Source of the DNA: an uncultured Pelagibacteraceae bacterium
Lineage (GTDB): Bacteria; Pseudomonadota; Alphaproteobacteria; Pelagibacterales; Pelagibacteraceae
DNA length: 64,000 nt
Reading direction: 5' to 3'
Assembly: GCA_902588895.1 (NCBI GenBank)
Contig: CACIRC010000001.1
Coordinates: forward strand, 81,948 to 145,947
Of the stretch, positions 1 through 64,000 are shown piece by piece. The notes below the pieces were generated by a model, which was given only the letters and a program-made list of their open reading frames with translations, was not told the origin of the DNA and searched no databases. The position numbers and the translations under genes are program-made. Each line of letters begins with the position of its first letter. Position 1 is the first letter of the stretch.

Positions 1-195
1 CAACATAGTAATTTTCATCACCTGATTTTGATAAAATCTTAATTATCCCAGGTTTCAAAAAGGAAATAATAGAAATATGATCCTTCAATATTCCCATCTC
101 TCCTTCAAAAGCAGGGACCACAACTTCTGAAACATCATCTTTTACTAAAAAAGATTTTTCAGGATTTACTATTTCAACTTTAAACTCTTCACTCA

Positions 196-196
<1 letters not shown>
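1..196 (-). CDS. atpC: F1 ATP synthase epsilon subunit (3'-truncated by window edge)
   Basis: Reading the minus strand from the ATG at 194-196 gives a protein beginning MSEEFKVEIVNPEKSFLVKD and continuing through VVVPAFEGEMGILKDH. This is the conserved N-terminal beta-sandwich of the epsilon subunit, where the EGEMGILxxH segment is diagnostic. About 65 residues are present; the helical C-terminal domain lies beyond base 1. The subunit forms part of the central stalk and modulates ATPase activity. Its start overlaps the atpD stop codon in a TAATG arrangement, so the two are translationally coupled as the last genes of the operon. Confidence 0.93.
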
Positions 197-2489
<2,293 letters not shown>

Positions 2490-2495
2490 AAATTA

Positions 2496-4031
2496 TTAAG
2501 ATTTAAAATTTCCTTTTAATTGAGTGATTACCTCAACAAGTAATTTTTCTTTATCTTCCTCAAGTTTTCCTGAAGTTAAAATTGACTCGATAATTTCAGG
2601 CTTATCTGATTTACATTTTTCAATAATCTTGCTCTCAAATTCAGCAACGTCTTTTAAATCAATATCATCCAGATAACCTTTTACTCCACAAAATACTGAA
2701 ATAACTTGTTCTGCAACAGTCATGGGTGAATATTGTTTTTGTTTTAAAAGTTCAGTTAACTTAGAGCCTCTATTCAAAAGTTGCTGAGTAGATGCATCTA
2801 GATCAGATCCAAATTGAGCAAAAGCTGCCATTTCTCTGTATTGTGCTAGCTCTAATTTCATTGAACCAGAAACTTTTTTCATTGCTTTTGTTTGAGCTGA
2901 TGAACCGACCCTAGATACTGACAAACCTACGTTAATTGCAGGTCTTATACCTTGGTTAAATAGTTCTGTTTCAAGGAAAATTTGCCCGTCTGTAATTGAA
3001 ATAACGTTAGTTGGAATAAAAGCTGATACGTCTCCTCCTTGTGTTTCAATAATTGGAAGTGCAGTAAGTGACCCGCCACCATGTTCATCGCTTAATTTTG
3101 CTGCTCTTTCAAGCAATCTACTATGAAGATAAAATACATCTCCAGGATAAGCCTCACGTCCTGGGGGTCTTCTTAATAGCAATGACATTTGTCTATAAGC
3201 AACTGCTTGTTTAGACAAATCATCATAAATTATTAATGCATGCATTCCATTATCTCTAAAATACTCACCCATAGCACAACCTGTGTATGGTGCTAAGAAT
3301 TGTAAAGGAGCAGAGTCAGATGCAGTAGCAGCAACGATTGTTGTGTACTCCATAGCTCCAGCTTCTTCTAATGTTTTTTGAATTTGTCTTACTGTTGATC
3401 TTTTTTGTCCAACTGCAACGTATATACAATACAGTTTTTGTTTTTCATCTCCAGATTCATTGATTTTTTTTTGATTAATGATTGCATCTACTGCAACTGC
3501 TGTTTTACCAGTTTGTCTATCACCAATAATTAATTCCCTTTGCCCTCTTCCAATCGGAACCAGACTATCGATTGATTTAAGGCCAGTTTGCATTGGTTCA
3601 CTAACTGATTGTCGTGGAATAATACCAGGTGCTTTAACTTCAACCCTGCTTTTTTTAATGCCTTTATCTAAAGGACCTTTACCATCAATAGGATTTCCTA
3701 AACCATCAACCACTCTACCTAATAATTCTTTGCCAACTGGTGTATCAACAATATTACCTGTTCTTTTTACTACGTCACCCTCTTTAACATTTCTATCATC
3801 ACCAAAAATTACAACACCAACGTTTTCGCTTTCTAAGTTTAGAGCCATACCTTTTGAACCATCTGCAAACTCTACCATTTCACCAGCTTGAACATTATCC
3901 AAACCATAAATCCTAGCAATACCGTCTCCAACTGATAAAACTTGACCAACCTCTGCAACTTCCGCTTTATCACCAAAATTTTTAATTTGTTCTTTTAATA
4001 TTTTTGTAACTTCTGAAGGATTTATTTCCAT
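2496..4031 (-). CDS. atpA: F1 ATP synthase alpha subunit
   Basis: This is the non-catalytic nucleotide-binding subunit of F1. Its 511 residues match the family length. The Walker A loop GDRQTGKT is at 170-177, and the [11 protein letters not shown] and [20 protein letters not shown] segments are intact. The start codon directly abuts the atpH stop (4031/4032), as is usual for the alphaproteobacterial atpHAGDC order. The Fo genes (atpB, atpE, atpF) are not in this window; in alphaproteobacteria they normally form a separate locus. Confidence 0.99.
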
Positions 4032-4589
4032 TTATGCCTCTATCATTCTATTTTCGATTTGTTGTAATTTATTTTTGATTGAGGTATCGACCATAGTACT
4101 TCCAACTTGTACTACTAAACCTCCTATTAAACTTTCGTCATGTTTATAGTTTAATTTTATTTTTGAGCTAAAATTTTTTGTTAACTCCTCTGTAATTTTT
4201 TTAATTTCTTCATTAGATAATTCTTTTGCTGATTTTAATTCTGCCTTAAGTTCACCTCTTTTTCTTGAACAAATTTCAATAAAACTTTTAAGGATACGCT
4301 CAATAAAAAAGAAACGTCTTTTTTGAATTAAAAAACATAAAAAATTTTTAAATAAGGACTCAAATTTATTATTTTCAGAGATCATATTAATTACTTTTAA
4401 TAAATCTTCTTGGCCTGTAGTTGGATCTTTAATCAAATTGGAAAAATCTTCACTTTTCTCAATTAAATTAAGTATAGATGAAGACTGATCTTCGATCTGA
4501 CTTAAAAGATTGCTTTCCTCTGAAAGTTCAAAAAGCGCAAGAGAATACCTTTCAGCTGAAGTTATTGAAAATCTGGTGTCTTTACTCAA
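4032..4589 (-). CDS. atpH: F1 ATP synthase delta subunit, TTG start
   Basis: This is the peripheral stalk subunit joining F1 to the Fo b-subunits. It has 185 residues, an N-terminal helical domain (SAERYSLALFELSEE) and the C-terminal signature DESLIGGLVVQVGSTMVDTS near residues 153-172. The start codon is TTG (4587-4589). It is supported by a good ribosome binding site (AGAGGA) about 6 bases upstream, by the protein beginning in the family's usual place, and by the absence of a nearby in-frame ATG. It is the first gene of the operon, 108 bp downstream of priA. Confidence 0.95.
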   Translation of the reverse strand: MSKDTRFSITSAERYSLALFELSEESNLLSQIEDQSSSILNLIEKSEDFSNLIKDPTTGQEDLLKVINMISENNKFESLFKNFLCFLIQKRRFFFIERILKSFIEICSRKRGELKAELKSAKELSNEEIKKITEELTKNFSSKIKLNYKHDESLIGGLVVQVGSTMVDTSIKNKLQQIENRMIEA

Positions 4590-4675
4590 CTTGGTTCCTC
4601 TATAATGTTGAAGATTATTTAAAAATCACGCTTTGAATAGCATATGACCCTAATGTCTTCAAGTAGCGGATTCGT
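4590..4675 (-). promoter_or_regulatory. Leader/promoter region of the atp operon
   Basis: This 86-bp segment between the priA terminator hairpin and the atpH TTG start must hold any atp promoter. A TTGAAG hexamer (4657-4662) lies 17 bases upstream of TATTCA (4634-4639) on the minus strand, but the -10 match is poor. The region ends with the AGAGGA ribosome binding site. The hexamer assignment is weak because A+T-rich DNA gives many such matches by chance. Confidence 0.3.
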
Positions 4676-4693
4676 AAAAAAGGCCTCTTTTTT
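4676..4693 (-). terminator. Candidate terminator after priA
   Basis: On the minus strand the sequence AAAAAAG-AGGC-CTTTTTT forms a symmetric 7-bp hairpin with a 4-base loop, ending in six T residues, 5 bases after the priA stop codon. It has little G+C in the stem, but the position and T-run fit an intrinsic terminator separating priA from the ATP synthase operon. It is nearly palindromic and could act on either strand. Confidence 0.5.
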
Positions 4694-4697
4694 GCGG

Positions 4698-6653
4698 TTA
4701 ATTGAAGTTAATTGGGTCAACATCAACTGAAAGTTTTATTCCAGAAGAAAATTTATATTTTGTAATAATTTTTGCAAGAGAACTTTGCAGTTTCATAGAT
4801 TTTAAGCCTCTTATTAAAAATCTGATTCTAAATTTTCTTTTTAATCTAAATAATGGAGCATTCACTGGACCTAATATCTTTCCTTCTATTTTATTTTCAA
4901 TAAAATTTTTAAAATTAATAGCTTCTTTTTCTAATTTAATTTCATTATCTCCAGTTAAGATTAAAGAAATAAATCTTTGAAATGGAGGTAATTTATTTTT
5001 TTTTCTTATCTCCAACTCTCTATCTAAAAAAATATCAGGATTTTTACATGTAATTTCTGAAATCATCTTGGTATTATTTTCATAGGTTTGAAAATATACT
5101 GTTGCTGGTTTTCCAGTTCTTCCTGCGCGTCCTGAAAGTTGATGATAAAGCTGTAAATTTTTTTCTGCACCTCTTAAATCATGTCCTTGAGATGAAAGAT
5201 CGATATCAACAACTACAATACAATTTAGGCTTGGAAAATGAAAACCTTTCGAAATTAATTGAGTTCCAACTAAAATATGCGTTTCATTATTAATAATTTT
5301 ATCTATTTTTTCTTTAGAGTCTTTTTTATTCATTGTGTCACTTGAAAAAATCTCTATTTTTTTTCCAGGAAATTTTCTTTTTACCTCTTCTGAAATTCTC
5401 TCAACACCAGGGCCACTAAAAATAAATTCACAATTACCTTCTTTTGTACAATTCCTTTTAAGATCAGACTTGTACCCGCAATAATGGCATAATAAGTTAT
5501 TTTTATTTTTATGATAAACTAAATTAATACTACAATTTGGACATGTAAAACTTGCAAAACACTTATTACATAAAGCATTTGGCGAAAAACCTCTTCTGTT
5601 TAAAAAAAATAAAACTTGATCTTTTTTTTCCAAATGTAAATTTACTTTTTCAATAATTTTATTTGATAGCCATGATTGTTTTTCAAGTTTTGTATTATTT
5701 AAATTAATAATTTCATAATTAGGTAAAGCTGCGTTTTGATATCTTTCATTTAATCTAGAAACCTCATATTTACCTTTTTTAATATTTTCAAAAGTTTCTA
5801 TTGAAGGGACAGCTGTAATCAAATTGATTGGAATATTTTCAAAAGATGCTCTAGAAATTGCCATATCACGAGCGTTGTAGGTTATGCCTTCATCTTGTTT
5901 AAATGATTGATCATGTTCCTCATCAACAATTATCATTCCTAATTTTTTGAATGGTAAAAATAACGAAGACCTTGCGCCAATAACTATTTTTATTTTACCG
6001 TTAGAAACACCACTCCAAATTAATTCTTTCTTTTTTTTTGAAATACCTGAGTGCCAAACTGCAGGTTTAAAACCAAAATATTCTTGAAATTTTTGCTCAA
6101 ACTGGCTGGTTAGACCAATTTCTGGCAACAAAATTAATCCTTGAAAACCCTTCTCTATCAAAGGTTTTAACGCTTCAAAATAAACTAAAGTTTTACCTGA
6201 TCCAGTTGTTCCTTGCAAAACATGAACTCTAAATTTTTTATTTGAAACATTCATTTTTTTTAGAGATTTATTTTGATCATTAGATAGCTTGATTAAGTTT
6301 TGTTTAATTTTGCTATCGAATATTTGATAAAGTTGAGTTTCTTTATTCTCTATTGCCTTACTACTTAAGAGTACTGATTTTAATGCCATACCCCTTGGGA
6401 TAAGATTATATTCTGCAAACCAATTTAAAAAATTTATAGTATTTTTTTTTAATGGAGTAACGTCTAATTTCTTTATTACATTTTTAGTCTTAAAATTTTT
6501 ATTATTATTTTTTTCAAATTCGTTCCAAACAACACCAGTAATTTTGGATTTTCCAAAAGGTACCAGTACATAATCACCAACTTTAAGATTTAGATTACTT
6601 TCATAAGTAAACGGATGATTAAAAATATTTGGTACAAGAATCGGATATTTCAT
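4698..6653 (-). CDS. priA: Primosomal replication protein N' (PriA helicase)
   Basis: This superfamily 2 3'-5' DNA helicase reloads the replisome at collapsed forks. Walker A GTTGSGKT is at 148-155 and the DEEH box (IIVDEEHDQSFK) near 242. Zinc-binding Cys clusters (CNKC, CPNC, CHYC) lie around residues 364-394, followed by the helicase motifs QLISKGFHFP and SGRAGRTGKP. At 651 residues it is shorter than E. coli PriA (about 730), mainly through compact N-terminal and linker regions. It starts 22 bp after lpdA and is the last gene of the long minus-strand run. Confidence 0.97.
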   Translation of the reverse strand: MKYPILVPNIFNHPFTYESNLNLKVGDYVLVPFGKSKITGVVWNEFEKNNNKNFKTKNVIKKLDVTPLKKNTINFLNWFAEYNLIPRGMALKSVLLSSKAIENKETQLYQIFDSKIKQNLIKLSNDQNKSLKKMNVSNKKFRVHVLQGTTGSGKTLVYFEALKPLIEKGFQGLILLPEIGLTSQFEQKFQEYFGFKPAVWHSGISKKKKELIWSGVSNGKIKIVIGARSSLFLPFKKLGMIIVDEEHDQSFKQDEGITYNARDMAISRASFENIPINLITAVPSIETFENIKKGKYEVSRLNERYQNAALPNYEIINLNNTKLEKQSWLSNKIIEKVNLHLEKKDQVLFFLNRRGFSPNALCNKCFASFTCPNCSINLVYHKNKNNLLCHYCGYKSDLKRNCTKEGNCEFIFSGPGVERISEEVKRKFPGKKIEIFSSDTMNKKDSKEKIDKIINNETHILVGTQLISKGFHFPSLNCIVVVDIDLSSQGHDLRGAEKNLQLYHQLSGRAGRTGKPATVYFQTYENNTKMISEITCKNPDIFLDRELEIRKKNKLPPFQRFISLILTGDNEIKLEKEAINFKNFIENKIEGKILGPVNAPLFRLKRKFRIRFLIRGLKSMKLQSSLAKIITKYKFSSGIKLSVDVDPINFN

Positions 6654-6675
6654 ATTTTTATAATATGAAAAAAAA

Positions 6676-8076
6676 TTAAGAGTGTATTGCTCTTTTATCT
6701 ACTGATAAAGCGGCTTCTTTAACTGCTTCAGAAAACGTTGGATGAGCATGACACGTTCGGGCTATATCTTCTGAACTTGCTCCAAATTCCATTGCAACAC
6801 CAATCTCTGCAATTAACTCTCCTGCATGAGGTCCAATTATATGTGCACCCAATACTTTATCAGTTTGTTCATCAGCTAAAATTTTAACAAAACCTTCTGC
6901 ATCATCTATAGCCTTGGCTCTTGAATTAGCCATAAAAGAAAATTTCCCTACTTTATATTTTTTATTTAATTCTTTTAATTGTTCCTCAGTTTTACCGATT
7001 GATGCTACTTCTGGTGTTGTATAAACTACTCCTGGGATTGTATCATAATTCACATGCCCAGATTGACCAACTATATTTTCTGCAACCGCAATACCTTCAT
7101 CCTCCGCTTTATGTGCTAGCATTGGACCAACAATTACATCGCCTATAGCATAAATATTTTCAACGTTTGTCTTAAAACTTTTATTAGTTTTAATTCTATT
7201 TCTTTCATCAAGATCTACTCCCACAGTTTCTAAATTTAAACCATCTGTATTAGGTTTTCTCCCAACAGAAATTAAAACAACATCACACTCAAAATTATTT
7301 TTATTACCATCTTTATCTGCTGTTGAAACCACTACACCTGCTGCATTTTTTTTAATTGTTTCAACTTTATTTTGCATATTAAATTTCATTCCCTGTTTTT
7401 TCAAAATTTTCATAAATTCTGAAGAGATTTCTTTATCCATTCCAGGTGTAATATGATCTAAAAATTCAACAACTTGCACCTCTGCTCCAAGTCTTGACCA
7501 TACAGATCCCATCTCCAGTCCTATATAGCCTCCTCCTACAACTACCATTTTCTGAGGTACCTTTTCTAATTTTAAAGCACCTGTTGATGAGACAATTGTT
7601 TTTTCATCTATTTCTATCCCTGGTAATGAAACTGGAACTGATCCTGTAGCAATAACTGTTTTTTCTGTTTGGATGATAGTTTCTTTATTTTTATCATCCT
7701 TTATTAAAATTTCATTTTTAGATTTAAAACTTCCATGTCCTTTGAAGTAAGTAACCTTGTTTTTTTTCAAAAGAAATTCAACACCTTTTGTAAGAACTGT
7801 TACAGCTTTATCTTTGCTCTTCATCATTTTGTCTAAATTTAATTTTACTTCGCCAACTTCAATACCTTTATTTGCTAAGCTTTTAACTTTATGAAATTCT
7901 TCAGATAGATTAAGTAAGCTTTTTGATGGGATGCAACCTATGTTTAAACAAGTTCCCCCTAGAGACCCTCTGGACTCTATACATGCTGTTTTTAAACCTA
8001 ATTGTGCAAGTCTGATCGCGCACACATAACCACCAGGTCCACCTCCGATGACTACAGCTTGAAATTTTTCTGACAT
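6676..8076 (-). CDS. lpdA: Dihydrolipoamide dehydrogenase (E3)
   Basis: This FAD flavoprotein reoxidises dihydrolipoamide with NAD+, here most likely as E3 of the 2-oxoglutarate dehydrogenase complex because it directly follows sucB with no gap. The FAD-binding motif GGGPGG is at 11-16, the redox-active disulfide GGTCLNIGCIP has Cys43 and Cys48, the NAD-binding motif is VVGGGYIGLEMGSVWSRLGA, and the catalytic His-Glu segment HAHPTFSE is near the C-terminus. The length of 466 residues is typical. It may also serve pyruvate dehydrogenase or glycine cleavage, which are not visible here. Confidence 0.97.
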   Translation of the reverse strand: MSEKFQAVVIGGGPGGYVCAIRLAQLGLKTACIESRGSLGGTCLNIGCIPSKSLLNLSEEFHKVKSLANKGIEVGEVKLNLDKMMKSKDKAVTVLTKGVEFLLKKNKVTYFKGHGSFKSKNEILIKDDKNKETIIQTEKTVIATGSVPVSLPGIEIDEKTIVSSTGALKLEKVPQKMVVVGGGYIGLEMGSVWSRLGAEVQVVEFLDHITPGMDKEISSEFMKILKKQGMKFNMQNKVETIKKNAAGVVVSTADKDGNKNNFECDVVLISVGRKPNTDGLNLETVGVDLDERNRIKTNKSFKTNVENIYAIGDVIVGPMLAHKAEDEGIAVAENIVGQSGHVNYDTIPGVVYTTPEVASIGKTEEQLKELNKKYKVGKFSFMANSRAKAIDDAEGFVKILADEQTDKVLGAHIIGPHAGELIAEIGVAMEFGASSEDIARTCHAHPTFSEAVKEAALSVDKRAIHS

Positions 8077-9375
8077 TTAAATATCCAAAAATAACCTTCT
8101 AGGGTCTTCTAAGTTTTCTTTAATCATTTTAAGGAAAGATACAGATTCTTTTCCATCAATAATTCTATGATCATATGATAATGCCAAATACATAATTGGT
8201 CTTATTTTGATTTCACCATCTACAACAACAGGTCTTTCTACTATATTATGCATACCCAACACACCAGATTGAGGTAAATTTAGTATTGGTGTTGAAAGCA
8301 TGGACCCATACACACCTCCATTACTTATTGTAAATGTTCCTCCCTGAAGATCTTCAATAATTAACTTTCCATCTCGTGCTTTTTCTGAAATTTCTTTAAT
8401 ATTTTTTTCTATATCAGCAAAAGATAATTCATCTGCGTTTCTTAAAACTGGAACAACCAAGCCTTTATCTGTTCCAACAGCAAAACTAATATTATAATAG
8501 TTTTTGTAGATAATTTCGTCATCATCTATTTCAGCATTCACCGTAGGGAAATTTTTTAAAGCAACTACACATGCTTTTACAAAGAAAGACATAAATCCTA
8601 ATTTTATTCCATAACGAGATTGGAAATCCTCTTGATTTTCTTTCCTCATTTCCATTACACTACTCATATCAACCTCGTTAAATGTTGTTAAAAGAGCAGC
8701 ATTTTCTTGAGCTTGCTTTAATCTTTTTGCAATAGTTTGTCTCAACCTTGTCATTTTGATTCGTTCTTCTTCACCATATTGAATTTTTCTTTCAGATGGT
8801 TTTGGATTTGCTCCCATCAAACTTATTAAATCTCCTTTTAAAACTCTTCCATCTTTGCCTGAGCCTTGAATCGAATTAATATCAATATTATTTTCAGCAA
8901 CTATTTTTCTCACTGCTGGCGATAAGGCTGAACTCATATCTCTCTTTGGAACAACTTCTGGTTTAACTTCATCTGTTAAAACTAGAGGTTTTTCTTTAGA
9001 TTTATCAATTTCTTTTTCTTCAAATATTTTTGGTTCTTTTTTATTAGCATCTAATTTTATTACGTTGTTCTCTTTGGGAACAATTTGCTCTTTATTTATT
9101 TCTTCTCTAATTATTGGTGTAGATTTAACCACTCCACTATCTTCTGATACAGAGCCCAACAATGCTCCCACTTCAACAACTGATCCATCTTGTGAATTTA
9201 TCTCAGTTAACACACCAGAAATTGGAGATGGAACTTCTAAATTTACTTTGTCTGTCTCTAATTCTACAATTGGTTCATCTGCTTCAACCGCATCACCTGG
9301 ATTTTTTAACCATTTTGCAACGGTAGCTTCAGTTATACTTTCACCAAGAACTGGGACTACAATTTTTTCACTCAT
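8077..9375 (-). CDS. sucB: 2-oxoglutarate dehydrogenase E2, dihydrolipoyl succinyltransferase
   Basis: This is the E2 core of the 2-oxoglutarate dehydrogenase complex, transferring the succinyl group to CoA. There is one N-terminal lipoyl domain with the lipoylated Lys43 in [16 protein letters not shown] charged linker (about 80-145) follows, then the E3-binding domain ([20 protein letters not shown], about 155-190). The catalytic acyltransferase domain ends with the His motif [11 protein letters not shown]. Its 432 residues are normal for the succinyltransferase type. It lies 5 bp after sucA and abuts lpdA. Confidence 0.97.
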
Positions 9376-9380
9376 TATAA

Positions 9381-12299
9381 TTAATCAAACACCTCGTTAA
9401 TTATTTCTTGTTGTTGAGAATTATGCCTTTTGGCATATCCTGTTGCAGGAGTTGCGTCTGGGCTTCTTCCTATATAAGAAATTTTATTATTATTAGCCTT
9501 TAAAGTGTCTAATGTCCATTGGATATAATCTCTAACTGAAAACCAAGCTCCCATATTTTTTGGTTCTTCTTGGCACCAGAAAAATTGAGCATTTTTTGCA
9601 TATGGTTTTAATTCCTTAACCAAAGCTTTTGCTGGAAAAGGATATAATTGTTCAATTCTATACATCACAACATCATCTCTTTTGAGCTTTTCTCTAGCAT
9701 CCAATAAATCAAAATATACTTTTCCAGAACAAAGAATTACTTTTTTTATCTTTGAACTTTCTTTGAGTTTAATAAATCCTTTGGACTTAGGATCAATAGC
9801 ATGATCCCATAATACTCTATGGAAAGTATTTTTTTTGTTAAAATCTTCTAAATTTGAAACACAATATTTATTTCTTAACAATGATTTTGGTGTCATTATA
9901 ATTAAAGGTTTCCTAAAACTTCTATGCATTTGTCTTCTTAAGGCATGAAAATAATTTGCAGGAGTTGTGCAATTCATTACTTGCATGTTATCGTTTGAGC
10001 ATAATTGTAAAAACCTTTCTAGTCTTGCAGATGAATGCTCTGGTCCTTGTCCTTCATATCCATGAGGTAATAACATTACTATACCAGATGCTCTATTCCA
10101 TTTTCTCTCACCGGATGCAATAAATTGGTCAATTACTACTTGAGCACCATTTGCAAAGTCACCAAATTGTGCTTCCCACAGAGTAAGGGTATTAGGCTCT
10201 ACTAGACTATAGCCGTATTCAAAGCCCAAAACTGCAAGTTCAGATAAAAAACTATCTACTACTTCAAACTGATTTTGATTATCTGAAATATTATTAAGAG
10301 GAATGTACCTAGAGTTATCTATTTGATTTCTCAACACAGAATGTCGTTGACTGAATGTCCCTCTTCCAGAGTCTTGCCCTACAAGTCTAACTGGATATCC
10401 CTCTTCCAACAAAGATCCAAACGCTAGAGCCTCTGCTGAAGACCAGTCAATTCCAGTACCTTTTTTGATACTTTCTTTTCTGGCGTTAAATATTTTAGAT
10501 ATAGTCTTGTGAATATTTTTTTCCTCTGGAATAACATTTATTTTGTCTGAAATTATTTTTAATTTATTTTCGTCATAACCTGTTACGCCCCTTTTATCTT
10601 TACCTCTTTCAGGCTTATATCTTGACCATGATCCCTCGAACCATTCTATTTTAGGTTTATAATTTTTTGCACTTTTATATTGTTCGTCAAGCAAGTCTTT
10701 AAATGATTTAACATTTTGATTTAGTAATTCTTGAGTTATAGATTTTTCGTTTACTAATTTATTACCATAAATTTTGTAAACACTTGGATGAGATCTAATT
10801 TTTTTATACATTAAAGGTTGGGTAAATGAAGGCTCATCTCCCTCGTTATGTCCAAATCTTCTATAACAAATTAAGTCTACTACTACATCTCTATTAAATT
10901 TTATTCGAAATTCTGATGCTATTCTGGTCGCATAAACAACTGCTTCTGGATCATCTCCATTAACATGGAGAATTGGTGCCTCTACCATTTTCGCAACATC
11001 AGATGGATAAGGTGAAGACCTTGCAAATCTTGGACTAGTAGTAAATCCTATCTGATTATTAACAATTATATGAATTGTTCCTCCAGTGTTGTGTCCTGGT
11101 AATCCAGACATTGCAAAACATTCAGCTACAACTCCTTGACCTGCAAAAGCTGCGTCCCCATGAATAAGAATAGGTATAACTTTATTTCTTTTACGGTCTT
11201 TATGGAAAAATTGTTTAGCTCTTGTCTGTCCTAAAACAACTGGGTTAACAGCCTCTAAATGGGAGGGATTATCTGTTAAACTTACATGTACTAAATTTCC
11301 GTCAAATTCCCTATCTGAAGATGCTCCAAGATGATATTTTACATCTCCAGCGCCATCTTCATTATCAGAACTAAACTCACCAGCAAATTCATTAAAAATT
11401 CTTTTGTAAGATTTTTGTAAAACATTTGCCAAAACATTAAGTCTGCCTCTATGAGACATACCTATTTTAACTTCTTTAATTTTATTTTGACCACCAATTT
11501 TTATTATTTGTTCAAGAGCAGGTATTAAACTTTCTCCACCATCTAAACCAAACCTTTTTGTTCCCACATACTTGGTGGCTAAAAATTTTTCAAATCCCTC
11601 TGCCTGTACTAATTTATTTAAAATTGCCTCTTTACCATTTTTTGTAAATTGAAGCGCATTTTTATCTTGCTCTATTCTGTCTCTAAACCACTTTCTTTCA
11701 ACTGGGTTTGAAATATGCATGAACTCATAACCTATTTTTCCACAATAAGTTTTCTTCATAAACTTAAGTATTTCTTTTATGTTTGCATGCTTACGATTAA
11801 TTACACCATTTAGAAAAATTTTCTTATCATAATTTTCTTTTTTGAAACCATAAAAATCTGGATGGAGTTCATCTAAATATTCTGACTCTCTCATTTCTAA
11901 AGGATCCAAATCTGCCAATAAATGTCCTCTTAGTCTATATGCTCTAATTAAAGCTACAGCACTAATAGAATCTTTATTTGAATCAGCAAGTAATTGAAAA
12001 TTAAATTTTTCTGAAGTATCTAATTTGACATTATCAAAATCATTTTTATCTTGTTCTTCTATTTTTTTTTGTAATTCATCAATATTAATTTTTTTTTTAG
12101 TGGGTCCCCATGATGGACCATTAATTTCTTTTGCTATAACATTTAATTCTTCACCAATTCCCTCAAAATAATTTGCCCAACTTTCTGGAAGATCAGCATC
12201 TTTGTTCACAAACTTTAAATACATTTCTTCTATAAATGCACTATTAGATTTATTTAAAAATGAAGTTTTTTCGAAATTAAGATTTTTTGATGAAGACAT
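9381..12299 (-). CDS. sucA: 2-oxoglutarate dehydrogenase E1
   Basis: This thiamine diphosphate enzyme decarboxylates 2-oxoglutarate in the TCA cycle. At 972 residues it has the homodimeric E1o length. Typical segments are [50 protein letters not shown], the thiamine/Mg region, and [16 protein letters not shown]. The N-terminus [18 protein letters not shown] resembles the E2-recruiting peptide of E1o. It is followed at 5 bp by sucB and preceded by sucD, 36 bp away. Confidence 0.98.
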
Positions 12300-12335
12300 C
12301 TTTTTTATTTAATATATCCCTCTAATATTTTTTTT

Positions 12336-13211
12336 TCAATTAGACAGTTTATCAAATAAAGTTTTTCCAATAATTGATGGTGATTTAGCAACTATAATAC
12401 CACATTCTTCCATTTTTTTTATTTTATCTTCAGCTCCACCCTTGCCACCCGATATTATGGCACCAGCATGCCCCATTCTCCTTCCTGGAGGAGCAGTAAT
12501 TCCAGCGATAAATCCAACTATTGGTTTTTTAATCTTATGATTTTTTATAAAGTCAGCCGCTTCTTCTTCGGCTGTTCCTCCAATTTCACCTATCATTAAA
12601 ATAGATTCTGTTTCATCATCATCTAAAAATAAATCTAAACAATCTATAAAATTTGTTCCATTAATAGGATCACCACCAATACCAATGCAAGTTGATTGAC
12701 CAAGTCCATTTTCTGTCGTTTGGGCTACTGCTTCATATGTCAATGTTCCTGACCTTGATACAATTCCAACACTTCCTCTTTTGTGAATACTTCCTGGCAT
12801 AATCCCAATTTTACATTCATCTGGCGTAATTATTCCTGGACAATTAGGTCCAATTAATCTGCTATTAGAGCCACTTAATTTTTGTCTGACCTTTAGCATA
12901 TCCTGAACTGGAATTCCTTCAGTTATACAAACAATAAGTTTAATTGATGCATCAATAGCCTCAATGATTGCTGCTGCTGCAAATTTAGCAGGTACATAAA
13001 TCATAGTTGCATCTGCTCCTACTTCATTTTTTGCCTCTAAAACGCTATTAAAAACTGGCCTGTCTAAATGTTTTTGTCCACCTTTATTTGGTGTAACTCC
13101 ACCAACAAGATTAGTCCCATATTTTATAGCCTGCTCTGAATGAAAAGTCCCGTGCGCGCCAGTAAATCCCTGACAAATTACCTTAGTATTTTTATTTACC
13201 AAAACTGACAT
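12336..13211 (-). CDS. sucD: Succinyl-CoA synthetase alpha subunit
   Basis: This CoA-binding subunit catalyses the phosphohistidine step of succinyl-CoA to succinate with nucleotide triphosphate formation. It is 291 residues long. The N-terminal CoA-binding fold has [17 protein letters not shown], the centre has [13 protein letters not shown] and [14 protein letters not shown], and the phosphorylated His lies in [19 protein letters not shown] near residue 247. It lies 1 bp after sucC, so the two subunits are coupled. Confidence 0.98.
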
Positions 13212-13212
13212 T

Positions 13213-14373
13213 TTATTTTATCGCCTCAACAATTTTCTGAGCAGCATCATCTAAATTTTCTGCAGAAATTAATTTTAATCCAGAATTATCAAGAATTTCT
13301 TTTCCCTCTTTAAAATTTGTACCCGCTAGTCGTACAACTAAGGGTACACTAATATTAATTTCTTTAGCTGCATCAACTACTCCTTGAGCAAGGACATCAC
13401 ATCTCATAATTCCTCCAAAAATATTAATTAAAATACCTTTAACATTTTTATCTGAGAGAATTATCTTTAACGCAGCAGATACTTTTTCTTTGGATGCACC
13501 ACCTCCTACATCTAAAAAATTTGCTGGCTCTTTGCCATACAATTTAATTATATCCATTGTTGCCATCGCTAATCCTGCTCCATTCACCATACAGCCAATA
13601 CTTCCATCAAGCTTGATATATGCAAGATCATGCTTGCTAGCTTCTATCTCAGTGGGATCTTCCTCGTTTAAATCTCTTAATTCAACAATTTCTGGATGCC
13701 TAAATAAAGCGTTAGAGTCGAAATTAACTTTTGCATCTAAACAAACAATTTTTTCCTCTTTAGTCAAAATTAATGGATTTACTTCAACCATGTTTGCATC
13801 AGTACTCACGAACATTTTATATATTGATTTAATTAATGTTATTGCTTGTTTTTTTGCTTCTTCATTTAAATTAAAAATATTAATTATTTTTTCACAATCT
13901 GACTGAGAAATTTCATCATCCATATCAACTTTTGTAGTTATAATTTTTTCAGGTGAACTGCTTGCAACTTCTTCAATGTCCATCCCTCCTTGGTCACTTG
14001 ATATAAATGCAATTTTAGAACTTGCCCTATCAACCAGGCATGATAAGTAAAATTCTTTATCTATATTTGATGATTCTTCTACGTATAATCTTTTTACCTC
14101 TCTACCTTCAGGACCAGTTTGATGAGTAACTAGTGTTTTTCCTAGTAATTCTTTAGCTGCTACTGTTAGTTCCTCAATAGAGTTTAAAATTTTTACACCA
14201 CCAGCTTTTCCTCTACCTCCAGCATGGATTTGTGCTTTAAGCACATATTTCTCAGTTTTGAGTGCTTTTGCTTTTTGAATAAGTTGATCAACATTAAGCG
14301 CAAATACTCCTTCGGGAACTACAGCTCCATATTTTTTTAATATTTGTTTAGCTTGATGCTCGTGAATATTCAT
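13213..14373 (-). CDS. sucC: Succinyl-CoA synthetase beta subunit
   Basis: This is the nucleotide- and succinate-binding subunit. Its 386 residues start with the family signature [16 protein letters not shown], followed by an ATP-grasp domain with [16 protein letters not shown] (about 46-61) and the metal/nucleotide region MVEVNPLI. The C-terminal CoA-ligase domain contains [18 protein letters not shown] and [16 protein letters not shown]. It begins 2 bp after mdh and leads directly into sucD. Confidence 0.98.
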
Positions 14374-14375
14374 TA

Positions 14376-15338
14376 TTATTTAGATAAATCAGGATCTATT
14401 TTAGATGCAGCTTCCCATAAAGCTTTTACAGCATCTATTGAATGCATAAATTCTTTTTTTTCTTTTTCATCTAAATCAATCTCTTCGATTTTTTCTACAC
14501 CATCTTTTCCAATGACAACAGGAACGCCTGCATAAACATTTTTCACACCATATTCTCCATTTAATTGTACAGCACAGGGTAATAATTTTTTCTGATCATT
14601 CAAATATGCTTCTGCCATTTGAACCCCTGATGCAGCTGGTGCATAAAAGGCTGATCCTTTTTCTAAATATTTAACTATCTCAGCACCACCATCTCGTGTT
14701 CTTTGATTAATTTCCTCAACTCTTTCTAAAGAAATCTTTCCATCCTTTACAAGATCTAACAATGGTTTACCTGAAATTTTTGTAAATCTTGGCATAGGAA
14801 CCATGGTGTCACCATGACCACCCATAACCATTGCCTCAATTTCTCTTACAGGCACATTTAACTCTAATGATAAAAATAATTTAAATCTCGAACTATCTAA
14901 AATACCCGCCATACCAACAACTTTATTTGATGGCAAACCTGAAAATTTTTGAAACGCCATAACCATAACATCTAAAGGATTGGTGATACAAATCACAAAA
15001 GCATTAGGAGCATTTTTCTTTACCCCCTCAGCAACTTGTTTAATAATTTTTAAATTTATACCAAGAAGATCATCTCGGCTCATCCCAGGTTTTCTTGGAA
15101 CGCCTGCTGTAATTATAATTACATCTGAATCTTTTATGTCCTCATAGTTATCGGTTCCTGAAAACCTAACATTGAAACCATCTATAGATGAAGATTGTGC
15201 AATATCTAATGCTTTTCCTTTTGCAATACCACTAGCTACATCAAATAAAACCGCTTCATTCACTAATTCTTTTGTTCCTATTAAATGTGCAAGAGTTCCA
15301 CCTATTTGGCCTGCACCAATTAAAGATATTTTTGTCAT
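14376..15338 (-). CDS. mdh: Malate dehydrogenase (LDH-like type)
   Basis: This NAD-dependent enzyme oxidises malate to oxaloacetate in the TCA cycle. The 320 residues belong to the LDH-like MDH group common in alphaproteobacteria. The Rossmann motif [12 protein letters not shown] is at 8-19, substrate Arg residues lie in [14 protein letters not shown], and the catalytic His is in [14 protein letters not shown]. It lies 9 bp after mmsA and 2 bp before sucC, inside a compact TCA cluster. Confidence 0.97.
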
Positions 15339-15347
15339 TTATTTCCT

Positions 15348-16841
15348 TTATTTCATTGTTGGCATAACAAATTCCGCATTTGATCGGACACCTGAAGGCC
15401 ATCTAGATGTTACTGTTTTAAGTTTAGTATAAAATTTTATTCCTTCCATACCATGCATTCCGCTATCTCCAAATAATGATCTTTTCCAACCACCAAAACT
15501 ATGAAATGCCATTGGAACTGGTATAGGTACATTAATACCAACCATACCTACTTGAATTTTACTTGCAAAAGTTCTGCCCGCATCACCATCTCTTGTGTAA
15601 ATACTAACTCCATTTCCATACTCATGGTCATTAATTAATTTTGCTGCCTCTTCAAAAGTTTTTACTCTAACAACTGATAAGACTGGACCGAATATTTCTT
15701 CTTTATAAATTCTCATATTTTTATTTACATGATCAAATAAACATCCACCTATATAGAAACCATTTTCATAACCTTGAAGTTTTAAACCTCTGCCATCAAC
15801 TACTAGCTTAGCACCCTCCTTGACACCTAAATCAACATAACTTGTAACTTTTTCTAAATGTTCTTTTGTAACTAAAGGCCCCATTTCTGATGATTTATCC
15901 ATTCCAGGACCAACTTTTAAAGCTTCAGCTTTTTTAGATAATCTTGATACGAGTTCATCTCCAATATCTCCAACAGCAACTGCAACTGATTGAGCCATAC
16001 ATCTTTCTCCAGCTGAGCCATAAGCAGCACCCATTAGACCATTTACTGCACCATCTAAATCACAATCTGGCATAACAACTAAATGGTTTTTTGCTCCACC
16101 TAAAGCTTGAACTCTTTTTTCATTTTTTGCTGAGTTTTCATAAATATATTTTGCAATAGGAGTAGATCCAACAAAACTAACTGCTTTGATATCTTTATTT
16201 TCTAAAATTGCATCAACAGCTTCTTTGTCTCCATTTATTACGTTGAATACTCCTTCTGGAAGACCCGCATCAGAAAGTAGTTCAGCCAATCTTATTGCAC
16301 AAGAAGGATCTTTTTCTGATGGTTTAAGAATAAAAGTGTTTCCACAAGCTATTGCTATTGGAAACATCCACATTGGTACCATAGCAGGAAAATTAAATGG
16401 TGTAATACCTGCAACAACTCCTAATGGTTGTCTGATTGACCAACTATCAACATTTGTCCCCACATTTTCAGAAAACTCACCTTTTAATAAATGCGGAATT
16501 CCACAAGCAAATTCTACTACCTCAAGTCCTCTGGTTAAAGAACCTCTTGCATCTTCATAAACTTTTCCATGTTCTGAAACTATTAACTTCGTTAATTCAT
16601 CAGAATTTTTTTCAATTAATTCTTTAAATTTAAATATTATTCTAGCTCTTTGTAGAGCAGGTTTTAAAGACCAAGTTTCAAATGCTTTTTTTGCTACCTC
16701 AACAGCACTGTCTAGATCAGATTTTGAGGCAAGTCTTACTTCTGACTCTTGTTCGCCAGTTGCTGGATTAAAAACTTTCCCTTTTTTATCTGAAGATCCC
16801 GGAATTATTTTACCGTTTACGAAGTGTTCTATTAATTTCAT
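15348..16841 (-). CDS. mmsA: CoA-acylating methylmalonate-semialdehyde dehydrogenase
   Basis: This aldehyde dehydrogenase superfamily enzyme of 497 residues converts methylmalonate semialdehyde to propionyl-CoA (valine, thymine or inositol breakdown). Catalytic Cys281 is in GERCMAQSVAV, the oxyanion Asn150 in TPFNFPAMVPMWMFP, and the C-terminal MHGMEGIKFYT is typical. The general-base Glu of the usual ELGGK motif is replaced (ALGGAKNH, 246-253), which characterises the CoA-dependent MmsA subfamily. The partner mmsB lies about 30 kb away at 47053-47967. It sits between sdhB and mdh. Confidence 0.95.
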   Translation of the reverse strand: MKLIEHFVNGKIIPGSSDKKGKVFNPATGEQESEVRLASKSDLDSAVEVAKKAFETWSLKPALQRARIIFKFKELIEKNSDELTKLIVSEHGKVYEDARGSLTRGLEVVEFACGIPHLLKGEFSENVGTNVDSWSIRQPLGVVAGITPFNFPAMVPMWMFPIAIACGNTFILKPSEKDPSCAIRLAELLSDAGLPEGVFNVINGDKEAVDAILENKDIKAVSFVGSTPIAKYIYENSAKNEKRVQALGGAKNHLVVMPDCDLDGAVNGLMGAAYGSAGERCMAQSVAVAVGDIGDELVSRLSKKAEALKVGPGMDKSSEMGPLVTKEHLEKVTSYVDLGVKEGAKLVVDGRGLKLQGYENGFYIGGCLFDHVNKNMRIYKEEIFGPVLSVVRVKTFEEAAKLINDHEYGNGVSIYTRDGDAGRTFASKIQVGMVGINVPIPVPMAFHSFGGWKRSLFGDSGMHGMEGIKFYTKLKTVTSRWPSGVRSNAEFVMPTMK

Positions 16842-16880
16842 GAATACGGTGTTTTAGATCAAAAATATCGAATAGTCTAT

Positions 16881-17660
16881 TTAAACATTAGCTGTTGCTA
16901 ACATTTTTTTTATTTCAGCTATAGCTTTTGCTGGATTCAAGCCCTTAGGACATGCATTTGTGCAATTTAAAATAGTATGACATCTATATAATTTTAATTC
17001 ATCTGCAACTTTTTTTAATCTTGCTTTTCTCTCTTCATCTCTACTATCAATGATCCATCTATATGCCTGTAGTAAAACTGCTGGACCTAAATATTTATCT
17101 CCATTCCACCAATAACTCGGGCAAGATGTAGAACAACAAGCACACATGATACATTCGTAAGCACCATCAAGTTTTGCTCTGTCTTCTTTAGACTGATAAA
17201 TTTCTGTTGTTTGTTTTGTTGAATTATTTTTTAACCAAGGTTCAATGGATTGATATTGTTTATACAAGCCATCTAAATCACCAATCAAATCTCTTTTAAC
17301 TTTTAAATGAGGTAGTGGATAAATATCAATGTCACCATCTATCTCTGCATGAGGAGTTGTACAAGCTAGTCCATTTTTACCTCCCATATTCATAGCGCAC
17401 GAACCACAAACACCATGAGCGCATGATCTTCTATAGGCTAATGTGGGATCAATTTCATTTTTAATTTTATTTAAAATATCCAAAACTTTTGAAGGACAAT
17501 TATCCATATCAACTTCATAAGTATCTATTCTTGGATTTTCTCCAGTTGATGGATCCCATCTATAAATATTAACTTTTCTTAAATTTTTTGATCCAGTTTT
17601 ATCCTCAAAATATTTTCCTTTTTTAACTTCTGAATTTTTTGGTAAGCTTATTTGTGCCAT
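16881..17660 (-). CDS. sdhB: Succinate dehydrogenase iron-sulfur subunit
   Basis: This is the electron-transfer subunit of complex II. In its 259 residues the [2Fe-2S] ligands are Cys80, Cys85, Cys88 and Cys100 ([21 protein letters not shown] region). The C-terminal clusters use [12 protein letters not shown] (170-181) together with Cys227, Cys233 and Cys237 ([14 protein letters not shown]). Its start overlaps the sdhA stop by one base. Gene order is sdhC-sdhD-sdhA-sdhB, as usual in alphaproteobacteria. Confidence 0.98.
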
Positions 17661-19435
17661 TAATAAACCCGTTCTTGTGGTGGAAAATATTGTACATCAG
17701 TAGTCAAAGTTGACTGATGTACAGGTCTATAGCTAATTTTGGTATTTTTGCCATCAAACCAAGCAAGAGTGTGTTGCATAAATTTTTGATCATCTCTCTT
17801 TGGATAATCCTCTCTAGCATGTGCGCCTCTGCTTTCTTTTCTTTGATATGCAGAGTCAACAGTTGTCACAGCTTGTCTTATTAGATTATCAAATTCTAAC
17901 GTTTCAACTAGATCGGTATTAAAAACTAAAGATCTATCTTTAACAGAAATTGAGTCTATTCCATCATAAGTTTTTCTAATTTCATCCACACCCTCTTTAA
18001 GGTTTTTTTCTGTTCTAAATACTGCACATTTAGATTGCATAGTTTTTTGCATCGATAACCTCAAATCCGCAGTGCTATTTTCACCTTTGGCGTTTCTTAG
18101 CTTATCAAATCTATCTAAACATTTTTGAGTTTCAGACTCAGAAATTTCTTCATGTGGTGTTCCTGGTGTTATTAATTCAGCTGCTCTCTTTGCTGCTGAT
18201 CTTCCAAAGACTACCAAATCTATTAAAGAATTAGATCCAAGTCTGTTTGCCCCATGTACAGATACACATGCAGCTTCACCAATAGCCATTAGTCCAGGCA
18301 CAGTTTTTTCTGAACCATTAACTGTTAACACTTCAGCTTTATAATTAGTAGGAATACCTCCCATGTTATAATGAACTGTTGGTACAACAGGAATTGGTTC
18401 TTTTGTGATATTTACATTTGCAAATAATCTTGCTGCCTCAGTTATTCCGGGTAGCCTACTCTCAATAATTTCTTTATCTAAATGACTTAAATTTAAATGA
18501 ACATGATCTTGATCTTTTCCAACACCTCTTCCCTCATTAATCTCAATTGACATAGATCGACTTACTACATCCCTTGAAGCTAAATCTTTTGCATTCGGTG
18601 CATATCTTTCCATAAATCTTTCACCTTTAGAATTCGTAAGATATCCTCCTTCTCCACGTGCGCCCTCTGTTATTAAAGTACCATGACCATATATTCCTGT
18701 TGGATGGAATTGTACGAACTCCATATCCTGAAGTGGCAATCCAGCTCTTAAAACCATAGCATTACCATCTCCTGTACAAGTATGAGCAGAAGTTGCTGAA
18801 TAATAAACTTTTCCGTATCCTCCAGTTGCTATGATAACAGTGTGAGCTCTAAATCTGTGAATTGTTCCATCATTTAAATTCCAAGCAATTAATCCTTTGC
18901 ATTCTCCATTTTTCATTAACAGGTCCAAAGCAAAATACTCAATAAAAAATTCTGTATTATGTTTTAATGCCTGTCCATAAAGAGTATGCAATATTGCATG
19001 TCCTGTTCTATCTGCAGCAGCACATGTTCTTTGTACTATTCCGTTTCCATAGTTTTTAGTCATACCACCAAACGGTCTTTGATAAATTTTTCCTTCATCA
19101 GTTCGACTAAAAGGAACACCATATTTCTCTAATTCTAAAACTGCTTTGGGAGCTTCTTTACATAAATATTCAATACTATCTTGATCACCTAACCAATCTG
19201 CACCTTTTACAGTATCGTACATATGCCATCGCCAGTCATCTTCACCCATGTTACCAAGTGCAGCTGATATACCTCCTTGCGCAGCAGATGTATGGCTCCT
19301 TGTTGGAAATACTTTTGAAATACATGCTGTTTTCAGGCCAGCCTCACTAAGCCCTACAGCTGCCCTTAATCCTGAACCACCTGCTCCAAGTACAACAACG
19401 TCGTACTCATGATCAATTATTTCGTATGCTTTCAT
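17660..19435 (-). CDS. sdhA: Succinate dehydrogenase flavoprotein subunit
   Basis: This catalytic subunit of complex II oxidises succinate to fumarate with covalently bound FAD. The dinucleotide-binding motif GAGGSGL is at 17-23 and the FAD-linked His48 is in [16 protein letters not shown]. The substrate region [21 protein letters not shown] and the C-terminal FAD segment [15 protein letters not shown] are intact. Its 591 residues are normal. It overlaps the sdhD 3' end by 4 bp (ATGA), so the two are translationally coupled. Confidence 0.99.
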
Positions 19436-19761
19436 GTGTTTAAATTAAATATTACAAATATTGTAATTAATGGAATTATTATAGCAAAAAAATTAAGAGT
19501 TTTGTTTGCGGCATTTTTGGTTTTTTCTTCTTTGATATAGTCTTCAAAAACCTCACTTATGCTCAAAGCGGAGAAAAAATATGCAAATACCAAAAATAAA
19601 CTAATTAAGAATTTTGAAGGTTGGGTAGTTAAAAACTCAACTAGATCTTGATAGTTTTTATCATACACATTTACTAAATTAATAATAAACCAAAACATTA
19701 ATGGTAATAAAATTACCGAGCTTGCTTTTAAAAATAACCATTTCTTTGTTGCTGGGATCAT
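19432..19761 (-). CDS. sdhD: Succinate dehydrogenase membrane anchor SdhD, histidine-free
   Basis: The assignment rests on position (between sdhC and sdhA), length (109 residues), three predicted membrane spans (about 12-32, 50-72, 88-106) and the EDYI signature near residues 74-77, which matches the quinone-site Asp-Tyr of SdhD. The protein contains no histidine. The heme b ligand His, normally 11 residues before that Asp, aligns with Phe. Start and stop overlap the neighbours by 1 and 4 bp. Sequence similarity to textbook SdhD is low, as is common for this subunit. Confidence 0.85.
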
Positions 19762-20141
19762 TAATTTAAACCTCTACCAATTAAATAAATCAAGATAGTT
19801 AAAATTAATGAACCAAAAATAACTATTAAGCCTGTAATCTTAGTTATTTTTAAATCAAAACCATAACCTAAATCCATAATCAAGTGTCTAATTTCACTTA
19901 ACATTTGAAAACTAAATGACCACGTAATTCCAATCAAAATAAATTTTCCAACAATGGTTTGTAAAAAAATTTTAATTATTTCATAATTACTCTCACCTAA
20001 AAGAATTAATGCAAACCAAATACAAATCAATGTTATTGCTAGAATATTTATTATTCCAGTAATCCTATGAGAAATAGATACTAGAGATGAAATATGCCAT
20101 TTATAAATTTGTATATGTGGTGATAGAGGTTTATTTTCCAT
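19761..20141 (-). CDS. sdhC: Succinate dehydrogenase cytochrome b556 subunit
   Basis: This is a membrane anchor of complex II with three membrane spans in 126 residues. The family signatures are the N-terminal RPLSPHxxIYK-like segment (KPLSPHIQIYK), the quinone-site motif SISHRITGI (22-30), and SEIRHLIMDLGYG with the heme b ligand His86. It begins 3 bp after the asd stop and its stop overlaps the sdhD start in TAATG. Confidence 0.95.
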   Translation of the reverse strand: MENKPLSPHIQIYKWHISSLVSISHRITGIINILAITLICIWFALILLGESNYEIIKIFLQTIVGKFILIGITWSFSFQMLSEIRHLIMDLGYGFDLKITKITGLIVIFGSLILTILIYLIGRGLN

Positions 20142-20144
20142 TGC

Positions 20145-21140
20145 CTATTTTGAATTAATTATTGTCTCTGCAATTTCGACAGAATTCAGAGCTGCACCTC
20201 TTAATAAATTGTCTGATACTATCCATAAATTAATAGAATTCTCTTTTGTTTTATCTTCTCTAATTCTTGAAATATAAGTCTCATCTTTTCCTGTGGCTTC
20301 TAGTGGTGTGATATAACCTCCGTTTTCTCTTTTATCTATAACTTCACATCCTTCAGCGTTACTTAGTGCTTCCCTAACTTTTTCTAAATTAAATGGCTTT
20401 TCAAATTCTATATTTACAGCCTCAGAGTGAGAAACCAATACAGGAATTCTTACGCATGTTGCTGTAAGTTCAATTGTTTCATCTAAAATCTTTTTGGTTT
20501 CATTTGTCATTTTTAATTCTTCTTTGGTATATCCATCATCAGCAAATACATCAATGTGCGGAATTATATTAAATGCTATTTGTTTAGTAAAATTTTTTGA
20601 CTCAATTTTTTCACCTTCTAAATATTTTTTAGTTTGTTCAACTAATTCATCCATTGGATCTTTACCACCACCTGAAACTGATTGGTAAGTTGATACCACT
20701 ACTCTTTTTATTTTAAATAAATCATGCAGAGGTTTAAGTGCAATTACTAATTGAGCTGTAGAGCAGTTTGGATTTGCAATTATGTTTTTTTTCATTTTTT
20801 TAATATCAGATGCATTAACTTGAGGAACGATTAATGGAACATCTGGATCCATCCTAAAAAAACTTGAATTATCAATTACTATTGTATGTTTGGCGGCCTT
20901 TTCTGCAAATTTTTCAGCAATTTTTCCTGCTGCTGCAAAAAAAGTTATATCTGCTTTTGAAAAATCATATGTATCTAAATTCTCAATTTCGTATTCTTTA
21001 TCTCTAAAAGAGATTTTTTTTCCTGCACTTTTTTCTGATGCAACTAAATATAGATTATCAAACTTGAAGTTCTTTTTATTAAATACTTCAAGAGTTTTCC
21101 TCCCAACATTTCCTGTTGCACCTACTATAGCTATGTTCAT
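20145..21140 (-). CDS. asd: Aspartate-semialdehyde dehydrogenase
   Basis: This NADPH-dependent enzyme makes aspartate semialdehyde, the branch point to lysine, diaminopimelate, threonine and methionine. Its 331 residues contain the N-terminal IVGATGNVGRKTLEV, the nucleophile Cys126 in NPNCSTAQLV, and the substrate region RIPVLVSHSEAVNIEF with Arg and His. It lies between dmdA (15 bp) and sdhC (3 bp). Its pathway partner dapF is also in the window, at 32895. Confidence 0.97.
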   Translation of the reverse strand: MNIAIVGATGNVGRKTLEVFNKKNFKFDNLYLVASEKSAGKKISFRDKEYEIENLDTYDFSKADITFFAAAGKIAEKFAEKAAKHTIVIDNSSFFRMDPDVPLIVPQVNASDIKKMKKNIIANPNCSTAQLVIALKPLHDLFKIKRVVVSTYQSVSGGGKDPMDELVEQTKKYLEGEKIESKNFTKQIAFNIIPHIDVFADDGYTKEELKMTNETKKILDETIELTATCVRIPVLVSHSEAVNIEFEKPFNLEKVREALSNAEGCEVIDKRENGGYITPLEATGKDETYISRIREDKTKENSINLWIVSDNLLRGAALNSVEIAETIINSK

Positions 21141-21155
21141 TTTAAAGTTGTTATA

Positions 21156-22265
21156 CTAAATAAAAGGTAAATCGCAAACTTTACCACTATAAATATCACC
21201 ATTTATGCCAGCTTTTACGTCTTGGTCTATATTCCAATGCGATTTTTTCATCATAGCAATACCAATTACTTTTTTAAAATGTGGCGAATAGCAGGCTGAC
21301 CTCAGTTCTCCAATGATTTTTTTATTATCATCAGTCAGATCTAAAGATCCTGTTAAACTTATTTTGTCCAAATCTAACTTAACACCCATTAATTTTCTTT
21401 TTATACCTTCAGATTTTATTTTCTTTAATTTTTCTTTTCCTAAAAAAATAATTTCACTATCTATGTTTACATATTTATCAAAACCACATTCATAAGGATT
21501 ATCTCCGTTATCCATATCATTGCCATGAGATAACAGTCCACTTTCAATTCGTTCTATTAAATTAGGACACCCCGGTTTAATATTAAATTCTTTTCCAATT
21601 TCAAATAAATGATCATATAGTTTTAGGCCTGCTTCAGTATTTTGGACATATACTTCATAACCTCCTTGTTTAGACCATCCAGATTGTGCAATAAGATGCT
21701 TTGCACCACCAAAATCAAAATAATCAAAACCAAAAAATTTTAATTTTGTGATCTGTTCTCCAAATACTTTTTCCATCAATTGAAATGATTTTGGGCCTTG
21801 TACAGCCATGATATCAACTTTGGGCTCTATAATTTCAACATCAAATTTATTTCCAATTGCTAATCCTTTCGCAAATAATATTACGTCTGTATCAGCGATA
21901 GAAATCCACCATTTGTTTTCATTTATTCTTAAAACAACTGGATCATTAATTAATCCAGCATTATCATCTATAATCGGACAATAATAACATCTTCCATCTT
22001 TAGATTTTGATAAATCTCTACAAGTCATTAGCTGAACTAATTTTGCAGAATCTTTTCCTGAAATTTCTACCTGTCTTTCAGCTGCTACATCCCAAATTTG
22101 AACATGCTCTTTTAAATGATGATAAGAATCTTCAATTGAACCAAAGGCAGCTGGAAGCAACATATGGTTATAAATTGTATAAGCTGTAACACCCTGTTCT
22201 TCAATTCGAGAAGTATATGGTGTACCTCTAAGTCTTCTTGATTTTGCAATTAAAAAGTTTTTCAT
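21156..22265 (-). CDS. dmdA: Dimethylsulfoniopropionate demethylase (DmdA)
   Basis: This tetrahydrofolate-dependent enzyme removes one methyl group from DMSP, giving 3-methylmercaptopropionate. It has 369 residues of the GcvT (aminomethyltransferase) fold. From memory it closely matches the structurally studied Pelagibacter DmdA in several segments: [70 protein letters not shown], and the C-terminal CDLPFI. The adjacent acyl-CoA ligase and dehydrogenase genes fit the rest of the demethylation pathway and argue against GcvT proper. It overlaps the upstream hydrolase by 4 bp. Confidence 0.95.
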
Positions 22266-23038
22266 TTTTTTAAAAATTCTAAAACCTTGTCCCTCATTTC
22301 AAATGCTTTTTCAATCATAATCATGTGGCCACAACCCTCTATTATATGTGTAGATGAATTATTAATTAGACTAGAAAATTTTTTTCCAGCTTCTAGTTTC
22401 ACCATCTTATCTAAAGAACCAAAAATTAGCATCGATGGAAATTCAATTAATTTAGCAGCATCAGAACCATTTTTGTAATTGTTACATGCAACAAGGTCTA
22501 CTGCCAGTATGTCTCTTATGTCTCTAGGTGATTGTATTATTTTCTCTACTGGGTTGCCTCCAATAAAACTTTTTGAACCTTCATAACCCCACTTCATCAT
22601 TAATTTAACAGCATCAGAGTCTCCATTTTTTGCTAGATCAATTAAATCTGGATGAACTGGCATCTTATTTGACCCTCCAATAAAAACTAACTTTTTTAAT
22701 CTATCTTTATATTTATGAGCATATTCAAGTATCTCCAAACAACCTTGAGAATGACCAATTAAAATTAAATTGTTTAAATTAAGTTTATTAAAAACCTGTT
22801 CTAACCAATCGGCTATTTTTTCAATACTATCTAAGCAAGGGCCATCTGAATTACCGTGTCCAGGTAAATCAATAGATAATACGTTAAAATTATTATTTGA
22901 AAAAAACTGCTCAGTTAGAGACCAAACAATATGCGAAAGACCACTTCCATGAAGAAATACTATTGTTTCTTTATTTTGATCAATACCCTGACCTGCATCA
23001 GACGCATAAACATTTTTATTTTCCAATTGAAAATTCAA
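22262..23038 (-). CDS. Alpha/beta hydrolase in the DMSP module
   Basis: This 258-residue protein has the alpha/beta-hydrolase fold. The oxyanion segment is [12 protein letters not shown] (about 28-39), [11 protein letters not shown] follows, the nucleophile elbow GHSQG is at 95-99 (Ser97), an acid lies after LIFGSLDKM, and the catalytic His is in [11 protein letters not shown] near residue 239. It is coded between dmdB (6 bp upstream) and dmdA (4-bp overlap), so it is co-transcribed with DMSP demethylation. Its substrate is unknown. A thioesterase or esterase role on a DMSP-derived intermediate is only an inference from context. Confidence 0.85.
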
Positions 23039-23044
23039 AATTAC

Positions 23045-24661
23045 CTAAACTTGTTTTCTTAATTCAAACTTTTGTATTTTTCCTGTCGAAGTTTTTGGTA
23101 GCTCACAGAAGACAACTTTCTTGGGAACTTTAAATCCCGCTAAAGTTTCTTTACAAAAATCAATTAATTCTTTTTCTGATACTGGCTTATCTTTAACCAT
23201 TTCAATAAATGCACAAGGAACTTCTCCCCATTTTTCGTCAGGTTTAGCAACAACTGCGGCAATAGAAACTGATGGATGTTTAGAAAGTGTATTTTCTATT
23301 TCAATTGAGGAAATGTTTTCACCTCCGGAAATAATTATATCTTTTGATCTATCTTGTATTTTTACATACCCATCAGGATGCATTACAGCTAAATCACCAC
23401 TATGAAACCATCCATCTTTCATAGCTTTATTGGTAGCATCTTGGTCTTTAAAGTAACCTTTCATTACGACATTTCCTCTAATCATAATTTCACCAATTGT
23501 TTTTCCATCTTTAGGAACTTCTTTCATTGTTTCTGGATTCAAAACAACTACACCTTCAGTATTTGGATATCTCACACCTTGCCTAGCCTTAATTTCATTT
23601 TGTTTTTCCTCATCGAAATTGTTCCATTCATCATTCCACGCACACTGAGTAACATGTCCATAAGTTTCCGTTAAACCATATACATGCATAACTTCAAAAC
23701 CTAATGCTTTCATTTTTTTGAAAATTATACTTGGTGGTGGCGCTCCAGCAGTCAAAACATAAACTTTTTGTTTTAATTTTTTTTTGTCACTTTCAGGAGC
23801 TCCTGTAATCATATTTAATACTATTGGGGCACCGCCAAAATGAGTTACTTCATATTTATCGATTAATTCAAAAATTTTTTTTATGTCAATATTTCTTAAA
23901 CAAATTGTCCTTCCATTTAACATTGGAACTGTCCATGGATAACACCAACCATTACAATGAAACATTGGAACCACTGTTAAAAAATTTAATCTATTTGGCA
24001 TGTTCCAAGCTACCGAACTTCCTGTGGACATTAAATATGCACCTCTATGGTGATAAACTACTCCTTTGGGATTTCCTGTAGTACCTGATGTATAGCTTAA
24101 TGATATTGCTTGCCATTCATCCTCTGGCATTTGCCAATCGAAATTTTCATCGCCTGTGTTTAAGAAACTCTCATATTCTAAATCACCAATTTTTTCTAAT
24201 TTCGATTGATCAGCATTTTTATCATCTATATCAATTATTATAATTTTTTTATTTAAAGTTTTTAATGCTTTCTTAACTTCTCCATGTAATTGTCTATCAA
24301 CTACTAGCACCTTTGCATCACTGTGATCTAAAATATATGAAATTGTATTTGCATCTAATCTTATATTAATTGTATTTAATACTGCACCTGCCATGGGTAC
24401 TGAGTAATGTCCTTCGAAAATCTCTGGTGTATTAAAGGCTAAGAATGAAACAGTATCTCCTTTTTTAATTCCAATTTTTGACAATGCACTAGCAAATTTT
24501 ACAGCTCTTTTGTAAACTTCATTCCAAGTATATTTCCTATCTTCATAAATTATAGCTTCATAATTTGGGTAAATTTCCCTTGCTCTTTTAAGAAACGTTA
24601 AAGGAGTAAGCGGTACGTAGTTAGCTTTATTTTTATCTAAATTTGTCTCGTAATGATTCAT
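23045..24661 (-). CDS. dmdB: 3-methylmercaptopropionyl-CoA ligase (DmdB type)
   Basis: This AMP-forming acyl-CoA synthetase of 538 residues has the P-loop-like motif TSGTTGNPKG (191-200), YGLTETYGH, the hinge DRSKDIIISGGENISSIEIE, and catalytic Lys528 in TSTGKIQKFELR. The ANL-family features only show a carboxylate:CoA ligase. The assignment to methylmercaptopropionate comes from sitting between dmdC (2 bp) and the hydrolase/dmdA pair, an arrangement known for SAR11. Medium-chain fatty acyl or other substrates cannot be ruled out. Confidence 0.85.
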   Translation of the reverse strand: MNHYETNLDKNKANYVPLTPLTFLKRAREIYPNYEAIIYEDRKYTWNEVYKRAVKFASALSKIGIKKGDTVSFLAFNTPEIFEGHYSVPMAGAVLNTINIRLDANTISYILDHSDAKVLVVDRQLHGEVKKALKTLNKKIIIIDIDDKNADQSKLEKIGDLEYESFLNTGDENFDWQMPEDEWQAISLSYTSGTTGNPKGVVYHHRGAYLMSTGSSVAWNMPNRLNFLTVVPMFHCNGWCYPWTVPMLNGRTICLRNIDIKKIFELIDKYEVTHFGGAPIVLNMITGAPESDKKKLKQKVYVLTAGAPPPSIIFKKMKALGFEVMHVYGLTETYGHVTQCAWNDEWNNFDEEKQNEIKARQGVRYPNTEGVVVLNPETMKEVPKDGKTIGEIMIRGNVVMKGYFKDQDATNKAMKDGWFHSGDLAVMHPDGYVKIQDRSKDIIISGGENISSIEIENTLSKHPSVSIAAVVAKPDEKWGEVPCAFIEMVKDKPVSEKELIDFCKETLAGFKVPKKVVFCELPKTSTGKIQKFELRKQV

Positions 24662-24663
24662 TG

Positions 24664-26427
24664 TTAATTAAACTTAAAATTCATTATATTAGAACTTCCA
24701 GAAATAGCAGATTTGTAATGATACTCAGCTCTAGGCAATACCTTATCAAAATAAAATTTTGCTGTATTTATTTTATCACTATAAAATTCTTTATTTTTTT
24801 CAAAATCATTAAAACTTACATCTAAAATTTTGATCCAAGCATAAGCAATTGAAACATATCCCAGACTTCTCAAATAATCATTTGCTGCAGCACTAACATC
24901 GTCTTTTTCGATTTTATGTTTATCCTTAATCCAGTCGGTAAACTTAGATAAAATATCTAAATAATGATTTAATTCTTTTGAAAATGTTTTTACTTTTTCA
25001 TTTTTACTATCACATTCAGATTTAATCATATCTAAAAATTTATTTATAACATCACCATTTTTATTTGATAATTTTCTAAATACTAAATCTGCTGCCTGAA
25101 CAGAATTTGTTCCTTCATAGATTGGAGTAATACGATTATCTCTATATAATTGCTCTATTCCTTGGTCTTTAGTGTACCCATATCCACCATGTATTTGCAT
25201 CGCGTCGTTCGTAATTTCCATAGCTAAATCTGTAAATAATGATTTAACAACTGGTGTCATCAATGAAACATAGTCCAAAGCTTCTTGTTTAATCTTTTCA
25301 TCTGGATGATAAAGACTCACCTCAGTTTGTTGTGATAACCAAAAACATAAAGCTCTTTCTCCTTCAATAATTGACTTCATATTAAGTAAAGATCTTCTAA
25401 TATCCGCATGATCAATTATAAAGTCTGCACCATTTGTAGATTTTGAATTATTTGTTTTTCCTTGCTTTCTCTCTTTTGCATATGCAAGTGAGTTTTGATA
25501 CGCAATTTCAGAAATTCCTAAACCTTGAATACCTACCACTATTCTCTCAAGGTTCATCATGGTAAACATAGCACTAAGACCTTTGTCTTTGTTACCAATC
25601 ATATAACCAGTTGCTTCATCAAAATTTAACACACATGTTGCTGAACCCTTTATTCCCATTTTACTCTCTATAGATCCTGTTGAAATTCCATTTCTTTGAC
25701 CAACACTACCATCTTCATTTACAATAAATTTTGGTACTAAAAATAAACTAATTCCTTTAGTGCCCGCAGGAGAGTCTATTGATCTTGCTAAAACTAAATG
25801 AATAATATTTTCAGTTAAGTCATGATCACCAGAAGTTATAAAAATCTTTTGACCACTAATTTTATAGGTATCATCAGATTGTTTGATGGCTTTAGTTTTT
25901 AACAAACCTAAGTCTGTACCACAGACTGGTTCTGTTAAACACATAGTGCCACTCCATTTACCCTCAACGATCTTTGGTAAATATTTATCTTTTATTTCAT
26001 CTGAAGCATGATGATTAATACAATTATAGGCACCAATACTAAGTTCACTATATAATTTAAATGACAAACTAGCTGAGGAAAGCATTTCATCAAAGAATGC
26101 ACTTACTGTTTTTGGCATTCCTTGGCCTCCATATTTAGGATCACAAGACAGCGATGTCCAACCATCTTCAATATATTTCTGATAAGCCTCTTTGTAACCC
26201 GGTGGTGTTCTGACAACACCATTTTCTAAAATTGCTGGATTTTCATCACCTGCTTTAGCAAGAGGTAAAATTAAATTTTGATTTATTTTAGCTGCTTCTT
26301 CTAAAATATCTTTAACAAGATCTGCACTCACCTCATTATATTTTTCAAGCTCATTATAGTTTTTATTGTCTCTTAATTTTTCAAAGAGAAACATCATATC
26401 TTTTACTGGAGCAGTATAACTTGGCAT
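24664..26427 (-). CDS. dmdC: 3-methylmercaptopropionyl-CoA dehydrogenase (DmdC type)
   Basis: This FAD-dependent acyl-CoA dehydrogenase has 587 residues, about 200 more than ordinary family members, with the extended C-terminal region typical of DmdC. Segments include MCLTEPVCGTDLG (162-174), ISGQKIFITSGDHD, QIHGGYGYTKDQGIEQLYRD and the catalytic-base region PIYEGTNSVQAADLVF (Glu438). It would introduce the double bond into methylmercaptopropionyl-CoA. It is the first gene of the DMSP module, 26 bp after leuB. The following hydratase (dmdD or acuH) is not in the window. Confidence 0.86.
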   Translation of the reverse strand: MPSYTAPVKDMMFLFEKLRDNKNYNELEKYNEVSADLVKDILEEAAKINQNLILPLAKAGDENPAILENGVVRTPPGYKEAYQKYIEDGWTSLSCDPKYGGQGMPKTVSAFFDEMLSSASLSFKLYSELSIGAYNCINHHASDEIKDKYLPKIVEGKWSGTMCLTEPVCGTDLGLLKTKAIKQSDDTYKISGQKIFITSGDHDLTENIIHLVLARSIDSPAGTKGISLFLVPKFIVNEDGSVGQRNGISTGSIESKMGIKGSATCVLNFDEATGYMIGNKDKGLSAMFTMMNLERIVVGIQGLGISEIAYQNSLAYAKERKQGKTNNSKSTNGADFIIDHADIRRSLLNMKSIIEGERALCFWLSQQTEVSLYHPDEKIKQEALDYVSLMTPVVKSLFTDLAMEITNDAMQIHGGYGYTKDQGIEQLYRDNRITPIYEGTNSVQAADLVFRKLSNKNGDVINKFLDMIKSECDSKNEKVKTFSKELNHYLDILSKFTDWIKDKHKIEKDDVSAAANDYLRSLGYVSIAYAWIKILDVSFNDFEKNKEFYSDKINTAKFYFDKVLPRAEYHYKSAISGSSNIMNFKFN

Positions 26428-26453
26428 ATTTAAAGCTTAGAATAATTCTAGTT

Positions 26454-27560
26454 TTATTGCAATTTTGAAATTATCGCATCACCCATTGCTGAAGTGGAAG
26501 TTTCTTTCATACCTTCTGACATTATATCTTTAGTTCTTAACCCATCATTTAAAACATCTTGAACTGCTTTTTCTAAAATATCTGCTTCTTTATCAAGATC
26601 TAAAGAATACCTCAGTGCCATACCAAAGCTCAAAATAGAAGCAATTGGATTTGCTATCCCTTTACCAGCTATATCTGGAGCTGACCCATGTATAGGCTCG
26701 TACATCGCTCTCATCTCACCATCTTTATTTTTTGCGCCTAAAGATGCTGATGGTAAAAGACCTAAAGATCCCGTTAACATTGAAGCTTGGTCTGACAACA
26801 TATCTCCAAACAAATTATCTGTTACAATTACATCAAATTGTTTTGGGTTTCTTAAAAGCTGCATAGCACAATTGTCTGCTAACATATGACTTAATTCTAC
26901 ATCTTTGTATTCTTTTTCATGAAGTTCTTGGACTTCTTCTTTCCACAATTGTCCTGCTTCCATCACATTTGATTTTTCACACGAAGTAACCTTGTTTGAT
27001 CTTTTTCTAGCTAAATCAAAAGCGATCCTAGCTACTCTAGTAATTTCACTAGTCGTATAAGTGTGTGTATTAATTCCTTTTCTTTCTCCATTTTCAATTG
27101 GCTTAATTCCCCTAGGTTCACCAAAATATATACCACCCGTTAACTCTCTTACTATCATTATATCTAGTCCTGAAACTACTTCTGGCTTTAGGGTTGAAGC
27201 ATCGACTAATTGTTTAAAACAAATTGCAGGCCTTAAGTTAGCAAAAAGCTTTAATTCTTTTCTGAGTTTTAATAATGCTCTTTCTGGTTTTTTGGAAAAT
27301 TCTAGGTTATCCCATGTAGGACCACCAACTGCTCCAAGCATAATTACTTCACTTTCTAGTGCTTTGTAAAAAACCTCATCAGTGATTGGGGTGCCGTGTT
27401 TATCATAAGAACAACCACCAACTAGCTCCTGATCAATTTCAAAATCTAAAGATTTTTTATCATTAAACCAGTTAATAATTTTTTTTACCTCAGCTATTAC
27501 CTCTGGACCAATACCATCACCAGGAAGTAAAAGTATTTTTCTTTTTTTTACTTTAATCAT
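26454..27560 (-). CDS. leuB: 3-isopropylmalate dehydrogenase
   Basis: This Mg- and NAD-dependent enzyme oxidises 3-isopropylmalate in leucine synthesis. Its 368 residues include [14 protein letters not shown] (11-24), the substrate Arg region [21 protein letters not shown], the metal-binding [20 protein letters not shown], and the NAD-binding [18 protein letters not shown]. It overlaps the leuD 3' end by 8 bp and completes a leuC-leuD-leuB unit. Confidence 0.98.
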
Positions 27561-28158
27561 TAAATACCCAAGGCTTTTCGTTTTTTAAATTTATTTCAAA
27601 CTTTTCTATTTTTTCTGATTTTTTTAGTGATAAAGCGATATCATCAAGCCCTTCTAACAAACATTTTTTCTTAAATGGATCAACTTCAAATTTTAGCTCA
27701 TTATTTCCATAAACTATTTTTTCCTCTTGCAAATCAATAGAAATTTCTTCTTGTCTATTTGCGTATTCAGATAGCTCTTTGATTTTTTCTTCTTCAAGGA
27801 TTATAGGCAAAATTCCATTTTTAAAACAATTACTAAAAAAAATATCTGCATAACTTGAACTTATTACACAAGTAATTCCAAAATCTAATAAAGCCCAAGG
27901 AGCATGTTCTCTTGATGAACCACATCCAAAGTTTTTTCCAGCAATTAAAATTTTAGATTGATTAAATGGATCTTTGTTTAACACAAAATCATTTATTTCT
28001 TTGCCTTTATCATCATATCTCATTTCAAAAAACAAATTTTTTCCAAGACCGGTTCTTTTGATAGTTTTTAAAAACTGTTTTGGAATTATCATATCTGTAT
28101 CAATATTTACAATTGGTAAATAAGCTGGGATACTTTTTAATTTATTAAATTTTTGCAT
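27553..28158 (-). CDS. leuD: 3-isopropylmalate dehydratase small subunit
   Basis: This is the swivelling small subunit of isopropylmalate isomerase, in complex with LeuC. The 201 residues contain [16 protein letters not shown], the substrate loop [16 protein letters not shown] (about 74-89) and [19 protein letters not shown], all diagnostic. It abuts the leuC stop and overlaps leuB by 8 bp. Confidence 0.97.
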
Positions 28159-29562
28159 TTAATTTTGATACTTTCTGACATCATCTAAATTACCTGAAAT
28201 TGCAGCTGCTGCGGCCATTCCTGGACTAACCAGATGGGTTCTACCTCCTCTACCTTGTCTACCCTCAAAATTTCTATTTGATGTAGAGGCACATCTTTCT
28301 TCTGGCTTTAATTTATCGGCATTCATCGCTAAACACATAGAGCAACCTGGTTCTCTCCATTCAAACCCTGAGCTAACAAAAATTTTATCTAGTCCTTCTT
28401 GTTCTGCTTGTTCTTTAACTAAGCCTGAGCCTGGAACTACTATAGCATTAACATGCGATGATACTTTTTTATCTTTTACAATTTTTGCTGCTTCTCTCAA
28501 ATCTTCTATTCTACCATTAGTACAACTACCAATAAATACTTTATCTATTTTTATATCTGTGGCTGCCATGTCAGGTTTTAAACCCATATACTTTAAAGCT
28601 CTTTCAATTGAATTTTTTTTATCTTCATCTGTCTCACTATTTGGATTTGGAACTTTTCCATCAATTGTTATTACATCTTGTGGTGACGTACCCCATGTAA
28701 TCATGGGTAAAATTTCATTTGCGTTAAGGCTAATTTCTTTATCAAAACTAGCATCAGAGTCTGTTTTTAAAGTTTCCCAATAGTTCAAAGCTTTATCCCA
28801 ATTTTCACTTTTTGGTGACATTGGTTTTCCTTTTAAATATTCAAAAATTTTTTCATCTGGTGCAATTAATCCTGCTCTTGCACCACCTTCAATTGTCATA
28901 TTGCAAATAGTCATTCTTTGCTCAACACTTAAAGATCTTATTAAATCTCCAGCATATTCCACAACAGATCCTGTACCACCTGCTGTACCTATTTTTCCAA
29001 TTATTTGAAGTATTACATCTTTAGAAGTAACTCCTAAAGGAAGTTCGCCATTAACATTAATTCTAAAATTTTTAGCTTTCTTCTGAACTAGTGTTTGGGT
29101 TGCTAAAACATGTTCAACTTCTGAAGTTCCTATTCCAAATGCTAAAGCACCAAATGCTCCATGCGTTGCGGTATGACTGTCTCCACAAACAATAACTGTA
29201 CCTGGTTGAGTAAAACCTTGTTCAGGTCCTATGATATGAACGATGCCTTGCCTCTTATCATCCATACCAAATAACTGAACACCAAATTCCTTACAATTTG
29301 CCTCTAAAGTATCTACTTGAATTTTTGACTCTTCATCTGAAATACCTTTTGATCTGTCAGTTGTTGGAACATTATGATCTGCAACTGCTAAAGTTAAATT
29401 TGGGTGTCTAACTTTTCTATTAGAATTTCTTAATCCTTCAAAAGCTTGAGGGCTTGTCACCTCATGAATTAAATGTCTATCTACAAAAAGTAAAGATGTG
29501 CCATCATCTTGTTGATCAACTAGATGATCGTTCCAAATTTTATCGTATAATGTTGTAGACAT
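28159..29562 (-). CDS. leuC: 3-isopropylmalate dehydratase large subunit
   Basis: This [4Fe-4S] aconitase-family subunit isomerises 2- to 3-isopropylmalate. The 467 residues carry the cluster ligands Cys347 (GSCTNGR) and Cys407/Cys410 ([11 protein letters not shown]), plus [20 protein letters not shown]. It follows rplS by only 11 bp, so leucine synthesis genes are probably transcribed from the ribosomal-protein operon. I see no leucine attenuator or room for one. Confidence 0.98.
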
Positions 29563-29573
29563 TGAAAAAAAAA

Positions 29574-30149
29574 TTATTTTTTTTCTGTAGAGCTTTCTGA
29601 TTTTTGTTCTTCTTTAGGAGCCTCTGTTGCTGGAGCCGCCTCTTCTTTAGGTGCTGCTTCTGCTTTAGGAGCCTCTTCTTTAGGTGCTGCTTCTGCTTTA
29701 GGAGCCTCTTCTTTAGTTGCTTCAACTGCAGGAGCTACATTTTCCTCTGTAACTGTCTCTGGTTTTGCCTCGATATCAATACCAATTTTTTTTCTAATTT
29801 TTTCTGCAATCCTTGCTGATTTACCAGTTCTGTCTCTTAGATAATAAAGTTTTGCTCTTCTTACTTTACCTGATCTAATAACCTTAATTGAATCAATTAA
29901 AGTTCCAAATAAAGGAAAAGTTCTCTCAACACCCTCTCCAAATGAAATTTTTCTAACCGTAAAAGATGAGTTTAGATCTCTGCTTTTTTTAGCAATACAC
30001 ACTCCCTCAAAATATTGAATTCTTTCTTTTTTACCCTCGGTAATTCTCACACCAACTTTAACAACGTCTCCAGGATAAAATTCTGGAATTTTTTTCTCTG
30101 AAAGAATTTTGTTAACGTTATGCTGGTTTATTTCTTCAATTGTTTTCAT
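29574..30149 (-). CDS. rplS: Ribosomal protein L19 with long repeat tail
   Basis: The core L19 fold (residues about 1-126 from this ATG) shows [44 protein letters not shown] and [19 protein letters not shown], all family hallmarks. L19 lies at the 30S-50S interface. The protein carries about 65 extra C-terminal residues rich in Ala, Glu, Pro and Lys (units like [11 protein letters not shown]), absent from typical L19 of about 115-130 residues. The ATG at 30147-30149 is chosen. A TTG at 30162-30164, one base after trmD and with a weak AAGAAG site, would add five residues (MININ). Confidence 0.95.
29577..29740 (-). repeat. Degenerate in-frame repeat coding the L19 tail
   Basis: Units of about 30-36 bases coding [11 protein letters not shown]-like peptides recur three to four times, with near-identical codons (for example GAAGAGGCTCCTAAAGCA on the minus strand). 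The same word family recurs about 1.3 kb away in the rpsP tail. Both tails code the same peptide vocabulary, so slippage or exchange between them is plausible. Confidence 0.75.
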
Positions 30150-30165
30150 GTTAATATTTATCAAA

Positions 30166-30852
30166 TTAATTCTTCTTATATTTTTCCCATAAATCTGGTC
30201 TTCGGACGCGTGTTATAGCCTCAGATTGAGATAAACGCCAGTGTTTAATTTTATTATGATCACCTGATAATAGCACGTCTGGTACAGCTTTTTCCTCCCA
30301 AATTTGAGGTTTTGTATACTGAGGGTACTCTAGAAGACCATTTTCAAAGGTTTCATCTAATTTAGAGTTTTCATTTCCTAATACACCTGGTAGCAATCTT
30401 AAAATACTATCTATAACTACATATGCCGCTGACTCCCCGCCTGACAAAACATAATCTCCAATACTAATTTCCTCAATATTTCTTGTTGAAAGTATTCTTT
30501 CATCCACACCTTCAAAATGACCACAAATTAAAGACAGAGATTTTTCATTAGCTAGCTCTTTTGCTAAATTTTGATCAAATTTTTTTCCTTTTGGTGATAA
30601 GTATAAAATTCTCTCACTCTCATTTTTGTTTTCATCTAAAGACTTTGCAAGAACATCTGCTTTCAACAACATCCCTGAACCACCCCCATAAGGTGTGTCA
30701 TCTACTGTTTTATGTTTGTCATCAGCTGCATCTCTTATATTTACAACTTTAAGTTTCCATAAATTATTTGATAAAGCTTTTCCATAAAGTCCTTTAGATA
30801 AAGGACCAGGAAAAACCTCTGGATAAAGTGTAAACACTTGAGCTTGCCACAT
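30166..30852 (-). CDS. trmD: tRNA (guanine37-N1)-methyltransferase
   Basis: This SPOUT methyltransferase makes m1G37 in tRNAs, preventing frameshifts. The 228 residues contain [12 protein letters not shown] (50-61), [13 protein letters not shown] (108-120) and the knot/SAM-binding [10 protein letters not shown] (131-140). It is in the classical rpsP-trmD-rplS order (rimM is not present between rpsP and trmD here). Confidence 0.97.
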
Positions 30853-30866
30853 AAGTAATCTTTAAA

Positions 30867-31361
30867 TTATTTTTTTTCCTCTGCTGGAGCTTCTTCTTTA
30901 GGAGCTTCTGCTGCTGGAGCTGCTTCTTCTTTAGGAGCCTCTTCTTTAGGAGCTTCTGCTGCTGGAGCTGCTTCTGCTTTTGGAGCTTCTGCTTTTGGAG
31001 CCTCTTCTTTAGGAGCTGCTTCTGCTTTTGGAGCTTCTTTATTATCCTCTTCTTTTTTATTTCTCTCTTTTTTTGGCACTGCTTTATTTGGATTATTTCC
31101 ATTTGCAGGCATAGGCATTAGTTCGTTCTCACCTAAAATTCTTGCTACTCTAGTTGTTGGTTGAGCTCCTTGACCAAGCCAATATTTAATTCTCTCAGCT
31201 TCTAGGCCCACTCTTTCTTTTTTCTCTTTTGGTAGTAGAGGGTTAAAAAAACCAACCTTCTCTATAAATCTTCCGTCCCTTGCAAAACGACTGTCGGCAA
31301 CAACAACCTTATAAACAGGACGTTTTTTTGTTCCACCTCTTGATAATCTTAATTTTAACAT
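30867..31361 (-). CDS. rpsP: Ribosomal protein S16 with long repeat tail
   Basis: The N-terminal 80 or so residues are a normal S16, a 30S assembly protein: [39 protein letters not shown] and [14 protein letters not shown]. Unlike the usual 75-90-residue protein, this one has 164. A linker follows ([15 protein letters not shown]), then about 58 residues of Ala/Glu/Pro/Lys repeats ([15 protein letters not shown] and [11 protein letters not shown]) like those on L19. It starts 14 bp after ffh. Confidence 0.95.
30870..31046 (-). repeat. Degenerate in-frame repeat coding the S16 tail
   Basis: Repeats of GCTCCTAAAGAAGAAGCTCC-like words on the minus strand encode EAPKAEAAP and [16 protein letters not shown] units. 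They share words with the rplS tail repeat at 29577-29740. This is a protein-coding repeat, not a CRISPR or satellite, because the reading frame stays open and the repeat is matched to amino acid composition. Confidence 0.75.
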
Positions 31362-31375
31362 TTCTTCTCCTTTTT

Positions 31376-32734
31376 TTACTTTAATTGGTTAAATAGCTCT
31401 GGCGGTATACCCTTGTCAGACATACCTTTCAGATTTCCTTTAGACATCTTTTTCATCATTTCAGACATCATTTTAAATTGCTTAAGCAATTTATTGATAG
31501 TGGCTGGATCTGAGCCAGAGCCATTAGCAATTCTTTTTTTTCTAGAACCATCTATTATTTTTGGGTTCTCTCTTTCTTTTTTTGTCATTGATAAAATAAT
31601 AGCTTCATTTTTCGTAATTATACTTTCGTCAATTCCCGCTGAGTCCATTTGAGATTTAATTTTAGAAACTCCTGGCATAAAAGACATAATTCCCTCAATG
31701 CCACCCATTTTTTTCATCTGTCTTAATTGAGACAAATAATCTTCCATAGAGAATTGACCTTTTTTTAAATTTTCCTCTGCTTTTTTAAGATTTTCTTCTC
31801 CTAAATCTTGAGCCGCCTTTTCTACAAGGGATACAATATCCCCCATACCAAGTATTCTGTTTGCAATTCTATCTGGATGGAATACTTCAAGATTATCTAT
31901 TTTTTCTCCTATCCCTAAGAATTTAATTGGAACGTTAGAAACATATTTCATACTCACTGCAGCACCACCTCTTGCATCACCATCAGCCCTAGTTAAAATA
32001 ATTCCTGATAAATTAACTGTATTTTTAAATTCTTTTGCCACTGAGGCTGCAACTTGACCTGTTAGAGAGTCTGCAACTAAAAAAGTTTCTGTTGGGTTAA
32101 TGACAGCTTCAATTTGCTTAATCTCACTCATCATTTGTAAATCGATTTGAGTTCTACCAGCAGTATCAAATAAAATTATTTCAGCTCCATTTAAATTAGC
32201 AGCACTTATTGCTCTTCTACAAATATCAGCGGGTTGCTGACCTTCTATAATAGGTAAAGTTAAAATATTATTTTGTTCTCCTAAAGATCTAAGTTGTTCT
32301 TGTGCAGCTGGTCTGTAAATATCTAGACTGACCATCATTACTTTTTTCTTTTTATTATTTTCTAAAAATTTTGCTAATTTTGCTGTTGTTGTTGTTTTAC
32401 CAGAACCTTGTAACCCAACTAACATCATTGGCACAGGCGGTACTGCATTTAAGTTTATCTCATTATTTGTTGCACCTAATAAGTCTACGAGCTCATCATA
32501 AACAATTTTAACAACCATATCCCCAGGAGAAGTAGACCTTATTATCTCTTGGCCTAATGCCTTTGGCTTAACTTTTTCAATAAAATCTTTTGCAACATCT
32601 AAAGAGACATCTGCTTCAAGTAAGGCTTGCCTAATACCTCTTAAACCTTCATCTACTTGAGCTTCATCAAGTGAAGGCGCCTTTTTCAGAGAAGAAAAAA
32701 TTTCTTCAAATTTATTTGTTAAATTTTCAAACAT
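31376..32734 (-). CDS. ffh: Signal recognition particle GTPase Ffh
   Basis: This SRP54-family GTPase binds signal peptides and SRP RNA and docks on FtsY. The start is the ATG at 32732-32734 ([18 protein letters not shown]), the conserved family start. A longer in-frame reading from 32812 would add 26 residues translated from the structured leader and is rejected. From this ATG there are 452 residues: N domain, GLQGSGKT at 107-114, [17 protein letters not shown], and the Met-rich M domain ([38 protein letters not shown]). It heads the ffh-rpsP-trmD-rplS run. Confidence 0.97.
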
Positions 32735-32739
32735 ATTTA

Positions 32740-32848
32740 TTACGCATAGCAGTAACGCACTAGTGGGCGAACCCTCGCTGACTAGTGTCGATCTCTTTGT
32801 TTCCAAAGACACCGCAAAGTTAATGTTTTTGCGGAAACGGCAACAACC
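32740..32848 (-). ncRNA. Structured leader RNA upstream of ffh (three hairpins)
   Basis: Reading toward ffh on the minus strand there are three hairpins. The first is a 7-bp stem CCGCAAA/TTTGCGG with a 9-base loop (32812-32834). The second is a 6-bp stem TCTTTG/CAAAGA closed by a GAAA tetraloop (32794-32809). The third is a two-part hairpin (32758-32787) with outer stem CACTAGT/ACTAGTG and inner stem GCGA/TCGC around GGGT. They end about 24 bases before the ffh ATG. This G+C-richer patch in A+T-rich DNA is consistent with a cis-acting leader or a small RNA. From memory, a candidate structured RNA before ffh was reported in Pelagibacter; I cannot confirm the match. Confidence 0.7.
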
Positions 32849-32854
32849 TATAAT
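32849..32854 (+). promoter_or_regulatory. Candidate -10 element for dapF-ftsY
   Basis: A perfect TATAAT on the plus strand lies 40 bases before the dapF ATG, giving a leader of roughly 30-35 bases. No convincing -35 element sits 17 bases upstream. The same bases contain TATTAT on the other strand, so divergent ffh and dapF promoters could overlap here. Confidence 0.35.
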
Positions 32855-32894
32855 AGAGGTTCAAAAAGTCAATAAATAAGTTAAATATCTATAT

Positions 32895-33719
32895 ATGGAT
32901 ATTAAAGCTTTTAAAATGGACGGTTTAGGTAATGATTTTGTCATCATAGATAATAGGCAAACAATTACAAATTTGACGAAAGAGCAAATAATAAAGATTT
33001 GTGACAGAAAATTTATTGGTTGTGACCAACTAATATTGATTAAAAAAAATGATATTTCAGATGCTTCACTAGAATTTTATAATTCAGATGGAGGAATGTC
33101 AGGTGCGTGTGGAAATGGTACGCGATGTATTGCTGATTTATTAGGCAAAGAAAATAACAAAAAAGAAATTGTCCTAACAACTTTATCTGGCAAATTAAAA
33201 TCAAATATTGTTGGAGAAAAAATAGTTTCTACAGAAATAGGTGTTGCAAAAACAAAATGGGATGAGATTCCATTGTCTAAAGAATTAAATACAAATAATT
33301 TAGGAATTAAAATTAATAACAAAAATAATAACGAATTTTCTGGCGGAACTGCTGTAAATGTTGGAAACCCACATGTAGTTTTTTTTGTTGATAATAACGA
33401 AAATTTTGAAATTGAAAAAATTGGACCAAAAATCGAAACCCACTCTCTATTTCCAGAAAAATGTAATGTTACTTTAGCAACTGTTGTAAACAAAGAATTG
33501 ATAAAAGTTAGAGTGTGGGAAAGAGGAGCTGGACTTACCAAAGCTTGTGGAACTGCAGCTTGCGCAACAGCTTTTGCCGCAAAACAAAACGGACTGGTAA
33601 ATGATAAAGTTGATATTGAATTTTCTACAGGTAGATTGACAATTTCAATTGATGAAAACAATAGTATTCATATGAAAGGACCAGTTTCAGATATTGAGGA
33701 GATAAATTTTAAAATTTAA
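32895..33719 (+). CDS. dapF: Diaminopimelate epimerase
   Basis: This cofactor-free racemase converts LL- to meso-diaminopimelate for peptidoglycan and lysine. The 274 residues include the N-terminal KAFKMDGLGNDFVIID. The two catalytic cysteines are Cys72 in SGACGNGTRC and Cys218 in KACGTAACA, and GNPHVVFF lies in between. It is divergent from ffh. Its TAA stop overlaps the ftsY ATG by one base. Confidence 0.98.
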   Translation: MDIKAFKMDGLGNDFVIIDNRQTITNLTKEQIIKICDRKFIGCDQLILIKKNDISDASLEFYNSDGGMSGACGNGTRCIADLLGKENNKKEIVLTTLSGKLKSNIVGEKIVSTEIGVAKTKWDEIPLSKELNTNNLGIKINNKNNNEFSGGTAVNVGNPHVVFFVDNNENFEIEKIGPKIETHSLFPEKCNVTLATVVNKELIKVRVWERGAGLTKACGTAACATAFAAKQNGLVNDKVDIEFSTGRLTISIDENNSIHMKGPVSDIEEINFKI

Positions 33720-34636
33720 TGGGAATTTTTGAAAAATTTAAATCAGGTTTTAAAAAAAGTGCCTCAGCTTTTACAACGGGTTTAAGAGATATAGTTGTAA
33801 AAAAAGAGATTGATGACAAAACATTAGATAAAATTGAAGATTACTTAATTCAATCCGATGTTGGTATTGTTTCTGCTTCAGAAATAAGAGAAATAATTTC
33901 TCAAACAAAAATTGATCCCAATAAAGATTTAACTGATGAAATAAATAATATTTTAAAAAATTATATTATTTCAATTATGAAACCTTTAGAAAATATTGAA
34001 TTCTTCAAAAAAAAAGAAAAATTAAATGCAACATTAATTTCAGGTGTCAATGGTGTTGGAAAGACAACTACTATTGGAAAAATAAGCAAAATATTAAAGA
34101 GTAATGGAAATAAAGTAATGCTAGCTGCATCAGATACTTTTAGAGCAGCAGCTATAGAACAACTAGAAAATTGGGCAAACAAAGTTGATGTTCAAATTAC
34201 AAAATCATCTCAAGGCTCTGATCCTGCATCAGTCGCTTACAAGGCTATTGAGGAAGCATTAAACAATAATTTTAACCAAGTTTTAATTGATACTGCTGGA
34301 AGACTACAAAATAAAAAAAATTTGATGGAAGAATATAAAAAAATTGCAAACGTTACTAAAAAAATTGATCCTGATGCTCCACATGATGTTATTTTAGTTT
34401 TGGATGCAACTTCTGGCCAAAATGTAATTAATCAAGTTGAAGAATTTAATAAAATTATTCCAATAACTGGTCTTATTATGACAAAATTAGATGGCACAGC
34501 AAAAGGAGGTATTCTTTTAGCTGTTGCTAAAAAATATAAACTACCAATTATTGCACTTGGATTAGGTGAAAAAGAAGATGATTTGCAAATTTTTGAGGCC
34601 GAAAAATTTGCAGAGGCATTTACTCAAATTAATTAA
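33719..34636 (+). CDS. ftsY: SRP receptor FtsY
   Basis: This is the membrane-docking GTPase partner of Ffh. The 305 residues form only the N and G domains; the long acidic A domain of E. coli FtsY is absent, as in many alphaproteobacteria. Motifs are GVNGVGKTTTIGK (109-121), SDTFRAAAIEQLE, DTAGRLQNKKNLMEE, TKLDGTAKGG and GLGEKEDDLQIF. It lies on the opposite strand from ffh, 1 kb away. Its 3' end overlaps the convergent gene at 34629 by 8 bp. Confidence 0.98.
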   Translation: MGIFEKFKSGFKKSASAFTTGLRDIVVKKEIDDKTLDKIEDYLIQSDVGIVSASEIREIISQTKIDPNKDLTDEINNILKNYIISIMKPLENIEFFKKKEKLNATLISGVNGVGKTTTIGKISKILKSNGNKVMLAASDTFRAAAIEQLENWANKVDVQITKSSQGSDPASVAYKAIEEALNNNFNQVLIDTAGRLQNKKNLMEEYKKIANVTKKIDPDAPHDVILVLDATSGQNVINQVEEFNKIIPITGLIMTKLDGTAKGGILLAVAKKYKLPIIALGLGEKEDDLQIFEAEKFAEAFTQIN

Positions 34637-35192
34637 TTAAGGTACTGGAAATTAAAGGTTTATAAAAACTACATTTGTAGTGTTCTTTAAATTCATAATG
34701 TCCACAGTTTTTAGCTATCGAAGAAATAATAAAATCAAATTTTCCATTTATAGGATATAGCTCTAACTTTTTTTCAACAATATCAAATTTAAAATTAGCT
34801 TTTAGACTTTTTACAGCACTAATCATCACCAGAGTTTTGTTATCTTTTAAAAGATAATATGCAAAATCATCTGGAAAAACTGGAAAATCATACTCTTGCA
34901 AAAAATATTTTGCTGTTTTGGGAAACCATTCATAAGAAATTAATGGCAAAGACTCTTTCGTTTTGTAGTTATAAATATAAAGATCTTTTGGAAAATCATT
35001 AATATAATTTGAATTTTCTCCTCGAGCCAAGACAGCTTTTTCACGGGTTTTAAAATATAATGCAAAATTTTCATCGTGCGAATTCATTTGATCAATATGA
35101 AAAAGGCTGTCTACAGATGCTAAATTTTCTTTGGCATTTGATAAATCATTTAAAGAAAAAAGAACAATAAAAAATAAGAAAAAATTTTTCAT
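34629..35192 (-). CDS. Putative exported protein of unknown function
   Basis: I do not recognise this 187-residue protein. It starts with a clear signal peptide (MKNFFLFFIVLFSLNDLSNA, cleavage likely near residue 20). The mature part is mixed alpha/beta with no known motif. Two cysteines near the C-terminus (KNCGHYEFKEHYKCSF, about 162-177) could form a disulfide in the periplasm. It lies 48 bp after the membrane-anchored hydrolase gene and is convergent with ftsY. Confidence 0.7.
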   Translation of the reverse strand: MKNFFLFFIVLFSLNDLSNAKENLASVDSLFHIDQMNSHDENFALYFKTREKAVLARGENSNYINDFPKDLYIYNYKTKESLPLISYEWFPKTAKYFLQEYDFPVFPDDFAYYLLKDNKTLVMISAVKSLKANFKFDIVEKKLELYPINGKFDFIISSIAKNCGHYEFKEHYKCSFYKPLISSTLIN

Positions 35193-35240
35193 AAATTAAC
35201 TTAAAAAAAAAATTTGAATTATCTTTGTTTAGATTATGGC

Positions 35241-36059
35241 TTAATTTAAACTATCAACAAACGATTTAAGAGCTAATACAAGTTTATCATCATATTCCAT
35301 CATATGATCGTCATATTTTGTAAAATATGAATATTTAGGTTCACTTGCTAAATTAAAAATTTTTTTGCCCATCCAAAATGGAACTATTTGATCAGCCTCA
35401 CCATGCATTATTAATACTGGAATATTAATATTTTTAATTTTTTTATTATTTTCATACTTATCTTTTAAAATTAAACCTACTGGAATATATGGATAAAAAT
35501 TTTTCGCAGCCTCAATCATTGATGTGAAGGGCGTTTCTAAGATTAATCCTGCAAAATTTTTATTCTGAGTAATTTCAGTAGCAATACCTGTTCCTAATGA
35601 CTCTCCATAAATAATTATATCTTCTTCTTTTAGACCTTTTTCTTTAAGCCAGTTTATTGCACTAGCACCATCTGTATAAAGACCCTCCTCACTTGGTTTT
35701 CCTTTATTGCCGCTAAACCCTCTCCATGCAATAATTAAAAAATTAACATCCATGTCTTTAAAATGATTTAACTTATGGATTCTGTTTTCAAGTGTCCCTG
35801 CATTTCCATGAAAATAAACTATTGTTTTATAACTTTTTAAATTTTTATTATGAAACCAGCCTAAAAGATTAATATTATCTGTTGTTTTGATGGTAACTTT
35901 TTCAATGTTAACCTCTAAATTATCTCCAGAATAATTATTCTCATCAGGATGATACATTAAATTTCTTTGGAAAAAGAATAAGAAAATTAAAACAATTAAG
36001 TAAATAGCAACAATACCAATAAATAATTCCAAAAAAAAATTCCTACGTTTTATTTTCAT
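35241..36059 (-). CDS. Membrane-anchored alpha/beta hydrolase (Bem46-like)
   Basis: The 272 residues start with a basic stretch and one membrane span (about 10-30), followed by an alpha/beta-hydrolase domain. Motifs are YFHGNAGTLENR (oxyanion, about 82-93), the nucleophile elbow GESLGTG with Ser154, LETPFTSMIEAAK, MHGEADQIVPF with the acid, and a C-terminal His in DDHMMEYDD. This is the pattern of the Bem46/YfhR family, whose substrates are mostly unknown. Its start overlaps the MFS gene by 17 bp, so the two are co-transcribed. Confidence 0.85.
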   Translation of the reverse strand: MKIKRRNFFLELFIGIVAIYLIVLIFLFFFQRNLMYHPDENNYSGDNLEVNIEKVTIKTTDNINLLGWFHNKNLKSYKTIVYFHGNAGTLENRIHKLNHFKDMDVNFLIIAWRGFSGNKGKPSEEGLYTDGASAINWLKEKGLKEEDIIIYGESLGTGIATEITQNKNFAGLILETPFTSMIEAAKNFYPYIPVGLILKDKYENNKKIKNINIPVLIMHGEADQIVPFWMGKKIFNLASEPKYSYFTKYDDHMMEYDDKLVLALKSFVDSLN

Positions 36060-37281
36060 ATTTTTTTCTATTTAATATTAAAAAAAATATATAAGAAATA
36101 ATGCTTAAGATTAAAAAAACTGAAAAAGCTGATTTAAATGCAAATATTTCTGAGTGGCCCATACTTTTAACAATATCTATCACAAAGCCCATTAACCATT
36201 GCATTACAAATGTTCCTGCAAATATTAACAAATTGAATGAAGTTAGTGCTTTACCAGCAGAATAACCTGAAAAAGAAAGGCCTACAGCTGGCTGTGTAAC
36301 TGATAAAAAAATTGAACTTAAAATAAATAGAGTTATGTAGAAGGCACCTGCTTTTGGGCCTAGCAATATAATCACAAACATTACAGAAAAACTAATTGGT
36401 AAACCTAATTTAAGTATTCTTTTTGCACTAAAACCTATACCTGAAATTTTTGGTAAAAAATAACCCCACAAAAAAAAGGATATCAACATAGTAACATTGA
36501 TCCAAAATAATCCTGTAGCGCTCTGAAGTGGTGTATAACCAGCAACTCTAGTCATCCATGGGCCTGCCCATAAAGTTTGTATAGCCATTAAGCCCCCATA
36601 ATTAAATAAACCCATTGGAATTACGCTTATAAAAAATCTATTTTTCCAAACTTCTGATAAAGTCCCATTATTACTTGGCTCATCTGACTCTTTATTTTTA
36701 TTTAAATTCCATTTTGGAATGAAAACTAACATTAAAAAAATACTAATTAAAATTAAGATAGCAATACCACCAAATATCCATCTCCATCCGAAACTAGGCA
36801 ATAAAAGTTGTACAGGCAATGTGGATGATAAAAAACCTAATGATGCAATCATTAGCATCCATGAGTTTGCTCTTTGTTGTTGATTTTCTGCATACCATAT
36901 TCTGTAACCAGTTAATGGAGCCATTAAACAAGCACTAACACCTACTCCAATTAGAATTCGCGAGATTAATAATCCAGGAAAACTTTCAGCTAAAGCAAAT
37001 GATCCTGTTCCAACTAATGCAATTAATAAAAAAGAAGAAACAATTTTTTTTGGTCCATATTTATCTAACAAATATCCAAGGGGTATTTGCATACAAGCAA
37101 AACCTAAAAAATAACCCCCAGCTAACAATCCTAAATCAGCTGCTAACAAATTAAATTCTGAAGTTAATACAGGGGAAAGTGTTGCAGTAATTGCACGCAA
37201 CAAACAAGATAAAAAATAACCAAATGCAAATACAAAAAAAACAACAATAGCCTGTTTTTTTGGTAAAATATAATTTTCCAT
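36043..37281 (-). CDS. Major facilitator superfamily permease
   Basis: The 412 residues form about 12 hydrophobic spans with the MFS A-motif-like loop GYLLDKYGPKKIV near residue 70. A second half follows a central hydrophilic loop (NKNKESDEPSNNG, about 190-205). The N-terminal FAFGYFLSCLLRAITATLSP and FLGFACMQIPLGYLLDKYG segments resemble nitrate/carboxylate-type MFS proteins, but the substrate cannot be read. It lies 3 bp after the TRAP large permease gene, so it may handle a related substrate. Confidence 0.85.
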   Translation of the reverse strand: MENYILPKKQAIVVFFVFAFGYFLSCLLRAITATLSPVLTSEFNLLAADLGLLAGGYFLGFACMQIPLGYLLDKYGPKKIVSSFLLIALVGTGSFALAESFPGLLISRILIGVGVSACLMAPLTGYRIWYAENQQQRANSWMLMIASLGFLSSTLPVQLLLPSFGWRWIFGGIAILILISIFLMLVFIPKWNLNKNKESDEPSNNGTLSEVWKNRFFISVIPMGLFNYGGLMAIQTLWAGPWMTRVAGYTPLQSATGLFWINVTMLISFFLWGYFLPKISGIGFSAKRILKLGLPISFSVMFVIILLGPKAGAFYITLFILSSIFLSVTQPAVGLSFSGYSAGKALTSFNLLIFAGTFVMQWLMGFVIDIVKSMGHSEIFAFKSAFSVFLILSIISYIFFLILNRKKYENKT

Positions 37282-37284
37282 TAA

Positions 37285-39936
37285 TTAAAAGTTTAAAGAT
37301 ATATCTCTATGAACTGAGTTACACCTTGCAACAAATTTAGCTTGTTCTTTAGTTAATCTGTTTTGAAGTCTTAGACCAATATTATGTTTGATAACATCAT
37401 TATATTTAATTAATTCAGGCATCAAATTCTTGTTAGCATCATCTCTCCATGAAACTTCTAAATTGAAAAGATCAAAAGTTTCAGAACTTACTTCAATTAA
37501 TTTTTGCTCATCTACCTCATCATTATCTATAACAGATATTAGGTCGTCTAATTTATTTGCAAATTCTTCAGTTCCAGAAATTTCTCCTAGTTTTTCAAAA
37601 AGACTGTCAATTATTGATAATGTGTTTTCGTAATTTTTATTATCAATATTATATTTTAATTCTTTTATTTCTGGTGAAAGTTCTTTTAATTTTTCATTAT
37701 CATTTATAAACATTACTATTTGATCCAGAGTTTCATAAGCTTCATCAACGTTTTTTCTATATCTTTTAGTTCTTGTGTTTTTTGCTTTGTGCAATATTTC
37801 AAACTCTCCATTTTTAGCTTTCCAATTTTCAGGAACTTTATTTTGAAGTTCTTTAATTTCTAGCTCGTAATTTTCGATCTTTAATTCTAATTTGTTTTTA
37901 TCTGATGAGTTATCATCATCTAAATTTCTAATTTCAGCTTTTGTTTTTTTAATTTTCTGGTCTATTTTTCTAATTTTTTTCTCAATTTTTCTTACATTGA
38001 AATGCAAGTCCCTATAATCTTTTGTAAATAATTCATATTCTTCTTGCGTTTTTTGAAGTTTTTTTACAATAGTAAAAGTCCCAAGAGCATTATCAAAATG
38101 CTCTTCAAAAATATCTAATTTATCCATTGGAAGATTTGTGGGAGTTAATTTCTGCATATCTTTTATTGCATTCGTAATTCTTTGTTCATCAGTATTGTAA
38201 ATCGCAAATTTGTACTCTTGTAAGCAATATTGAAGCTTTGGATTCATCGGTGGTGGAGCAACATTCGATGTTAAATATGTTCTTGCTGGTAAGTAATTTA
38301 CTAATGATGGATAAAAACCAACGATTCCAAGACCTATCAATTGTAAAATTATAAATGGAACCACACCTTTCCAAATATTTAAAGTGGTAACAAGTTTTGA
38401 AGCTACACCCTTCAAATAAAATAGAGCAAAACCAAATGGAGGGGTTAAAAATGAAGTTTGTAAATTTACCCCAATCATTACACCAAGCCAAATTGCACTT
38501 ATATTCGCTCCTGGTTCAGCTAATAATATAGGAGCAATGATAGGGACAACAACCACAGCTATTTCAATAAAATCAAGAAAGAAACCTAATAAAAAAATCA
38601 CTGCCATTACAACAATGAACTGAGTCCAAAATCCTCCTGGTAAATCTTGAAGAAAATCTCTTACTAGCTCTTCACCTCCAAATGCTCTAAATCCAGAGGT
38701 TAACATTGCTGCACCCAATAAAATTATAAATACCATTGAAGTAGTTACGCATGTTTCTGTAACAACTTCTCTTAAAACATTTTCAACTTTATATGCTCTC
38801 CAAAAACTCCAAATAATTCCTATTAAAAAAGTAATTGTAAAAAATCCCGTAATAAAAATTGCTGTAAGATCTCTAGTTTCTACAGCCTTAATATTTAAAT
38901 TATAATTCTTAGATAAAATATAAATTGGAATGATAGATAAAATTGCAATTATAATTGGATAATAAGCATCTTTTTTTCCTTTGTGTAAACGATAACCTGC
39001 CATCATAGTTGCACCTATTGCTCCAATAGATCCAGCCTGATTAACAGTTGCAATACCCAAAAGTATAGATCCTAGAACGGCAAAAATTAATGCAAGAGGT
39101 GGAATAATTACCATCAAAACTCTAATCCAAAATTTTGAATCAAAATTTCCTCTAAATGGAACAGGAGGAGCTGCCTTAGGATTTAATCTTGCGTACACAA
39201 ATACATAAATCATATATAAACCAACTAAAACTAATCCTGGTAGTAGTGCCCCCAAAAACATATCTCCTGCCGAAGTTGAGCCCACTCTAAATTCTCCAGG
39301 CATATTAAATTCACCAGTTAAAATTTTGTAATCAGTCTGACGCATAGTATTTGCAACGTCTGCTGCACTAGCTAATTGATCAGCTATAATAATTAGTACA
39401 ATTGAAGGAGGTATAATTTGCCCAAGGGTTCCAGAGGAACAAACAATTCCGCTTGCAAGGCTTTTATCATATTTATTATTAAGCATTGTTGGTAGTGATA
39501 TTAATCCCATTGCTATTACTGTTGCGCCAACAATACCCGTGGTAGCTGCAAGTAGCGCCCCAACAAAAATTACTGATATTCCTAAGCCTCCAGGGATAGG
39601 TCCAAACAACTGCCCCATCGTAACTAAAAGATCTTCCGCAATTTTTGATTTTTGCAACATAATCCCCATAAAAATAAATAAAGGGATAGCAATTAATGTA
39701 TCGGTTTCTACATCCCAGTAGTTACTCCTAAAGTTAGTAATACCAGCGGTTAACCATTCCTTTGGACCATCAACAGCAAAATAAGCGCTGCTATCTCCTG
39801 CAAACAAATAACCAAAAAAAGCTGCAAGCCCGATTGAAATGATTGCCGATCCGGGTAATGCGAAAGCTACTGGAAAACCAGAAGCTAATGCTCCAATCAT
39901 TATAATTACAAGTAAAGCTAAAAATAAATGTTCCAT
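37285..39936 (-). CDS. TRAP transporter large permease (DctM type) with long coiled-coil tail
   Basis: Residues 1-550 form the 12-or-so-span DctM-type sodium-coupled permease, with GIVGATVIAMGLISLPTML, CSSGTLGQIIPPSIVLIIIA, DFIEIAVVVVPIIAPILL and the signature NLQTSFLTPPFGFALFYLKG (491-510). Residues 551-883 are an extra soluble tail of about 330 residues. It includes a strong charged coiled coil (about 625-705, KKIRKIDQKIKKTKAEIRNL) and a second helical region (735-880). Ordinary DctM proteins have about 430-600 residues. It follows the small permease by 3 bp. The base composition of the tail matches its surroundings, so there is no sign of recent gain. Confidence 0.92.
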   Translation of the reverse strand: MEHLFLALLVIIMIGALASGFPVAFALPGSAIISIGLAAFFGYLFAGDSSAYFAVDGPKEWLTAGITNFRSNYWDVETDTLIAIPLFIFMGIMLQKSKIAEDLLVTMGQLFGPIPGGLGISVIFVGALLAATTGIVGATVIAMGLISLPTMLNNKYDKSLASGIVCSSGTLGQIIPPSIVLIIIADQLASAADVANTMRQTDYKILTGEFNMPGEFRVGSTSAGDMFLGALLPGLVLVGLYMIYVFVYARLNPKAAPPVPFRGNFDSKFWIRVLMVIIPPLALIFAVLGSILLGIATVNQAGSIGAIGATMMAGYRLHKGKKDAYYPIIIAILSIIPIYILSKNYNLNIKAVETRDLTAIFITGFFTITFLIGIIWSFWRAYKVENVLREVVTETCVTTSMVFIILLGAAMLTSGFRAFGGEELVRDFLQDLPGGFWTQFIVVMAVIFLLGFFLDFIEIAVVVVPIIAPILLAEPGANISAIWLGVMIGVNLQTSFLTPPFGFALFYLKGVASKLVTTLNIWKGVVPFIILQLIGLGIVGFYPSLVNYLPARTYLTSNVAPPPMNPKLQYCLQEYKFAIYNTDEQRITNAIKDMQKLTPTNLPMDKLDIFEEHFDNALGTFTIVKKLQKTQEEYELFTKDYRDLHFNVRKIEKKIRKIDQKIKKTKAEIRNLDDDNSSDKNKLELKIENYELEIKELQNKVPENWKAKNGEFEILHKAKNTRTKRYRKNVDEAYETLDQIVMFINDNEKLKELSPEIKELKYNIDNKNYENTLSIIDSLFEKLGEISGTEEFANKLDDLISVIDNDEVDEQKLIEVSSETFDLFNLEVSWRDDANKNLMPELIKYNDVIKHNIGLRLQNRLTKEQAKFVARCNSVHRDISLNF

Positions 39937-39939
39937 TAT

Positions 39940-40923
39940 TTAATTTTTTAAAAGTTTATAACTGCTACTCATAAAGAAGCTTGTGAATTGAGTTAACATA
40001 CTTACTGCAAACACAGCCAAATAAACTGCCATTAGATAAAGTAAATATAATCCGTTTGAACCTTGTTGCGTAATTTCAAAAGAAATTACAGGGCCATTAA
40101 TGATACTTGCTTTACCCCCCATGCCTAAAAATATTACAATCAAACATAAGGGAATTCCTAGAATCAATGACCCGATTGCATTAGTCCATGCTTTTTTACG
40201 TTCGCTAAAACCAGTATAAAGAACATCAACTCTAACATGGCCCTCGTGAATTAACGCATATGCGCTTGCAAATAAATAAAGGGCAGCATACCAAAAACGA
40301 ACCAGATCACCCTGAAATGCTTGTTCATACTGAAATATGAATCTTGAGAGAACTATCAAAAATTCACTTCCAACAACTAAAACTGCTAACCAAATAAACC
40401 CTACAGATCTTGTAAAATAACCAATTACAAAAGAGGCTAATATTAAAGGAAAGTGTATATATGTAATTCTAAAAGCAGGTTTTACTAAATTAATTTTAAC
40501 TTGCTCTCCAAAAATTGGCTCAACTAATTTTTCCACAACCATAAATGAGATTAAAAAATCTGCTACTCCAACAATTAATACTGCCCAGAAAGAGGATCTT
40601 ACAACGTAGGCTGTAATTTTTGTTAAGATCTCAGAATCTGTTTGTAATGTTTGTTTTATAGACTTCAAAACAAAAAATATGACTCCTATGAAAGACGCAA
40701 AATAAAATAGTAATTGAGTATATGATAAGTTTATAGCAAGCCCCTCTAAAGGCTTGTTTAATTTTTTAAATCCAAATAATTCATAATGAGCAAAAAGTTT
40801 TTTAACTCCTGGCCATTCAAACCAAACTGTTAAAACATTATTTATTAAAAAAACTAAAGTTAAAGCTAAGATAGAATAACTAAATATCCTTATTAAAATA
40901 GATAAGTTATTTTTCTCAACCAT
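39940..40923 (-). CDS. TRAP transporter small permease (DctQ type), extended N-terminus
   Basis: This 327-residue membrane protein is larger than ordinary DctQ subunits (160-200). The C-terminal half carries the DctQ pattern (RFWYAALYLFASAYALIHEG, then HVRVDVLYTGFSERKKAW). The N-terminal 180 residues add three to four more spans. It pairs with the large permease 3 bp downstream. A strong hairpin at 40952-40975 separates it from the binding protein gene. Confidence 0.88.
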   Translation of the reverse strand: MVEKNNLSILIRIFSYSILALTLVFLINNVLTVWFEWPGVKKLFAHYELFGFKKLNKPLEGLAINLSYTQLLFYFASFIGVIFFVLKSIKQTLQTDSEILTKITAYVVRSSFWAVLIVGVADFLISFMVVEKLVEPIFGEQVKINLVKPAFRITYIHFPLILASFVIGYFTRSVGFIWLAVLVVGSEFLIVLSRFIFQYEQAFQGDLVRFWYAALYLFASAYALIHEGHVRVDVLYTGFSERKKAWTNAIGSLILGIPLCLIVIFLGMGGKASIINGPVISFEITQQGSNGLYLLYLMAVYLAVFAVSMLTQFTSFFMSSSYKLLKN

Positions 40924-40951
40924 ATTTAAAATCTTTTAATGATATATAAAA

Positions 40952-40975
40952 AGAGGGCCCATTTAAGGGCCCTCT
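40952..40975 (-). terminator. Hairpin attenuator between TRAP binding protein and permeases
   Basis: On the minus strand AGAGGGCCC-TTAAAT-GGGCCCTCT forms a perfect 9-bp stem with a 6-base loop, followed directly by TTTTTATAT. It lies 19 bases after the binding-protein stop codon and about 29 before the small permease start. It has all marks of an intrinsic terminator. Partial read-through would give high binding-protein and low permease expression. The loop is identical to that at 45718-45747. Confidence 0.85.
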
Positions 40976-40994
40976 AATATTAATTAGAATTAAA

Positions 40995-42119
40995 TTATAC
41001 TCCTAATGCTCTATTTCTTTGAGCAACATATGGCCCGTCGGACAAGTTAGTCCAAGCACCAATTTCCTTACGACCTTTAACAAAGGCAGCATGTACTTTC
41101 TTAGCAAGAGCACTATGTTGTTGAACTTCATCGAAAACTTCAGCAGCACCTTTAGCGAAAGCATCGTAAACCTTATCGTTAAACTTCTCTAGTTTAACTC
41201 CACTTTCATTAACTAAACGCGCTAATGCAGCTCCATTTTTAGCATTGTATTCGGCCATTGTAGTTGTGTCAGCCCAATCACAAGCAGTTTTAATAATTAA
41301 CTGGTCTGATTTTGACAAACTAGTAAACCAAGATTTGTTAACTCCACAAGCTAATGTAGATCCTGGTTCATGCATTCCTGGATAGTAATAATACTTAGCA
41401 GCTTCCTGGAACTTCATAGCTTCATCGTTCCAAGGTCCTACCCATTCTGTTGCATCAATTGCACCTGACACAAGGTTTTCATAAATTTGTCCGCCAGGAA
41501 GTGAAATTGGAGAACCACCTAGTTTTCCAAGAACCTGTCCACCTAAACCAGGCATACGCATTTTTAAACCTTTAAAGTCATTCGCTGATCTAATTTTTTT
41601 GTTAAACCAACCACCCATTTGCACTCCAGTATTACCAGCAGCAAAACTTTGTGTTCCAAAATCATCAGTCAATTCATCCCACAACTCTTGTCCACCAGCA
41701 AATTTTAACCACGCATTCATTTCAGCATATGTGAAACCAAATGGAACTGCAGTAAAATATCCAAATGCAGGGTGTTTTTTAACCCAGTAGTAATCAGCAC
41801 CGTGATACATTTGAGAGTTACCTGATGCAACTTCGTCAAATGAGTCAAATGCTTTTACCCTTTCGTTAGCAGCATAATAAGTAACTTGAATTCTTCCGTC
41901 ACTCATATCGCTTAATCTTTGAGCAAGTCTTTGTGCACCAGTTCCTAGGCCTGGAAAATCTCTAGGCCATGTAGCTACCATAGAAGCTTCGACTCTTTCT
42001 TTGGCAACTGCTGGAGCAGATAAAGCAACAGCAGCAACACCAGTTGCAGCTGCAGTTTTAAAGAACTTACGTCTTGAAGGTGATTTAGAAACCTTCAATG
42101 ATTTTTTTTCTTTAATCAT
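40995..42119 (-). CDS. TRAP transporter substrate-binding protein (DctP/TakP-like)
   Basis: This 374-residue protein has a twin-arginine-type signal (SRRKFFK, Arg16-Arg17, hydrophobic stretch to about 35, likely cleavage after PAVA at 39). The mature part starts SMVATWPRDFPGLGTGAQRL. It continues as the TRAP binding fold seen in the TakP and mannitol/chloroaromatic group, with GLKMRMPGLGGQVLGKLGG, LPGGQIYENLVSGAIDATEW and a C-terminal helix. The substrate is likely a 2-oxo or hydroxy carboxylate, but this is inference. The ribosome binding site (AGAGGAGAGAGT) is strong. It heads the operon ending with the MFS and hydrolase genes. Confidence 0.92.
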   Translation of the reverse strand: MIKEKKSLKVSKSPSRRKFFKTAAATGVAAVALSAPAVAKERVEASMVATWPRDFPGLGTGAQRLAQRLSDMSDGRIQVTYYAANERVKAFDSFDEVASGNSQMYHGADYYWVKKHPAFGYFTAVPFGFTYAEMNAWLKFAGGQELWDELTDDFGTQSFAAGNTGVQMGGWFNKKIRSANDFKGLKMRMPGLGGQVLGKLGGSPISLPGGQIYENLVSGAIDATEWVGPWNDEAMKFQEAAKYYYYPGMHEPGSTLACGVNKSWFTSLSKSDQLIIKTACDWADTTTMAEYNAKNGAALARLVNESGVKLEKFNDKVYDAFAKGAAEVFDEVQQHSALAKKVHAAFVKGRKEIGAWTNLSDGPYVAQRNRALGV

Positions 42120-42246
42120 TACTCTCTCCTCTTCTTTGTTAATTAACAGTAAAGAGTAAATTACAAATGTGCGTTTGAGTCTAGATTAAAATAACTGTAA
42201 ACTATTGTATTACAATCTGAGGTAGTAAATTTTAGATTAAATAAAA
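42120..42246 (-). promoter_or_regulatory. Leader of the second TRAP operon
   Basis: These 127 bp between the 58-residue membrane protein gene and the binding-protein start must hold a promoter. They contain the short dyad ATTGT-AAT-ACAAT and, next to a strong AGAGGAG ribosome binding site, the word GTTAATTAAC (42138-42147), which also occurs in the other TRAP leader (46937-46946). I could not fix -35/-10 boxes with confidence. Confidence 0.45.
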
Positions 42247-42423
42247 TTATTTTTTATCAAAAAATGCTTCGTAGACCATCATGAAGATTGCGATTGCCAT
42301 CAATATATAAACTGGCAAAACATCGAAAAAACCAATCATAGTTGATCTCGTTAAAGTAGTAGCAAGGCCAACTAGAAATGCAGTTGCAAGTAAAGTTCCT
42401 AAAAATACTGTAAACTTTTGCAT
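42247..42423 (-). CDS. Small membrane protein, 58 residues
   Basis: The ATG at 42421-42423 directly follows the amidase stop codon (42424). The reading frame runs to TAA at 42247. The protein starts MQKFTVFLGTLLATAFLVGL, ends with VYEAFFDKK, and has two hydrophobic spans (about 5-22 and 31-50). The tight coupling to the amidase and TRAP genes, and a hydrophobic/charged layout typical of real small membrane proteins, support it. I do not recognise a family. It could be an accessory of the TRAP transporter or of the amidase product's transport. Confidence 0.7.
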   Translation of the reverse strand: MQKFTVFLGTLLATAFLVGLATTLTRSTMIGFFDVLPVYILMAIAIFMMVYEAFFDKK

Positions 42424-43752
42424 TTAGTTATTACATTCCTTTTCAAGCCAATTAGCAACACCTAAAAATCTATGATCATCAAATTTTGCACCAATTAATT
42501 GAACACCTAATGGCATTTTGCCTTCTCCTTGTAATAGAGGCAGAGAAATACATGGAGTTCCTAAATAGGACCATACTTTATTAAATTCTGCAGAACCGGT
42601 GCTCTTCAAGCTTTTAGGAGCAACACCAGGACTAGAAGGCGACAATACACCATGATAATCTTCAAATACTTCTTCATAAGATTCATAGCTTCTTTTCATA
42701 AAATCTATTGCTTCGACATATTCTTTGGCTGAATGTTTATTACCTTTTATAATTGCATCCTGCATTGGTTTAGATAATTTTTTTTTATACTTTTTGAAAT
42801 ATAATCCGAAGTTGTTTGCTAAATCTGTTTCGTGGATAATCTGATGGTATTTATGAATATCTTTAAAATAAGATGGTGTATCAAAAATTTCTATATTATT
42901 TTTAAAAGATTTAATAAAATATTCAAAAGCTTCTCTAGATTTTTTTTCAACATTTTTCCAATAGTCTGTTTTATAAAAAATAAATTTTGGTTCAAACAGT
43001 GGTCCTTTTTTTGTTTCTTCAACTATACCATCAGCTGAATAATAAGTGGTTGCACTATCAAATTTATCTTTTTTAATTAAAACTTTTGCAAGTAGCGCTA
43101 CATCCTCAACAGATCTTCCAAATATACCAATGTGATCTAATTTTTCTGAGGTTTTAAGCACTCCGTTTCTTGAAATTAATCCGTATGTTGGTTTGTAACC
43201 TACAACTCCGCAGTAAGAAGCAGGTCTTATTACTGAACCACCTGTTTGAGACCCTATTGATAAAGGTGCCATAAATGATGCAACTGCTGCGGCAGATCCA
43301 CTCGATGAACCACCTGGAGTTCTAGAGTGATCATGTGGATTAGTTGTTTTAGGAGGACCTAGATAAGCTAATTCAGCTGTAGCAGTTTTGCCCATTACAA
43401 TTGCACCTGCTGCTAAAAGCAAATCGATAATTTCTGCATTTTGCGAATAAGATTTTCCTTTCCTAATAACTGTTCCACATTCTGTTGGCATATCAACTGT
43501 TCCAATAATATCCTTCACCGCTATAGGGATACCATGCAAAGGTCCTGTTGGTTTTCCTGATCTTCTATATTCGTCAGCCTCTGCAGCTTTTTCTAGTAAA
43601 AGTTTTTTATCAAAATGTGCCCAAGCCTTAACATCTTTTTCAAATTTATTTATTCTTTCAACATACTTCTCACTTACTTCGACTGAAGTAAGTTGTCCGT
43701 CTTTTATTTTTGAAGCAATTTCCTCAACTTTTAAAGAAAAGATATCTATCAT
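42424..43752 (-). CDS. Amidase signature family hydrolase
   Basis: This 442-residue amidase has the Ser-cisSer-Lys triad: Lys80 in GIPIAVKDIIG, the Gly/Ser-rich GGSSSGSAAAV (147-157), and nucleophile Ser173 in GSQTGGSVIRPA. This family includes GatA, but the C-terminal part and the TRAP operon context suggest a stand-alone amidase rather than the Glu-tRNA amidotransferase subunit. It abuts the large permease gene, so it may act on an imported amide or deliver a carboxylate from it. The substrate is unknown. Confidence 0.9.
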   Translation of the reverse strand: MIDIFSLKVEEIASKIKDGQLTSVEVSEKYVERINKFEKDVKAWAHFDKKLLLEKAAEADEYRRSGKPTGPLHGIPIAVKDIIGTVDMPTECGTVIRKGKSYSQNAEIIDLLLAAGAIVMGKTATAELAYLGPPKTTNPHDHSRTPGGSSSGSAAAVASFMAPLSIGSQTGGSVIRPASYCGVVGYKPTYGLISRNGVLKTSEKLDHIGIFGRSVEDVALLAKVLIKKDKFDSATTYYSADGIVEETKKGPLFEPKFIFYKTDYWKNVEKKSREAFEYFIKSFKNNIEIFDTPSYFKDIHKYHQIIHETDLANNFGLYFKKYKKKLSKPMQDAIIKGNKHSAKEYVEAIDFMKRSYESYEEVFEDYHGVLSPSSPGVAPKSLKSTGSAEFNKVWSYLGTPCISLPLLQGEGKMPLGVQLIGAKFDDHRFLGVANWLEKECNN

Positions 43753-45114
43753 TTAATTTGCAAATAATGTTTCAGGCAACCATAAAGCTATTGATGGAAA
43801 CATGTACATTAAAAACATTGCAAAAATAACAATTGCTAAGAAAGGCATAATTCCTCTAAAGATATCTAAAAGCTCAACATTGGTTTTCTGCACACCTTTC
43901 AAATAATATGCAGACATTGCCATCGGTGGGGTTAAAAAAGATGTTTGTAGATTTAATGCAATTAACATTGCAAAGAAATAAGGATTGACTCCAAAAATTT
44001 CTAATAATGGTAAAAATATAGGAACAAAAATAATTAAAATCTCTGTCCACTCTAGTGGCCATCCTAAAAGAAAAATAATTATTTGAGTAATTACTAAAAA
44101 TTGCCATGTTGAAATATTAATAGATGTAAAAAAATGCTCAAAAACTTCATGACCACCTAGATAAGAAAATACTGAAGAAAAAGTCCAAGAACCAATAAAC
44201 AACCACATAATCATAGCAGTTGTTTTTGCAGTTAGAAACACAGACTCCTTAAAATTTTGCCATTTAAGAGTTTTGTAAAACCAGGACAAAATTAATGCAC
44301 CAAATGCTCCTGCAGCAGCTGCTTCTGCAGGTGTAGCTATTCCAGCTAAAATTGTTCCAAGGACTAGCATAATTAATCCAAATAAAGGAACAAAAGAAAC
44401 TAACACCTCTCTTAGAATTTCAGCTCTTGGAGGGATATCCTCTTTTGGTGGTCTTGGTGCTATCGATGGATTTAACCAGGCTCTTGTAACTGCATAACCA
44501 ATATAAAGACCAGCTAATAATAGTCCTGGAAAAATAGCAGCTGCAAAAAGTCTTAGCGGTGACAATTGAGCAATTACTGAATAAACAATTAACATGATAC
44601 TAGGAGGGATTAAAATACCCAAACATCCACCAGAGCAAATTATTCCTGAGGCAAATTTTTTATCATACCCAGCTTTTATCATTGCTGGCCAAGCTAGTAA
44701 CCCCATCAAAGTAACTACTGCTCCTATAATTCCTGTTGCTGTAGAAAATAAAGTACAAGTAATTAAAGCAGCTACTGCCATCGATGCAGGCAATCTATGA
44801 GCGGCTAATCTAATTGCAAAAAATAATTTTGCAACTATTCCTGCTCTTTCAACCAAATAACCCATAAATAAAAATAACGGTACAGCTGTAAGAACATTAT
44901 TATCCATAACAGTGTAAGTGTTTTGAACAAACAACTGGAATATTCTGTTATCAAAAATATGCTCCATCATTGTTGCGTCGTAGTAAGCGTAATAACCAAA
45001 ACCAATTCCCATAGCCATCAACGTAAAAGCAATTGGAAAACCTAATAGAACTGCAAAAAGAAATATGCCCATCATTAAAATTGCTACTTCGGGATTTGTT
45101 AGGCTAAACAACAT
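43753..45114 (-). CDS. TRAP transporter large permease (DctM type)
   Basis: This 453-residue permease of about 12 spans has the normal DctM length. Motifs include GIIGAVVTLMGLLAWPAMIK, CSGGCLGILIPPSIMLIVYS, LGWPLEWTEILIIFVPIFLPLL and NLQTSFLTPPMAMSAYYLKG. It lacks the coiled-coil tail of its paralogue at 37285. It follows the small permease by 4 bp and abuts the amidase start, forming one operon. Confidence 0.95.
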   Translation of the reverse strand: MLFSLTNPEVAILMMGIFLFAVLLGFPIAFTLMAMGIGFGYYAYYDATMMEHIFDNRIFQLFVQNTYTVMDNNVLTAVPLFLFMGYLVERAGIVAKLFFAIRLAAHRLPASMAVAALITCTLFSTATGIIGAVVTLMGLLAWPAMIKAGYDKKFASGIICSGGCLGILIPPSIMLIVYSVIAQLSPLRLFAAAIFPGLLLAGLYIGYAVTRAWLNPSIAPRPPKEDIPPRAEILREVLVSFVPLFGLIMLVLGTILAGIATPAEAAAAGAFGALILSWFYKTLKWQNFKESVFLTAKTTAMIMWLFIGSWTFSSVFSYLGGHEVFEHFFTSINISTWQFLVITQIIIFLLGWPLEWTEILIIFVPIFLPLLEIFGVNPYFFAMLIALNLQTSFLTPPMAMSAYYLKGVQKTNVELLDIFRGIMPFLAIVIFAMFLMYMFPSIALWLPETLFAN

Positions 45115-45118
45115 CTAA

Positions 45119-45694
45119 TTATTTCTCCTCTTTTGAAGTTCTCATTAATACTTGTTCTGTTTCCTCTGCAACAACAATTCTTGCTGGCCAATGACCTGTT
45201 CTTATGCAAATTATTGATCTAAATACTTCGCTTACTCCTTGAATAATCAAAAGAATCCCAGCACAAGGTATCATTGATTTAACCATATAAATTTGTATTT
45301 GAGCTGGACTACTCCAACTTGTCTCTTTTATTTTCCAAGCTAAAGCAGCATATTCATAACCATAAAAAGCTAAAGCAACTACACCTGGGAAGAAAAATAT
45401 AAAGTATAGAACCAAATCTATCCAAGCCTGGGTTCTTTCTTTAAATAATCTGTAAATTACGTCTCCTCTTACATGTGCCTCAGTAGCTAAACAGTATGCA
45501 CCTGACATCATTAGTATTGCACCATACATCTGCATACTAAAATCGAAATTCCATAAGGTTGGCTTATTAAAAACATAAGCCATAACAACTTCGTAAACAG
45601 TCCCTCCCATTAAAATCACAATACACCAAGAAAATGCTTTACCCATTGAAGTGCTAAGTGTATCCGCAAATTTAATGAAAGTTTTCATCATCAA
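45119..45694 (-). CDS. TRAP transporter small permease (DctQ type)
   Basis: This 191-residue membrane subunit has four spans. The DctQ pattern is YGAILMMSGAYCLATEAHVR followed by GDVIYRLFKERTQAW, plus a C-terminal span and a basic/acidic tail. Its length is ordinary, unlike the 327-residue paralogue at 39940. It forms the membrane complex with the large permease 4 bp downstream. It is preceded by a terminator-like hairpin after the binding protein gene. Confidence 0.93.
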   Translation of the reverse strand: MMMKTFIKFADTLSTSMGKAFSWCIVILMGGTVYEVVMAYVFNKPTLWNFDFSMQMYGAILMMSGAYCLATEAHVRGDVIYRLFKERTQAWIDLVLYFIFFFPGVVALAFYGYEYAALAWKIKETSWSSPAQIQIYMVKSMIPCAGILLIIQGVSEVFRSIICIRTGHWPARIVVAEETEQVLMRTSKEEK

Positions 45695-45717
45695 AAAGTA
45701 TATTAAATTAAACTAAA

Positions 45718-45747
45718 AAAAAAGGGGGTATTTAAACCCCCTTTTTT
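45718..45747 (-). terminator. Hairpin attenuator between TRAP binding protein and permeases
   Basis: On the minus strand AAAAAAGGGGGT-TTAAAT-ACCCCCTTTTTT forms a long stem (six G-C-flanked core pairs, then six A-T pairs) with a 6-base loop and a T-run of nine. It lies 17 bases after the binding-protein stop codon. It is a strong intrinsic terminator candidate that should cut permease expression. Its loop TTAAAT is the same as that of the hairpin at 40952-40975. Confidence 0.87.
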
Positions 45748-45764
45748 CAATTTATTAAAGTTAA

Positions 45765-46922
45765 TTAGATTTTAACTTTTTCAATTGGTCCAAACTCATT
45801 TTCATAAGCTAATTTGTAGTTCGGTTGATTCATCAACAGATACTTCATTGTTCTCTTAGCGTATGCTTTTTGTGAGTCTACTACTTTCTTAAAGAAAGCG
45901 TCTTTTCCAGAAAACTCACTTATGATTTTATCCCAACCTTTTAATTGCTCAGCTAAGATAGCATCAGATGTTTGGTAAACATTTACCTTGTGCTCGTTCA
46001 TCAACTTAGCTAAGTCAGCAGAGTATCTAACTAAAGCTTTGAAGTAGTTATCTGAGTTTGCAGCATAAGCAGCATTTTTCAAGATAGCTTGATGTTTAGG
46101 TGCAAGGCTGTTTAGTCTCTTAGTATTCATAGGAATTTCAAACATTTCCTGAGATTGGTGGAAACTTCCTAAGTGATAATGTTTAGAGACGTCTTGCATT
46201 CCGAACTGTGAGTCTGATGTTGGGTTGTTAAACTCTGCAGCATCAATCAAACCAGTTTTCATAGCTGGTTGGATTTCACCACCAGGCAATTGTCTTACGA
46301 CCATTCCCATAGCAGTTAAAACGTTAGTCGCTAGACCAACAGTTCTATACTTCATACCTTTAACATCAGATACTTTTGTTACGTTCTTTTTGAACCAACC
46401 AAATGGTTGAGCTGGCATTGGCATATGGAAGAAACCAGTGTAATTAAATCCTACACTTTTTACTGCTTCTTCGTATAATGCTCTTCCTCCACCATACTCC
46501 ATCCATCCCATAACTTCTTGAGATGACATTCCGTATGAAGGACCAGTTCCAAAAAGTGAAGCTGCAGCATTTTTTCCGTACCAGTATGCAGTCACCCAGT
46601 GACCCATATCTACTACTCCTGAACTTACTGCTTGTCCAATTTCTGAAGTTTTTACAACGGCACCAACAGGCTGAAGATCAATTTTTAGTTCTCCTCCAGA
46701 CATGTCACTAACCATTTTTGCATAGTCTCCTGCCATTTCAAAAAAGATGTTAGCGCCTGAAGGCCAAGCTGCTTGCATTTTTAATGTTAATGGAGCACCA
46801 AATGCAACATTTGGCATAGCTACAGCTGTCGCTGCTGCTGCACCAGTCGCTGCTGCTGCTTTGAAGAACTTACGTCTTGAAGGAGTTTTAGAACCCTTCA
46901 ATGATTTTTTATTCTTAATCAT
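45765..46922 (-). CDS. TRAP transporter substrate-binding protein (DctP/TakP-like)
   Basis: This 385-residue binding protein has a twin-arginine-type signal (SRRKFFK, Arg16-Arg17), nearly the same as that of the paralogue at 40995, with likely cleavage near VAFGA (39-43). The mature part (TLKMQAAWPSGANIFFEMAG) continues with GMKYRTVGLATNVLTAMGM and QLPGGEIQPAMKTGLIDAAEF, typical of TRAP binding proteins of the TakP/mannitol-chloroaromatic group. The mature domains of the two paralogues diverge strongly, so their ligands probably differ. It heads the operon with dctQ, dctM, the amidase and the small membrane protein. Confidence 0.92.
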   Translation of the reverse strand: MIKNKKSLKGSKTPSRRKFFKAAAATGAAAATAVAMPNVAFGAPLTLKMQAAWPSGANIFFEMAGDYAKMVSDMSGGELKIDLQPVGAVVKTSEIGQAVSSGVVDMGHWVTAYWYGKNAAASLFGTGPSYGMSSQEVMGWMEYGGGRALYEEAVKSVGFNYTGFFHMPMPAQPFGWFKKNVTKVSDVKGMKYRTVGLATNVLTAMGMVVRQLPGGEIQPAMKTGLIDAAEFNNPTSDSQFGMQDVSKHYHLGSFHQSQEMFEIPMNTKRLNSLAPKHQAILKNAAYAANSDNYFKALVRYSADLAKLMNEHKVNVYQTSDAILAEQLKGWDKIISEFSGKDAFFKKVVDSQKAYAKRTMKYLLMNQPNYKLAYENEFGPIEKVKI

Positions 46923-46936
46923 ATATTCTCCTCTTA

Positions 46937-47018
46937 GTTAATTAACTGAGAAATTTAAGCACAGATTCAGATTAGAGTCTTTCTAAAAGATGAGCCAAAA
47001 TGACCCATATTGGTCATT
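46937..47018 (-). promoter_or_regulatory. Leader of the first TRAP operon with TGACC-N6-GGTCA dyad
   Basis: Between the mmsB stop (47053) and the binding-protein start there are 130 bp. A 7-bp inverted repeat AATGACC-N6-GGTCATT covers 46999-47018. On the minus strand TTGGCT follows it by two bases, then an 18-base spacer and TAATCT, a possible -35/-10 pair. The dyad could be an operator next to this promoter, or a weak terminator for mmsB because four T residues follow it. GTTAATTAAC is at 46937-46946, next to the AGAGGAG ribosome binding site. Confidence 0.45.
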
Positions 47019-47052
47019 GGGAAAAAAAAAATTCAATTATAAGTAGAATTAT

Positions 47053-47967
47053 TTAGTCTATTGGATAATCCCAAGCAGTGCCACCTATAACTTTTGAAAT
47101 CGCTGAAAAATCTTTTGTATCATTTCCTTCTTTACAGAATTGATCATAAATTTCTAATGCCATCTTTCCTAATGGTGTTTCAGCATTTACACTTTTGGCA
47201 CAATCGTTTGCAAGTTTAAGATCTTTATTCATCATTCCTGCAGAGAAACCTGGACGATAATTATTATTTGAAGGTGTGCCATCAATTAAACCAGGTAAAG
47301 GCGGATACACAGAAATTGGCCAGCTGTTACCTGATGCATTTTTCATGATTTCATGAACTTTTTTAATATCTATATTTAATCTTTTTGCTAACATTAATGA
47401 CTCTGAAGCAGCAATCATTGCAATTCCTAAAGCCATATTGTTACAAATCTTTGCACCATTCCCGCTACCCAAATCACCTGCATGAAATATATTTTTCCCA
47501 ATAATTTTTAATAAAGGAAGCGCTTTTTCATATGCCTCTTTTGATCCACCAACCATTATATTTAAGGTTGCTTTTTGAGCCCCCATCACTCCACCGCTAA
47601 CCGGAGCATCGATCATTTTTATATCTAATTCTGAAGCTTTTTTACCAATCTCAATAGAAGTTTTAATATCAATTGTTGAGCAATCGATTAGAAGACAATC
47701 TTTTGAAACTCTATTTATTATTCCGTTTTCTCCTAAATAAACTTCTTTAGAATGCTTACCTTCAGGAAGCATAGTTACAACAGTTTCTATATCAGCTGTA
47801 ATTAAATCATCAAAATTCGATATTGTTTCAAGATTTTTATCTTTTGCAATTTCGAGCATTTTTTTTGAAACATCAAAAACTTTTATAGTTTTGCCTGCCT
47901 TCATTAAATTTTCAGCCATCGGACAACCCATGTTGCCAACGCCAATAAACGCTATTGATTTAGACAT
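47053..47967 (-). CDS. mmsB: 3-hydroxyisobutyrate dehydrogenase (MmsB type)
   Basis: This NAD-dependent beta-hydroxyacid dehydrogenase of 304 residues has the Rossmann motif GVGNMGCPMAENLMKAG (8-24), the substrate loop DAPVSGGVMGAQKATLN, and the catalytic Lys segment GNGAKICNNMALGIAM. The segment PPLPGLIDGTPSNNNYRPGF resembles true 3-hydroxyisobutyrate dehydrogenases more than tartronate-semialdehyde reductases. The product, methylmalonate semialdehyde, is the substrate of MmsA (15348). It abuts the following dehydrogenase gene. A broader hydroxyacid specificity is possible. Confidence 0.82.
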   Translation of the reverse strand: MSKSIAFIGVGNMGCPMAENLMKAGKTIKVFDVSKKMLEIAKDKNLETISNFDDLITADIETVVTMLPEGKHSKEVYLGENGIINRVSKDCLLIDCSTIDIKTSIEIGKKASELDIKMIDAPVSGGVMGAQKATLNIMVGGSKEAYEKALPLLKIIGKNIFHAGDLGSGNGAKICNNMALGIAMIAASESLMLAKRLNIDIKKVHEIMKNASGNSWPISVYPPLPGLIDGTPSNNNYRPGFSAGMMNKDLKLANDCAKSVNAETPLGKMALEIYDQFCKEGNDTKDFSAISKVIGGTAWDYPID

Positions 47968-48921
47968 TTAATTTACTTTATTTTTACAATTTCCAGTATT
48001 AAAGAACTCATCAAGATTATCTATTGCTAAATTGGCCATAGCTGTACGAGTGTCTTTAGTTGCACTGCCTAGATGTGGAAGTATAAATGCACTTTTGTGA
48101 TTTAGATACCCTGGGTTTAAATTTGGCTCATTTTTATATACATCTAATCCTACTGCATAAACTTTTCTTCTTTCTAAAGCATCTATCATTGCATCGTCAT
48201 CAACAATATCTCCCCTAGCAACGTTTGTAACTATCGCACCTTTAGGTAAATATTCTATTGTCTCTTTATTAATCATATCAATCGTTTCCTTAGAAGCTGG
48301 ACAACAAATCGACAAAACATCTGAAACTGTTAACAGGCCTTTTAAACTATCATGATAAGTTGCGCCTTGTTCTTTATCTTCGTTTAGTTTTGATCGATTG
48401 TGATAATGAATAATCATCCCTAAAGACTTTGCAACTTTAGCAATTTTTTGGCCAATTCTTCCCATTCCTAAAATACCTAACCTTGAACCAGTCAATTGTT
48501 TGCCAATAAGGTAATCAGCTGACCACTTCCATCCTCCCTGTCTCGCACTTTCAATTCCTTCAGAAGCTCTTCTACAAGCTCCAAGTATTAGGAGAATTCC
48601 AATTTCTGCTGTAGCATCTGTTAAAACATCAGGTGTGTTTGTAACTGCTATTTTTCTTTTTTTTGCTGCTTCTAAATCTATATTTCCAAAACCAACTGCA
48701 AAATTTGAAATTATTTTTACACTCTCAGGTAATTTATTAATTGTTTTAGCGTCCATTTTGTCTGTTAAGGAAGTTAAAATTCCATCACATCCTTGACTCA
48801 TTTCTACTACCTTGTTTTGAGAATAAAGCTCATCATTGTCATTAAAATTTGCTTGAAAAATTTTTGATGCTTTTTCTTCGCAAGATTTAAGCAACCTTCT
48901 AGTGATTAGAATTTTTTTCAT
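47968..48921 (-). CDS. D-isomer-specific 2-hydroxyacid dehydrogenase (glyoxylate/hydroxypyruvate reductase-like)
   Basis: This 317-residue NAD(P)-dependent enzyme contains LGILGMGRIGQKIAKVAKSL (the nucleotide-binding Rossmann motif, about 149-168), the catalytic Arg segment VTNVARGDIVDDDAMI, the Glu in LDVYKNEPNLNPG, and the catalytic His in ILPHLGSATKDTRTAM. It would interconvert 2-oxoacids such as glyoxylate or hydroxypyruvate with D-2-hydroxyacids. It lies between the FAD-linked dehydrogenase gene and mmsB. Confidence 0.88.
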   Translation of the reverse strand: MKKILITRRLLKSCEEKASKIFQANFNDNDELYSQNKVVEMSQGCDGILTSLTDKMDAKTINKLPESVKIISNFAVGFGNIDLEAAKKRKIAVTNTPDVLTDATAEIGILLILGACRRASEGIESARQGGWKWSADYLIGKQLTGSRLGILGMGRIGQKIAKVAKSLGMIIHYHNRSKLNEDKEQGATYHDSLKGLLTVSDVLSICCPASKETIDMINKETIEYLPKGAIVTNVARGDIVDDDAMIDALERRKVYAVGLDVYKNEPNLNPGYLNHKSAFILPHLGSATKDTRTAMANLAIDNLDEFFNTGNCKNKVN

Positions 48922-48930
48922 ATTTTAAGA

Positions 48931-50304
48931 TTAGTTTAAATCAAAGATTTTTCCAGGATTCATTATATTATTTGGATCTATAGTTCTTTTGATCGATTTC
49001 ATTACTGGAATATTGTCAGGATGCTGTTCAAGCAAATATTCTTTTTTATGGAGACCTACTCCGTGTTCGCCAGTGATAGTTCCTTCAAGCTCTAAAGCTT
49101 TCCTTATTAATGTACCATTAAAGGCTCTGAGTTGTTTATACATTTCTTTTTTTGCAGGATCATAAGGTAAAACTACATGGAAATTACCATCACCCATGTG
49201 ACCTACCATTGGGGCTCTAACCCCAAATTCTTTAGCTTTTTCCTCCGCAAACTTTACACACTCTGTAATTTTTGAAATTGGTACACATACATCTGTTGAA
49301 TAAACCCTTCCATTATTATTTAAAGCTTTAACAGAATAATATACATCCCACCTTGCTTGCCAAAGTTTATTTCTCTCCTCTAAATCTTTAGCCCATTTAA
49401 ATGAGCTTCCATTGTTATCTTTTGATAATTCTTCTACAATTTTTATATTCTCTTTATTTGAAGATTCGGACCCATGAAATTCAAAAAATAAAGTTGGTAC
49501 TGCTTCAATGTCTTTTAATTTAGAGTAGTTTATTGATATTCCCATCTGGTCTGCGTTAAGCATTTCAATTCTAGCAATTGGGACACCATACTGAATAACC
49601 TGTTGAGCAGTCATTACAGCATCTTCTAAAGTAGGAAAATGACATACCGCACTCATTATACTTTCAGGTACAGGAGATAATCTTAAGTGAACTTCTGTGA
49701 TAATACCTAAAGTTCCTTCTGATCCAATAAATAGATTTGTTAAGTTGTAACCTGCTGAGGTTTTTTTAGTTCTACCACCTGTATTAATGATATCGCCATT
49801 TGGCAGTACTACTGTTAGACCAGAAATAACCGTCTTCATAGTTCCATATTTTACTGCCATAGTTCCTGAAGCTGAAGTTGACGCCATTCCCCCTAATGCA
49901 GCGTTTGCTCCTGGGTCAATTGGGAAAAAAACTCCATCTTCTCTTAAATAGTCATTTAATTGTTCTTTTGTTACACATGCCTGAACTCTACAATCAAAAT
50001 CTTGAGCGTTTACACTTAAAATTTTATTCATTTTTTCCAAGCATATAGTTATACCATTTTCATTTCCTACGACATTTCCTTCTAAAGATGTGCCTGTACC
50101 ATAAGGAACAACTGGGATTTTATGTTCATTACAAAGTTTTAATATTTTTGATACCTCTTCATTAGTTTCTGGAAAAACTACTGCTTTTGATAAAATTGGA
50201 TCGTAGGTATCCTCACCTCTTGCATAATTTCCACGAGCAGACTCTGATGTAGAAAACCTACTGTTTAAAAGATTTTTTAATTCTATCTCAACTTGCTGGT
50301 TCAT
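48931..50304 (-). CDS. FAD-linked D-2-hydroxyacid dehydrogenase (GlcD/D-LDH-like)
   Basis: This flavoprotein of the vanillyl-alcohol-oxidase fold has the PP-loop VPYGTGTSLEGNVVG and the FAD contact FIGSEGTLGIITEVHLRLS, and it ends with PNNIMNPGKIFD, all typical of D-lactate or glycolate dehydrogenases. The ATG at 50302-50304 gives 457 residues. A GTG four codons upstream (50314-50316) is also open, but neither has a clear ribosome binding site. It lies 33 bp after the aminotransferase gene. The electron acceptor is probably quinone or a cytochrome, which is inference. Confidence 0.87.
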   Translation of the reverse strand: MNQQVEIELKNLLNSRFSTSESARGNYARGEDTYDPILSKAVVFPETNEEVSKILKLCNEHKIPVVPYGTGTSLEGNVVGNENGITICLEKMNKILSVNAQDFDCRVQACVTKEQLNDYLREDGVFFPIDPGANAALGGMASTSASGTMAVKYGTMKTVISGLTVVLPNGDIINTGGRTKKTSAGYNLTNLFIGSEGTLGIITEVHLRLSPVPESIMSAVCHFPTLEDAVMTAQQVIQYGVPIARIEMLNADQMGISINYSKLKDIEAVPTLFFEFHGSESSNKENIKIVEELSKDNNGSSFKWAKDLEERNKLWQARWDVYYSVKALNNNGRVYSTDVCVPISKITECVKFAEEKAKEFGVRAPMVGHMGDGNFHVVLPYDPAKKEMYKQLRAFNGTLIRKALELEGTITGEHGVGLHKKEYLLEQHPDNIPVMKSIKRTIDPNNIMNPGKIFDLN

Positions 50305-50349
50305 AGTTCTAAACACTAATACTAATAAAAAAAAATAAAAAAATACAGC

Positions 50350-51516
50350 TTATTTAGTAAGCATTTTTTTTATATTTTCCAATGCTTGGGAAATATTATC
50401 TCTAGAAGCGGCAAAACTAAATCTCACATAATCCTGACAAGTTTTACCAAATGCTGTTCCTGGAACTATAGCTACACCAGCCTCGTGCATAGCTTTTTTA
50501 CAAAATTCAGAACCATTCATTCCTGTTCCAATCACTTTCGGAAATGCATAAAAGGCTCCACCAGGCAGACTACATTCTACACCAGGCAAACTGTTGAGAC
50601 CCTCGTGGATTAGTTTCCTTCTTAAAGTAAATTTTTCCATCATTTCATGAATTGAATCATCAGGACCGTCAAGAGCCGCTATACCTGCAAACTGAGCAGC
50701 AGCATTAACACACGAAACACTATTAATTAATAATTTATTTACATGTTCAACTAAATTTTCAGGCCAAAAACTCCAACCTAGTCTCCAACCTGTCATAGAA
50801 TAAGCTTTGCTCCAACCTTCAAGTACAATTAATCTATCTCTTAATTCTGGATAATTAAAAAATGTTGGCATTTCTTTATCATCAAAAATTTGTCTACTAT
50901 AAATCTCATCACTTAATATTGTTACATGTGGATGTTTTTTTAAACCCTCTGCTAATTTATCAATCTCTGGTTTTTCAACAAAACTTCCTGTTGGGTTATT
51001 TGGATTAATTAAAATTAACAATCTAGTTTTGTCTGTTATTAAAGATAAAATTTTATCTGCGCTAAATTTTAGATTTTCATCTTCTGTCAAATCATATGGT
51101 ACAGATGTTGAGCCTGTATAATTTATCATAGACTCATAAATTGGAAAGGCAGGTGTTGGATGAATTATTTCAACTCCAGGCTCACCAAAACATTGAATTG
51201 CATAATGCATTGTTGGCTTTCCTCCTGGCATTATAAGAATTCTTTCAGGATCTACATCAGCGCTATATCTTTTTTTAATCCATCTAGTTACTGATTGTCT
51301 ACATTCTAAAATTCCATTTGATAGAACATATCCGTGATGTCCATCATCTAAAGCTTTTTTTGCTGCTTCAACAACATGCTTCGGGGTTTTAAAATCAGGT
51401 TGACCTAATCCTAAATGAATCATTGGGTTGCCCTGTGCTTCAAGTTTTTTTGCCTCTGCTAAAACCGAGAAAGCACTCTCTGTTCCTAATCTGTTTAAAG
51501 ACGCTGCTAACTTCAT
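50350..51516 (-). CDS. Class I pyridoxal-phosphate aminotransferase
   Basis: This 388-residue PLP enzyme has NPNNPTGS (171-178), SDEIYSRQIF, and the Schiff-base Lys237 in GWSKAYSMTGWRLGW, with a C-terminal phosphate/carboxylate Arg (YVRFSFAASRDNI). It resembles aspartate/aromatic-type class I enzymes, but the substrate cannot be told. Its position among 2-oxoacid-producing genes suggests transamination of the products. It is separated from the lldD-like genes by 104 bp. Confidence 0.9.
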   Translation of the reverse strand: MKLAASLNRLGTESAFSVLAEAKKLEAQGNPMIHLGLGQPDFKTPKHVVEAAKKALDDGHHGYVLSNGILECRQSVTRWIKKRYSADVDPERILIMPGGKPTMHYAIQCFGEPGVEIIHPTPAFPIYESMINYTGSTSVPYDLTEDENLKFSADKILSLITDKTRLLILINPNNPTGSFVEKPEIDKLAEGLKKHPHVTILSDEIYSRQIFDDKEMPTFFNYPELRDRLIVLEGWSKAYSMTGWRLGWSFWPENLVEHVNKLLINSVSCVNAAAQFAGIAALDGPDDSIHEMMEKFTLRRKLIHEGLNSLPGVECSLPGGAFYAFPKVIGTGMNGSEFCKKAMHEAGVAIVPGTAFGKTCQDYVRFSFAASRDNISQALENIKKMLTK

Positions 51517-51620
51517 AATAATTAAAAACGGAAAACTAAACGAAAAATACTTTTTTGTCTATTCTGTTTTTAAAATAAATTGAACTATAATTATAAATAA
51601 TTAGCTAAAATTAAGAGAAA
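51517..51620 (-). promoter_or_regulatory. Intergenic region before the aminotransferase gene
   Basis: This 104-bp A+T-rich gap has a TATAAT on the minus strand (51590-51595) that could serve as a -10 box about 74 bases before the start, but there is no good -35 box 17 bases upstream. I see no strong hairpin. It probably separates the lldD-like unit from the aminotransferase unit. Confidence 0.3.
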
Positions 51621-52772
51621 TTAGTTTCTATATATTATTTTTGACGCATCAAGATCTTTAATAGACTTACATCCCATTAGCACCATATTTCGTCTAATTT
51701 CTTTTTGCATGTTTTCTAACAGTCTCTCAACTCCTTTTTGTCCACCAGCACCTAAACTAAAAAGAAACGCTTTTCCAAAACTACATGCTGTTGCGCCTGC
51801 AGCTAATGCCTTTAGCACATGTGTTCCTCTTCTTACTCCACCATCTAAAATGATTTCCAGTTTATCACCAACTGCATCTGATATTGCTTTAACTTGATCA
51901 AAAGGGGATCTAGATCCATCAAGCTGCCTTCCTCCATGGTTTGAAATCATTATTGCAGTACAGCCAATATCAATTGCTTTTTTGGCATCTTCAACTGACA
52001 TAACTCCTTTTAGTGCCATTGGTTTATTCCATTTTTTTATACAATATTCAGCATCTTTCCAATTCATCGCAGGATCGTACTGCTCATTTATATATTCCAT
52101 AACTGATTTAGCTATATTTGTACCTTTATCAGTTTTATTTTTTATATTCGCCAACTCAAATTTTTTATTAGTAAAATATTTAAAAACCCATCCTGGCCTC
52201 ATGGCAAAACTTAATAAACTATCTAACGTAAATTTAGGTGGTGTTGTAAATCCAGTTCTATGATCACGTTCTCGATTTCCAGCTACAAGCGTATCGACTG
52301 TAATACACATTCCATCAAAATTTGCTCTAGAACATCTTTCAATTAAATCATCAGTAATTGATTTATCTTTATGAATATAAAGCTGAAAAAGTTTTGGACC
52401 ACTTGAAATATTTGCTACTTCCTCAATTGAAAAAGACGCCATAGTAGACATACTATAAATAGTATCAAATTTTTCAGCAGCTCTTGCGGATGCTTTATCA
52501 CCCTCTGGATCATACAAACTCTGCATTGCTGTAGGTGATAAAAATAAAGGCATACTAATTTTTCTACCAAAAACTGTAGTTGATAAATCTGGCTCTCCAA
52601 CACTGTTAAGAATATTTGGAACTAAATCACAATCATTAAACGCCTCAGTATTTCTATTTAGAGTAACCTCGTCATCTGCACCACCATCAATATAATGAAA
52701 GATAGGTGCTGGTAATTTTTTTTTTGCTAATTTTCTAAAGTCCTCAAAATTATAACAATCATTTATGTTCAT
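51621..52772 (-). CDS. FMN-dependent alpha-hydroxyacid oxidase/dehydrogenase, copy 1
   Basis: This 383-residue TIM-barrel flavoenzyme of the LldD/glycolate oxidase family has an N-terminal substrate Tyr in FHYIDGGADDE (25-35), LFQLYIHKDK, the FMN Lys in ALKGVMSVEDAK, and catalytic His279 in SNHGGRQLDGSRSPFDQ. It oxidises an L-2-hydroxyacid such as lactate or glycolate to the 2-oxoacid; exact substrate unknown. It lies 5 bp after copy 2 and is clearly paralogous to it (His at the same residue number) but with many differences. Confidence 0.92.
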   Translation of the reverse strand: MNINDCYNFEDFRKLAKKKLPAPIFHYIDGGADDEVTLNRNTEAFNDCDLVPNILNSVGEPDLSTTVFGRKISMPLFLSPTAMQSLYDPEGDKASARAAEKFDTIYSMSTMASFSIEEVANISSGPKLFQLYIHKDKSITDDLIERCSRANFDGMCITVDTLVAGNRERDHRTGFTTPPKFTLDSLLSFAMRPGWVFKYFTNKKFELANIKNKTDKGTNIAKSVMEYINEQYDPAMNWKDAEYCIKKWNKPMALKGVMSVEDAKKAIDIGCTAIMISNHGGRQLDGSRSPFDQVKAISDAVGDKLEIILDGGVRRGTHVLKALAAGATACSFGKAFLFSLGAGGQKGVERLLENMQKEIRRNMVLMGCKSIKDLDASKIIYRN

Positions 52773-52777
52773 GATTA

Positions 52778-53929
52778 CTATCTTCTAAATCTTAAATTAC
52801 TTCTGTTTAAATCACTAATTTTAGTGCAGCCCATTAACTTCATATCTCTTACTAATTCAGATTTATACTTCTCTAAAGCTCTTTCCACACCTGCTTGTCC
52901 AGCTGCTGCTAAAGCGTATAAATAAAGTCTACCACCAGAGCATGCTTTTGCACCTAATGATAATGCTTTAAGCATATGAGTACCTCGGTGAATTCCACCC
53001 TCACAGATTACATCCAGCTTGTCACCAACAGCATCAACGATTTCAGCAAGTTGATCAAAAGGTGATCTTGATCCATCAAGTTGTCTTCCACCATGGTTTG
53101 AAACCATTATTCCTGTACATCCAATGTCTACTGCTCTCTTAGCATCTTCAACACTCATTACTCCTTTTAAAGCAAAATGACCTCCCCATTTAGAGCATAG
53201 TTGTTCAGCATCTTTCCAATTCATTGACTGATCAAGCATTGTAGAGAAATAATTTCCTATTGAAGAGTTTGTGCTAGTACCCTCTTTTACAAAATCTTGA
53301 AGATGAGGTAATTCAAACTTGCCTTTTGTTAAATAATTTATTCCCCACATTGGCTTTGTGGCAAAACTAAATAAACTTGATAGTGTTAGTTTAGGAGGCG
53401 ATGTAAATCCAGTTCTTAAATCTCTTTCTCTATTTCCTCCTGTAATCGTATCAACAGTTAGAGCCATGACATCAAACTTAGCTGCTTTTGCTCTTTCTAA
53501 GCATGAATCATTAAGCCCTCTATCTTTATGAAAATAAAACTGAAACATTTTTGGCGTATCAACAAGTGAGGAAATTTCCTCTACACTTACTGTTGCTAGT
53601 GCCGATACACCAAACATAGTATTATATTTCTTAGCTGCTTTACCTACAGCTCTTTCACCATCATAATGAAATAATCTTTGTAAGGCGGTAGGTGATAAAT
53701 AAAAAGGTAGATCTAATTTCTTTCCAAATATTGTTGTTGATAAATCTACATTCTCTACACCTCTTAAAACATTAGGTACTAAATCAACATCATCAAATGC
53801 ACTTGTATTTCTAGCGTAAGTAATTTCATCATCTGCAGCACCGTCAATGTAATGAAATATCGGTGATGGCAACTTTTTTTTTGCTAGTTTTCTAAAATCA
53901 CTGAAGTTGTGACAATCTTTTAAATTCAT
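52778..53929 (-). CDS. FMN-dependent alpha-hydroxyacid oxidase/dehydrogenase, copy 2
   Basis: This 383-residue paralogue of the downstream gene has the same length and the same position of catalytic His279 (SNHGGRQLDGSR), the FHYIDGAADDE segment, MFQFYFHKD and ALKGVMSVEDAK. The N-terminal DFRKLAKKKLPSPIFHYIDG is shared almost exactly. The region about 200-245 varies most, which in this family is the substrate-gating, membrane-associated loop. It lies 9 bp after the PagL-like gene. Confidence 0.92.
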   Translation of the reverse strand: MNLKDCHNFSDFRKLAKKKLPSPIFHYIDGAADDEITYARNTSAFDDVDLVPNVLRGVENVDLSTTIFGKKLDLPFYLSPTALQRLFHYDGERAVGKAAKKYNTMFGVSALATVSVEEISSLVDTPKMFQFYFHKDRGLNDSCLERAKAAKFDVMALTVDTITGGNRERDLRTGFTSPPKLTLSSLFSFATKPMWGINYLTKGKFELPHLQDFVKEGTSTNSSIGNYFSTMLDQSMNWKDAEQLCSKWGGHFALKGVMSVEDAKRAVDIGCTGIMVSNHGGRQLDGSRSPFDQLAEIVDAVGDKLDVICEGGIHRGTHMLKALSLGAKACSGGRLYLYALAAAGQAGVERALEKYKSELVRDMKLMGCTKISDLNRSNLRFRR

Positions 53930-53938
53930 AGATACTTT

Positions 53939-54454
53939 TTAGAAGTTTTTAAAAAAATTAAACATATAACTATTTGCCCCAGGATTTTTATCTCCTAAAC
54001 TAGCATTAGATATATGATTGTAAGAAAAACCTAATTCACTTGTTTTTGATAAATCAAGTGAAATTTGTAGTTCACTTTTGAATTCAACTAAATGACCTAA
54101 ATCTTTACCATCTCCTTCGTGATATATTCCTGGTGTAAAGCTAGGTGTTAAATTCAATGCTCCTAATTTATATTGCGCCTGAATACCTGTGTAAAAATAT
54201 CCTGCACTATCAGCTGTAAACAGAAATCCAGTAATAGGAGAAAGATTTCCTAAAAAGGTATCTCTATTTAATTTTTCATTTTGATGTTGAAAACCAATTA
54301 AAGTTGATTTTTTTCCGTCATCGCTAAAATCAAACATTCCTGTGTAAAAACTAAATTCTGTATTTTGATCTTTTAAAACTTTTTCCTCTGCAATTGAAGA
54401 AAAGGGAAATATGATTATTAAAAAACTAATTATAAATTTTTTTATATTCATCAC
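53939..54454 (-). CDS. PagL-like lipid A 3-O-deacylase
   Basis: This 171-residue protein has a signal peptide (MMNIKKFIISFLIIIFPFSS, cleavage near AIAEE at 22). It then folds as an outer-membrane beta-barrel by its alternating pattern and a terminal Phe. The PagL hallmark is near the C-terminus: SYNHISNASLGDKNPGANSY, with the catalytic His and Ser (HxS) and the NPG turn. It would remove the 3-O-acyl chain of lipid A at the outer membrane. It lies between ccmH (8 bp) and copy 2 of the alpha-hydroxyacid oxidase, without evident functional link. Confidence 0.82.
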   Translation of the reverse strand: MMNIKKFIISFLIIIFPFSSIAEEKVLKDQNTEFSFYTGMFDFSDDGKKSTLIGFQHQNEKLNRDTFLGNLSPITGFLFTADSAGYFYTGIQAQYKLGALNLTPSFTPGIYHEGDGKDLGHLVEFKSELQISLDLSKTSELGFSYNHISNASLGDKNPGANSYMFNFFKNF

Positions 54455-54462
54455 TATTTAAT

Positions 54463-54825
54463 TTATTTTTTAATTATAAAGCTTTTATAGATTATCGCAC
54501 CTCCGATTAAAAATATCAATATCGGCAATAACCAAAGAATATATGTATTTTTATTTAAACCAGGATCGTAAAGTATCCATTCTCCATATTTAGTTTTAAA
54601 ATATTCATATATTTGATCTTCAGAAAGACCTTCTTGAAGCTTTTTATCAACTACAATCTTTAAACTGTTTGCAAATTCAGAGTCTGAATCATAGACTGAT
54701 TGTCCTTGGCAAATCAAACATCGTAAGTTTTTGGTTATTTTATTTCTTTTGTCATTTTCACCAGCATTAAGACTGTTTAAAGGAAATAATAATATAACAA
54801 TTACAAAAAATCTTAGAAATTTCAT
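54463..54825 (-). CDS. ccmH: Cytochrome c maturation protein CcmH
   Basis: This thioredoxin-like, membrane-anchored component of the apocytochrome c thioreduction path has 120 residues, an N-terminal signal/anchor, the LRCLICQGQSVYDSDSEFA motif with the LRCxxC cysteines (about 34-37), and a C-terminal span. It corresponds to the short CcmH without the CcmI (TPR) domain. It overlaps ccmG by 4 bp. Confidence 0.95.
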   Translation of the reverse strand: MKFLRFFVIVILLFPLNSLNAGENDKRNKITKNLRCLICQGQSVYDSDSEFANSLKIVVDKKLQEGLSEDQIYEYFKTKYGEWILYDPGLNKNTYILWLLPILIFLIGGAIIYKSFIIKK

Positions 54826-55340
54826 TTTATCAATAAATTTATTTCATCAACTAATTCTTGGTTAAGAGGTCCAATATATTTTTTAATTATTTCATTATTA
54901 TAAATTAAAAATGATTCAGGAACCCCATAAGCTCCCCACTCAATTGCAATTGTACCATCTAAATCAATAAAAATTTCTTTATAAGGATTTCCTAATTCTT
55001 TTAAAAAATTTTCTGCATTTTTTAAATTATCTTTATAATTCATCCCAATAATATTTAATTTATTATCTAAATTTAAATTCATCAGAAAAGGATGCTCTTG
55101 TCGACATGGTACACACCAAGATGACCAAATATTTAATAAATAAATCTTATCTAGCTCAAAGATACTTGATGACTTCACATTTTCTTCAGAAAAAAATTCT
55201 TTAGTATTAAACACTGGTATCACTTTTTTTGTATTAACATCTGGAGTGTATATTTTTGAGTCTTCTAAACCTTTGTAAAAAATAAAAAATATTATTCCAA
55301 AAATAATAATAACTAAAAAAGGTAATATTTTATTTTTCAT
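54822..55340 (-). CDS. ccmG: Thiol:disulfide interchange protein CcmG/DsbE
   Basis: This 172-residue membrane-anchored periplasmic thioredoxin has an N-terminal span (about 6-23) and the active site NIWSSWCVPCRQEHP (CVPC). The GVPESFLIYN segment with the cis-Pro is present. It reduces apocytochrome c before heme attachment. It overlaps both ccmF and ccmH by 4 bp. Confidence 0.95.
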   Translation of the reverse strand: MKNKILPFLVIIIFGIIFFIFYKGLEDSKIYTPDVNTKKVIPVFNTKEFFSEENVKSSSIFELDKIYLLNIWSSWCVPCRQEHPFLMNLNLDNKLNIIGMNYKDNLKNAENFLKELGNPYKEIFIDLDGTIAIEWGAYGVPESFLIYNNEIIKKYIGPLNQELVDEINLLIK

Positions 55341-57211
55341 GATCTTTTTTGTAAAAAGCTAACAATTCCTCCAAATGATATTAGAATCACTGATAACCAG
55401 ATCCATAACATGAATGGTTTAACTTGATATCTTACGTTGAAAAAATCTTGATTTTGAACAAGATTAATTACAATAAATTTATCTGATATTAGAGTTGTTT
55501 TTATATCAGCTTCACTCGTGGCAATGACGGGTTGATTATAGATTCTCAACTCTGGTGAAAGTCTATCTTCTTCACCATTCGGGTTAATTATAGAAAAATT
55601 TGCAATAATTGAATTATAATTTTGTTCTTTTTTCTGATCAACACTCTCAAAAACTATCTTAGTTTTTGAATTTTCAAAAGTTTCACCAACTTTAAGATTT
55701 GTTATAATTTCACTTGCAAATAAGTTGTTAAACAAAATACTTAGGATTAATAAACTAAATCCAAAATGAGCAATATTTTGTGAAATATTTTTATATTTTT
55801 GTACAAAAAAATCTCTCAGCGTAATAAAAAATAAATAAAGTGCACTCGATATCAAAATTGTATTTATTAAAATATTTTGATTAAAATTTTTTAATACTAA
55901 AAATGCTAATAAAATTGAGATAATCAAAAAAGAAATCAAATATATTTTGTCTTCTAGTTGAGATTTGATCCATTTTAATTTTGGACCAATCGCCATCATA
56001 AATAAAAATGGAATTAAAAATGGTATCATTAATTTATGATAGAATGGTGGTCCAACTGATATTTTCTGAGAAGATATTACATCTAAAAAAATTGGATATA
56101 CAGTACCTATTAGAACAACTGATAAAAAATACATCATAAACCAGTTGTTAATTAATATTGTAGTTTCTTTGCTCAACCAAAAAAAATTATAAGATTTACT
56201 GTCATTATCTTTATGAAAAAAGAAAAATATTAAAATAGATAAAAAAATCAAAATAAATAAAAAAACCAGTATAAATAAACCCCTTTCAGGATCATTAGCA
56301 AATGTATGAACTGAATTTAAAATTCCTGATCTAACTAAAAATGTACCACACATACTTAATGTAAATGTTGCAATAGAAAGAATTATTACCCATGAGGTTA
56401 AAATAGATTTTTTCTCTAACACTAAGATGCAATGTAAAAGAGTGGTTAATGCAAGCCACGGCATTAAAGAAACATTCTCTACTGGGTCCCAAAACCAAAA
56501 ACCTCCCCAGCCTAATTCATAATAAGCCCAAATTGATCCGAGCAGTATTCCTAAAGTTAAAAATATCCATGAGATTAAGATCCATTTTTTTATATGAACT
56601 GCCCAATTGGTAGAAATAATTTTTAAACTCGTTGCTGCTAAAACCGAGGAAAATATAATTGAAGAACCTACATAACCTAAATATAAAATAGGTGGATGAA
56701 TTGCTAAAGCTGGGTCTTGTAAAATTGGATTTAATCCAAGACCTTCAGTTGGTATTGGAAAAATATAATTAAATGGATTTGACGTTAGGATTAAAAATAA
56801 AAAAAAACCAACTATTATTATTTGTTGAAAAACTAAAGTTAAAATTTTGTATTTAACTGGTTGATTTTTTGTCCGTACTAAAAATAAGAAAATAAATAAA
56901 GTTAAAACAAGTAACCATAACAATAAACTTCCTTCATGATTCCCCCAGGTTCCACTAATTTTATAAAATAATGGTTTTGTAGTGTGAGAATTATTAAATA
57001 CTGTTTCATTACTAAAATCTGAAACAATAAACGAAAAGATCAAACACAAAAAACTAATGCCAACAAAAAATAATTGTAAAAATGTAAATGATAATATTTT
57101 GGTATCTAATATATTTGAATTACTAAAATTTTTGTATGAAAAATAAAATAATGATAATCCAATAATTAATCCTAATATTAATGAATAAAATCCGACAAGA
57201 CTATAGATCAA
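55337..57211 (-). CDS. ccmF: Cytochrome c heme lyase CcmF
   Basis: This 624-residue membrane protein has about 14 spans. The signatures are WGNHEGSLLLWLLVLT, the WWD-domain GGFWFWDPVENVSLMPWLALT, and conserved His residues in loops (AIHPPILYLGY and LHCILVLE). A soluble periplasmic domain precedes the last span. It attaches heme to apocytochrome with CcmH. It is 1 bp after ccmE. Confidence 0.97.
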   Translation of the reverse strand: MIYSLVGFYSLILGLIIGLSLFYFSYKNFSNSNILDTKILSFTFLQLFFVGISFLCLIFSFIVSDFSNETVFNNSHTTKPLFYKISGTWGNHEGSLLLWLLVLTLFIFLFLVRTKNQPVKYKILTLVFQQIIIVGFFLFLILTSNPFNYIFPIPTEGLGLNPILQDPALAIHPPILYLGYVGSSIIFSSVLAATSLKIISTNWAVHIKKWILISWIFLTLGILLGSIWAYYELGWGGFWFWDPVENVSLMPWLALTTLLHCILVLEKKSILTSWVIILSIATFTLSMCGTFLVRSGILNSVHTFANDPERGLFILVFLFILIFLSILIFFFFHKDNDSKSYNFFWLSKETTILINNWFMMYFLSVVLIGTVYPIFLDVISSQKISVGPPFYHKLMIPFLIPFLFMMAIGPKLKWIKSQLEDKIYLISFLIISILLAFLVLKNFNQNILINTILISSALYLFFITLRDFFVQKYKNISQNIAHFGFSLLILSILFNNLFASEIITNLKVGETFENSKTKIVFESVDQKKEQNYNSIIANFSIINPNGEEDRLSPELRIYNQPVIATSEADIKTTLISDKFIVINLVQNQDFFNVRYQVKPFMLWIWLSVILISFGGIVSFLQKRS

Positions 57212-57212
57212 T

Positions 57213-57632
57213 TTAATTTTCTCCTAATGCTTCTTTTACTTCTGGTGGCATATAATTTTCATCATGCTTAGCTAAAATTTTTGTTGCAGAGAAAAAATTT
57301 CTATCTCTTAAAAAACCTTCTGCAACTACCCCTTTCCCCTCAGCAAATAAATTTGGTACTGCTCCTGAGTAAATAACATTTATTTCATTTTTAAAGTCTG
57401 TAATTATAAAGATAACTTCATTTGAATTAATGGAAATAGAATTTTTTTTAACCATTCCTCCAACCCTTATTTTGCTTTTATCTATTTCAGAAAGTGATTT
57501 TATTTCAGAAGGGGATTGAAAATATACAACATTTTCCTCTAAAGATTTTAAAATCAAAAATGTTGTTAAAATTAAAGTTATTAAGATTAATACTACAAAC
57601 AAAAATCTTAATTTAACTTTTCGACCATACAT
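57213..57632 (-). CDS. ccmE: Heme chaperone CcmE
   Basis: This 139-residue protein has an N-terminal anchor (about 9-26) followed by an OB-fold domain. The heme-binding His is in [13 protein letters not shown] near residue 122, matching the HxxxY motif. It carries heme from CcmC to CcmF on the periplasmic face. It lies 10 bp after ccmD. Confidence 0.95.
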
Positions 57633-57642
57633 GGTTTAAAAG

Positions 57643-57870
57643 TTAATTATTTGTTACGTTTGCTAAAATTTCTTTATTAATTCTTTGTGATTTTGCAGAA
57701 TTAGCTTGCTCAGTAGTAAGTGATCCAAATTTAGCAACAAATTTGTTTTGCTCTTTAACAAATTGCATTTTAGTTACCAAATATAAACCTAGGAAACTTG
57801 TTAAGGTAAAGCTAAAAGCAGATAACACATACACTGCATATCCATTCATAAAATGTAATTCATTTATCAT
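57643..57870 (-). CDS. ccmD: CcmD
   Basis: This 75-residue single-span protein (MNGYAVYVLSAFSFTLTSFL) has a charged C-terminal tail. The position between ccmC (4-bp overlap) and ccmE (10 bp) and the small size define it. In the Ccm system CcmD helps release holo-CcmE from the CcmABC complex. Confidence 0.87.
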   Translation of the reverse strand: MINELHFMNGYAVYVLSAFSFTLTSFLGLYLVTKMQFVKEQNKFVAKFGSLTTEQANSAKSQRINKEILANVTNN

Positions 57871-58574
57871 AATCTATCTAAGCCTTTATTTTTAATTTTT
57901 ATCAGTTCTGTATTATATTTCATTAAGAAAATTAACAATGAAAAAAGAGCAAATGCCGCAGTCATTATCAATAATGGGTAAAGCATTGATGAATGAATTG
58001 AACTTTTTGACAAAATACTAATAGATGCAGGTTGGTGAAGTGTATTCCACCAATCAACTGAATATTTTATTATTGGAACATTAATAATTCCTAAAATAGT
58101 TATAAAAGTTGAGATCTTGTAGACTTTTTCTTTCTTATCATAAATTCTCCATACAATTAAATACATTCCATAAAACAAGGCTAATATTAACATTGAAGTA
58201 ATTCTAGCGTCCCAAGCCCACCATGTTCCCCAAGTTGGTTTTCCCCAAATTGATCCTGTAACTAAAGCTATAATATTAAAAACAAATCCTGAAGGAGCTA
58301 AACTTTTAGAAATTAAAAAAAAATTTTTATTTCTAAATACAAAACCACAAATAGATAACAAAGTTATAGAAGAAAATATTCCAAGTGAAATCCAAGCAGC
58401 AGGAACATGAACATACATGATCCTAACTGCATCGCTTTGTTTATAATCTTCGGGAGATATGACTAATGCTTCAACTAAACCAACACTTAATACAACAATA
58501 AACAAAAATAAAACATACTTAGGTGCCTTTGAGGTGATTTTGAAAATTTTGTTAGGTTCAAAAAATTTAAACAT
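57867..58574 (-). CDS. ccmC: Heme delivery protein CcmC
   Basis: This 235-residue protein has six membrane spans, the WWD domain WGTWWAWDARITSMLILALF, and the two conserved periplasmic His residues (VHVPAAW and LHQPAS). It loads heme onto CcmE. It is the first ccm gene here; ccmA and ccmB, which usually precede it, are not in the window. Confidence 0.96.
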   Translation of the reverse strand: MFKFFEPNKIFKITSKAPKYVLFLFIVVLSVGLVEALVISPEDYKQSDAVRIMYVHVPAAWISLGIFSSITLLSICGFVFRNKNFFLISKSLAPSGFVFNIIALVTGSIWGKPTWGTWWAWDARITSMLILALFYGMYLIVWRIYDKKEKVYKISTFITILGIINVPIIKYSVDWWNTLHQPASISILSKSSIHSSMLYPLLIMTAAFALFSLLIFLMKYNTELIKIKNKGLDRL

Positions 58575-58753
58575 ATTTTAATTTAGAATTTTTTTGAATG
58601 ATTTCTATTATGAAATAGTTTTCTGATCAAGAATGCAGAGGGGAGATAATAAGATTAAAATTAACGTTTAACACTCTTGACCAGAAGATACTTAAAATTT
58701 AGCTAATTTATATGGCCTAGATTTGAGCTAAATGTGGTTGAATGATGGTTGCC
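58575..58753 (-). other. Longest intergenic gap: two inverted repeats upstream of ccmC
   Basis: This is the 179-bp region between hspQ and ccmC. The first dyad is ATTTAGCT/AGCTAAAT (58697-58704 and 58726-58733, 21-base loop), about 20 bases after the hspQ stop and followed by four T residues on the minus strand. The second is a 15-bp stem (58621-58635 with 58672-58686), with a 36-base pyrimidine-rich loop. Two A:C mismatches on the plus strand become G:U wobbles only on the minus strand, so an RNA would be read toward ccmC. No open reading frame of note lies here. Confidence 0.55.
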
Positions 58754-59074
58754 TTAATTAGAAAGCTTAAAATAACTAGAGCCCTTTTTTCCTGAAAAAA
58801 TCTCTTCAATTAAAGGGTGTTTTATTGGCTCATCAGAATCATCCATTAGCAAGTTTTGTTCAGAAACATAAGCTTCATAAGTTATCTCATCATTTTCCGC
58901 TAATAGGTGATAAAATGGTTGATCTTTTCTTGGTCTGACATTTTTTGGAATGGACTGATACCATTCTTCAGAATTATTAAATTCAAAATCAACATCATAA
59001 ATCACACCTCTAAATTCAAAGTGTTTATGTTTAACAATGTCTCCAATTGAAAATTTAGCTTTTTGAACTGGCAT
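58754..59074 (-). CDS. hspQ: Heat shock protein HspQ (hemimethylated DNA-binding family)
   Basis: This 106-residue YccV/HspQ-family protein has AKFSIGDIVKHKHFEFRGVIYDVDFEF (8-34), PFYHLLAENDEITYEAYVSEQNL and HPLIEEIF, matching the conserved beta-rich fold. In E. coli it stimulates Lon protease and binds hemimethylated DNA. It is a single gene, divergent from yciB with 87 bp between them. Confidence 0.93.
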   Translation of the reverse strand: MPVQKAKFSIGDIVKHKHFEFRGVIYDVDFEFNNSEEWYQSIPKNVRPRKDQPFYHLLAENDEITYEAYVSEQNLLMDDSDEPIKHPLIEEIFSGKKGSSYFKLSN

Positions 59075-59161
59075 TGAACTTAGTATGGGTATTTAGAAAT
59101 AAAAATCAATGCTAAAAATATAAATGTTTTGTGATGTGGCAAATATGTTAATATCTTTTAA

Positions 59162-59713
59162 GTGAATAAATCTTTTTTAAAATTTGTTACTGATTTCGGT
59201 CCTTTAGCAATATTTTTTTTCTATTATTACAATAGTGGTAAGAATTTATCAGTAGCAATACCTCCACTGATAGTTGCAACTTTAGTTGCATTAGCAGTAG
59301 TTTGGTTTTTTGAAAAAAAAATTCCACCAATGCCTTTGGTAAGTGGAATTTTAATTACTTTTTTTGGTGGATTAACAATCTACTTTAATGATCCTATATT
59401 TATTTATGTAAAACCAACTATCATCAATATTATGTTTGCTCTTGCATTATTTTTTGGGAAATATTTTACTAATGAACCTATTCTAAAAAAAATTATGGGT
59501 AAATCTATTCCTCTAACTGATATTGGTTGGGAAATTCTTAATAAACGATGGATGTATTTTTTCTTTGGTCTTGCTTTATTAAATGAAATTGTTTGGAGAA
59601 CTCAAACAGAAGAATTTTGGGTTAATTTTAAAGTGTGGGGAATGCTTCCAATAACAATAATATTTACAGGGTTTCAGATACCATTAATTAATAAACATAA
59701 GATTGATGCTTAG
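59162..59713 (+). CDS. yciB: Intracellular septation protein A family (YciB/IspZ), GTG start
   Basis: This 183-residue inner membrane protein has five to six spans. Diagnostic segments are KFVTDFGPLAIFFFYYY (7-23), FGKYFTNEPILKKIMGK, WEILNKRWMYFFFGLALLNE and IVWRTQTEEFWVNFKVWGM. The start is GTG (59162-59164); the family N-terminus fits this start. Its stop overlaps the DUF2794 gene start by 8 bases. Confidence 0.93.
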   Translation: MNKSFLKFVTDFGPLAIFFFYYYNSGKNLSVAIPPLIVATLVALAVVWFFEKKIPPMPLVSGILITFFGGLTIYFNDPIFIYVKPTIINIMFALALFFGKYFTNEPILKKIMGKSIPLTDIGWEILNKRWMYFFFGLALLNEIVWRTQTEEFWVNFKVWGMLPITIIFTGFQIPLINKHKIDA

Positions 59714-60050
59714 TAATTTAAAATTAGTAGTAAATAATCCACATAATAAAATAGAGGAAAAACATTTTTTTGAAAAAGATGAGCTAAAAATTATATTAGA
59801 CTTATATGCCAAGATGGTTTCCGAAGGTTCTTGGAAAGATTATGGTTTAAATATTTCAAGTAAACAAGTGGGGTTTAGTGTTTTTAGAAATGCTACTGAA
59901 AATGCCCTTTATAAAATCTGTAAAAATTTTAAGCCTAAAAATAAGAATCTTAAATATTTGATTACTGATACAAGTGGTAAAATACTAAAAAATTCTTACG
60001 ATCTCAGAATTTTATTAAAAAATACTAACTGGAAGAAACTTCAAAAATAA
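59706..60050 (+). CDS. DUF2794 family protein
   Basis: This 114-residue protein contains the DUF2794 core (FFEKDELKIILDLYAKMVSEG then SWKDYGLNIS), a small alphaproteobacterial family of unknown function. The start is the ATG at 59706, which overlaps the yciB stop by 8 bases; a TTG at 59703 is also in frame. It converges with the Bax-inhibitor-1 gene, with 2 bp between stop codons. Confidence 0.88.
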   Translation: MLSNLKLVVNNPHNKIEEKHFFEKDELKIILDLYAKMVSEGSWKDYGLNISSKQVGFSVFRNATENALYKICKNFKPKNKNLKYLITDTSGKILKNSYDLRILLKNTNWKKLQK

Positions 60051-60052
60051 AT

Positions 60053-60814
60053 TTATCTTCTTTGCCCAAATAATCTTAACAACATTATAAATAGATTGAT
60101 AAAATCTAGATATAAAGTTAGAGCACCCATTACAGCTTTCTTACCCATTAATTCGCCTGTGTCTGATGCTGAATACATATTTTTGATTTTTTGAGTGTCA
60201 TAAGCTGTTAAACCAACAAATATTAAAACACCTAAAATTGAAATCACAAAATACATCATAGAAGATTTCATAAAGATATTAACAATTGAAGCTATAATTA
60301 TTCCAATTAGACCCATCATTAAAAAAGATCCAAACTTCGTAAGATCTCTTTTAGTTGTATATCCGTAGATACTCATCGCTCCAAATGTTGCAGAAGTAAT
60401 AAAGAAAACTCTAGTTACACTCATTCCAGTGTAAACTAATAATATTGAAGATAAAGATAGACCCATCAAAGCTGCGAAAACCCAAAACGTAGTTTGTGCC
60501 TTTGATGCACTCATCTTATTAATTCCAAAACTCATGTAAAAAACAATACCTAGAGGTGCTAGCATTACAAGCCATTTAAGACCTGATAAATAAATTGCAT
60601 TCCCCATCTGCGTTAGTCCAACGATTGAACCTGCATCATTAGTAACAACAGACATTTTAAATGTTAATAGTGCTACTATTCCAGTAAGCAATATACCTGT
60701 TGCCATGTAATTATAAACTTTTAGCATGTAGGCTCTTAAGCCTTCATCCATTACAGCAGCTGTTTGTTGTGCTGATTTTGCTCTATTTAGTATTCCGTTT
60801 TTATCAAATTCCAT
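60053..60814 (-). CDS. Bax inhibitor-1/YccA family membrane protein
   Basis: This 253-residue protein has an N-terminal soluble segment and seven spans, typical of the TMBIM/YbhL family. Key segments are LRAYMLKVYNYMATGILLTG (27-46), FTSAT-like FFITSATFGAMSIYGYTTK, LTAYDTQKIKNMY (Asp residues of the pH sensor) and ALTLYLDFINLFIMLLRLFG. These proteins include calcium-leak channels and FtsH-modulating proteins. It is divergent from the aldo/keto reductase, 79 bp away. Confidence 0.93.
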   Translation of the reverse strand: MEFDKNGILNRAKSAQQTAAVMDEGLRAYMLKVYNYMATGILLTGIVALLTFKMSVVTNDAGSIVGLTQMGNAIYLSGLKWLVMLAPLGIVFYMSFGINKMSASKAQTTFWVFAALMGLSLSSILLVYTGMSVTRVFFITSATFGAMSIYGYTTKRDLTKFGSFLMMGLIGIIIASIVNIFMKSSMMYFVISILGVLIFVGLTAYDTQKIKNMYSASDTGELMGKKAVMGALTLYLDFINLFIMLLRLFGQRR

Positions 60815-60893
60815 AATGAGTAATATATATATTCTTTTACTAATTATTCAAGATACCTTAAAAGATTAACAAAAATTTAACTTAATATTTCGA

Positions 60894-61928
60894 ATGAATT
60901 ACAAAAATTTAGGTAATACCGATGTTAAAGTAAGTACAATTTGTCTCGGTACTATGACTTGGGGAGAGCAAAATACTGAACTTGAAGCGTTTGAACAAAT
61001 GGATTTTGCTTTAGATCAAGGAGTAAACTTTTGGGACACTGCCGAATTATATGCAGTTCCTCCTAGAAAAGAAACATATGGTGATACAGAAGAAATAATT
61101 GGTAACTGGTTTGAAAAAACAAAAAAAAGAGACAAAGTCATTCTTGCAACAAAAGTTGCCGGTCCAGCAAGAGATTATTTAAGAGGTGGAGAAAATAGTT
61201 TTACAGGTCCAAATTTGGAGTCTGCTTTAAATGACAGTCTTAAAAGGCTTAAAACTGATTATATTGATTTATATCAACTTCATTGGCCAGAAAGAAATGT
61301 AAATAATTTTGGAAGACTTGGATATGTTCATAAAGAAAATGAATGGAATAAATTTGAAGATGTTCTCGTAGAATTAAATAAATATATTGATCATGGAAAA
61401 ATAAGATACGTTGGTTTATCAAATGAAACACCTTGGGGAGTTTTAAATTTTCTTAAAGCATCAAAAGGTAAAAATTTACCAAGAATGATGTCAATTCAAA
61501 ATCCTTATAATTTATTAAACAGAACTTATGAAATTGGTTTGTCAGAAGTATCGATAAGAGAAAACATTGGATGTTTAGCTTACTCTCCACTTGCAAGTGG
61601 ATATTTAAGTGGAAAATATAGAAACAAAAATTTTCCTAAAGGATCAAGAATGGAAAGAGATTGGGATTTCTGGACAAGGTATAGAAAACCAAATACTGAG
61701 AGTGCTGTTGAGCATTATTATAAAATTAGTAAAAAATTTGATCTAGATATGAGTCAAATGTCGATAAAATTTTGTGAAATCCAAGACTTTATGACTAGTG
61801 TAATAATTGGAGCAACTACAATGGAGCAGTTGAAAACAAATATAGAAAGTGTAAATGTAAACTTATCTGATGATGTCATTAAAGAAATTAACCAAGTGCA
61901 AACAATTTATCCGAACCCATGTCCATAA
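60894..61928 (+). CDS. Aldo/keto reductase (Tas-like)
   Basis: This 344-residue NADPH-dependent TIM-barrel protein has the catalytic tetrad: Asp and Tyr in FWDTAELYAVPP (46-57), Lys in VILATKVAGPARDYLRGG, and His in DLYQLHWPERN. It resembles E. coli Tas (aldo/keto reductase) in length and in the long loop after the catalytic Tyr. The physiological substrate is unknown. It overlaps the next gene by 10 bp. Confidence 0.9.
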   Translation: MNYKNLGNTDVKVSTICLGTMTWGEQNTELEAFEQMDFALDQGVNFWDTAELYAVPPRKETYGDTEEIIGNWFEKTKKRDKVILATKVAGPARDYLRGGENSFTGPNLESALNDSLKRLKTDYIDLYQLHWPERNVNNFGRLGYVHKENEWNKFEDVLVELNKYIDHGKIRYVGLSNETPWGVLNFLKASKGKNLPRMMSIQNPYNLLNRTYEIGLSEVSIRENIGCLAYSPLASGYLSGKYRNKNFPKGSRMERDWDFWTRYRKPNTESAVEHYYKISKKFDLDMSQMSIKFCEIQDFMTSVIIGATTMEQLKTNIESVNVNLSDDVIKEINQVQTIYPNPCP

Positions 61929-62431
61929 TTAAAAAAATTACAATATTTTTAGGAATATTTTTTATAAGTGGTATTTCGCAACTTCCAGCTCAGGAAATTA
62001 AAAAAATAGGGAAATACAAAGATTGGGAGGCAATGGTAGTTTTAGATGCTGATGGGAAAGTATGCTTTGCTCAATCACTACCTATTTTACAAGCACCAAA
62101 AACAAACAAAAGAGATGCAAAATTATTTGTAGCATTCAGACCAAACGACAATATAAAAAATGAAGTAAGTGTTACCCCGGGTTATGAATTTAACAAAAAT
62201 AATTCTGTAACAGCTGCTTCAGGGAAGAATAAATTTAAATTTGATATTAAAGAACAAGGTTTTGCGTGGATTGCAGACAATAAAATCGAATTAAAAATGA
62301 TAAAACAAATGAGAAAAGGATCTAGAATTATGATCACTGGATACAATCAACAAGGTTCTCAAACAATTGATCATTATTCATTATTAGGATTTACTAAAGC
62401 TTATAACGCTTCAAGAAAAGCTTGTAGTTAA
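61919..62431 (+). CDS. Invasion associated locus B (IalB) family protein
   Basis: This 170-residue protein has a signal peptide (about residues 1-25, ending PAQE). The pattern GKYKDWEAMVVLDADGKVCF is typical of IalB, with one cysteine near residue 49 and a second near the C-terminus (RKACS) that could pair. The family is widespread in alphaproteobacteria, periplasmic, and of unknown function outside Bartonella. It starts inside the aldo/keto reductase 3' end and is followed by argG at 5 bp. Confidence 0.85.
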   Translation: MSIIKKITIFLGIFFISGISQLPAQEIKKIGKYKDWEAMVVLDADGKVCFAQSLPILQAPKTNKRDAKLFVAFRPNDNIKNEVSVTPGYEFNKNNSVTAASGKNKFKFDIKEQGFAWIADNKIELKMIKQMRKGSRIMITGYNQQGSQTIDHYSLLGFTKAYNASRKACS

Positions 62432-62435
62432 TTCA

Positions 62436-63623
62436 ATGAAATCAAAAAAGAAAATTGTTCTAGCTTATTCTGGAGGGCTCGATACTTCTATAATTTTAAA
62501 ATGGCTTCAAGAAAATTATGATGCAGATGTAATTTGTTATACAGCAGATGTTGGACAAGAAATTGATAAAAAAAAAATTATAACAAATGCAAAAAAATTT
62601 GGTGTTAAAAATATAATTATTAAAGATTTAAAAGATATTTTTGTTAAGGATTATGTTTATCCCATGATCAGAGGACACGCGATCTATGAGGGTGTTTACT
62701 TATTGGGGACATCAATAGCAAGACCTCTTATTGCAAAAGATCAAATAAGAGTAGCTAAAAAATTTAAAGCTTATGCGGTTTCTCATGGAGCAACTGGTAA
62801 AGGCAATGACCAAGTTAGATTTGAATTAGGCTATCATTATTTTGGTCCTAAAATTAAAATTATAGCTCCGTGGAGAATTTGGAAACTAAAATCTAGAACT
62901 GACTTAATTAATTATGCAAAAAAACATGGCATAGCTATTCCTAAAGATAAAAAAGGTGCACCTCCTTTTTCAGTGGATGATAATTTATTTCATACATCAA
63001 CTGAAGGTAAGGTTTTAGAAAATCCAAAAAATTCTGCTCCAGAATTTATTTTTCAACGAACAGTTTCTCCAGAAAAGGCACCTAACAAACCATCTTTTGT
63101 TACTATCAATTTTAAAAATGGTGATCCTTTTGGAATTAATGGAAAAAAATTATCACCAGCTAAATTATTAACAAAGCTGAATGGCCTAGCAGGAAAAAAT
63201 GGAATTGGAAGAGTTGATTTAGTAGAGAATAGATTTTTAGGTATAAAATCTAGAGGAGTATATGAAACTCCTGGTGGAACTCTTTTAATAAATGCTCATA
63301 GAGCAATTGAGTCTGTTACCTTAGATAAAGAAACTATGCACAAAAAAGATCAGGTAATGTCTAGATATGCTGAGTTAATTTATAATGGTTATTGGTATTC
63401 AAAGGAAAGATTTAAACTTCAAAAAATTATTGATCTAAAAAGAAACAAAGTTAATGGCTCAGTAAAACTTAAATTGTATAAAGGGAATATTACAATTCAA
63501 TCAAGAGTTACTAATAGCAGCGCATATTCAATGAAGAAGGTATCTTTTGAAGAAAATAGATCATTTAATAAATCTAACGTCGAGAGATTTATCAATTTTC
63601 ATAAGAAAAAGCTTCGTACTTAG
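62436..63623 (+). CDS. argG: Argininosuccinate synthase
   Basis: This ATP-dependent enzyme joins citrulline and aspartate. The 395 residues begin with KKIVLAYSGGLDTSIILKWL, containing the PP-loop AYSGGLDTS (10-18). YPMIRGHAIYEGVYLLGTSIARP, HGATGKGNDQVRFE (about 116-129) and DLVENRFLGIKSRGVYETPGG complete the family signatures. It lies 5 bp after the IalB-family gene on the plus strand. Confidence 0.98.
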   Translation: MKSKKKIVLAYSGGLDTSIILKWLQENYDADVICYTADVGQEIDKKKIITNAKKFGVKNIIIKDLKDIFVKDYVYPMIRGHAIYEGVYLLGTSIARPLIAKDQIRVAKKFKAYAVSHGATGKGNDQVRFELGYHYFGPKIKIIAPWRIWKLKSRTDLINYAKKHGIAIPKDKKGAPPFSVDDNLFHTSTEGKVLENPKNSAPEFIFQRTVSPEKAPNKPSFVTINFKNGDPFGINGKKLSPAKLLTKLNGLAGKNGIGRVDLVENRFLGIKSRGVYETPGGTLLINAHRAIESVTLDKETMHKKDQVMSRYAELIYNGYWYSKERFKLQKIIDLKRNKVNGSVKLKLYKGNITIQSRVTNSSAYSMKKVSFEENRSFNKSNVERFINFHKKKLRT

Positions 63624-63633
63624 ATTGCTTTAG

Positions 63634-63651
63634 GACAAATTGACATTTGTT
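63634..63651 (+). terminator. Weak hairpin after argG
   Basis: ACAAAT-TGAC-ATTTGT (6-bp stem plus a G-T closing pair) lies 11 bases after the argG stop and is followed by TTAAAT. The stem is A+T-rich and the T-run short, so it is at best a weak terminator. It overlaps the TTGACA of the candidate promoter for the next gene. Confidence 0.35.
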
Positions 63652-63669
63652 TAAATCACTAAAAATTAT
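63640..63669 (+). promoter_or_regulatory. Candidate promoter for the gene at 63681
   Basis: A consensus -35 box TTGACA (63640-63645) is followed after 18 bases by AATTAT (63664-63669, four of six matches to TATAAT). Transcription would begin only a few bases before the ATG at 63681, with no visible ribosome binding site, so a leaderless or very short leader transcript would result. Confidence 0.35.
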
Positions 63670-63680
63670 ATCCTTAAATC

Positions 63681-64000
63681 ATGGAATCAATAAAGAATTG
63701 GATGAGAGATGCTGCAAATATTTTATTTGATGATAGCAAGAATGATCTACGCGCACTTCCTAAGACAGTTAGATTACAAATTCTTTTAGTTTTAAGTTTT
63801 ATTTGGACTACTGTTTTTAGTTTATATGTTTTTTCTTACACAACTTTCGCATTTGGATGGGCTGGACTTTTTTTAGCTCATATAGGTTTAATATTTGCCG
63901 TCTATATGACTTTTAAACAATTCCATAGAGCAGAAGAGAAGTCCGCAAGTGTTTTTCAAACAAAAAATTTTGATCCTTTTAAAATCATGGTCATAGTTTT
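63681..64000 (+). CDS. Hypothetical membrane protein (3'-truncated)
   Basis: The ATG at 63681 opens a frame that remains open to the window end (106 codons). The protein begins MESIKNWMRDAANILFDDSK, has two hydrophobic spans (about 37-54 and 58-78), then a charged segment (KQFHRAEEKSASVFQTKNF) and the start of another hydrophobic stretch. I do not recognise the family from this part. No ribosome binding site is evident. Confidence 0.7.
   Translation, partial: MESIKNWMRDAANILFDDSKNDLRALPKTVRLQILLVLSFIWTTVFSLYVFSYTTFAFGWAGLFLAHIGLIFAVYMTFKQFHRAEEKSASVFQTKNFDPFKIMVIV

Follow-up and report, generated by a model that had tools for sequence, protein, structure and literature searches.

We identified a candidate small RNA gene of SAR11 bacteria in the 179-bp gap between hspQ (58754..59074) and ccmC (57867..58574), its upstream and downstream neighbours, in the 64,000-nucleotide stretch of DNA that we analysed (hereafter the window). 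Among the matches to the window, the closest named relatives belong to the Pelagibacteraceae. Both genes lie on the minus strand, and both score above the respective NCBIfam cut-offs (TIGR02097 and TIGR01191). The gap holds a long covarying hairpin preceded by a promoter-like array of direct repeats. In the reading that we favour with moderate confidence, this is a small RNA gene driven by an OmpR/PhoB-family activator, with a loop that pairs with G-rich ribosome-binding sites. A response regulator of this family would bind four tandem half-sites and drive a -10 promoter; the RNA would start at the base of the stem and display a loop that mostly carries AUCUCCCUC on its 3' side; the long stem would, without Hfq, both shield the RNA and expose the loop; and the loop would pair with G-rich (GGGAG) ribosome-binding sites on its target mRNAs and so block their translation.

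The initial annotation drew attention to this gap as the longest in the window. That rank was not established, as the gap came fifth in a crude ORF call (ATG starts, at least 50 aa). One of the four longer gaps is the window edge, a second (56614-57212) is filled by ORFs with TTG or GTG starts, a third (59075-59329) is shortened by such ORFs, and the fourth spans 22664-23044.

The annotated pairing of 58621-58635 with 58672-58686 was confirmed, and an extra G-U pair (58671-58636) extends the stem to 16 bp, 58686-58671 with 58636-58621 on the minus strand. Folding and covariation place the 5' arm at 58671..58686 (minus strand); the 3' arm, TTCTTGATC, lies at 58621..58636 (minus strand), and the 34-nt loop between them (58637..58670, minus strand) holds a conserved pyrimidine motif. 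The pyrimidine loop described earlier is indeed present: 58647-58637 reads ATCTCCCCTCT, the motif AUCUCCCCUCU, which is AUCUCCCUC in most relatives, and the window's own loop carries an extra C (CUCCCCUCU). On the minus strand, none of 200 shuffles folded as well as either the whole gap (z = -3.6) or the 111 nt around the stem (z = -4.5). The stem is real, far beyond chance. Both of its imperfect positions are G-U when read as minus strand, as had been noted, and among 630 stem cells in an alignment of divergent SAR11 sequences, read the same way, we counted 70 G-U versus 8 A-C. Because G-U pairs far outnumber A-C mismatches, the functional RNA is the minus strand, in agreement with the earlier inference of an RNA read toward ccmC.

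A second dyad (ATTTAGCT...AGCTAAAT) that had been placed between the stem and hspQ does occur in the window. It is no conserved hairpin, however, since the right half shows little conservation and the left half falls within the promoter block. On the other side, 3' of the stem, a block conserved within the genus (ATTTCATAATAG, 58605..58616, minus strand) may belong to a ccmC promoter or to the region where the RNA ends; it is not clear in genera without ccmC at the locus. TTTT follows the stem within 12 nt in only 17 of 45 rows and we saw no clear terminator, so that read-through into ccmC is possible.

We collected close relatives by a ccmC protein search, keeping the best 80 loci (L032-L111), and by a DNA search of 151 genomes of the genus, 106 of which gave some match, many of them short; the 29 best matches (L003-L031) were kept. 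The order hspQ-RNA-ccmC is found in all 109 loci. Gap length ranges from 162 to 195 bp with a mode of 179 (111 entries, namely the 109 loci plus the window and the copy in its source genome; 100 entries are distinct); the longest gap, in L061, has a short tandem duplication right after hspQ. Within the genus the promoter block, stem, loop motif and short block after the stem are conserved, and the final ~30 nt before ccmC are less so. The 3' arm is the same in 100/100 distinct close relatives. Among 36 non-redundant same-genus rows, only 2 of 504 cells in the inner 14 pairs are unpaired, and most stem changes are swaps between A-U and G-U.

More divergent copies were gathered with a model (R1) and by reading upstream of ccmC or downstream of hspQ in other genera. 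There the 3' arm is rewritten with compensation; the stem of L183, for example, reads GTCCAGTTTGAA...TTCAAACTGGAC and still pairs. The check for covariation that the initial annotation proposed was run on 45 divergent SAR11 sequences (alignment A2), and it showed a helix rewritten yet paired: 96.8% of 658 cells pair, double changes occur in 14 of 15 pairs (121 cells), and covariation is 0.632 compared with 0.336 in shuffled alignments. No shuffle among 500 matched the pairing, the cell count, the types or the covariation, and 2/500 matched the 14-pair count; these controls ignore relatedness, so that 0/500 is not a probability. Slid registers pair in 32-47% of cells. With whole arms shuffled, in a separately set register of 14 pairs, 119 double-change cells compare with a maximum of 66 in 5000 shuffles, which ignore relatedness too and give no probability. 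Across relatives the stem measures 12-19 bp and the loop 18-36 nt. CTCCC is kept in 42 of the 45 loops while the stem changes, and CUCCCT is absent from 7. The shortest loop, 18 nt in L164 (G351), has CUCCC reduced to ACCCUCU on a stem typical of the genus.

Upstream of the hairpin lies a putative activator site (58713..58750, minus strand) of four half-sites, with C at 58747, 58736, 58725 and 58714 in an exact 11-bp period. These C residues occur in 44, 45, 45 and 45 of 45 rows; the register was set by the three 45/45 columns (0, -11 and -22), and the -33 column (44/45) was left out. The first site is GCC in many other genera, whose arrays resemble GCC-N8-AAC-N8-TTC-N8-GAC. A putative -10 element, TAAATT (58696..58701, minus strand), begins 11 bp past the last half-site and is TATAAT-like in many relatives. 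Its TA, at +13/+14 from the last half-site, is conserved (T 42/45, A 45/45) in columns that did not set the register, and the best TATAAT-like match falls at spacing 11 in 27/45 rows. Judging by the -10 position, transcription is predicted to start at 58687..58692 (minus strand), that is, at the stem base, so that the RNA would begin with the hairpin.

This layout fits that of a putative OmpR/PhoB-family activator site. In the pho box of Escherichia coli pstS, the last repeat and the -10 element are as far apart as in the SAR11 array. Direct repeats of 11-bp period also make up the Sinorhizobium meliloti ChvI motif N-GCC-N8-GCC (PMC9731502), and the OmpR-family CenR site, TGA-N8-TGA, consists of tandem repeats about one helical turn apart (PMC9275681). 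The S. meliloti form of the ChvI motif is close to our array, whereas the Caulobacter form, TTGC-N3-GCAA, differs from it. Two-component systems reported for HTCC1062 are PhoR/PhoB, EnvZ/OmpR, NtrY/NtrX and RegB/RegA, and a SAR11 kinase is listed as ChvG (PMC13198564); from those reported for SAR11, the candidate regulators would be ChvI/OmpR or PhoB. A search of seven same-genus genomes with one mismatch allowed found the promoter motif at the RNA locus in six (the G082 site fails the pattern) and at five other places, compared with five for a reversed control pattern. As the two counts are equal, no wider regulon emerged.

The RNA is widespread in the family. Model R1 matched 76 of 247 family genomes, 71 of the same genus and five of other genera, the latter outside its training set; the sample lists 76 same-genus genomes, so that five of these were misses. 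In a sample of the order, 146 of 247 genomes matched, all of them same-genus, out of 159 same-genus genomes listed. Conservation in close relatives, on which the initial annotation had staked its claim, therefore held when examined. Of the 13 same-genus misses listed, we checked five (G245, G283, G295, G330 and G367). All lack hspQ, four lack any ccmC match and the fifth has only a weak one (26%), which points to assembly gaps, or possibly to real loss; the completeness of these five genomes is 93-97%.

A second model, R2, matched 12 of 18 other-genus genomes at E < 1e-5, partly by construction, since it was built with rows from 16 of the 18. The hairpin stands directly before ccmC in five more genomes (G155, G157, G159, G169 and G172), and G168 gave no hspQ or ccmC match. 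Every other genus that we sampled (13 in all, g2-g14) has at least one copy. In eight genomes of the second family of the order (f2), the best E value was 0.286, and the one f2 match checked lies inside an ORF. Among 385 genomes from the wider Alphaproteobacteria, R2 matched four. Three belong to the same genus; the fourth, G657, is labelled outside the family and has an hspQ-RNA-ccmC contig that is SAR11-like by eye. The strict R2 filters missed G159 and G172, both of which have the RNA, so that absence from other Alphaproteobacteria is not proven by this count. Three model matches looked at elsewhere (L218, L219 and a second one in G082) fall in ORFs; by genome, the possible second copies placed in ORFs are those of G082 and the weak matches in G168 and G386. 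The RNA is single copy as far as checked. One strict pattern gave no match in viral contigs.

The unit of promoter and hairpin can lack one or the other of its neighbours and behaves as an independent gene. In four genomes from three other genera (G152, G158, G166 and G156; loci L156/L195, L192, L193 and L194), the unit follows hspQ and ccmC is not next. The next gene in L193 encodes a PagL-family protein (Pfam, above cut-off), followed by an FMN-dependent dehydrogenase closest to LldD, and the downstream genes in the other such loci look the same by eye. In G152, G158 and G166, ccmC lies elsewhere, by eye after ccmE, without the hairpin. Conversely, in G169 (L187) the unit precedes ccmC and an ABC-transporter permease replaces hspQ.

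These arrangements bear on the idea that promoter and hairpin form a cis-acting leader of the ccm operon, a ccmC 5' UTR that tunes mRNA stability or translation. On the same strand, 46 nt separate the stem from the ccmC ATG, and the order is constant in loci L003-L111; moreover, ccmC mRNA rises about 10-fold in S-limited stationary HTCC1062 (PMC5069961), and ccmC is thus regulated at the transcript level in that strain. Yet four genomes keep promoter and hairpin before an unrelated gene, three of these have ccmC after ccmE with no hairpin, and the spacer from the post-stem block to the ATG is poorly conserved, all of which leaves such a leader rather unlikely. The initial annotation had offered a small RNA or a heme/cytochrome-responsive leader as a retained function; the small RNA half of that suggestion agrees with a functional minus-strand RNA, while a heme leader dedicated to ccmC does not agree with a unit kept after hspQ where ccmC is not next. 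A constant association with ccm genes was likewise not found.

The hairpin might instead be a generic 5' stabiliser, or its loop might bind a protein in place of an mRNA. Conservation of the loop motif is clearer than any mRNA target and the stem is free to vary, as this would lead one to expect; CsrB-type sponges, however, carry repeated copies of their motif, and here there is a single loop with no such repeats. We regard this as improbable. The near-perfect inverted repeat at the core could also suggest a protein-bound DNA site or a bidirectional terminator, but the excess of G-U over A-C on one strand, a loop length that varies from 18 to 36 nt and the scarcity of TTTT close behind the stem argue against these readings. 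Strand-biased wobble and covariation largely refute both, and we consider them very improbable. A small RNA gene under its own promoter remains our preferred reading.

With regard to known RNA classes, 6S RNA has a central bubble flanked by two long stems, and the hspQ-ccmC locus has one stem and one loop. The initial annotation had named 6S RNA as a family to check. Its covariance model (RF00013) matched neither the window nor 11 divergent loci; it also gave no match in the window's own genome (80% complete), and 5 of 14 control genomes matched. On these results we rejected 6S RNA as a reading. Searched with Rfam 15 at gathering score, the window yielded only the known ffh leader motif (RF01793), at 32750-32802 on the minus strand. 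At E up to 5 there were six sub-threshold matches in the window, none overlapping 58575-58753, and at E up to 1 there were none in the 11 divergent loci. Hfq gave no match in 21/21 genomes (the window's own, 12 of the genus and 8 of the sister family), and 5 of 14 controls matched. The small RNA probably works independently of Hfq; a diverged RNA chaperone in SAR11 is possible.

By analogy, the closest working parallel is ChvR of Caulobacter crescentus, described as an Hfq-independent small RNA that is driven by ChvI and pairs through stem-loops with the 5' UTR of its target, one site lying at -20 to -10 (PMC6237742). Both RNAs are short and intergenic, and the SAR11 RNA would likewise have a promoter of its own driven by an OmpR-family two-component system, act without Hfq and pair with target mRNAs. 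ChvR is 84 nt long, has at least three stem-loops, adjoins recF and represses the TonB receptor gene chvT (PMC6237742), whereas the SAR11 RNA, compared by description, has one long stem and an hspQ/ccmC neighbourhood. Neither the fold nor the recF neighbourhood of ChvR was found.

C-rich loops resembling an anti-Shine-Dalgarno sequence are also known from the alphaproteobacterial CcsR/cuckoo RNAs of Rhodobacter and its relatives. CcsR1-4 are clustered next to a DUF1127 gene, and the cluster has both a terminator and an RpoH promoter (PMC10253847); the SAR11 RNA, in contrast, is single copy with a different promoter, and its neighbours are hspQ and ccmC or a PagL-family gene, with no DUF1127 gene.

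A 2009 screen of 'Candidatus Pelagibacter ubique' recovered conserved candidate structured RNAs from long intergenic gaps (PMC2704228); the hspQ-ccmC gap is absent from its Table 1, which covers gaps of at least 26% GC, and from the motifs in the sections examined. We recognised no published description of an hspQ-ccmC RNA in the literature surveyed, mostly without full texts, and found none of a trans-acting small RNA in SAR11 in the literature searched. The RNA is ordinary in kind and, as far as searched, new as a family. With few transcription factors, SAR11 bacteria are believed to depend on control at the RNA level (PMC13198564). Here they have a defined small RNA candidate in every sampled genus of the family, and its covariation-backed structure and clear promoter make the regulator and targets directly testable.

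As for targets, the complement of the loop motif is GAGGGAGAU, and this includes the GGAG of ribosome-binding sites. Only two of 400 ORFs (400 kb of one same-genus genome) have a loop complement of at least 7 nt near the start. One encodes proteorhodopsin (Pfam, bacteriorhodopsin-like). The other, L245:16226 (G167:C1:276226), is a membrane-protein gene, a symporter by eye, that carries AAGGGAGAATATG; a 91-aa fragment of its product had no Pfam match. In the window, 0 of 59 ORFs has a 7-nt complement to the common loop form, which was used in place of the window's own CUCCCC form. Proteorhodopsin ranks second of 400 in duplex energy; however, in 14.5% of 200 loop shuffles it was equalled by no more than one of 60 sampled genes.

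The loop sequence CUCCCUC is exactly complementary to GAGGGAG, and this site stands ahead of the proteorhodopsin ATG in 25/25 same-genus copies, including that of the window's own genome (L266), and also in g14 and g4. In g12 and g7 the site is AAGGGAG and the loop CUCCCUU, so that loop and site differ together. Pairing is poor in g2, g5, g6, g9, g10 and g13. The f2 site is AAGGGGA, with AAGGGGAAA and AAGGGGAAT upstream of the ATG in two copies; in G387, also of f2, it reads AAGGGGAG, yet no RNA was found. The window's own genome gives a match of just 6 nt between loop and proteorhodopsin (shuffled-loop p 0.74), and p ranges from 0.028 to 0.743 by genome (21 rows, G185 left out). The longest run bypasses CUCCC in six of the 21 (G351, G151, G160, G156, G159 and G172), including the lowest p (G160). 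Proteorhodopsin gave no match in three of the 28 same-genus genomes searched, and G236 has a second, distant rhodopsin without the GAGGGAG site. On these sequence matches, it is doubtful that a two-component-driven small RNA controls proteorhodopsin; if true, such control would connect a nutrient or envelope signal with light-driven pumping in the most abundant bacteria of the ocean. In L252-L281 the proteorhodopsin ATG is preceded by GAGGGAGTTTTTT, and most copies also have a palindromic GTTTATATAAAC or TTTAAATTTAAA about 25-45 nt upstream, and this palindromic element is TTTGTTTAAACAAA in g7, g9 and g12.
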